From positions 1 to 28,720 of IMG/VR virus record IMGVR_UViG_3300008448_000457: a stretch of 28,720 nucleotides of DNA; one strand, given 5' to 3'. The position numbers were made by a program, and so were the translations under genes. The notes below the pieces were generated by a model, which had not been told where the DNA came from, did no database searches, and was given only the letters and a program-made list of their open reading frames with translations. The DNA comes from a virus. Shown here in pieces: positions 1 through 28,720 of the stretch (positions are counted from its first letter, which is position 1; each line of letters begins with the position of its first letter).

Positions 1-305
1 ACCACGGAGGCAGGGTTGTACTGCCCAGCGTTCATGGACCCGAGGCCAGCGGCGGTAGCAAAGTTGCTCGCGGTGCCGAACTGCCCCGGGGTCTGCATGT
101 CCCGGATTTCGTACTGCAGTTCCTGCTGGTCGGGGGTGAACCCGGCGATGCGCTGCCCCTCATAGGGGGTGTACGGGCGGTAAGACTCCGCCTGCGCACG
201 GTTGACCACGTTCTCGAAATACGGGCGCGCGTAGTCCGGCAGGTTCGACGTAGTATTTGTCGAGGTTACCTGCTGGGAAGCAGGAGCGTCGCTACCACCG
301 CTCAT
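1..305 (-). CDS. Large internal virion/ejection-type protein, N-terminal fragment (cut by window edge)
   Basis: Reading starts at ATG 305-303 and stays open for 101 codons to the left edge, so only the N-terminus is visible. GGAG lies 8 nt before the ATG. The start overlaps the stop of the upstream 159-aa gene by 4 nt (ATGA). The N-terminal 20 residues are Ser/Thr-rich. A segment with the pattern LPDYARPYFENVVNRAQ follows, then YEGQRIAGFTPDQQELQ. I associate this pattern (LPxYAxPY...GxRxAGFTxxQ) with very large virion proteins of aquatic podoviruses, usually proposed to be internal or ejected with the DNA. The position after the gp10-like gene and the Pro/Gly-rich 658-aa protein fits an ejection-protein cluster. 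The gene is clearly real; the function is inferred from context and remembered family resemblance. Confidence 0.75.
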   Translation of the reverse strand, partial: MSGGSDAPASQQVTSTNTTSNLPDYARPYFENVVNRAQAESYRPYTPYEGQRIAGFTPDQQELQYEIRDMQTPGQFGTASNFATAAGLGSMNAGQYNPASV

Positions 306-781
306 GGCATTCTCTCCAGATACTCACCCAGCGTTTCATGGTGGGTAAAAAAATGCCTAACATCTAGGCTTACAGCCCGCATGTAGTCGCGCCCGCGAAC
401 AAGGTAGATGACGTAGGATACGAACTCCATATACCAGTCACGCAAAACGTAAGCAAAGACCTTGTCGTTGTCGTCCCCGTGTTCGAGGTCGTTGGCGTCC
501 AGCCAAGCGTTAATGCCCGTTATGATGATAGGTATAAGCTGAGCTTTAAACCTGTCGAAGAACGGGTTCAGCGGCATCTCGGTGAGGACTTTGAACAGCA
601 CGCGGACCACGTGCCCGTCGTCGATAGGCTTGTCCTTGTCGATCAGGTCGTCGAACAACTCGCAGGTATCCGAGAAGTCCATGATGAACCGGATAGCGTT
701 GGCATCGCCCAGCCACTCAGCCAGCTTGGCATTGCGCAGCTGCTGCCACTCGTAGGTATCGAACTCAGGCGTCCCGGTCAT
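302..781 (-). CDS. Conserved phage protein of unknown function (159 aa)
   Basis: A 159-residue acidic, mostly helical-looking protein with no signal peptide or clear catalytic motif. Visible landmarks are the N-terminal EWLGDANAIRF, an acidic stretch FDDLIDKDKPIDD, then HGDDNDKVFAYVLRD and SLDVRHFFTHHETLGEYLE near the end. The pattern (short helical protein with a ...AYVLRD...SxDVR...ETLxxY tail) matches a family I remember in many podovirus genomes beside the ejection-protein genes; its role is not known to me. The start overlaps the stop of the upstream 658-aa gene by 4 nt (ATGA), and its own stop overlaps the next start the same way, so all three are translationally coupled. It is probably a virion or assembly factor, inferred from neighbours only. 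Confidence 0.8.
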   Translation of the reverse strand: MTGTPEFDTYEWQQLRNAKLAEWLGDANAIRFIMDFSDTCELFDDLIDKDKPIDDGHVVRVLFKVLTEMPLNPFFDRFKAQLIPIIITGINAWLDANDLEHGDDNDKVFAYVLRDWYMEFVSYVIYLVRGRDYMRAVSLDVRHFFTHHETLGEYLERMP

Positions 782-2754
782 TTAGCGATGGCTTTCCTCA
801 GCTTGGTGTCCTGCCCACGGTCTGCACTCTGGCGGGCTTTCTGCGCTTTGGCCATCAGGGCGTTCAGCCGCTTGGTGCCTTGCTTTGCGTCGCCCTTCCC
901 GAGAGCGCGCACGGCTTCAGCGCTGAAGTGTACTTCGTCCCGGGCAACACGGGCTGGCCTGCGCCCGTCAATACGCGCTGGCACAGAGTCGCTAACCCCA
1001 TCGCCGCCACCAGTCACCGGACGCCCGCCATAACGGGCAAGGATTTCCTGACCGGCAGAGCTACTACCATTGCCGAGTTCAGCTACTGTGCGGGCGTCAA
1101 CGACAAACCCACCCCTGTTCAGGTCTACCGTGCCGCCAGCGGCAAACTGGTCGAGTTCACGGAACTCCGTTGACCTAGGGGCGCTACCAGCTTGGTTTTG
1201 CGCAAGGAGGCTACGCAGCCGGTCGCCGAAGTCGCCACCAAACCCACCACCGCTGAAACCGCCAGCAGAGCCGCCACCGCTACTCGACCCGCCACCCGTG
1301 CCGCCGCCAGCACCACCGTCTCCGCCACCCCCAACAACAGGAGCGGGAGGAAGCGTGGGCCTGAAAGGCTCGTAGCGGGTTTCGCCGCCGCGCATGCCGT
1401 AGTTCTGTTGGTCTCCATACCCCAGTGGGCGCGTGATGCGGCGGGCTGGTCCACCAGCACCAGAACCGGGCAAGGAAACAACACCACCCGGACCAACGGG
1501 GGCGGGGGGCATGACGGGCGGGCGCTCTACGCCGCCACCTGCAGCGAAACCTCGCGGAGCCGGTTGGAACCCGGGATAAGGGTTAACGTCGTCGAAGTAG
1601 CGGAACTCCGAGGAGTCATTCTCCGAACCAGCTGGCTTGAAGCGCGGACGGCGCTCCGTAGGCAGGTAAGGCCCTTCGTAGTTGAAGCCGTCGTCTTCGG
1701 CTTCTGGCGCTGCGTAGCGCGGCTGCATGGCGTTCATCAGCGGGTTGGCTACGCCGAGGGCAGCGGCACCAGTGTAGTAGGGGCTGACTGCCGGGCCAGT
1801 GCCGGGCGTTGCGACTTGACCGAACCGCGTGCCAAAGTCAGCGACCTGCTGGCCCGTCTTTTGCCCTAGCATATCCGTAAGGAAGGCAGGGGCTTGAGGC
1901 ATTGCAGTGGGCACGGCTGCGGTAAGCGGAGACAGTGAAGCATTGCCTGCCGCGCTAAGGAACTCTGTGCCAACGGCGGGGGCAGTAGCGACCGCAGGGG
2001 ACCCCAATGAAGCTGCCATGAACGGAGTTTCCGCCGATGGTAGCGCCGCGCCCAGATTGCTAAGGGTGTCTAGGGCAGAGCCACCAGCGCCAGCGCCGGT
2101 ACCAGCAGCGCCAGCGGCTCCAGCAGCGTTAGCACCAGCAGCGCCGACGCCAGTAGTAGCAGCGCCAAGGCCCATAGCCCCACCCAAGGAAGCTCCGCCG
2201 AACGCGCCGAGACCAGCCATCAGGCCCTTCTCAAGACTGCCAGTGGCCATGCCAGTGCCGCCACCCACGACGGCTGCGGTAAGCATCGGAGGGATGCCGA
2301 GAGCCATACCGGCCACACCGAGAATAGTGGGCAGCAGGTCTTCCAGAATGCCAGCTTCCGGCAGGCCGGTCATAGGGTTGGTCGTCAGCGACGCGCCGCC
2401 CATCTGGGCCAGCCCTTGCAGCCCTTGAACTTCACTCGGCGTGACGTGCATGAGCATGGTGTCGTTGCCGCGACCATACTGGGACATCTTCTGCGCTTGC
2501 GGTGCAGCGGGGTACATCGGCGGCTGGACTTGAGGCTGCATGGGTTTGCCACCGCCCATCTGCATCGGCGGCTGGACTTGGGGCTGCATGGGTTTTCCGC
2601 CGCCGAACTGCATCGGAGGCTGGACCTGCGGCGGAGGCGGAGGGAAGCCCATAGAGTTGGAGCTACCACCCATAGGCGTCATGCCCATACCTTGCGGGTT
2701 GGGTTGCGGCGGCTGCACTTGAGGCGACGGCTGCGACGGCGGAGGCGGGAACAT
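778..2754 (-). CDS. Pro/Gly/Ala-rich putative internal virion protein
   Basis: A longer frame opens at 2793, but ATG 2754 has AAGGA 7 nt upstream and is preferred, giving about 658 residues. Regions in order: a Pro/Gln/Met-rich N-terminus with a 16-residue tandem repeat (PPMQxGGGKPMQPQVQ); an Ala/Gly/Met-rich hydrophobic stretch in the second hundred residues (LLPTILGVAGMALGIPPML, then many GAAG units) that could interact with membrane; an Ala-rich middle; a Gly/Ser-rich low-complexity linker; and a C-terminal module containing FAAGGTVDLNRGGFVVDA, AELGNGSSSAGQEILARYGG and GGDGVSDSVPARIDGRRPAR. That last module (GDGxSDxxPAxIDGxxPARxA...LGNGSSxAG) recurs in phage virion proteins I recall from aquatic podoviruses. 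The amphipathic, low-complexity make-up and position fit a protein stored in the capsid and ejected, but that is inference. Confidence 0.75.
   Translation of the reverse strand: MFPPPPSQPSPQVQPPQPNPQGMGMTPMGGSSNSMGFPPPPPQVQPPMQFGGGKPMQPQVQPPMQMGGGKPMQPQVQPPMYPAAPQAQKMSQYGRGNDTMLMHVTPSEVQGLQGLAQMGGASLTTNPMTGLPEAGILEDLLPTILGVAGMALGIPPMLTAAVVGGGTGMATGSLEKGLMAGLGAFGGASLGGAMGLGAATTGVGAAGANAAGAAGAAGTGAGAGGSALDTLSNLGAALPSAETPFMAASLGSPAVATAPAVGTEFLSAAGNASLSPLTAAVPTAMPQAPAFLTDMLGQKTGQQVADFGTRFGQVATPGTGPAVSPYYTGAAALGVANPLMNAMQPRYAAPEAEDDGFNYEGPYLPTERRPRFKPAGSENDSSEFRYFDDVNPYPGFQPAPRGFAAGGGVERPPVMPPAPVGPGGVVSLPGSGAGGPARRITRPLGYGDQQNYGMRGGETRYEPFRPTLPPAPVVGGGGDGGAGGGTGGGSSSGGGSAGGFSGGGFGGDFGDRLRSLLAQNQAGSAPRSTEFRELDQFAAGGTVDLNRGGFVVDARTVAELGNGSSSAGQEILARYGGRPVTGGGDGVSDSVPARIDGRRPARVARDEVHFSAEAVRALGKGDAKQGTKRLNALMAKAQKARQSADRGQDTKLRKAIAK
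2515..2658 (-). repeat. 48-bp tandem repeat in the Pro-rich virion protein
   Basis: The segment catcggcggctggact recurs at 2515, 2563 and 2611, a period of 48 bp. It encodes two full 16-residue units and part of a third. The units differ by a few substitutions. It is an in-frame coding microsatellite-like expansion. Confidence 0.85.
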
Positions 2755-2831
2755 GGCAGGGTCCTTACGGGTGCGGCTACACAGCCACTGCAAAATCTAC
2801 ACTAACAACAGCGGAGGGGGTAGGGGGTCCA

Positions 2832-3191
2832 TCAAGCGGGGGCGATAGTTGTCACAGTACCAGAAGAGCCACGATACTTAAGCGCTCCAGCTTCCACGTA
2901 GAGCACGCCACCGCCTGCTGGGTTGGTGGTAGGTACCGTCGTGGCGTTAGCTATACCGAGCACGCCAGCACCGGAGCCAAACTCTGTCGAGGTCCCGACA
3001 CCTACGTCGTCACCACTAAAGGTCCCACCGTAGAAGTTGTCGGCGCGGTACGAACTGGCTTGGTTAGGCGTCAGTGACTCCAACTGCGAAAAGTAGAGTT
3101 CGAGCGTCCTTATGAACTGCAGAATATACGCAGGGGAGTATTCCTGCGGCGGGTTGGGCAACGGGGTGGGCTTGAACCGCTCTAGGGCCAT
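2832..3191 (-). CDS. Small structural protein, tail-associated (119 aa)
   Basis: A 119-residue protein with an N-terminal helical part (LERFKPTPLPNPP then YILQFIRTLELYFSQLESL) and a Gly/Ser/Thr-rich C-terminal half ending in YVEAGALKYRGSSGTVTTIA. The ending ALKYRGSSGTVTxIAP is one I recognise from short proteins and fibre C-termini in phage tail modules. It probably forms a beta-rich tip or attachment segment. It begins 1 nt after the stop of the gp10-like nozzle gene and is followed by a 77-bp gap before the Pro-rich virion protein, so it is co-transcribed with tail genes. The function is not established; a minor tail or fibre component is the best guess. Confidence 0.75.
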   Translation of the reverse strand: MALERFKPTPLPNPPQEYSPAYILQFIRTLELYFSQLESLTPNQASSYRADNFYGGTFSGDDVGVGTSTEFGSGAGVLGIANATTVPTTNPAGGGVLYVEAGALKYRGSSGTVTTIAPA

Positions 3192-3192
3192 G

Positions 3193-5385
3193 TTACCGCA
3201 TCCCGTCTTCGCGCACGTCGAGGCGCGGGGAGCCTAGGTTCCAGTGCACGCCAAGCTCGGTCGACCTGATTTTGAAAGCGGCTTGTCGGGCACGGGCGCG
3301 GATAAACACCTGCTCCGTGAACTGGCCCACCGTGGTTTGAGCAATGACGCGTGTGTCCTCCACCCCAGACCCCTGCGCGTTGCCCGGGAAGTTGCGGGTC
3401 AGCAGGGTGACTTCTACCTCCGGGTTGCTGGTTTCGGACCCAATAAAGTTTACGTCCGGAATAAGTCTGCGCGACAGCATGAACTTGTCCCCGTCGCCGA
3501 GGTCAAAGTCGTTGGACTGGATGTACGAGTCCATAGGTAGCACGCCGTCGTCCACACCGTTTTCGTGGCCATACAGGATGCCAGTGGCGGTCGTGGTTTC
3601 CGTCCCCCCATCCGCACCCAGCGCGTTGGAAAGCAGCTGTGAGTCCATCCACGCCGAACGCTGCATAGTCCCGTAGAACCACATCTTTTCCAGATAGTTG
3701 TAGACTACGTAGCTGTCGTTGTATTCGGCGTTGGCGCTAGGGTAAAACCACCAGATTTCGCCCCACTGTTCCAGTGTGCCGCAGGTGACCTGTTCAAGCT
3801 GACTGCGGTTAATGTTGTCGAACACGTGGTTAAGCAGGGTACAGTCAAGGGTCTCGACACGGCCCGAGTAGGTGTAGAACTTATCCCGGCCCATCCAGTA
3901 TACGACGTTGGACGCCGACGACTTGGCTCGGGGCGAAATGATGGTGATGTCGTTGGCGTATTCCTGCAGGCCAAACACATCGGTGGTGCCCAGAAACTGC
4001 AGCGAGTTCAGGCCCACGTCAGTCCACACAAGTATCTCCTGCCTCGTGGGCAGGGCGGTGACGATGCGAGAGCCGCGCGAGATGCGCAGAAAACCCGCAG
4101 AGTTGGTCACGGTCGGCGTCCAGTCCGCAGGTGTGTCTTGGTCAGCCCAGCGGATAAGCAGGGGGTCGAAGTCATCCGGGTCCGTGCTGCCGAAGGGCAC
4201 CGCGCCAAACGCAATCAGGTGCCGGTCCTGTTGCGACACCATAAGCTGGGTTACTGCTACCGGGACGTCGGCAACAACAAACCCCTCGGCGGCGGCTTGG
4301 GCTTGCAGCGTGACCGCCCTCGTGGCCAGCGCGGTGGTTGGGTCGGTAACCAAGCCGCGAAGCCAGACATACGGTGCTCCACCACGAATGTTGGCGTACA
4401 GGTCGTTGTCAAAGCTATCAAACCACCAATCTTGCTGCTGCGTAGCAATGGGGACTGAAGAGCCGGAGCCCCAAGTTGAACGCGACCAAGTAGACACGCC
4501 CCACCCGTAGCCAAAAGTCTGCACCGCGCTACCGGTGTGTATTTCAAAATCCATGACAATAGCGGTACCGCCGGTAGCGGCTGCCGTTGACGTAGCTGCT
4601 GTGGTAACAGTGATAGTGAAGCTAAAGTCATCTACCACAGTTACCACGTGGTTGGTGTTGATCTCCGCGTCCGGGATGCCCCCTATAGTGCCGGTGACGC
4701 CGGAAATGGTGACAAAATCCCCCGTCAAAGCGCCATGAGCGGTCAGCAAGGTGACAAGCACAGTCGTGGACGCGTTGGTCGTAGAAAAAGAGTTGTTAGT
4801 GTTTGGAGCCACTACAGTGGCTATGTAAATAGCCGTGCCACCAGCGGCGGATACATCCGAGGTGGCTGCGGTCGCCGCTACAAAGGTGAACCTAGTAGTG
4901 TTAACGACAGTAACCTGAGCGTTAACGTTTATGTTGGTAAGCAAAATGCCACCAATGTTATCCAGAGCTAAGTTGGTTGCACCGGAAATAGTTACGTAGT
5001 CGCCGGTAGTTAGCCCGTGTGGTAGCAGTAGGTCTACCCGAACAACATTAGACGTATTTGTAACACTGATGGAGTTGTTGGTCGCGGGTGCCATAAACGT
5101 TGTGCGAAGCGGCGTCACATCGTTGTAGCCACCGGCTAGTTCGACATACATTTTTGAGTTTGTGCCGACAGCAACGAACACGTCGCTAAAAGTGGTCACC
5201 CACGCGAACAACTGCCTGCAGACGCCGTAGTATGTCGCTGGTGCGTAGAGTTTCCACCCGCCGAGCTTTTCAGGGAACCCGCTGCGGAAGCGGATTTTGT
5301 CGCACGCCCACCAGCCGCCCTCGCCCGAGTAGTTGGACTGGTCGCGGTTAAGGCCGACTTTGAACTGCAGTTTCAGGAGCGCCAT
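3193..5385 (-). CDS. P22 gp10-like tail nozzle / packaged-DNA stabilisation protein
   Basis: A 730-residue protein beginning MALLKLQFKVGLNRDQSNYS, followed by WWACDKIRFRSGFPEKLGGW. That opening (GxNRDxxxYSxEGGWxxCDKIRFRxGxPEKxGGW) is characteristic of the gp10-like family, which closes the portal channel and forms the tail hub in P22-like virions. The rest is beta-rich with many Trp and aromatic residues (LLIRWADQDTPADWTPTV, YSGRVETLDCTLLNHVFDN, GEIWWFYPSANAEYNDSYVVYN), as expected for the beta-propeller body. Residues 102-276 are unusual: two tandem copies of a Thr/Val/Asn-rich beta module are inserted between the N-terminal strands and the main body. The following 119-aa gene starts 1 nt after its stop. 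Assignment to the family is strong; the mechanism is taken from P22. Confidence 0.85.
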   Translation of the reverse strand: MALLKLQFKVGLNRDQSNYSGEGGWWACDKIRFRSGFPEKLGGWKLYAPATYYGVCRQLFAWVTTFSDVFVAVGTNSKMYVELAGGYNDVTPLRTTFMAPATNNSISVTNTSNVVRVDLLLPHGLTTGDYVTISGATNLALDNIGGILLTNINVNAQVTVVNTTRFTFVAATAATSDVSAAGGTAIYIATVVAPNTNNSFSTTNASTTVLVTLLTAHGALTGDFVTISGVTGTIGGIPDAEINTNHVVTVVDDFSFTITVTTAATSTAAATGGTAIVMDFEIHTGSAVQTFGYGWGVSTWSRSTWGSGSSVPIATQQQDWWFDSFDNDLYANIRGGAPYVWLRGLVTDPTTALATRAVTLQAQAAAEGFVVADVPVAVTQLMVSQQDRHLIAFGAVPFGSTDPDDFDPLLIRWADQDTPADWTPTVTNSAGFLRISRGSRIVTALPTRQEILVWTDVGLNSLQFLGTTDVFGLQEYANDITIISPRAKSSASNVVYWMGRDKFYTYSGRVETLDCTLLNHVFDNINRSQLEQVTCGTLEQWGEIWWFYPSANAEYNDSYVVYNYLEKMWFYGTMQRSAWMDSQLLSNALGADGGTETTTATGILYGHENGVDDGVLPMDSYIQSNDFDLGDGDKFMLSRRLIPDVNFIGSETSNPEVEVTLLTRNFPGNAQGSGVEDTRVIAQTTVGQFTEQVFIRARARQAAFKIRSTELGVHWNLGSPRLDVREDGMR
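4558..5082 (-). repeat. Tandem duplication of a beta domain inside the gp10-like protein
   Basis: Two diverged copies of a module of 80-87 residues occur at residues 102-188 and 197-276. Shared landmarks are NNSxSxTN, HGxxTGDxVTISG, NxxxxVTVV, FxFxxxxAATS and ATGGTAI/AAGGTAI. The copies differ at many positions, so the duplication is old. The module looks like an immunoglobulin-like or jelly-roll surface domain. Confidence 0.8.
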
Positions 5386-5388
5386 TTG

Positions 5389-6039
5389 TTACCCAGTGCG
5401 CGTGAACGTGCCGCTACTGTTAAAAGTATGCACAGTATAGGGTCCAGAGGTCGTTATGGTCCCGCCCGTGGCTACCATCGTGCCAGAAACGTAGGTGACG
5501 ATGCAGAAACCGTTGGGGCCGTCAGCGCCGGGGTTAAGCGGCGCGCCCCCGGAACCGCCAGAACCGGAGTTAACAGAAGACCCGTTTATGGCCAGCGTGA
5601 TGCCGGACCCACCAGCACCCGGAGTACCAGCCGCATCGCCATCAGCGCCATCGCTACCAGCCCCCGCACCGCCGCCACCGCCGCCCGAAGTTCCGGTCCC
5701 CCCAGCACCACCAGAAAAAGCACCACCACCAACAGCGCCGCCAGCACCGCCGTCAGTGTCGCCATCAACACCGCCACTGCCGCCTAGCGAAGTAACCGTA
5801 AACGCGCTGGACGAGCCGCCGGTAGAACCTAGGGAGCCGGTAGCCCCAATAGTGATCGTGTAGCTGCCCACAGTGACTGTTTTTGTGGTGTCAGTTTTAG
5901 CTTGGCCCGCGCCGCCACCGCCGCCACCGGCTTGTAGAGAGGAACCGCCCCCACCGCCGCCGCCAACCAAGCTGAACTGGATAGCAACGTTGGTAGCGTA
6001 CGGCACGCCGCCGATGAAAGAGTTGACAAAACTGCTCAC
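5389..6039 (-). CDS. Glycine-rich tail-fibre/adhesin-like protein (216 aa)
   Basis: A 216-residue protein, over a third glycine, with runs such as LVGGGGGGGSSLQAGGGGGG near residues 24-43 and a Gly/Ser/Ala/Asp middle. It starts with GTG at 6039, overlapping the stop of the upstream fibre gene by 4 nt (GTGA). Gly-rich domains of this kind form polyglycine-helix sandwiches or flexible tips in phage adhesins. The C-terminus reads GTITTSGPYTVHTFNSSGTF, a beta strand that in other Gly-rich proteins (including the one at 16015-16800 here) comes before the Gly core rather than after it. Direct coupling to the repeat-rich fibre suggests the two act together at the tail tip. Receptor binding is inferred. 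Confidence 0.75.
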   Translation of the reverse strand: MSSFVNSFIGGVPYATNVAIQFSLVGGGGGGGSSLQAGGGGGGAGQAKTDTTKTVTVGSYTITIGATGSLGSTGGSSSAFTVTSLGGSGGVDGDTDGGAGGAVGGGAFSGGAGGTGTSGGGGGGAGAGSDGADGDAAGTPGAGGSGITLAINGSSVNSGSGGSGGAPLNPGADGPNGFCIVTYVSGTMVATGGTITTSGPYTVHTFNSSGTFTRTG

Positions 6040-7682
6040 GTGCGACGCCCGATAAGGGTTACTTTCAGGCCCGTAGCGCCAGTGCCAGCTACGTCGACGT
6101 CGAAGGTAATCTCGCTGTCGTCGGCCAGAGACGGGTCGGAAATAACCACTGGGACCGCAGCGGTAGTGGAGGTCTTCTCGCCCACATCAATAGTCAGCTT
6201 GGTAGACAGGATGGTGGAGCCGCTTTCGTTGATATCGACAGTGGGTATCCCCGACGAAGAAGCGGTGGCCAAAGAGGCCCGCACTGCAGTCAGCGTGAAC
6301 GCGTAGGGCATGCGCATGGTTACCTTGGCGTTGCCCACGGTGATGGGCGTCACTTCATCCGACAGCGCGATGATGATTGACTCCAGCGGCTTAACCGCCG
6401 TGTTCAGGTCGCTGATGTCCGCTGCCATGATAGCCAGCAAGGACTTGCTCTGGGCAGCAGTGAGTTCTTCGATGTCTCCGGAGCCACCGGTAGTGCGCCC
6501 TAGCATGCGCGCCGTAGCGATGTTCTGGGTTTTTGCAAACGTGACGGAGTCGTCGGTGATCGTGGCGGTGCCGACCGTGGACAGCGTAGCCAGAGCGCCT
6601 AGCCCAATAACTGAAGCGTTTGGAAGTCCGGTGGCGTTAGTTAGCACCAGTGCGCTAGGCGTGCCCAGCGCGGGGGTTACCAGCGTTGGAGAGTTAGCGA
6701 ACACCAGAGCGCCCGAGCCCGTTTCGTCAGTGACGGCGGCGGCAAGGTTGGCCGACGACGGAGTGCCAAGGAACGTATCAATGCCAGTGCCAAATGACGT
6801 GATGCCTGTGCCGCCGTTGGCCACAGGGAGAGTGCCCGTAACCCCGCTAGCCAAAGGGAGGCCGGTGACGTTGGTCATAACGCCGGAAGCCGGAGTGCCC
6901 AAAGCGGGGGTAGTCATCGTCGGGGAAGAGAGCGTCGGGGTAGTAAGCGTGGGGGAAGTGGCGAACACCAGAACGCCTGAGCCCGTCTCGTCAGTGACGG
7001 CGGCGCGCAGGTTGGCTGACGACGGAGTGCCGAGAAAAGTAGCGACCCCGGTACCAAACGATGTGATGCCAGTGCCGCCGTTAGCAACAGGCAGGGTGCC
7101 CGTGATGCCCGTGGCTAGGGGCAGCCCAGTAGCGTTAGTCAGCACGGCTGCCGAAGGCGTGCCAAGCGCGGGGGTAACCAGCGTAGGGGAGTTGCTAAGC
7201 ACTACGGACCCGGTGCCGGTAGACGTAGTCACGCCAGAACCGCCGGAGGTTACCGGCAGGGCAGCGCCCAGTGTGAGAGACGTCAGATGGGTGACTGCGT
7301 CAACCACGTCCGTGGCGTTGTTGAAGACAAGCATTGTCTTGTTTGCTGGGACAACAATGCTGTTGCCCGTGGCGTTCTTCACCGTGATCGCGTGCGCGTT
7401 GCCATTGTTTATGACGTAGAACTTCTCGATGGCGGGGACGATGAGGTCACGCGGGGCGGTGGCCCCCGAGAGGTTAAGCCGCAGGTTTCGCGCGGTCTGC
7501 GTGCCGTTCGTGTCAGTCCACGGGAGGGTTACGTTGCCGCTGACAAAGCTAACATCCGCAGAACCGGTAATGGCTTCCTCGATAGCGATACCGAGGTTGT
7601 CGTTGGTGATGTCGCCCCAAGTGTTGTTGTTTTCACCAGTTGCCATCAACTGGATTTTCAACGAACTATAAGTGCTAGGCAT
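6036..7682 (-). CDS. Repeat-containing tail fibre protein (548 aa)
   Basis: Three parts are visible. Residues 1-130 carry YSSLKIQLMATGENNNTWGD and look like an N-terminal virion-attachment domain. Residues 150-355 are tandem beta-strand repeats rich in Thr/Gly/Ala (SPTLVTPALGTPSA, VLTNATGLPLA, LPVANGGTGITSFGTG, FLGTPSSANL, AVTDETGSG). Such repeats are typical of fibrous trimeric tail fibres. The last 130 residues (APYAFT-like segment MPYAFTLTAVRASLATASSS, then DINESGSTILSTKLTIDVGE) form a compact beta domain I have seen at the end of phage fibres, a possible carbohydrate-binding tip. AGGGA lies about 7 nt before the ATG. The upstream neighbour is the Rz1 gene; the downstream neighbour is a Gly-rich protein overlapping by 4 nt. 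Fibre identity is strong; the receptor is unknown. Confidence 0.85.
   Translation of the reverse strand: MPSTYSSLKIQLMATGENNNTWGDITNDNLGIAIEEAITGSADVSFVSGNVTLPWTDTNGTQTARNLRLNLSGATAPRDLIVPAIEKFYVINNGNAHAITVKNATGNSIVVPANKTMLVFNNATDVVDAVTHLTSLTLGAALPVTSGGSGVTTSTGTGSVVLSNSPTLVTPALGTPSAAVLTNATGLPLATGITGTLPVANGGTGITSFGTGVATFLGTPSSANLRAAVTDETGSGVLVFATSPTLTTPTLSSPTMTTPALGTPASGVMTNVTGLPLASGVTGTLPVANGGTGITSFGTGIDTFLGTPSSANLAAAVTDETGSGALVFANSPTLVTPALGTPSALVLTNATGLPNASVIGLGALATLSTVGTATITDDSVTFAKTQNIATARMLGRTTGGSGDIEELTAAQSKSLLAIMAADISDLNTAVKPLESIIIALSDEVTPITVGNAKVTMRMPYAFTLTAVRASLATASSSGIPTVDINESGSTILSTKLTIDVGEKTSTTAAVPVVISDPSLADDSEITFDVDVAGTGATGLKVTLIGRRT
6621..7190 (-). repeat. Tandem fibre repeats of about 88 and 78 residues
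   Basis: The block beginning SPTLVTPALGTPS starts at residues 165, 253 and 331. TGLPLA-x-G-x-TGTLPVANGGTG occurs at 185 and 273. Copies one and two are clearly alike at the DNA level (period about 264 bp). The third is truncated after TNATGLP. Confidence 0.85.
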
Positions 7683-7694
7683 CTGCGGTCCCTG

Positions 7695-7964
7695 TCATTT
7701 CTTGCTTGGGCTGGCAGCCTCTTCCCAAGCTTTTACAGTTATAGTGTGCCGCACACCACAGTCGCGGTAAAGTTCCACAATACTTTGTTCCCACAAAGCC
7801 CTGAACGGGTCTACCAGCGGGGTCGGCGGTGCCGGTAGCGGCTGGCAAGGCGCGGCTAGGTTAGCGGGCGGCGGAGGAAATGGCGTTGTTGGTGTCCTCC
7901 ACGGCATCCAAGAGCACGCCGCCAACAGCGGGAGGAGCAGCACAGCTAGCGTCGACCGGAACAT
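7695..7964 (-). CDS. Outer-membrane spanin lipoprotein (Rz1-like)
   Basis: The frame is open from 8180, but the upstream part is only the shadow of the overlapping Rz gene. ATG 7964 begins a classic lipoprotein: FR then a hydrophobic stretch TLAVLLLPLLAAC, with lipobox L14-A15-A16 and lipidated Cys17. The mature part of 73 residues is strongly Pro-rich (TTPFPPPPANLAAPCQPLPA), as expected for o-spanins, which span the periplasm together with an i-spanin and fuse inner and outer membranes in the last step of lysis. The first 104 nt are nested in another frame inside the Rz gene, the usual lambda-like arrangement. AGGGA lies about 11 nt before the start. The pair sits between tail genes, far from the endolysin. 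Confidence 0.85.
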   Translation of the reverse strand: MFRSTLAVLLLPLLAACSWMPWRTPTTPFPPPPANLAAPCQPLPAPPTPLVDPFRALWEQSIVELYRDCGVRHTITVKAWEEAASPSKK

Positions 7965-8217
7965 CGCGGAACACTTCCCTGATTGTGTGGGTTCGCTGGA
8001 CAGAAACGACAGCCGCTGCGGCTTTTGCTTCTTCGTACGCGGCTGACTGGGCATTGATGGTTTCCTGCATGCGGTCTTTTTCAGCGGCCACACGGCGCAT
8101 GACTTCAGCTTCCCGGGCTTTGCACTGCCAATCCCGCACGGTCCAACCGCCAAAAGCTGCCAGCAAAACTGAAGCGCCAACGACGTAGATCAGGTAGGGC
8201 TGCAGCAGCCTGAGCAT
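7861..8217 (-). CDS. Inner-membrane spanin (Rz-like)
   Basis: A 118-residue protein with one N-terminal membrane segment (about residues 3-26, LIYVVGASVLLAAFGGW), then a charged Ala/Glu-rich coiled coil (REAEVMRRVAAEKDRMQETI), then the C-terminal signature TIREVFRDVPVDASCAAPP and LLDAVEDTNNAIS. The last two segments resemble the end of Rz-type i-spanins (VPxxxxCxxPxxxxxLLxxAxxxxN). The i-spanin bridges the periplasm and pairs with the nested lipoprotein encoded at 7695-7964. The start overlaps the stop of the 159-aa virion gene by 1 nt (TAATG). The presence of both spanins implies a host with an outer membrane. Confidence 0.85.
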   Translation of the reverse strand: MLRLLQPYLIYVVGASVLLAAFGGWTVRDWQCKAREAEVMRRVAAEKDRMQETINAQSAAYEEAKAAAAVVSVQRTHTIREVFRDVPVDASCAAPPAVGGVLLDAVEDTNNAISSAAR

Positions 8218-8696
8218 TACGAAATCCTGATTATCGCTGTGTTGGCGCTGTTAACAGGGAACGTGACAGTGAACGTGTTGTTGGTAGAGGACTTGTCACC
8301 GCCAAAATCCAGCACGCACACGGCTGGGTTTGTAAGGGGATTGTTATCCGCGCCGTTAGCGGAAGGCGTGCTGTTATAGATCAACGCCCCCGCTGCCGTG
8401 ATATAGGTCGCCGGAAAGGACACTGTGGCGAAAGACGTGAACCCGGTGCCCTGACTAGCCCCCGACTGCACGCTAGAGGTGGACACTCCAAGATTAGTCA
8501 ACGCTGCGCCGCCAGCCGTATACCCCGGAGTCTGGACTTCGTTGGTTGCGGTATACGCCGTAGTGTCCGCTCCCAAGTCAGCTGCGGACGTGTACAGCGC
8601 GATCTTGAACGTGTCGCCGCCAGTAGCCCGGAAGTCGTGCACGCCAAGCAACACCTCGCCCTTGAAACTGGTGCACATGGTCTGGGAAATAGGCAT
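8217..8696 (-). CDS. Virion-associated protein of unknown function (159 aa)
   Basis: A Thr/Ser/Ala-rich beta-type protein. It opens with MPISQTMCTSFKGEVLLGVH, then FKIALYTSAADLGADTTAYT, NEVQTPGYTAGGAALTN and a C-terminal PAVCVLDFGGDKSSTNNTFT. The opening (MPISQxMCTSFKxELLxGxH...DTFKIALYTSxAxLxxxTTxY) is one I recognise from structural regions of many uncultured phage genomes, always without assigned function. It lies between the connector-like gene and the spanins, with the connector stop 9 nt upstream. A tail-surface or head-decoration role is possible; nothing in the sequence decides it. Confidence 0.75.
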   Translation of the reverse strand: MPISQTMCTSFKGEVLLGVHDFRATGGDTFKIALYTSAADLGADTTAYTATNEVQTPGYTAGGAALTNLGVSTSSVQSGASQGTGFTSFATVSFPATYITAAGALIYNSTPSANGADNNPLTNPAVCVLDFGGDKSSTNNTFTVTFPVNSANTAIIRIS

Positions 8697-8705
8697 GAGG
8701 TCTCG

Positions 8706-9302
8706 CTATTTCACGGGGTAGCGGACCTGCAGGGTCCTGTAGGTGTCTTGGCGGTTCTTGCCTTCCGCCAGCTGTTTCAGCTGGACCATGGCCTCGTCGT
8801 AGCGCCGCTGGTACCCGGCAATGACGTCCGGCTCGCCCTTCATGAAGGTGTAGGCTTCCAGCAGGCTGCCGTAGAGAAGCACGGAGTTGAAGTTGTCTCC
8901 AAGCCACGTGTTGTTTGCCGTGGTGATGCTCTCGGGTTCATAGAAATAGTTGAGGCTGAGGGTAAACACACCGCCGGGCGTAGGCCCTAAAAGAAAGGTG
9001 TCGTTATCCTGAAGCGCGTAGTATCGCGGCGCTCCTGCTGTAACGGGGTCGGGAAAAGCTTCCCGGATGTACTCCACGTCCTTGTTAAACATGAAGCTGT
9101 AGTGCCCGTTCGTGTCGAGCACGGCCATGGAGTATGTAGCCAGCCAATCAGCTGGTGCTGCTACAGTGCTGGTGCCGTTGACTGTGGCCAGCGTGGTAAC
9201 CTTGCGCAAAGCGGGAAGCTGCACGGTGTTGTAGATACGCTGCTCTGCCTGTGTGACAAACGTAGCGATCTGCTGTGCAGACGTGAGAGAGCCGCTCCCC
9301 AC
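8706..9302 (-). CDS. Head-tail connector/adaptor-like protein (canonical start missing)
   Basis: From GTG 9302 the frame gives 198 residues. Landmarks are QIATFVTQAEQRIYNTVQLP near the N-terminus, then APADWLATYSMAV, FMFNKDVEYIREAFPD, PRYYALQDNDTFLLGPTPGG and a C-terminal helix region GYQRRYDEAMVQLKQLAEGK. This is a virion protein type I recall next to gp4-like adaptors, presumably part of the connector or upper tail. GTG 9302 has no ribosome-binding site, and the frame continues upstream for 21 more codons with a plausible native N-terminus (DFSTLSSTIQAYVENDFPAS). It halts only at the stop of the GIY-YIG gene. The true start is therefore uncertain; see the separate entry at 9303-9365. Confidence 0.75.
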   Translation of the reverse strand: MGSGSLTSAQQIATFVTQAEQRIYNTVQLPALRKVTTLATVNGTSTVAAPADWLATYSMAVLDTNGHYSFMFNKDVEYIREAFPDPVTAGAPRYYALQDNDTFLLGPTPGGVFTLSLNYFYEPESITTANNTWLGDNFNSVLLYGSLLEAYTFMKGEPDVIAGYQRRYDEAMVQLKQLAEGKNRQDTYRTLQVRYPVK

Positions 9303-9365
9303 ACTGGCCGGGAAGTCGTTTTCTACATACGCCTGTATAGTGGACGAAAGCGTGCTAAAGTCGAT
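9303..9365 (-). other. Orphaned in-frame N-terminal coding segment of the connector gene
   Basis: Codons read ATC GAC TTT AGC ACG, encoding IDFSTLSSTIQAYVENDFPA and Ser, and join GTG 9302 in frame. No ATG, GTG, TTG or CTG occurs in these 21 codons. The codon immediately upstream is the TAA (9368-9366) ending the GIY-YIG gene, which is in the same frame. The peptide looks like the natural start of the connector (helix ending in a YxEN motif before the QAEQRIYN segment). The endonuclease gene therefore appears to have displaced the original start codon and ribosome-binding site. ATC in the starting position could be a near-cognate start. Confidence 0.6.
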
Positions 9366-10202
9366 TTAACTAACCCGCTCTAGAGTAAGGACGCCCATTA
9401 CTCTACCCTTCCTCGCTACAACGTGGCTTACTAACGCTTTGCTTACGCCGAGTTGTTCGGCGGCGTGCTTTTGGGACTTGAAATATACATCAAGTTCGCG
9501 GCACCAGATAGGCTTATGTTTCGACTCCGCTATACGCTTTATTGTGTCCGGAGACATCGTTCTCGCGGCCATGTTAGCACGGGAACGAGCTTTGGCCTCT
9601 GGCGTGTTTTGCGCGCGCGTTAGACTAACGATGCGCGCAGCGCGCTTCACCGGGTCACTCCACGCAGCTACTTGCTTAGCGCGCGTTTCCTCGGGGGGTG
9701 CACGCAGTTTTCCTCGCACCGTGTACTCCGGGCCATAAGTCGTAGGCTCTTTTCTGGGGCGGGCCGCGCGCGCTTTGCGGGTGTTCTCTTTCGCTTCGGG
9801 GGTTTGGACGCCCGCGCGTATAGCGGGGATTACTCTCTCGCGCCACGCAGGGTCAGCCCACCGTTTTCTAGCTAGGGCGGACAACTTGGCGCGTGTCGCC
9901 TCGGTTCGCGGCCCCGGAAACCCAGCCCCGCCACGAGTCGCGTTATACACGGGCGCATAGTCGGCTATAAGCTGCTGCTCCGCCCAGTTAAGGGCATCGC
10001 GGTCGAACGCGTGGAACACTTCTTCAAAAACGAAAGCGTCGTACCCGGCGGTTGCCACCGCGCGATGAAACTTCGTCGTCGGTTTCATAGCCGATATTTT
10101 GTGCGCGTAGACTCGTGTGTAGTACTTTTGGTTTGTCTGGCCAACGTACTGCTCACCCGTAAGGGTGTTAGTGGCTACGTAGATGCTTCCATAACGCCGC
10201 AC
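9366..10202 (-). CDS. GIY-YIG homing-type endonuclease with NUMOD-like DNA-binding region
   Basis: The frame opens at GTG 10220. GTG 10202 has AGGT about 6-7 nt upstream and places the catalytic domain at the very N-terminus, so it is preferred (278 aa). RYGSIYVATN and, 11 residues later, QYVGQT form the GIY-YIG pair (here SIY...YVG). A helix with Arg (TRVYAHK) and NWAEQQLIADYAPVYNAT, carrying the likely catalytic Glu, complete the nuclease domain. The middle is very basic, with repeated short motifs (TRAKLSALARKRWADP, PEETRAKQVAAWSDPVKR, TPEAKARSRANMAARTMSP) resembling NUMOD3. The C-terminus (IWCRELDVYFKSQKHAAEQL then GVSKALVSHVVARKG) looks like a NUMOD1-type helix-turn-helix. It interrupts a run of structural genes at the 5' end of the connector gene, as homing endonucleases do. 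Confidence 0.88.
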   Translation of the reverse strand: MRRYGSIYVATNTLTGEQYVGQTNQKYYTRVYAHKISAMKPTTKFHRAVATAGYDAFVFEEVFHAFDRDALNWAEQQLIADYAPVYNATRGGAGFPGPRTEATRAKLSALARKRWADPAWRERVIPAIRAGVQTPEAKENTRKARAARPRKEPTTYGPEYTVRGKLRAPPEETRAKQVAAWSDPVKRAARIVSLTRAQNTPEAKARSRANMAARTMSPDTIKRIAESKHKPIWCRELDVYFKSQKHAAEQLGVSKALVSHVVARKGRVMGVLTLERVS

Positions 10203-10210
10203 GGTCAGAC

Positions 10211-10348
10211 CTAGCAGCACTTCGGGTTGAAGTTGGTGCCCTTGGTAGCAGCGCCCGAACCACGGATTTTCATGGTCTGGGTGTTGGCCACCTTGTTAGG
10301 GTAGCCGTTGGTTTCGGGCACAGGGGCTTTCTTCGGAGCGGTCTTCAT
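10211..10348 (-). CDS. 45-residue conserved phage protein ending in Cys-Cys
   Basis: ATG 10348 with AAGG about 9 nt upstream begins 45 codons ending in TAG. The protein opens MKTAPKKAPVPETNGYPNKV and continues with TQTMKIRGSGAATKGTNFNP before KCC. The core MKxRGxGAATKG is one I recall from tiny proteins in many phage genomes. It begins 11 nt after the stop of the zinc-ribbon gene, which supports it as a real operon member. The end RGSGAATKGTNFNPKCC resembles the Cys-terminated tag of the small proteins at 12149-13004 (RGDGMATKGKTRGREC in one of them). Its last 10 nt overlap the longest possible GIY-YIG frame but not the preferred GTG 10202 start. Function unknown. Confidence 0.7.
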   Translation of the reverse strand: MKTAPKKAPVPETNGYPNKVANTQTMKIRGSGAATKGTNFNPKCC

Positions 10349-10359
10349 GGAGCAGTACC

Positions 10360-10857
10360 TTACGGGATGGGTGTCAGGATGATGTATTCGTTGTTGAGCG
10401 ACAGAGGCTCCCCAGATAACAGCAGCAAATCCGGAACCACTGGCGACCCGGAAGACGTCACAGTAACTGAACCTACAGCACCTCTACCTTCCAGTGAGTT
10501 CTCTACCAAGGTTACACCCAACGCGTTTTGTTGGCTATAGTCCCCGGTAAGCAGGCCTACAGGCCCCCAACCCCACTGGATGTCGCGGCTACCCCCAGAG
10601 GGCATGCCGTTGATGTTCAAACCGCTCTGCAGGTACGAGTTGTCGGGTCTTGGGTTTCGCAGCGCCTGCGGGTCGTTGACCGGATAGAGCCCAAGCTGCA
10701 GCTGCGGCTGGTCGGGGTCCCAGCACGTGGGGCAGCACAGGATGTTGGTCAGCTTCGTCTTGATGACGAGGGGCTTCAGCTTGCGCAGCGGGTAGCGTTG
10801 ACCGCAACGGTCACACTCCGAGATAGCCTTTTTGCCGGAAGCAAACTTACTGGGCAT
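10360..10857 (-). CDS. Zinc-ribbon structural-region protein (165 aa)
   Basis: The N-terminal 50 residues hold two CxxC knuckles: C15-x2-C18 (ECDRCGQRYP) and C42-x2-C45 (CCPTCWDPDQPQ), a probable zinc ribbon. Between them are 23 residues with several Lys. The rest is beta-rich and Gly/Ser/Asn-containing, ending PLSLNNEYIILTPIP. I recall proteins with CDRCGxxYxLxxLK...CxxCWDPDxPQ in aquatic phage genomes, without known function. It starts 7 nt after the gp4-like adaptor gene, with AGGT about 5 nt before the ATG. A virion or assembly role is inferred from position; a DNA- or protein-binding ribbon is equally possible. Confidence 0.75.
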   Translation of the reverse strand: MPSKFASGKKAISECDRCGQRYPLRKLKPLVIKTKLTNILCCPTCWDPDQPQLQLGLYPVNDPQALRNPRPDNSYLQSGLNINGMPSGGSRDIQWGWGPVGLLTGDYSQQNALGVTLVENSLEGRGAVGSVTVTSSGSPVVPDLLLLSGEPLSLNNEYIILTPIP

Positions 10858-10864
10858 GGCAGAC

Positions 10865-11569
10865 CTAGTAGCTCACACGGGGGGCTAGCCGAAGCGAAGC
10901 CTTCTCCCGATCTTCGTCCGCTGCGTGCTGCCACTGCTCTTCGTACACAGCCTTGAGCATGTCCACGCGGGGCAGGGCTTCAGGGATTTTCATGGCCATG
11001 TAGTAGGCCAGCCCAGCCACCATGCAGGGCAGGAAGCGGAAAGGGATGTCCTGCGTGTTGTCGCCGTTGCCCGCGTCTTGGATGCGACGAAGCCGCCAGT
11101 ACACAAAAGTGTAGTAGTTGCTTTGCTCCGGCGTCGGCCAGACGTTGATGGTTGGGTAGACCACGCCCGCAGGGCCAGTGGCCCCGGACTGGCGGTTAAT
11201 CCACACCTGAATGGGTCGCCCTTGGGCGTTCTTGTTGGGGATGCTCGAATAGGTATCGACGCTGATGCGGCTGATGTTGATGTCAGTCTGGTTAGCGCCA
11301 GTGCTGGTACGAACCACGTGGTCCAGCAGGTCGATGGTATCCACCGGAAGGTTATACGAGATCGTGCCCTGCGTCAGCGGGATAGACCCCTGCTCCACGG
11401 TCCAAAGGTTGATACCTCGGTTAGCCCATTCGATGGACAGCAGGTTCAGGCTGCGCCGCGCCGTACGCAGGTCATAGCCCGAGCGCACTTCTGCGCCACA
11501 GCGCTCGTAGGCCTCTTCCACGAGGTCTAGCACAGACAGGTTGAAGGTTGTGGTGCCGGAAGTAGTCAT
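10865..11569 (-). CDS. P22 gp4-like head-tail adaptor / tail accessory protein
   Basis: A 234-residue protein with the opening VLDLVEEAYERCGAEVRSGY followed by DLRTARRSLNLLSIEWANRG. That pattern (xxIxEEAxERxGxExxxGYDLRTARRSLNLLxxEWANRGINLW) is the signature of the gp4-like family, which binds below the portal, closes it after packaging and forms the platform for the tail. The middle is beta-rich (QGTISYNLPVDTIDLLDHVV), and the end is helical and charged (MLKAVYEEQWQHAADEDREK). Its start overlaps the stop of the 131-aa basic gene by 4 nt (ATGA). With the gp10-like protein at 3193-5385 it supports a short-tailed, P22-like virion. Confidence 0.85.
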   Translation of the reverse strand: MTTSGTTTFNLSVLDLVEEAYERCGAEVRSGYDLRTARRSLNLLSIEWANRGINLWTVEQGSIPLTQGTISYNLPVDTIDLLDHVVRTSTGANQTDINISRISVDTYSSIPNKNAQGRPIQVWINRQSGATGPAGVVYPTINVWPTPEQSNYYTFVYWRLRRIQDAGNGDNTQDIPFRFLPCMVAGLAYYMAMKIPEALPRVDMLKAVYEEQWQHAADEDREKASLRLAPRVSY

Positions 11570-11961
11570 CTGAACTGTGCCGTTTTCTTGGCGATGCCTT
11601 TAGGCTGTTTGACAAACTGCTTGCCCGCCTTGGTGCCTTCGCGCTTGGCCTTGGTTGTAGCGGCATATTCAGAAGGCGTCAGCGCCTCCCGTGCTTTCTT
11701 AGGCAGATACCGCTCGCCCGTTGCGTCTGCCCCTTGGGTGGAGGGCTTGCCTGACTTAGTGCCCCAGTCCTCTTTGCCCCATTTGGACAGAGACTTCTGC
11801 GCTTCAGTTTTCGGGCCGCTGTAGCTCCCGCCGGACTTCTTGTAGCGCTGGGTAGCCAGCTGGGCCTTGCGGGCAGACCACTGGCCCGGGTCACCGCCCT
11901 TGCCGCCAGCTTTTACGCTGGCGACGATGCGCTTCCATTTGGGTTCGTCGGAGCGCGCCAC
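11566..11961 (-). CDS. Basic protein resembling DUF5872 (131 aa)
   Basis: A very basic, Lys/Gly/Ser-rich protein starting with GTG 11961. The motif order is WKRIVASVKAGGKGG, PGQWSARKAQLATQRYKKSG, LSKWGKEDWGTKSGKPSTQG, ATGERYLPKKAREAL, SEYAATTKAKREGTK and a tail KQPKGIAKKTAQFR. I recognise this as the family I know as DUF5872 (from memory), found in phages and in large eukaryotic viruses, with no established function. The charge suggests nucleic-acid binding. It lies in a cluster of six small basic genes and overlaps the gp4-like gene by 4 nt. Its GTG start overlaps no coding sequence but follows the stop of the 60-aa gene by 1 nt. Confidence 0.8.
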   Translation of the reverse strand: MARSDEPKWKRIVASVKAGGKGGDPGQWSARKAQLATQRYKKSGGSYSGPKTEAQKSLSKWGKEDWGTKSGKPSTQGADATGERYLPKKAREALTPSEYAATTKAKREGTKAGKQFVKQPKGIAKKTAQFR

Positions 11962-11962
11962 A

Positions 11963-12145
11963 TCACTTGCCCTTCTTGAAGCCCTTCAGCATCTCGGCGA
12001 AGCGGGCGCGCTGGCCCATCTTGCCCGGAGCCTTGGTAGCGGCATCCAGCTTCTTGGCCGGGATGGTCTCGCCCTTCTTGACGCCCATGGATTTACGCAG
12101 GGCACCGGGCTTCTTGATGGCGTCTTTGATGAAGTTCTTTTTCAT
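11963..12145 (-). CDS. Small basic protein (60 aa)
   Basis: A 60-residue Lys-rich protein (MKKNFIKDAIKKPGALRKSM then GVKKGETIPAKKLDAATKAP, ending AEMLKGFKKGK). The sequence pattern (FIKxAIKKPGALRKxxGVKKGExIPxxKL...RARxAxxLK) is one I recall from many short phage proteins; no function is known to me. Helical amphipathic N- and C-terminal parts flank a Pro/Gly hinge. It starts 3 nt after the TAG of the repeat-containing 72-aa gene; the GAG of that gene's terminal codons lies 9 nt upstream and may serve as its weak ribosome-binding site. Net charge of about +15 suggests DNA or membrane interaction, by inference only. Confidence 0.75.
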   Translation of the reverse strand: MKKNFIKDAIKKPGALRKSMGVKKGETIPAKKLDAATKAPGKMGQRARFAEMLKGFKKGK

Positions 12146-12148
12146 AAC

Positions 12149-12211
12149 CTAGCACTCATGCCCGCGAGTTTTGCCGCGCATGGCCATGCCATCAGCGCGA
12201 ACGATACCACC
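12149..12211 (-). other. Cys-terminal tag, copy 3 (shared C-terminal motif)
   Basis: Encodes [20 protein letters not shown] and the stop. It aligns without gaps to 12371-12433 (GGVVRGDGMATKGKTRGREC, 15 of 20 identical) and with one residue missing to 12747-12806 (GGVV-GDGCAIRGKTKGKNC). The preceding residues of the three proteins are unrelated. Confidence 0.85.
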
Positions 12212-12367
12212 GTGCTTCAGCCCTTTCATGGACTGCTGGCGGTCGTGTTTCTTGTCCATGGAAGATGCCTCCCACTGCTTGTGGCTCATGCCACGCTTCT
12301 TGGCGAGCTTCATGTCCTGCGCCTTGTCCTCGGCGGAACCTTCCCACTCTTTGCGAGACATCTTCAC
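12149..12367 (-). CDS. 72-aa basic protein with two 24-residue repeats and the Cys-terminal tag
   Basis: GTG 12367 has GGAG 9 nt upstream; ATG 12361 two codons later is an alternative. Residues 3-26 and 27-50 are two copies of the same unit: M-S-x-K-x-W-E-x-S-x-x-D-K-x-x-D ([18 protein letters not shown], then [19 protein letters not shown]). The protein ends with [20 protein letters not shown] at residues 53-72, the tag shared with the two genes upstream. Charged residues dominate throughout and no membrane segment is seen. The repeat looks like a helical hairpin or coiled-coil building block. The GGAG ribosome-binding site lies in the Arg-Glu codons that end the upstream tag. Function unknown; I recall similar MSxKxWExS repeats only from other phage genomes. 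Confidence 0.75.
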
Positions 12368-12370
12368 GGC

Positions 12371-12433
12371 TTAGCACTCCCGTCCGCGAGTTTTGCCTTT
12401 GGTAGCCATGCCGTCGCCGCGCACGACGCCGCC
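12371..12433 (-). other. Cys-terminal tag, copy 2 (shared C-terminal motif)
   Basis: Encodes GGVVRGDGMATKGKTRGREC and TAA. Its codons for Arg-Glu-Cys contain GGAG, which sits 9 nt before the GTG start of the next gene, so this part of the tag also serves as a ribosome-binding site. Confidence 0.85.
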
Positions 12434-12745
12434 GGACTTGTAGTTGGTCTTTGGTTTGCGCGCAGGCTTCTTCTTGGGGGCCATGCGGTCACCAGCCTTG
12501 CTGGCGAAAAACGGCATGTCGCCGCCCTTCATAACACCGCCGACCTTGCCGCCGCGTTTCATTCCCGGACCTTTAGCCGCTGCCACGACTTCTTCCTCGT
12601 CGTCACCCTTGCGGCCCAGTCGGCCCAGCAAGGCGGGGATACCCCCCATCAGGCCGCTAGTCAGACCTTCGCCAGTAACCAGCCCGGCCAGCGGGGAGAT
12701 ATCACCCAGCTTAAAGCCACGGGACTTCTTGGCTTCGTTTTCCAT
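12371..12745 (-). CDS. Small basic protein with the Cys-terminal tag (124 aa)
   Basis: The frame is open from 12805, but that part lies over the upstream gene's tag. ATG 12745, 1 nt after the upstream TGA, gives MENEAKKSRGFKLGDISPLA and 124 residues. Residues 15-42 are hydrophobic and Gly-rich (AGLVTGEGLTSGLMGGIPAL), a possible membrane-associating or oligomerising helix. An acidic patch GDDEEEVV follows, then a basic, Gly/Met/Lys-rich part (MKRGGKVGGVMKGGDM, APKKKPARKPK). The protein ends GGVVRGDGMATKGKTRGREC, the best example of the tag. Its terminal codons contain the GGAG used by the next gene. No known family is recognised. Confidence 0.7.
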   Translation of the reverse strand: MENEAKKSRGFKLGDISPLAGLVTGEGLTSGLMGGIPALLGRLGRKGDDEEEVVAAAKGPGMKRGGKVGGVMKGGDMPFFASKAGDRMAPKKKPARKPKTNYKSGGVVRGDGMATKGKTRGREC

Positions 12746-12746
12746 A

Positions 12747-12806
12747 TCAGCAGTTCTTCCCTTTGGTCTTGCCACGAATAGCACAGCCGTCACCCACAAC
12801 TCCACC
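12747..12806 (-). other. Cys-terminal tag, copy 1 (shared C-terminal motif)
   Basis: Encodes GGVVGDGCAIRGKTKGKNC and TGA. Relative to the other copies it lacks the Arg before Gly-Asp-Gly and has Cys instead of Met, so it is the most diverged of the three. Confidence 0.8.
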
Positions 12807-13004
12807 CTTGTTAAAGCGGGGGCGTCGGGGCCTTTCTCGGAGGATTTCGCTTACGCCGGACTCTCCGTACCGTTGATCTGGTCTGACAAAGGCCGGGCCT
12901 GCCTCACGCATAAACGTAGGGCTGCGGGCTAGCAGGGAGTCCACCCGGTGCATCCCGCGACGGTCCAGAATGTTGCCGCCACGACGGCCCTTTTCCCATT
13001 TCAT
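12747..13004 (-). CDS. Arg-rich small protein with the Cys-terminal tag (85 aa)
   Basis: An 85-residue Arg-rich protein: MKWEKGRRGGNILDRRGMHR, then SPTFMREAGPAFVRPDQRYG, SEILRERPRRPRFNKGG and the ending VVGDGCAIRGKTKGKNC. The last 19-20 residues match the tag of the next two genes, with Gly-Asp-Gly-Cys-Ala replacing Gly-Asp-Gly-Met-Ala. It starts 1 nt after the stop of the 84-aa gene and its stop is 1 nt before the next start, so the four genes are tightly coupled. Charge suggests nucleic-acid binding. No family recognised beyond the tag. Confidence 0.7.
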   Translation of the reverse strand: MKWEKGRRGGNILDRRGMHRVDSLLARSPTFMREAGPAFVRPDQRYGESGVSEILRERPRRPRFNKGGVVGDGCAIRGKTKGKNC

Positions 13005-13005
13005 G

Positions 13006-13260
13006 TCAGCACCGCCAAGCTCTTAAGCTTTTATTGATGCGGCTGTTGGGGTCGTTAGCCGTTTTAGCGCTGGTCAACTTCTTCTTCATACCCGTCATTC
13101 TCGCACAAAATGACTTTTTGCGCGGGCCACCTTCTGGTTGCGGGGCCTTCAGCCCCGGCTTTCCCGGGTTAGCGCGGTTGTAGGATGCACGGCCTTTGGC
13201 GTTGAGGCCACCGGCCTCCGCCTTACCTTCCTTGCGGGTCCACGCTGGGGTCTTGGCCAT
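13006..13260 (-). CDS. Small basic protein resembling DUF6321 (84 aa)
   Basis: An 84-residue basic protein with TPAWTRKEGKAEAGGLNAKG, RASYNRANPGKPGLKAPQPE, PRKKSFCARMTGMKKKL and the end NKSLRAWRC. I recognise the motif series (PAWxRKEGKxxxGGLNxKGRxSY...LKxPQ...KSFCARMxGM...LRxWxC) as the family I know as DUF6321 (from memory); its function is uncharacterised. It ends in Cys, like its tagged neighbours, but lacks the RGDGMA tag. It follows the glycosyltransferase gene by 6 nt and starts the run of six small basic genes. Confidence 0.8.
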   Translation of the reverse strand: MAKTPAWTRKEGKAEAGGLNAKGRASYNRANPGKPGLKAPQPEGGPRKKSFCARMTGMKKKLTSAKTANDPNSRINKSLRAWRC

Positions 13261-13266
13261 TGCCTT

Positions 13267-14001
13267 TCACTCCGCTGCCATGGCTGGCTGCACCATCATC
13301 GGGTACAGAACGTCGTTGCCGAAGTCGCCCATATACTCTTGGACGCCCATGTGGCCGAGCTTGATGGTCGGGTCCACCCACACCTCGTAGCCGTGTTCAC
13401 GAGCTCGGTCGCAGAACAGGAAGTCCTCGCCCATGTAGCCTTCCGCCGTGACCTTAAAATCAAAGACGGCTGACAGCGTAGCGTCAGTACGTGGGTCGTA
13501 GTAGTTCCACTCGGGGTGGGCGGATACCAGCGTCTCAAACACGTCACGGCGCACCAGCATGAAGGCAGTGGCCACGCGCTTGGCGCGGACGAGACCCATG
13601 GCATCCATGGTCAGGGCGTTATTCTCGTCGTGGTCCAGAGCCATGATGTAGGTGGCCTTGGTCTCGCGGACGCGCGGCACGCCAGCCACGATGCCCTTCT
13701 TGGGGTCTGACCCCCAAGCCATAAGGCGGTAGATGTCCTCGGGCACGAAGTTGATGTCGGAGTCGATGAACAGCAGGTCGGTGCAGTCGGTCTCAAGGAA
13801 GTCCTTCACCAGCAGATTGCGCGCGCGCGACACCACGGAGCATCCGCAGATGCTGCCAATCTGGATGTTGATGCCGTGTTGCGGGGCGGACTGCGCGAAG
13901 CGGGCCAGCGAGATAGCCAGCTTCAGGGAGACTTTGAAGTCGTAGGCGGGCAGCGCAATAAAGATGCTGCGACCAGCAAGGTTGTACGTGTTCTCGGCCA
14001 T
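13267..14001 (-). CDS. GT-A type glycosyltransferase (244 aa)
   Basis: A 244-residue protein with the layout of a metal-dependent GT-A fold enzyme. An N-terminal strand (SIFIALPAYD) is followed by helices, the segment SICGCSVVSRARNLLVKDFL, and then LLFIDSDINF with a D80-S-D82 motif at the expected place for binding divalent metal and the nucleotide-sugar. Later come GIVAGVPRVRETKATYIMAL, AFMLVRRDVFETLV and GEDFLFCDRAREHGYEVWVD, a typical acceptor-side region with Glu-Asp, and IKLGHMG with a candidate third metal ligand His. It would transfer a sugar to a protein, DNA or cell-surface acceptor. AGGA lies about 7 nt before the ATG. It is embedded between a large structural gene and the small basic proteins, so a virion protein or host surface glycan is a possible substrate (inference). 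Confidence 0.82.
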   Translation of the reverse strand: MAENTYNLAGRSIFIALPAYDFKVSLKLAISLARFAQSAPQHGINIQIGSICGCSVVSRARNLLVKDFLETDCTDLLFIDSDINFVPEDIYRLMAWGSDPKKGIVAGVPRVRETKATYIMALDHDENNALTMDAMGLVRAKRVATAFMLVRRDVFETLVSAHPEWNYYDPRTDATLSAVFDFKVTAEGYMGEDFLFCDRAREHGYEVWVDPTIKLGHMGVQEYMGDFGNDVLYPMMVQPAMAAE

Positions 14002-14008
14002 GTTTTTC

Positions 14009-16006
14009 CTACACTAATGCGCCGACGCGGAACCTGTAGCGCTGGTTGCCAACATAAGTGCCCTCATACACCTGTTTCGTGCCGGAAACCCAGTTGACAT
14101 ACATCTTGCGGTTTCCCTCTGTGCGGTCCTGTGCAAACATCTGCGAGGTCGCGCACAGGGAATAGTCGCCCGGCGGGTCAAACGGGTAGTTACCGAGCAG
14201 CAGCATCTCAAGGATGATGTCGGTGTCGATCACCCCGTGACGAACCTGCATGCGCTCTTGGCCGGGCCACGTAGAACCCGGAAGCGCCGCTGGCTGCTGC
14301 ACGCCATCCTCGTACCCAATGACAATCTCGGTCTGCGTCGGCACCTTCATGCGGTTGATCGTAGTCGTCGGGAGCATAGCGGAATAACTGTCCGCGACCC
14401 CGATCTGCGCGCCCACTGTGCCGCTCATAACAGCCCGGGTTACGCCCGCAGTTTGTAGGTTCTCGCCGGTTTGGAACGTACCAACCACATCCTTGACATA
14501 CCACTGACCTGCCGCGTTCGACCCTGCGTAGCTGCCTGTGGTGGGGGAGGGGGCCACGACGAGAACAGCCGTAGCACCGGACGTCGCGCCAGTGATTGTA
14601 GTGCCTTCTGCCACATTAAGGTTGCCCGAAGTGTAGGCCATCGTCCGCCCGACCTTGTGGGTGTGCAACACAGTGACGCCGTCTGCATCCAGCGTCTGCA
14701 CTATAGTAACCTGCCCGATGCGAGTGGGCGTTAGGACGGGCGGACGGTACACATCGTACACCGTCGTCCACACCAGCGAAGAGCCGCGCAAACGAGTTCC
14801 AACAGTGGAAGCCTTTTGGTCCGCCCCGCCGTCCATGGTTAGGGACGAAGACACCATCTGCATCAGGCCGTGGCCAAGCCCGTACAGTTCATAAGTAGAG
14901 GTGGCATCGGCAAAAAGGCCTACCTTGATAGCAAACTCGGCGGTTGAAGGCTGGTCACCAACAAACGCGCCGCCCCCGCCTTCGTCAGAGTAGAGCCAGC
15001 TATAGAGGTAGTCCTTGCCGCTGATACTGGCTTTGTGGGAGTTCACAGCGGGAGCGTAGGCGTTCTGAAGCGACCCTTGCGACATCGCACGGCCCATGTC
15101 GTACATGACACAGTAATGGGTGTCTTGGTTCATCCGCTTGCCGGTGACCAGCGAGGTGTCGTCATACTGGACGGCCATAAGCTCGACCAGCCACGTCCTG
15201 TCCGTCAGTTTTTGCGCAAACACAGGCTCGTCTACAGTAGGCCCTTGCAGGGCTAGTGCTGCGTCTTGCTCGGTTGCCGTCGTCAAAGCCGTAGACGGGT
15301 ATTCGACGATGTTGAGGCGACCAGAAGCGTTACGTACGACCTCTACCCACTGCTTGTTTGCCCACAGGCCTGCGGCTGACAGTGCGGTAGTGTCGGTCTT
15401 ATCGTAAATAGCGGTAGCCGCCAGCACATCTGCCGTGTTGCCGAAGTTGCGGATAGCCAGCGAAGCCGAACCAAAAGGCTTGTCCCCCTGCGCTTGGAAC
15501 GCAAACCGCACGTTGGTTAGGTTGGACGGAAGTTTAGTGTCTGGAAACGCTAGTTTAGCGACTACAGTCGCCCCCGTGCCCGATACCCACTCAAGCTGGA
15601 CGTACGTGCCCTGTGCTGGGAAGGCGGGGTAAACAAGGACATACTTACCACGCGCAACGGACGGCTGGATTGCAAACGGGGAGTTTAGTTGGATAGCCCC
15701 GGCGGGCAGACTATTGCCGTTGGGCATAACGATTTCGGTGGCGGCACCGGAAAACACCCCCGCGATGGTTGCGGTCACAATGGTTCCGCTCTGGCCTTCG
15801 GCGTTGGTCGCGCCTGCCAAACCCGTGAAAATCTGGCCTACACCCGCTGACGCGACAGAGTAACCCGTCTGCGGGGTCATCGGGTAAGACCGGGCCGTGG
15901 GGGCCGACACCGTGCAAAATACGAGCGGTGCGGGGGCCGGTATCCCCAATGCGGCCTGCACGGCGGCTAGTTCTGCGGGGATAGAGCCGTTTATCTCGTA
16001 GGACAT
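14009..16006 (-). CDS. Large structural protein, probably tail or head fibre (665 aa)
   Basis: A frame opens at GTG 16027, but ATG 16006 (8 nt after the upstream stop) begins MSYEINGSIPAELAAVQAAL and is preferred; neither has a strong ribosome-binding site. The protein is beta-rich, with many Thr/Ser/Val/Gly, regular aromatic residues and no membrane segment. Landmarks: IVMPNGNSLPAGAIQLNSPF, YVQLEWVSGTGATVVAKLAF, LYSWLYSDEGGGGAFVGDQP, TTVYDVYRPPVLTPTRIGQV, and a C-terminus YVGNQRYRFRVGALV. I do not recognise a family. The position next to the Gly-rich adhesin-like protein and a glycosyltransferase suggests a surface-exposed virion protein. Confidence 0.75.
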   Translation of the reverse strand: MSYEINGSIPAELAAVQAALGIPAPAPLVFCTVSAPTARSYPMTPQTGYSVASAGVGQIFTGLAGATNAEGQSGTIVTATIAGVFSGAATEIVMPNGNSLPAGAIQLNSPFAIQPSVARGKYVLVYPAFPAQGTYVQLEWVSGTGATVVAKLAFPDTKLPSNLTNVRFAFQAQGDKPFGSASLAIRNFGNTADVLAATAIYDKTDTTALSAAGLWANKQWVEVVRNASGRLNIVEYPSTALTTATEQDAALALQGPTVDEPVFAQKLTDRTWLVELMAVQYDDTSLVTGKRMNQDTHYCVMYDMGRAMSQGSLQNAYAPAVNSHKASISGKDYLYSWLYSDEGGGGAFVGDQPSTAEFAIKVGLFADATSTYELYGLGHGLMQMVSSSLTMDGGADQKASTVGTRLRGSSLVWTTVYDVYRPPVLTPTRIGQVTIVQTLDADGVTVLHTHKVGRTMAYTSGNLNVAEGTTITGATSGATAVLVVAPSPTTGSYAGSNAAGQWYVKDVVGTFQTGENLQTAGVTRAVMSGTVGAQIGVADSYSAMLPTTTINRMKVPTQTEIVIGYEDGVQQPAALPGSTWPGQERMQVRHGVIDTDIILEMLLLGNYPFDPPGDYSLCATSQMFAQDRTEGNRKMYVNWVSGTKQVYEGTYVGNQRYRFRVGALV

Positions 16007-16014
16007 GGCGGTGT

Positions 16015-16800
16015 TTAGCCAACCCACTCAATGAGGACACACCCGGATAGGCCAGCACCGCCTGCTGCGTTTTGACCCCCTCCTCCGCCGCCAGCACCGT
16101 ATTGGCCAGCTGCAACTGCTGCACCAGCAACTGTCGCGGTGCCGCCAACGCCGCCAGTGCCCATGATAGAACAACCGCCACCGCCACCACCAGCATTAGC
16201 CGCGCCACCAGCAACGCCGGACGGGTTGAGGAAGGAACGGGCTGAACCCCCGGCAAACGCGCCAATGGACCCGCCACCGCCACCACCTGTGCCAGTAAGG
16301 TGAAACCCTACAGCGCCCGGAACACCACCTGCAGCACCTGCTGCGGAACCCACACCGCCAGCCCCGCCGAGGCCAAGAGAGGTCATCGAGAACCCAGTTG
16401 CGCCGGAACCCCCGCCAGCGCCGCCATTAGCCACTAGACCAGCCCCGCCGCCCACACCGGGGAAAGCTACCGGCACTTGGACAAGAGCGCCTGTGATGCT
16501 GGAAGCTGTGGCGGAACCAGCGCCGGGGGCACCAATAGCCCCGCCCGCCGACCCTGCGCCAACAGTGATGGTCAGAGTAGAACCGGGCGTAACAGAAACC
16601 GGGAAACGATATACCGCTGCCCCCGCACCGCCTCCGCCGCCTCCGCCACCCGTAGCATGGCCGCCTCCGCCGCCCGCACCGCCGCCGACCAACGTCGCAA
16701 TAACCTGCGAGACCCCGGCGGGGACAACAAACGAACCGGAAGCCGTGAACAGTTGCGACTTGGCTTTGGCGGAGGTGGCGGAAGAAACAGGGAAGCTCAT
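16015..16800 (-). CDS. Glycine-rich adhesin-like virion protein (261 aa)
   Basis: The N-terminal part reads SQLFTASGSFVVPAGVSQVI, then ATLVGGGAGGGGGHATGGGG and further Gly runs. The pattern (FTxSGxFxVPAGVxxVxVxxxGGGGGGG) is that of the glycine-rich domain found in phage tail fibre tips and other virion proteins, where polyglycine strands pack into a sandwich. About 40% of residues are Gly, with single hydrophobic residues between runs. It ends LSGCVLIEWVG, the usual closing strand. GAGGG lies 6 nt before the ATG, which is 1 nt after the stop of the 140-aa gene. Receptor binding or head decoration is inferred. Confidence 0.8.
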   Translation of the reverse strand: MSFPVSSATSAKAKSQLFTASGSFVVPAGVSQVIATLVGGGAGGGGGHATGGGGGGGGAGAAVYRFPVSVTPGSTLTITVGAGSAGGAIGAPGAGSATASSITGALVQVPVAFPGVGGGAGLVANGGAGGGSGATGFSMTSLGLGGAGGVGSAAGAAGGVPGAVGFHLTGTGGGGGGSIGAFAGGSARSFLNPSGVAGGAANAGGGGGGCSIMGTGGVGGTATVAGAAVAAGQYGAGGGGGGQNAAGGAGLSGCVLIEWVG

Positions 16801-16801
16801 G

Positions 16802-17224
16802 TTAAGCCCTCATGACCCGAACAGTGTCTGACGCGGTGCCAATGATGTACAAGACGTTGGCATTCGTCACGGCAGCGGAGAAGCTCTGCCCCGGCTCAAG
16901 CGGGTAGCCGTTAGCGGTAGTGACGTCAGACCCACCGACGTAGGTGGTGCCGACGTTGTTTGCTGAGGCGACCAAAATAACCCCGGTTACGGTTGCCTGC
17001 GAAGCCAGCGCCGCAGCGCTGGCCGTTACAGTTTGTGCAACACTGGAGACCGACGAAGCCAACGCACCGCCAGCGGAGTACGGCGCGCCGTCCGGGGTGA
17101 CCAATGCCACAAGCTGCGCATACGCATTGGTGCCGTCGCTGGAAACCTGCGACTTGCCGGTGGAGGTTACGGAAATACCGGCGGTCTGGATGTCGCCGTA
17201 GATGCGTTGGACAGCAATGGGCAT
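16802..17224 (-). CDS. Small virion protein of unknown function (140 aa)
   Basis: A Thr/Ser/Ala-rich, beta-type 140-residue protein. The N-terminus (PIAVQRIYGDIQTAGISVTS) is followed by an Ala/Ser-rich helix region (ASSVSSVAQTVTASAAALAS) and a compact C-terminal module with NNVGTTYVGGSDVTTANGYP, then LEPGQSFSAAVTNANVLYII. The C-terminal module (VGTxYVGGxxVTxxxGxPLxPGxSFSxxxxNxxxLYxIG) looks like a small domain I associate with phage head or tail decoration proteins. GGGGA is about 8 nt before the ATG. It sits 15 nt after the 157-aa structural gene. Function not established. Confidence 0.75.
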   Translation of the reverse strand: MPIAVQRIYGDIQTAGISVTSTGKSQVSSDGTNAYAQLVALVTPDGAPYSAGGALASSVSSVAQTVTASAAALASQATVTGVILVASANNVGTTYVGGSDVTTANGYPLEPGQSFSAAVTNANVLYIIGTASDTVRVMRA

Positions 17225-17239
17225 TGGTCTAGTCCCCTG

Positions 17240-17713
17240 TTATGCGGAGGCCGGGAACTGAGCGCCGTTGTCTGCACGCTGCACATACTCGAGGGTGAGG
17301 ATGAAGCGGCCAGCGCCAAGGGTGCCCGTGCCAACCACGTCGCGGATGTAGACGACGGTGTCAGCAGTGGTGGATGTTTGCCAAGCCAGCTGAGTAGCGG
17401 CTGTAGCCGTGCCACGGAAGCGACCGCCAGCGGTGGTAGCGACAGCCGCCATAAGCTGTGCGCCGCCCGAAGCGGTGCCGACCGAGATAGTCGTGGTGCC
17501 GACAGTAGCCGCAACGACCTGATCGACGATGATGTCGATGATCTGCGAACCAGCAGGGATGATGAAGGCTGCGACGTCGTAGTTGCCGGTGGTGGTGCCC
17601 GTCAGGTCACCCGAGTCATACGACTGCACGAGGGTGGCGAGGCCAGTGTTCCGGCCAGCGCCTTCTTTGACAGTGCCAGCGCGAAGCGGTCCGGCGAAAG
17701 TGGTGAAAGCCAT
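17240..17713 (-). CDS. Small structural protein (157 aa)
   Basis: A 157-residue Thr/Ala/Gly-rich protein opening MAFTTFAGPLRAGTVKEGAG, then VAAFIIPAGSQIIDIIVDQV and a C-terminal TLGAGRFILTLEYVQRADNG. The start MAFTTFxGPLRxGTVKxGxGRNTG is one I recall from the head module of uncultured phages. GAGGA lies about 7 nt before the ATG, which follows a 122-bp gap, the largest inside the late operon apart from the region at its 5' end. Head decoration is the best guess given the position after the capsid and lysis genes, but this is not shown. Confidence 0.75.
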   Translation of the reverse strand: MAFTTFAGPLRAGTVKEGAGRNTGLATLVQSYDSGDLTGTTTGNYDVAAFIIPAGSQIIDIIVDQVVAATVGTTTISVGTASGGAQLMAAVATTAGGRFRGTATAATQLAWQTSTTADTVVYIRDVVGTGTLGAGRFILTLEYVQRADNGAQFPASA

Positions 17714-17835
17714 TTTGGTTCCTCACATACAAGATAGGTACACTGGTCGGTATGTCGTCTAGCCGGGGCTAGTCCAGCGCACCGGTTTACCCGGAACGAA
17801 GACAGTATACAGAAACCATACGCCAGAGGAAGGGG
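17714..17835 (-). other. 122-bp gap between endolysin and structural genes
   Basis: The gap contains an exact 6-bp inverted repeat at about 17759-17772 (CTAGCC-GG-GGCTAG), not followed by a T run, and on the minus strand a TATACT hexamer at 17809-17804 without a recognisable -35 element. It may hold a weak promoter or RNA structure for the downstream tail module. No gene is seen. Confidence 0.35.
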
Positions 17836-18330
17836 TTAAGCTTCGCCCTTGGTTACCGGCGCGCCCTTGGCATCGAGCAGGATTACTTGCGGTTTGGGGA
17901 GCGGAAACCCGTTGGGCCAGCGCATCTCCGACAGGCGCGCTTTGGGGATACGCGTGATGGAAACCGCGTCACCTTGGTTGCCGCCGAGGACATGCAGGTG
18001 GGTAGCGTCCTCGCCAACGTAGAAACCTACGTGGCCCCCGCCCTCTCGGGTGAAGGTCAAGATGCAGCCGTAGCGCGGGTTAAGGAGCTTGCGCCCCCAC
18101 TTACTCCATTCAGAAGCGCGGACAGCGATGGGAGGCGGCACAAAGCCACAATGCTCCATGACATACGCTGTATACAGGCCGCACCAAGGAACAGAGTCGG
18201 CGGCGTAGGTGATGCCAAGGATTTTGGCACCGAGCTTTTTAGCCCAGCCCATGATGGTCAGGCTGTTGCCTTTGCCGGGCACTTCCTTAACGCCAACCAG
18301 CGTCTTGGCGAAGTCCATCCAGAAAATCAT
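17836..18330 (-). CDS. Endolysin, TIGR02594-type cysteine peptidase
   Basis: A 164-residue protein of the NlpC/P60-CHAP-like type known as TIGR02594. Landmarks are an N-terminal FAKTLVGVKEVPGKGNS, the catalytic Cys in DSVPWCGLYTAYVM (C50), His in GGGHVGFYVGED (H100) and Asn in VLGGNQGDAVSI (N118), followed by MRWPNGFPLP. These enzymes cut the peptide part of peptidoglycan. There is no signal peptide, so it needs the holin upstream. AAGGGGG is 5-6 nt before the ATG, which overlaps the holin stop by 4 nt. The order membrane protein, holin, endolysin is a lysis cassette located directly after the capsid gene; the matching spanins are about 10 kb further down. Confidence 0.85.
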   Translation of the reverse strand: MIFWMDFAKTLVGVKEVPGKGNSLTIMGWAKKLGAKILGITYAADSVPWCGLYTAYVMEHCGFVPPPIAVRASEWSKWGRKLLNPRYGCILTFTREGGGHVGFYVGEDATHLHVLGGNQGDAVSITRIPKARLSEMRWPNGFPLPKPQVILLDAKGAPVTKGEA

Positions 18331-18563
18331 GCGACCCCCTTAAGTTTCTCCCAGCTTTTCAGGCCGAGAACAGCGGCGGAGAAAGTCAACCACACTGCAA
18401 GGTAGCCTTCGTTCATGGGCTTGCCAATAGCGTGGCCAATGAACCCCGCATAGGCCGTGCCAGCGACCACAACCCACCCAGCGGTCGGACGCCATAGGCG
18501 GTCAAACGACTGCCAAGCCCAGTGTTTGCGGATAGGGTGGTCTGGCAGGGGGATGTCGGTCAC
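18327..18563 (-). CDS. Holin
   Basis: A 78-residue protein with a charged N-terminus (TDIPLPDHPIRKHWAWQSFD) and two hydrophobic segments, about residues 29-46 (GWVVVAGTAYAGFIGHAI) and 54-68 (YLAVWLTFSAAVLGLKSW), with a Lys-ending C-terminus. The segment RPTAGWVVVAGTAYAGFIGH is reminiscent of small phage holins such as the GTA/3TM holin group, although only two membrane segments are evident here. Holins form lesions in the inner membrane that release endolysin. The start overlaps the upstream small membrane protein by 4 nt (ATGA) and the stop overlaps the endolysin start in the same way. Position makes the role strong. Confidence 0.8.
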   Translation of the reverse strand: MTDIPLPDHPIRKHWAWQSFDRLWRPTAGWVVVAGTAYAGFIGHAIGKPMNEGYLAVWLTFSAAVLGLKSWEKLKGVA

Positions 18564-18793
18564 TGTTCCTCGCGTTTTTCGATGCGGTCCAGCTGCTTCA
18601 GCATGGCTTCTGTACGCTCATCCAAGCGTGCCAGTGTCCCGTCCGCCAGCGGACTGACAACACGTTCTAGGTTAGCCACGCGCTGGTTGATGCCGCCGCC
18701 CCAAAACACAAGAACAGCAATCTGCAGGGCTAGGGTCACAATAACCCCGATCATAGTCCAGTTAAGGTTGCGAGCGTCGGTGTGCAGGGTCAT
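18560..18793 (-). CDS. Small membrane protein with coiled coil, lysis-associated
   Basis: A 77-residue protein with one membrane segment (about residues 12-33, MIGVIVTLALQIAVLVFWGG) and a cytoplasmic- or periplasm-facing coiled coil (NQRVANLERVVSPL, LARLDERTEAMLKQLDRIEK). This layout occurs in phage lysis modules as a second holin, antiholin or regulator. It is not a spanin, since a complete Rz/Rz1 pair exists at 7695-8217. It begins 30 nt after the capsid terminator and its stop overlaps the holin start by 4 nt. Which membrane-lysis role it has cannot be told from the sequence. Confidence 0.75.
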   Translation of the reverse strand: MTLHTDARNLNWTMIGVIVTLALQIAVLVFWGGGINQRVANLERVVSPLADGTLARLDERTEAMLKQLDRIEKREEQ

Positions 18794-18823
18794 TGGCGTA
18801 CCGTTATGTAAAAGTTTTGTTAA

Positions 18824-18853
18824 GAAACCCCCGCCGTTACCAGCGGGGGTTTC
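18824..18853 (-). terminator. Rho-independent terminator after the capsid gene
   Basis: An 11-bp perfect stem, GAAACCCCCGC pairing with GCGGGGGTTTC, with an 8-nt loop, starts 9 nt after the capsid stop codon. On the minus strand the stem's U-rich end TTTCTTAAC follows. Its position suggests it reduces transcription from highly expressed capsid genes into the lysis genes. The stem is symmetric, so some activity in the other direction is possible. Confidence 0.85.
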
Positions 18854-18862
18854 TCAAGGGTG

Positions 18863-19771
18863 TTAGGCCCCAGCCGAGCCGTACATGCCCAGCGGGTCCG
18901 ACCAGCCGAAGCTGTAACGCTCGCGGCTCTTGTACCGGACGTTGCCGGTGTCGAAGTCGCCGTCCATCGAGTTGGCCATCGGAGCACGAACGAAGTGCTT
19001 CAGGCCGTTCGGCACGTCGGTAGTCAGGAACCACGCATCGACGTCGGTCAGGAAGTGGTTGACCGCATAGCCGCCCGGGATGGAGCCGTTCGACTTCAGC
19101 GCGTTGATGTCGTTGTCGGCGGTGCCGACACGCAGTTCGGTCTCAAGGAGACGAGTAGCGACGAACATCAGGGCCGGGGGGATGATGAGCTTCTTCGGCT
19201 TGGCAGCGATCAGCAGCCCGCGTTCATCCGACCAGCCAGCGATCTGAATAACGGCGGCTTCCAGAGAAGTCTCGTTAAGGTCAGCCGCAGTCGACGGGAT
19301 GTTCGAGTTGACGCCGCCCGAAACCAGCGGGTGCGAAGCGCTGAACAGGGCCACGCCGTCACCACCGAGGTAGTTGGCAGAGAAGCCGTTGTTCAGGACC
19401 GACGCAGCCTTGGTCTGCTTGGTGTACGCCATGGCCCGAGCCAGAGCCTTGGTGTAGCGCGAAGACAGCGAAGCGTAGAGGTTGTCCTCCACGGCTTCCT
19501 CGGTCAGCGAGAAACCCAGTGCGATGGTCTCGTGGTTGTAGCGGGCGGTGAAGGCTTCCTGCGCGTTGTCATACGCGATGGCAGAACCTTCGTTCTTGAC
19601 CGGAGCAGCCGAGAAGCCCGACAGCTTGGTCTCTTCCTCGAAGGAACGCTCGGACGACTCCGTCTCGAAGATTTCCTTATGCTCTTCGCCGTACCGCTTG
19701 TACTCCAGACCGAACAGAGCGTTCAGTCCCGGAAGCAGTTCTTTGAGGAGTTGTGCGCGTGAAATAGCCAT
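18863..19771 (-). CDS. Major capsid protein (HK97-like)
   Basis: A 302-residue protein. The N-terminal helix (SRAQLLKELLPGLNALFGLE) is followed by a Glu-rich stretch (FETESSERSFEEETKLSGFS), then SLTEEAVEDNLYASLSSRYT, a spine-helix-like region (KALARAMAYTKQTKAASVLN), FSASHPLVSGGVNSNIPS, and the C-terminal IIPPALMFVATRLLETELRV and GFSWSDPL-like ending RERYSFGWSDPLGMYGSAGA. This is the pattern of HK97-fold capsid subunits in podovirus-like phages. The start has a consensus AAGGAGG about 10 nt upstream, one of the best in the window. It is preceded by scaffold, a 157-aa protein and a candidate decoration protein, and followed by a strong terminator, as expected for the most abundant late product. 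Confidence 0.88.
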   Translation of the reverse strand: MAISRAQLLKELLPGLNALFGLEYKRYGEEHKEIFETESSERSFEEETKLSGFSAAPVKNEGSAIAYDNAQEAFTARYNHETIALGFSLTEEAVEDNLYASLSSRYTKALARAMAYTKQTKAASVLNNGFSANYLGGDGVALFSASHPLVSGGVNSNIPSTAADLNETSLEAAVIQIAGWSDERGLLIAAKPKKLIIPPALMFVATRLLETELRVGTADNDINALKSNGSIPGGYAVNHFLTDVDAWFLTTDVPNGLKHFVRAPMANSMDGDFDTGNVRYKSRERYSFGWSDPLGMYGSAGA

Positions 19772-19785
19772 TGGTCACGTCCTCC

Positions 19786-20388
19786 TTAGACGCCGGTCGG
19801 GTTGTAATACTGGTGCATACCAGCGTTCCACTTGACGATGACCTCGGTGTACGAGGCCGGGTTAACGGCCAGCGCAGTCTCGGGGACGATGTCGATGATA
19901 CGAACCGGCAGGGTGCTGGCCGTAGCGGTAGTGGAGCTGATCGAAACCCGCGAGTTACCGGTAGCGGTGTTACCCGCAGACTGGATAAGCGCGGAGTTGT
20001 TGCCAACAGCCGTGCGGGCGACGTTGCCGATGGTGCTGGTCCCGGCAGCCGTGACGGCAACCTTGAACAGCGTGTCCGGGTCATCGCAGACGTAAGCCAC
20101 GATGTCGGCGATGGCGAGAGCGCCGGGGTAGAACTGACGGAACGTCTTGCCGAAGGTCGGGTCCGTGTAGGAGCAACCGAGGAAGACACCGACCGGCGTG
20201 GCGGTGGCAGTGCCAACGTCCTTGCTGAGGGTGCCGTCAGAGTTCAGGTTCACGACGTCACCGTTGAAGATGGCCGTAGTCGAACCGGAAGCGATGGGGA
20301 TGAGTCGGGTAGAACCCGCGAAGACTTGGCCACCGATCAGGTTGATCGGGACAAGGCCGTACGGGGCGTCAACAGACGGATATGCCAT
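19786..20388 (-). CDS. Candidate capsid decoration/head protein (200 aa)
   Basis: A 200-residue, Thr/Ala/Val-rich beta protein opening MAYPSVDAPYGLVPINLIGG, then QVFAGSTRLIPIASGSTTAI. The middle carries VNLNSDGTLSKDVGTATATP and GVFLGCSYTDPTFGKTFRQF. The C-terminus is VNPASYTEVIVKWNAGMHQY. The opening (MAYPxVDAPYGLxPxNLIGGQVFAGSTR) is one I recall immediately before the major capsid gene in many aquatic phages. Position between scaffold and capsid, no membrane segment and a beta-rich make-up suggest a capsid surface or vertex protein. AGGAG is 8 nt before the ATG. Function is inferred from position. Confidence 0.78.
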   Translation of the reverse strand: MAYPSVDAPYGLVPINLIGGQVFAGSTRLIPIASGSTTAIFNGDVVNLNSDGTLSKDVGTATATPVGVFLGCSYTDPTFGKTFRQFYPGALAIADIVAYVCDDPDTLFKVAVTAAGTSTIGNVARTAVGNNSALIQSAGNTATGNSRVSISSTTATASTLPVRIIDIVPETALAVNPASYTEVIVKWNAGMHQYYNPTGV

Positions 20389-20401
20389 TTAAGGCTCCTG
20401 T

Positions 20402-20875
20402 TTATTTGCCTTTGCCAAAAGAGGCCGAAGACTTCCGTTCAGAGAACAGAGGCATCCTCGGGTCGTTCTCACGCATGAAGTTGTTGTCGACCGACTCCAT
20501 CTGGGCGCGGGTTTTGTCGCCGTAGTAGGCGGCGCGCTGATCGACGAACTCGACGGGCATCTTGCAGAGCAGGAGGCCAGCAACTTCCACGTTGTCTTTG
20601 AACCGACTGCTGGGGTCGACCATCATCTTGAACTGCGGTTGTTCTTCGATGCGGACCGGCTCCCACCCTTCACGCATCTTTGCAGACATGTTCTGGGCGT
20701 CATTGGTTCCCAGCAGAGATGCGCGCACCCAACGGTAGGCGTATCCCGGCTGTTTGTCGGGCTCGGGCAGCGTTTGCGCCGGTTGCCACGACTTCGGGCG
20801 TTCAGTGGTTGCACGCGTCTCAACTTCACGCGGTGCACGGTTTTGTGGGACGGCGGCGTCCAGAATGTCAGTCAT
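20402..20875 (-). CDS. Conserved head-module protein of unknown function (157 aa)
   Basis: A 157-residue polar protein. The N-terminus is Pro/Arg-rich and looks disordered (PQNRAPREVETRATTERPKS), then come PGYAYRWVRASLLGTNDAQN, KMREGWEPVRIEEQP, EVAGLLLCKMPVEFVDQRAA and a basic Ser-rich tail. The segment GYAYRWVRxSLxGxxDAxNxxxxxREGWEPV is recognisable from head modules of marine and freshwater podoviruses, always between scaffold and capsid, without assigned function. The start overlaps the scaffold stop by 8 nt. A capsid assembly factor is possible; nothing in the sequence shows a catalytic activity. Confidence 0.75.
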   Translation of the reverse strand: MTDILDAAVPQNRAPREVETRATTERPKSWQPAQTLPEPDKQPGYAYRWVRASLLGTNDAQNMSAKMREGWEPVRIEEQPQFKMMVDPSSRFKDNVEVAGLLLCKMPVEFVDQRAAYYGDKTRAQMESVDNNFMRENDPRMPLFSERKSSASFGKGK

Positions 20876-21806
20876 TGTTATTCTCCAGTTTGAGAGCTTC
20901 CCGGGCGTACTGTTCAGGCGTCAACCCAAACTTCCTAGCCAGAGCTACCTGCGACTTTGTGAGTACGACCTTACGGGAAGCAGTGCTTCGCGTAGCCGGA
21001 GCAACGACCGTCGATGGACGTCGTTTTTCGCCCTTTGCGGGCTTTTCATCCCCGAAATACTCCGGGAACCTGCGCTGCATCGTCGTGTCGACGGCGCGCC
21101 AGTATTCGTCAGACCCGACAAAGGACTTGCCGTGCTGTTGTTCGAGCTTTTGGTGAAGCCCGAGAGCGGCGGCGGTCATCTCTGCGTCCGAACCCCACCA
21201 CGTATTGCGCTTTTGCCACGCTTCCGTTTTTGGGTCCACACGCTGCGTTTCCGGAGCGGCTTGTGGTTGGTATACTTGCTCCACAGGGCGCTGTAAAGAC
21301 GATTTGTAGTCGTTCAGCTGCTGAGTTCTCAGGGCCGCAGCAGTGATGCGCTCCTGTGCTGCAACCAGACCTTCGCTGTCACCAGTCTCGTGGGCCGCGA
21401 TGTAGTCACGGCGTGCAGCAGCCATGTCACGCTCAGCGGCGTCCTTGTAGCTGGTAAGTAGCTGGGACTCGCCGGAGGACAGCGTTTCCTTCAGGTACTT
21501 GTTCTCCTCCATGATGCGTTTGGCGATGCTAACCGCCTCGTTCTGCTCACGCTGGATGCGCTCCTTCTCGCGTCGCTCGTCGTGCCACACCTTCTTCAGC
21601 TGCTTCAGCCGCTGTTTGACCTTCTCGCTGTATTCGCCGAGGTCATCTGCCTCAAGCTCGTCAACGAGCTCCTTCGGCATGGGGGCACGGTCGCGATCTT
21701 CTTCCGGGGTATCATCGACTTCCTCGATGTCTACCGCCTCAACGTCGTCGTCCAGTTCGTAACCAGCGAAGTCGTCGTCTTCGATGTCTGTGTTGTTCGG
21801 GTTCAT
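20868..21806 (-). CDS. Scaffolding protein
   Basis: A 312-residue protein with an extremely acidic N-terminus (residues 1-55, many Asp/Glu), a long helical, coiled-coil-like middle (EKVKQRLKQLKKVWHDERRE, AQERITAAALRTQQL), a Gln-rich linker, and a basic C-terminus with VVLTKSQVALARKFGLTPEQ and YAREALKLE. Acidic helical proteins with a basic C-terminal helix that contacts capsid subunits are typical scaffolds, and KxxLTKSQVALARKxGLTPEQYA is a C-terminus I recall from this family. Its place before the capsid gene fits. A consensus AAGGAGG lies 7-8 nt before the ATG. The protein is expected to drive procapsid assembly and then leave. Confidence 0.85.
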   Translation of the reverse strand: MNPNNTDIEDDDFAGYELDDDVEAVDIEEVDDTPEEDRDRAPMPKELVDELEADDLGEYSEKVKQRLKQLKKVWHDERREKERIQREQNEAVSIAKRIMEENKYLKETLSSGESQLLTSYKDAAERDMAAARRDYIAAHETGDSEGLVAAQERITAAALRTQQLNDYKSSLQRPVEQVYQPQAAPETQRVDPKTEAWQKRNTWWGSDAEMTAAALGLHQKLEQQHGKSFVGSDEYWRAVDTTMQRRFPEYFGDEKPAKGEKRRPSTVVAPATRSTASRKVVLTKSQVALARKFGLTPEQYAREALKLENNND

Positions 21807-21832
21807 TTGCGCCTCCTTGGGGCGTTGTTTGC

Positions 21833-22249
21833 TTAAGCGCGCTTAATGCCGCGCGGGTCTTCGACCACAGCTTCCACTGCGTCGTCGTTCACGATTCTGA
21901 AATCCATGCCGTGGATTTTGACACGGGTACCGGCATGCGGGCGCACGAGGACGAAGTCGCCTTCCTTGCACCACGGACCTGACGGGAACCGGGTCTTGTC
22001 GCCGTAGCAGTCGGGTCCAAGCTTGACGACGAACAGCACCGTGGTGAGCAGTTCCTCGTTGTGCATCGTGATGTCCGCCTTGAGCAGGCCGCTGTCGTAG
22101 GCCTTCTCGATCTGCGGGATGCTGCACAGGATGCGGTAACCACTGGGGTCGGGCAGTTGCTTCGCCGCCCGGGCGGTGGCCTCTTCGCTGATGGGCGCGT
22201 CGTTGTCTTGGGTGTAGTGTTCTGGAAGGATAAGTTTTGGCTTAGCCAT
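21833..22249 (-). CDS. GroES-like co-chaperonin
   Basis: The frame opens at 22276, but ATG 22249 has GGAG about 9 nt upstream and overlaps the previous stop, giving 138 residues. The C-terminal half is clearly GroES-like: KLGPDCYGDKTRFPSGPWCK, then EGDFVLVRPHAGTRVKIHGM and DFRIVNDDAVEAVVED, matching the GDxVLxxxxAGTxVKxxGxxxxIxxxDDxxAVVE barrel. Residues 38-46 (GYRILCSIP) correspond to the first barrel strand. The part between, DSGLLKADITMHNEELLTT (residues 52-70), takes the place of the mobile loop that docks into GroEL, with GLL where GroES has Gly-Ile-Val/Leu. T4 gp31 sets the precedent for phage co-chaperonins acting with host GroEL on the capsid protein. No GroEL is encoded here. Confidence 0.82.
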   Translation of the reverse strand: MAKPKLILPEHYTQDNDAPISEEATARAAKQLPDPSGYRILCSIPQIEKAYDSGLLKADITMHNEELLTTVLFVVKLGPDCYGDKTRFPSGPWCKEGDFVLVRPHAGTRVKIHGMDFRIVNDDAVEAVVEDPRGIKRA

Positions 22250-22436
22250 CGTCGTTCTCCATATACTCTGTGACATCCATCATGATGCCTTTGGCAAGCA
22301 GGTAGCCACGGACGATGCCGCAGCGCCACTTGTAGTCCCCGTAGTCCGTTGCCTTGCCTTCGCCCAGCTGGGTGCTGGACTTGACGATCTCCTCGTCAAT
22401 GCGGCTTACGATGTGTCTAAGGACACCGCTGTCCAT
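22242..22436 (-). CDS. Small conserved protein next to portal (64 aa)
   Basis: A 64-residue protein (MDSGVLRHIVSRIDEEIVKS, then LGEGKATDYGDYKWRCGIVR and GYLLAKGIMMDVTEYMEN). The DYGDYKxxCGxxRGxxLAxxxI motif in the second half is common in tiny phage proteins encoded beside portal genes; I know no function for it. AAAGGAG lies 7 nt before the ATG, inside the last codons of the portal gene, and the start overlaps the portal stop by 1 nt (TAATG). Its own end overlaps the GroES-like start. It probably acts in head assembly, by position only. Confidence 0.75.
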   Translation of the reverse strand: MDSGVLRHIVSRIDEEIVKSSTQLGEGKATDYGDYKWRCGIVRGYLLAKGIMMDVTEYMENDDG

Positions 22437-24937
22437 TAGTTATCTCCTTTTGCGGGCTCTGTTTGCGGAGCCACGGGTTGTTGGTTACGCACTTTCATGG
22501 CTTCGGTTTCCTTGGCCACGTCTACCCCAAGGCGCATGCCTTCCAGCTTGTCCTTGGACTCCAGTTGGCCCTTGGCCGTGGACACCTTTGCCCCGACCTG
22601 CAGGCCCGCGATGCGCTCTGCCGAAGCGATGCGCTCGCGCTCGATGTCCATCTTGTCCTTCGTAGCTGCAGCGTCGATGAGGACCTTCTGCTGCTTGATC
22701 TTGCTGTCGGCCTCCTTGATGGCGACCTCTCTGCCTTGCAGCTGAAGTTCTTCCTTCTGCATCTGCACGATGGGGTCCTGAGCCTGCTGTTGGGCTTGCT
22801 GCTGTTGTGCCTTCTGTTGGCTTTCCTTCAGCACCTTGGATGCCGACGCTGCCGCCAGACGGGAAATCTCCAGTTCGGTGGCCTCGTCCATCTTGGCGTC
22901 CGGTGCCGGGTAAGGCACGCCAGCTGCATCCTCGATCTTCTTGCGGTAGGCGAACGCCACGTGTTCCGAGATGTGCGCCGCCATAGCGGCCATCATGGAC
23001 TGGGCGGTGGGGCTTTGACCCACAACCTTCTGGATTTCCGGGTCCTGAATAGCCGCCATGTGGACGGCGATGTGGGCGTCGTGGTCTTGGTAGATAAACG
23101 CCTTGACCGGCTTGCCGTTGATAATGTTCATGTTTTCCGACACCGGGTCGGTCGGCGTCAGGTCGTCGTCGATGGGGATGAGCTTCTCTGCGTTGCGCAC
23201 GCCCAGCACGTCCAGCATCTGCCGGTGCAGGTAAGGCAGGTTGTAGAGTTGCGGAGCCCCTTGGGCCATCTGCATGACGGCTTGGTACTGCACGACCTTC
23301 TGCGCCATCGTAGCAGCGTTAGGGTCGCTGACCGGGATGACATCAACCGCGTCGTAGTCGTCCTTCTTGGCGCTGCGCGTGCCATCCTCGGGGTCATACT
23401 GGTAGTCGTCCGAGGTGTAGTCCCGGATGATGTCCTTGAGCAGCCGGAACTCTTGGCGCATTGAGTAGTGGATGCGCGCCTGCACGGCGGACATGACTTT
23501 CAGCGTGCGCTCAAGGATAGCCAGCGTCGTGCCCACGGGCGACTGGGCGGACATATCACTGACCTTGAGGTCAGCAGCGCTGGCGAACCGACGCCCCTCG
23601 TCCACGATAGTGCCCAGCAGGGTGTACAGAACCTGTGAGGGTTCTTTGTATGGGAGCGGCATGATGTTGTCGCGCATGGTCCCGCTGGCCACGTCCACGT
23701 CGCGCCACTCACCCGGACCGATGGGGGTGTCGTCACCCTTGACCCGCAGGCCTTTAGTCTTGAAGCCACCCGGCAGGTTAGACAGGGTGCCCGCGTCCAC
23801 CAGCTGGCGGATAAGCGCCGTGCCGGACTTTGCAAACGCACCGATCAGGTGGATGAGGCCGAAAGCGTAGAAGCCGAAGCCCGGGATGTAGGAGTAGTGG
23901 ACGAAGTGGTTGCGCTTGGTCTTGTTCTCGTCGTCAGGGTGCCAGTTGCGGCGGATGGCGAGGATAGTCTGCGTGCCCTTCTCGATAGTGACGACGTAAG
24001 GCAGGGCGATGCCTGTGGGCTTGCCGTCGTCCTCGTCCTCATAACCCTGCAGGTCCAAGTCGACGTGCATCTCCAGCAGCTTGTAGCGGTCGTCCGACGA
24101 CGCGCTGAACCCCATCTGCTCGGCGATCTTCTTCTCGACCTCGTCGAAGTTGTCGGAGGGGTCAGCAAGCTCGACATCACGGTAGAAGCCGCCCTTCTGC
24201 AGTTTCTTCACCTCGTTGGGTGACTTGCGCATGACGTGGGTGACGCGCTCGCTGGTCTGCAGGTTAGACGCCCCGTAGGGCACCACCACGTCCTCCGCCG
24301 GGATAAACTGCGACACCTGCCGCTGCAGCGAGGGGTCGTAATAGACCTTCTTGAACGCATTACCCGCCAGCCCGAGGCCCCACAGCATGCGCTCATGCTC
24401 CGGGCGGTACTCCACCATGCGCTCAGTCAGCTGGTAGTTCATATCTACCTGCACGCGCTCGGCGGCGTCCTTCTTGTCCTGCGTTTCCTTGCCGATGATC
24501 TGCGTCTTGACCGGCCCCGCAGCCGGGAAGGTCTCCATCATGGTCTCAGCTTGAAACTTGACCAGCGCCTCGCTCAGCAGCGGGTGGTACACCCCACACG
24601 CGCCGGGCCACGGCTCCGTACGCTCCTCGATTTTCATGCCGAGAAGCTCCAGACCATCCACGTAGGTCTGTATCCAGTCCTTGCGGGAACTGATGTCGTC
24701 GTCAAACTCGCCCAGCAGGTCCCCGGCAAGAGACTCAAGAACGCTGTCGTCCATGTCCTCGGCGAGGTTCTCGTTGAACTCCTCGTCCTCCGCCTCATCA
24801 TAGGCGTCGTCCATGTCCTCGGCTTCCTCGCGGTCGATCTCAATCTCGATCTCCAGCACGGGCTCGTCGCCACCGAGGTCTTCCAAGAAGTCTAGGCCCA
24901 GCGGGGCTTGGTTCAGCGCCTTGTCGATATCGGCCAT
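22436..24937 (-). CDS. Portal protein
   Basis: An 833-residue protein. The N-terminal 80 residues are strikingly acidic (EDLGGDEPVLEIEIEIDREE, then repeated Glu/Asp). The portal body begins with SSRKDWIQTYVDGLELLGMK and has ERTEPWPGACGVYHPLLSEA, YRPEHERMLWGLGLAGNAFK, SQFIPAEDVVVPYGASNLQT, and GEWRDVDVASGTMRDNIMPL. The C-terminal 150 residues are Gln-rich and coiled-coil-like (KESQQKAQQQQAQQQAQDPI), as in the barrel/crown of P22-type portals. The length (P22 portal is about 725) reflects the acidic N-terminus and long coiled coil. Its ATG overlaps the terL stop by 1 nt (TGATG). It forms the dodecameric ring through which DNA is packaged and ejected. Confidence 0.88.
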   Translation of the reverse strand: MADIDKALNQAPLGLDFLEDLGGDEPVLEIEIEIDREEAEDMDDAYDEAEDEEFNENLAEDMDDSVLESLAGDLLGEFDDDISSRKDWIQTYVDGLELLGMKIEERTEPWPGACGVYHPLLSEALVKFQAETMMETFPAAGPVKTQIIGKETQDKKDAAERVQVDMNYQLTERMVEYRPEHERMLWGLGLAGNAFKKVYYDPSLQRQVSQFIPAEDVVVPYGASNLQTSERVTHVMRKSPNEVKKLQKGGFYRDVELADPSDNFDEVEKKIAEQMGFSASSDDRYKLLEMHVDLDLQGYEDEDDGKPTGIALPYVVTIEKGTQTILAIRRNWHPDDENKTKRNHFVHYSYIPGFGFYAFGLIHLIGAFAKSGTALIRQLVDAGTLSNLPGGFKTKGLRVKGDDTPIGPGEWRDVDVASGTMRDNIMPLPYKEPSQVLYTLLGTIVDEGRRFASAADLKVSDMSAQSPVGTTLAILERTLKVMSAVQARIHYSMRQEFRLLKDIIRDYTSDDYQYDPEDGTRSAKKDDYDAVDVIPVSDPNAATMAQKVVQYQAVMQMAQGAPQLYNLPYLHRQMLDVLGVRNAEKLIPIDDDLTPTDPVSENMNIINGKPVKAFIYQDHDAHIAVHMAAIQDPEIQKVVGQSPTAQSMMAAMAAHISEHVAFAYRKKIEDAAGVPYPAPDAKMDEATELEISRLAAASASKVLKESQQKAQQQQAQQQAQDPIVQMQKEELQLQGREVAIKEADSKIKQQKVLIDAAATKDKMDIERERIASAERIAGLQVGAKVSTAKGQLESKDKLEGMRLGVDVAKETEAMKVRNQQPVAPQTEPAKGDN

Positions 24938-26463
24938 CAGTAATATCCCTTGCTGCGGTTACTCTTGAAGTAACGCACTTCTTCTGGCTCGTCGAGATTA
25001 GTGCTAATGTAGCCGCCCTTGCGGAACCGCATGAGGGCCATGGATGTGCTGTCGACGTAGTCGTCGTGGCTACCCGCCGGGAAGCTGGCCACCTCCTCGA
25101 TGACCTCCTCAGCCCAGTGGGTGTTGGGTGCCCAGACCCTGCCGGAGGCAAAGATGTCACTGCAGGCGTTGAGACGACTAATCTTGTCGTTGCCCTTAGT
25201 AGGGGTAAAGTCCTGTACAGGGATGCCCATGGCCCGCATCTCGTAGACCAGCGGTGCACCGGAGGCCTTTTTCTCGATGATGACGCTATCCGGCTGCCAG
25301 TCGTTGTACTCCTGTATCGCCTTCTGCTTCAGGCGCGGAAACTCCATGCGCTCCCGAAAGGCATTAAGCAGGATGATGTTGGCCTGCTGCGTACCCGTGT
25401 CCGGGTCATCCTTGTAGAAAACACCCCAAGTGGTGAGAGCCGAATAGTCGGACCGCTGTGACTTCTCGAACGCCGTATCCCACGACTGCAGGGTGAACTC
25501 GATCTGCGGCGGGTCCTCGTGGGGCCATTTCTGCCACCATTCGCGCTTGATGATGGCGCTGGTGTCGCTGGTTGGCTGCTGCTGGTACTGCGCCATCCAC
25601 TTGGAGTTCGGCAGTTCTTCCTTCAGGGCCTCCAGTTCCTTCAGCGGCCAGAACTCGGGCCACGTCGGCTTGCCTGACGGCAGGATTGCCGGAAACTCAA
25701 TGACCTCCCAGTCCTCGCCACCCCGCTGTGCAGCGGCTTCCAGCACACGCCCCACGAGGTCCCGCTTGGACCAGCGCGTCATGATGATAACGATAGCCCC
25801 GCCGGGCTGCAGGCGCTGTCTAGGGCCGGAAGTGAACCATTCGTAGGTCTTGTCGTAGATTTCCGGGTTCACCTCGGCCAGCGCAGCCTCTTGTTCAGAG
25901 TGCGGGTCGTCGATGATAAGCACGTCAGCGCCCTTGCCGGTGACGGCACCCGAGATACCAATGGCGAAGTAGTCGCCGCCTGCACTGGTGTTCCAGCGTC
26001 CAGCGGCCTTGGAGTCGGACTGCAGCTGCAGGTCGGGGAAAACCTTGCGGTAGCGGTCGGTGTCGACGAGGTTACGCACCTTGCGCCCGAAGCCCACGGC
26101 CAACTCGGCAGTGTGTGACGCTTGAATGACTTTTTTGCCGGGATGATTGCCCAAAAACCATGCTGGGAGCAGGAAGGAGCCGAACTCCGACTTCGTATGT
26201 CGTGGCGGCATGCAGATGATAAGCCGCTTCAGGGTGCCGTTATTCACCCGTTCGAAGGCCTCACCGATGATGTTGTGGTGCCTGCCGTCGATGAACCCGG
26301 GCCACATCTTCTTGACGAACGGCACGAACTTCTTCTGGGCCTGCTCCTGCTCCCGCATCTCGGTGAGCTTGTCCAACTCCGCAAGAAGCTGCTCCTGCTC
26401 CCGCACGGTCAGCAGCGGGAGGACTTTCTCGATGTCTTTTAGCGAGGTGGCGCTGTAGCTCAC
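24937..26463 (-). CDS. terL: Terminase large subunit
   Basis: A 508-residue packaging motor. ATPase domain: Walker A-like CMPPRHTKSE (residues 84-93), Walker B VLIIDDP (181-187), coupling motif IIMTRW (226-231). Nuclease domain: SWDTAFEKSQRSDYSALTTW with D329, VIIEKKASGAPL with E397, and the C-terminal SHDDYVDSTSMAL with D467/D468, the acidic cluster that binds metal in RNase H-like terminase nucleases. An N-terminal coiled-coil-like region (REQEQLLAELDKLTEMREQE) precedes the ATPase. It starts with GTG, overlapping the terS stop by 4 nt (GTGA), and its stop overlaps the portal start. It translocates and cuts concatemeric DNA into procapsids. Confidence 0.92.
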   Translation of the reverse strand: MSYSATSLKDIEKVLPLLTVREQEQLLAELDKLTEMREQEQAQKKFVPFVKKMWPGFIDGRHHNIIGEAFERVNNGTLKRLIICMPPRHTKSEFGSFLLPAWFLGNHPGKKVIQASHTAELAVGFGRKVRNLVDTDRYRKVFPDLQLQSDSKAAGRWNTSAGGDYFAIGISGAVTGKGADVLIIDDPHSEQEAALAEVNPEIYDKTYEWFTSGPRQRLQPGGAIVIIMTRWSKRDLVGRVLEAAAQRGGEDWEVIEFPAILPSGKPTWPEFWPLKELEALKEELPNSKWMAQYQQQPTSDTSAIIKREWWQKWPHEDPPQIEFTLQSWDTAFEKSQRSDYSALTTWGVFYKDDPDTGTQQANIILLNAFRERMEFPRLKQKAIQEYNDWQPDSVIIEKKASGAPLVYEMRAMGIPVQDFTPTKGNDKISRLNACSDIFASGRVWAPNTHWAEEVIEEVASFPAGSHDDYVDSTSMALMRFRKGGYISTNLDEPEEVRYFKSNRSKGYY

Positions 26464-27062
26464 TCCGCACTCTCGGGGGCGGCTGGCCTACGCTTTACGA
26501 CGGGTGGTGCTGGCTCGTCGAAAATGTCGTGTGTTGGCTGTTTTGGGGTTACGTCGATGATGTTTGCGTTCATCAGGCGTTGGACCCTGTCGCGGATGGC
26601 ACTTTCGAGCTCGCCGGGGCTCTTGTAGTTGATGGTAACTTCACTGCGCTCGGTAAACAGGCCGATGTCGGAGTGCCTGCCCAGCAGTTCCAGCGCCTTC
26701 AACTCGTATTTGGTGTCGCCGCAGTCGGCGATCTCGACCAGTTTGTTGGTAATGGCTGTACGGATACCCGCCGCGTCCATAGCCAACTGGCTTCCGTAGG
26801 TCCGCAGGAAAGCCGCTGTAGTCAAAGCCATTGCAGGGTCGCGCAGCGCAGCAGCGTCCCGGGTTTTCATGGCTTCCGTGAACTTCTTGTCGTGCTCTTT
26901 GGCAAAGTCGAGGTCTGGTTTCACGCCCAGCGCAGCGCCCAGCACCTGCTGCATCTCAGCAGTGTTCCCTGCCACCGCCATTTCCTCAAGAAACGACCCT
27001 GTCAGGTCGTCGCTGACGTCATAAGGGACGCGGTGTTCACGTGTGGGCTCTATTTCGACCAC
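26460..27062 (-). CDS. terS: Terminase small subunit
   Basis: The longest frame begins at GTG 27134, but this lies 2 nt from the putative -10 element. GTG 27062 (MVEIEPTREHRVPYDVSDDL) is preferred and gives 200 residues, although its ribosome-binding site is weak. The helical core contains FLRTYGSQLAMDAAGIRTAI and, near residues 117-130, DTKYELKALELLGRH, then GLFTERSEVTI. The KxxALELLGRxxxxGLFTExxEV pattern is typical of small terminase subunits. The C-terminus is Pro-rich and probably disordered (DIFDEPAPPVVKRRPAAPES). Adjacency and GTGA overlap with terL complete the assignment. The subunit recognises the packaging site and regulates the motor. An N-terminal helix-turn-helix is not obvious. 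Confidence 0.8.
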   Translation of the reverse strand: MVEIEPTREHRVPYDVSDDLTGSFLEEMAVAGNTAEMQQVLGAALGVKPDLDFAKEHDKKFTEAMKTRDAAALRDPAMALTTAAFLRTYGSQLAMDAAGIRTAITNKLVEIADCGDTKYELKALELLGRHSDIGLFTERSEVTINYKSPGELESAIRDRVQRLMNANIIDVTPKQPTHDIFDEPAPPVVKRRPAAPESAE

Positions 27063-27135
27063 TGATTTGTCTTTGTGTAAGCAGCTGCGAAGCAGCCCCA
27101 GTGGTCCCGCTATACATCGAACTTCTGAAAACACA

Positions 27136-27141
27136 AATATA
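27136..27141 (-). promoter_or_regulatory. -10-like TATATT upstream of terS (weak promoter candidate)
   Basis: TATATT sits directly after a GGGGGG run, exactly as in the stronger promoter before the HNH gene. No good -35 is seen at 17 nt (CAAATC). A transcript from here would have about a 66-nt leader containing a GCTGC-TTC-GCAGC hairpin before terS. Confidence 0.4.
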
Positions 27142-27182
27142 CCCCCCGGGGGGGTAGCGATTTGAAACAGTGACGGGGGGGT
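27141..27182 (-). repeat. G/C-run inverted repeat, copy downstream of HNH gene
   Basis: A C7 run at one end and a G6 run at the other, plus a central CCCCCCCGGGGGG palindrome, allow alternative hairpins. The outer arms match CGGGGGGT/ACCCCCCCG. The layout and the sequence CGGGGGGTATATTT recur at 27687-27730. Confidence 0.7.
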
Positions 27183-27185
27183 TTC

Positions 27186-27662
27186 TTATGTAGCCCGGAA
27201 CGGGTGGTGCAGCTGTTCAGCTGCTTTTCTTGCTGAAACGGCGTCTTCTAGGCGCTTGAAATACCCGAGGCTGTGATTCTTACCGTCAACCCTTAGCCTC
27301 GCATGCCAACGGTCGCAGTCCTTGCGCCACGACACGCCGAGGTGTCCGGAAGTGTTGTTGGTGCTCTTGCCCTTGTTCTGCAGGTTCTCTGTGTGCGTGG
27401 CTTGGCGCAGGTTGGCTATGCGGTTGTCGCGGGGGTCGCGATTGATGTGGTCGACATACTCACGCGGCCAAACGCCGTAGACATAAAGCCAAGCCAGACG
27501 GTGCGCGTAGTATCGCTTACCGTCTATGCATATATGCGTGTAGCCGCGAGGTTTTAACACCGCGCCAGCCTCGGCCTTACGGCCCGGCCCCGTTTCTCGC
27601 CAACGGAAAATCCCGGTTTCGGGGTCGTAGGTTACGACTGACTTTAGTTCTTCTTGAGTCAC
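27186..27662 (-). CDS. HNH homing-type endonuclease with AP2 DNA-binding domain
   Basis: GTG 27662 has AAAGGAG with a 6-nt spacer and lies just downstream of a good promoter. An ATG-like opening at 27722 lies upstream of that promoter's start site and is rejected. The protein has 158 residues. N-terminal motif: VVTYDPETGIFRWRE. HNH core: YYAHRLAWLYVYG (H54), EYVDHINRDPRDNRIANLR with D71-H72 and N80. After a linker (NLQNKGKSTNNTSG) an AP2-type domain follows: SGHLGVSWRKDCDRWHARL (residues 105-123) and LGYFKRLEDAVSARKAAEQ. This HNH plus AP2 combination is typical of free-standing phage homing endonucleases. It is a stand-alone unit upstream of terS, flanked by similar G/C-run blocks. Confidence 0.9.
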   Translation of the reverse strand: MTQEELKSVVTYDPETGIFRWRETGPGRKAEAGAVLKPRGYTHICIDGKRYYAHRLAWLYVYGVWPREYVDHINRDPRDNRIANLRQATHTENLQNKGKSTNNTSGHLGVSWRKDCDRWHARLRVDGKNHSLGYFKRLEDAVSARKAAEQLHHPFRAT

Positions 27663-27686
27663 GGAGCTCTCCTTTGTGGTGAGCAA

Positions 27687-27715
27687 AATATACCCCCCGT
27701 AAGTAAGAATATCAA
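27687..27715 (-). promoter_or_regulatory. Sigma70-like promoter for the HNH gene
   Basis: TTGATA (27715-27710), a 17-nt spacer ending in GGGGGG, and TATATT (27692-27687) match the sigma70 consensus at 5/6 and 5/6 with ideal spacing. Predicted initiation is near 27680, a few nt before AAAGGAG (27675-27669) and the GTG start at 27662. Confidence 0.75.
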
Positions 27716-27730
27716 GAGGCACCGGGGGGT
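27692..27730 (-). repeat. G/C-run inverted repeat, copy upstream of HNH gene
   Basis: On the plus strand ACCCCCCG (27692-27699) pairs with CGGGGGGT (27723-27730) as a perfect 8-bp stem with a 23-nt loop. The loop and arms contain the promoter's -35 and spacer, so folding or protein binding could affect initiation. It matches the block at 27141-27182. Confidence 0.75.
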
Positions 27731-27826
27731 GTTTTATAAGTCAACTAGGGGGCTGTTCTTGGGGGAGCAGGATTGACTTTGTAAATTACTAAGTAAGCGC
27801 GCGTGCCGGAGTCCCAACTGCCATTC

Positions 27827-27841
27827 AGGGGGGTCCCCCCT
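27827..27841. repeat. Perfect inverted repeat of G6/C6
   Basis: AGGGGGG-T-CCCCCCT is an exact 7-bp-arm palindrome around one T, followed by a further CCCC and CCC. The opposite strand has GGG-AC-GGGG-CGA-GGGGGG, a G-rich block. Confidence 0.8.
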
Positions 27842-27917
27842 CGCCCCGTCCCGCCGCGCGTAGCCTGATCGACCCCCCTCCCCCCTCCCGTTTCCTCAAT
27901 GGTTTCAATGGGTTAGC

Positions 27918-27935
27918 CCATACAGATTTGTATGG
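27918..27935. promoter_or_regulatory. Operator-like palindrome beside the rightward promoter
   Basis: CCATACA-GATT-TGTATGG has perfect 7-bp arms and a 4-nt centre, and ends 1 nt before the TTGACA box at 27937. Its size and place are those of a repressor or activator site. No regulator is encoded in the window. Confidence 0.5.
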
Positions 27936-27936
27936 T

Positions 27937-27966
27937 TTGACAATGTCACCCCCTTCCCCCATACCT
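27937..27966 (+). promoter_or_regulatory. Candidate rightward promoter
   Basis: The -35 hexamer TTGACA (27937-27942) is perfect, but the -10 is poor (CATACC at 17-nt spacing, ATACCT at 18). It may need an activator bound to the adjacent palindrome. A leader of about 45 nt would precede the plus-strand ATG at 28016. Confidence 0.35.
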
Positions 27967-28015
27967 AATGGACCGGCGGCGACTCGCCCCGGCTTTTGAA
28001 AAGGGACTACACGCT

Positions 28016-28720
28016 ATGACGAACAAGACGCACGAAACCGCCGCCGCCAAGTCGGAGCGCGCCGAAGCTTCGCTGCTCGAACAAGCCGCCAAGCTTGGCG
28101 CAAGGGAGGGTGCAGGCTTCGGGACCGGCTACGGCTCGCGCATCATCTTTGCACGGGCCATCCGGAATAACCCTGACTACGGACGCGGCTGGCATTTGCT
28201 GACCGCCAGCAACAGCAAGGGGAATGAAGTGTCCCGGTTTGCCATGGTCGCTTGCCTCAAGGCTTCGTTTGAGGACGCATTCCAAGCGGCGGCGGAGGCG
28301 AAGGGTCTCACGGAAAAGCTCGCCAAGGACGGTGCTCGGTCTGCATTCAGCTATATCAAGAACAAGGTCGCCAAGGACCTTGAGGCGGAGGAAGTCGCCC
28401 GGGAAATCGCTGTCGCCTTGCAAGCTCGCATTGACGCTGGCGAGGACGTCGCCGCCATTCAGGCGGAGGCGGAGGCAGAACGCGGTGCGAAAAACCGGAC
28501 CGACGTGATGGCGAACATTCTCAAGAGCGCTTCGGCGGACATGGTCGCCGCCATGGTGGTGCGTCTGGACCGCGACGCGATGGAACTGGACGCGGACAAG
28601 AAACTGGACAGCGTGATCGCCTCCCTGACCGACGTGGTCTGGGAACTGGGTGGCGACGAAGCCACGAAAGCGGCGGAGGAACTGGCGAAGAAGAAGGCCA
28701 AGGCCAAGGCCCCCATCGCC
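28016..28720 (+). CDS. Unknown Ala/Lys/Glu-rich protein, divergent gene (cut by window edge)
   Basis: ATG 28016 has AAGGGA 9 nt upstream and the frame is open for all 235 codons to the right edge. It is the only plus-strand gene and runs away from the late operon, so it probably starts the other transcription arm (early or replication region). Visible: MTNKTHETAAAKSERAEASL; a Gly-rich segment LGAREGAGFGTGYGSRIIFA; AIRNNPDYGRGWHLLTASNS; then long Ala/Glu/Lys helices (KASFEDAFQAAAEAKGL, AVALQARIDAGEDVAAIQAE) and ELAKKKAKAKAPIA at the edge. No membrane segment or signal peptide. I do not recognise a family. The helical, charged composition suggests a coiled-coil or nucleic-acid-associated protein; that is a guess. 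Confidence 0.72.
   Translation, partial: MTNKTHETAAAKSERAEASLLEQAAKLGAREGAGFGTGYGSRIIFARAIRNNPDYGRGWHLLTASNSKGNEVSRFAMVACLKASFEDAFQAAAEAKGLTEKLAKDGARSAFSYIKNKVAKDLEAEEVAREIAVALQARIDAGEDVAAIQAEAEAERGAKNRTDVMANILKSASADMVAAMVVRLDRDAMELDADKKLDSVIASLTDVVWELGGDEATKAAEELAKKKAKAKAPIA

Follow-up and report, generated by a model that had tools for sequence, protein, structure and literature searches.

Three adjacent small proteins with a shared C-terminal tag

The window, the whole 28,720-nucleotide stretch of viral DNA analyzed here, encodes on its minus strand three consecutive small proteins: tagged protein 1 (12747..13004, 85 aa), with C-terminus GGVVGDGCAIRGKTKGKNC, tagged protein 2 (12371..12745, 124 aa), with C-terminus GGVVRGDGMATKGKTRGREC, and tagged protein 3 (12149..12367, 72 aa). 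The tag comprises 19 residues in protein 1 (12750..12806) and 20 residues in both protein 2 (12374..12433) and protein 3 (12152..12211). These open reading frames were found on the minus strand at the coordinates claimed in an earlier note on this DNA, and each of the C-termini quoted there abuts a stop codon. Tagged protein 2 starts with the ATG at 12745, a longer start being present upstream at 12805.

We compared the last 19 residues of all ORFs of at least 60 codons in the six frames of the window (237 ends). The three tag pairs show 14, 11 and 11 identities, and the runner-up among the approximately 28,000 pairs shows 8 of 19. Exactly three ORFs of the window bear the motif, at the C-terminus in every case; the shorter pattern G[KR]T[KR]G has four matches in six frames, three of them at the tag C-termini and the fourth in an unrelated frame. 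The bodies of the three proteins are unlike one another, and searches of PHROGs and Pfam with these bodies matched no family. The AlphaFold2 model of tagged protein 2 is disordered (pLDDT 54).

The tag cluster is bordered upstream by the gene for the major capsid protein (MCP; 18863..19771, minus strand; PF25209, E = 4e-12; phrog_371, E = 1.5e-20) and downstream by that for an SU10-type head-tail adaptor (10865..11569, minus strand; PF24175, E = 1.5e-9). Also on the minus strand of this interval are the genes for three other small proteins, namely a DUF6321 core protein (13006..13260; PF19846, E = 4e-19) and a basic KKPGALR protein (11963..12145), both untagged in the window, and a further basic protein of the same cluster (11566..11961) with a weak DUF5872 match under the curated cut-off. 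Elsewhere in the window, a 672-aa protein without clear family (14009-16027) is encoded between the capsid and glycosyltransferase genes, and a reading frame with GIY-YIG-like residues (9366-10220) lies in or beside the small-gene region. Two very glycine-rich proteins (16015-16800 and 5389-6039) resemble receptor-binding tip domains, and these two likenesses, to GIY-YIG proteins and to tip domains, are read from sequence only.

Sequence and conservation of the tag

Scanning IMG/VR with a DNA pattern that represents the tag core in degenerate form yielded at least 120 loci. The tag consensus is GG-x(3-9)-R-[AG]-D-G-[IC]-A-x-[RK]-G-K-T-[KR]-G-[RK]-x-x-COOH. The search pattern accounts for part of the invariance of D3, G4, G9, T11 and G13, and 3-9 residues usually separate the last GG from the core. 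Among the IMG/VR matches listed, the protein ends exactly three residues past KTxG in 198 of 248 (~80%), and in most of the others a further 9-15 residues follow, with an MxxGGxC end of their own, which leaves the motif within about 15 residues of the terminus. The final residue is V in 50%, C in 21%, I in 11% and L in 7% of 303 tags; the suggestion that the terminal Cys serves as a disulfide or thioester handle fails because that residue is not conserved.

Most tags also match G-x4-G-K-T, a pattern again partly imposed by the search. We rejected a Walker A motif of a P-loop NTPase as an identification, as the tag sits at the chain end without a confident AlphaFold2 fold and only the GxxxxGK[ST] string matches. 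No known structure or family was found for the tag consensus or profile, and no family in NCBIfam, Pfam or PHROGs matched two or more of the 123 tagged proteins.

In 129 pairs of homologous tagged proteins, mean identity is 83.3% in the tag versus 61.5% in the body. The invariant residues are drawn from all their codons, indicating selection at the protein level. Tagged protein 2 and its counterpart in L135, the nearest relative of the window (adaptor 100% identical), depart from this conservation in degree: 8 of 16 tag codons change residue, although the core residues are kept.

Tags are also more alike within a genome (identity 0.734) than in permutations (0.692 +/- 0.009). Their codon identity is 0.47 within genomes, against an expected 0.37 and a between-genome value of 0.41; recent copying therefore explains little of this similarity, although shared ancestry of the tags may be a partial cause, given that codon identity is slightly above expected. 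Several loci scored as tag-negative have variant tags: in L249, two unrelated proteins (10224-10640 and 12979-13455) share an RGKTRA end in which the synonymous codons differ, and in L209, two unrelated proteins (8101-8316 and 8301-8594) have KMY ends. A division into two tag classes, with RGDG and RADG tags in each genome, was tried and discarded, since the anticorrelation at position 2 is gone in samples not selected by tag.

The tag is a modular unit on unrelated bodies

Among the IMG/VR matches listed, BLAST distributed 245 tagged ORFs into 123 body groups, which differ in body length. The bodies are small and basic, averaging 139 aa, a pI of 9.9 and 19% K+R, and the N-terminal domain of one tagged family is common to PHROGs named virion structural protein. 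The motif [FYM]xxGG occurs in tagged proteins 9.3 times per 1000 residues versus 0.45 in shuffles (~20-fold), and is also present at their N-termini as KRKFxEGG.

Gain of the tag by a recognizable protein can be followed in DUF6321. Nearly all of its 145 distinct copies have a conserved WxC end; 140 are untagged, and in the remaining five (in L097, L253, L292, L046 and L261) the tag is added past the final Cys. In the pairs compared, tagged and untagged bodies are 90-96% identical. In the AlphaFold2 prediction for the L097 protein, computed from a smaller alignment without rows from GenBank phage records, the tag is disordered (pLDDT 30-46). A literature search for DUF6321 found no papers. The KKPGALR protein likewise has a homologue with the tag at its end (L004:2-250).

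Comparison with L135 reveals further rearrangement. The homologue of tagged protein 1 (2208-2582) contains a 39-aa insertion just before the tag, which is still terminal; tagged protein 2 has a homologue at 2582-2974, L135 lacks tagged protein 3, and an extra ORF (1820-2206), with HNH-like residues in its sequence, lies between the DUF6321 gene and that of tagged protein 1. Taken together, these data show that the tag is a modular unit carried by unrelated bodies and fixed at the C-terminus.

The tag is restricted to one phage lineage

At least one protein of the window's head/neck module was present in 119 of the 120 listed, motif-selected loci, the exception being a 1.3 kb fragment, and the SU10-type adaptor was present in 106 of them. 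The earlier note had also proposed that the neighboring glycosyltransferase recognizes the tag; this reading fails because relatives of that protein sit in few loci (13 of those listed, versus 106 for the adaptor). Bacterial genomes (GTDB) gave five matches, of which one, on the MAG contig L125, was real. The type-A tag had zero matches in 50,697 GenBank phage records, a search for which a positive control for short queries was run.

The tag is thus restricted to one lineage, whose relatives include Pelagibacter HTVC023P-type phages and DSL-LC04, a metagenome-assembled genome (PMC10611076). The portal of the window is closest to those of Pelagibacter phage HTVC023P, Planktothrix and Synechococcus phages, DSL-LC04 and Roseobacter phage CRP-902. 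Since the type-A tag is absent from the relatives HTVC023P, HTVC027P and CRP-902 in the GenBank phage set, it is non-essential for this virion type. Tag carriers form an abundant, mostly uncultured group of lytic, apparently podovirus-type aquatic phages. An open-access literature search found no paper describing the tag and no virion proteome for this lineage, and proteomic or structural evidence placing a tagged protein in a virion was likewise not found.

Tagged genes are confined to the MCP-adaptor interval

To avoid selection for the tag, we also sampled loci fetched by their adaptor or by their MCP; the position counts that follow are of contigs, some of them overlapping, with ORFs called without a gene finder. 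In 28 of 30 contigs spanning both genes, between one and six tags lie between MCP and adaptor. No tags were found in the 437 kb upstream of the MCP or on the other strand of these 30 loci, and the five tags located after the adaptor are all in a separate protein of ~57 aa. In adaptor-fetched loci, 94 tag matches lie upstream of the adaptor versus 2 elsewhere in 424 kb, and 37 of the 44 loci with at least 2.5 kb upstream of the adaptor contain tags.

Within this interval the tagged genes form a tightly spaced tandem array, with a start codon at most 12 nt from the stop in 288 of 303 tags. The codon for Gly-13 is GGA or GGG in 67% of those 288, compared to 3-12% at Gly-9 and Gly-4, and the 3' end of the tag also supplies the closely following gene with a Shine-Dalgarno-like sequence.

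Related and deviant motifs

Downstream of the adaptor, the window encodes a 45-aa protein (10211..10348, minus strand) whose C-terminus, MKIRGSGAATKGTNFNPKCC, bears the related motif RGSGAATKG. Most loci encode small-protein relatives with RGxGAATKG near their C-terminus at a distance of 1.2-1.9 kb downstream from the adaptor, and these relatives resemble the tag in pattern and in distance to the end. In the related phage HTVC023P, two unrelated small proteins have common Gly/Arg-rich C-termini, RGGGAAVRGMGFKGVF and RGVGAAIRGHKFIGVK, which are like the tag but differ from it in having no GKTxG part; their spacing and RGxGxAxRG pattern suggest that they are related to it. Grouping the tag, the HTVC023P motifs and the RGxGAATKG motifs into one superfamily is unproven. 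In DSL-LC04, a small protein (L130:22471-22815) ends in GYAKGGLVTSKGQGRVIRSKKTRIC, another C-terminus combining GG with basic residues.

The earlier note had set internal occurrence of the motif against its being a tag. Such an occurrence was found marginally, in the separate, conserved protein of ~57 aa that is encoded past the adaptor (L193:2161, L246:6725, L248:14975, L250:12633, L268:10890 and L282:9579, all on the plus strand), in which the tag core lies near the N-terminus (MAYTRSADGIAKKGKTEGKNLG). This protein shows that a free C-terminus is not absolutely needed.

A putative docking peptide for head-associated proteins

Unrelated bodies, the gain of the tag by DUF6321, its C-terminal position, its co-variation within genomes and its confinement to the MCP-adaptor interval strongly support the proposal, already made in the earlier note, of a common destination or partner, and that note's idea of a cargo signal, which would place the proteins in the virion, fits as well. 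The explanation that we favor, to which we give an even chance, is that the tag is a C-terminal docking or targeting peptide through which small, basic accessory proteins reach the head as it assembles. Small, basic and mostly disordered accessory proteins would be made from the genes between capsid and adaptor, probably late in infection, and their shared tail would bind a single structural partner in the head under assembly, which could be the scaffold, the capsid interior, the portal or the adaptor vertex. Different tagged proteins would thereby be built into the same particle, placing them in the virion, and might be ejected from it.

The same genomic position would also suit proteins docking outside the head or at the neck, as decoration or collar components (cement, portal-adaptor junction or tail), inasmuch as the tagged genes directly precede that of the head-tail adaptor and the RGxGAATKG protein is encoded just after it. 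We consider such a location unlikely, if worth bearing in mind, because the disordered and basic bodies are more like internal proteins and searches detected neither a collar nor a decoration domain. It is likewise unlikely that the tag is instead a basic GxxxxGKT loop binding nucleic acid or phosphate, which would tether the proteins to the packaged genome and let them enter with the DNA: tags rich in K, R and G, their frequent match to G-x4-G-K-T (partly search-imposed) and the basic bodies (pI 9.9) are in line with this, but the near-invariant Asp and the fixed distance to the C-terminus would be superfluous for simple basic binding, the tag has no fold in the AlphaFold2 prediction (pLDDT 30-46, L097), and a protein partner is indicated both by the confinement to the MCP-adaptor interval and by the co-variation of tags within genomes. 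As conserved C-terminal tails of short length can act as degrons or processing sites, a signal for processing, modification or turnover is conceivable (with the Cys being modified, or a protease or the glycosyltransferase recognizing the tag); with a variable terminal residue, few loci carrying glycosyltransferase relatives, and no single enzyme gene found to accompany the tag beyond the shared structural module, we regard it as improbable.

Two further readings appear very improbable to us. That the tagged proteins are full-length paralogues, with bodies diverged past recognition and the tag as their best-kept end, would account for the somewhat greater likeness of tags within than between genomes and for the GG motifs recurring along the bodies; however, it is already largely refuted by the DUF6321 and KKPGALR proteins, which have clear untagged homologues and carry the tag as an extension, and by the 123 body groups of differing lengths among the matches listed. 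Equally remote is a conserved end that represents a DNA or RNA element (a ribosome-binding site, coupling signal or recombination site) and no protein signal. The proximity of nearly all tags to a start codon and the GGA/GGG bias at Gly-13 are what such an element would produce, yet the invariant residues use all codons, the tag is kept where no close downstream gene exists, and a ribosome site fails to explain most of its 16-20 residues.

Comparison with known targeting systems

The T4 internal proteins bearing a capsid targeting sequence (CTS) are small and basic, and the CTS has been proposed as a general loader of varied proteins into heads (PMC9026906). As with the CTS of IPI, IPII and IPIII, one short terminal peptide is found here on differing small basic phage proteins. 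In contrast, the T4 CTS is N-terminal, spans ~10 residues and is removed by the prohead protease gp21, while the present tag is C-terminal and unrelated in sequence. No separate prohead protease was recognized among the head-module proteins of the window that were tested; the MCP of the window falls in Pfam capsid families and also matches profiles named "major head and protease" and "head maturation protease".

Family 1 encapsulins load cargo into an HK97-fold shell through short C-terminal peptides, of which N-terminal versions occur too (PMC8346489). The tag resembles these cargo-loading peptides in being a short C-terminal peptide on unrelated proteins with an N-terminal version, and differs from them in sequence, in its phage assembly context and in its association with many small basic proteins, among which no enzymes were recognized. 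By analogy with encapsulin cargo loading, we think it quite possible, if somewhat short of an even chance, that these phages have a modular cargo-loading code of their own, in which a C-terminal peptide is tuned in each genome to one structural partner and accessory virion proteins are added, dropped or swapped.

If the tag does target proteins into virions, it would provide a simple sequence rule by which accessory proteins associated with the virion could be predicted in abundant phages with otherwise unannotated small genes, as well as a possible short C-terminal handle to load proteins into phage heads. Furthermore, C-terminal targeting, as in encapsulins, would become testable for phages with HK97-type capsids.
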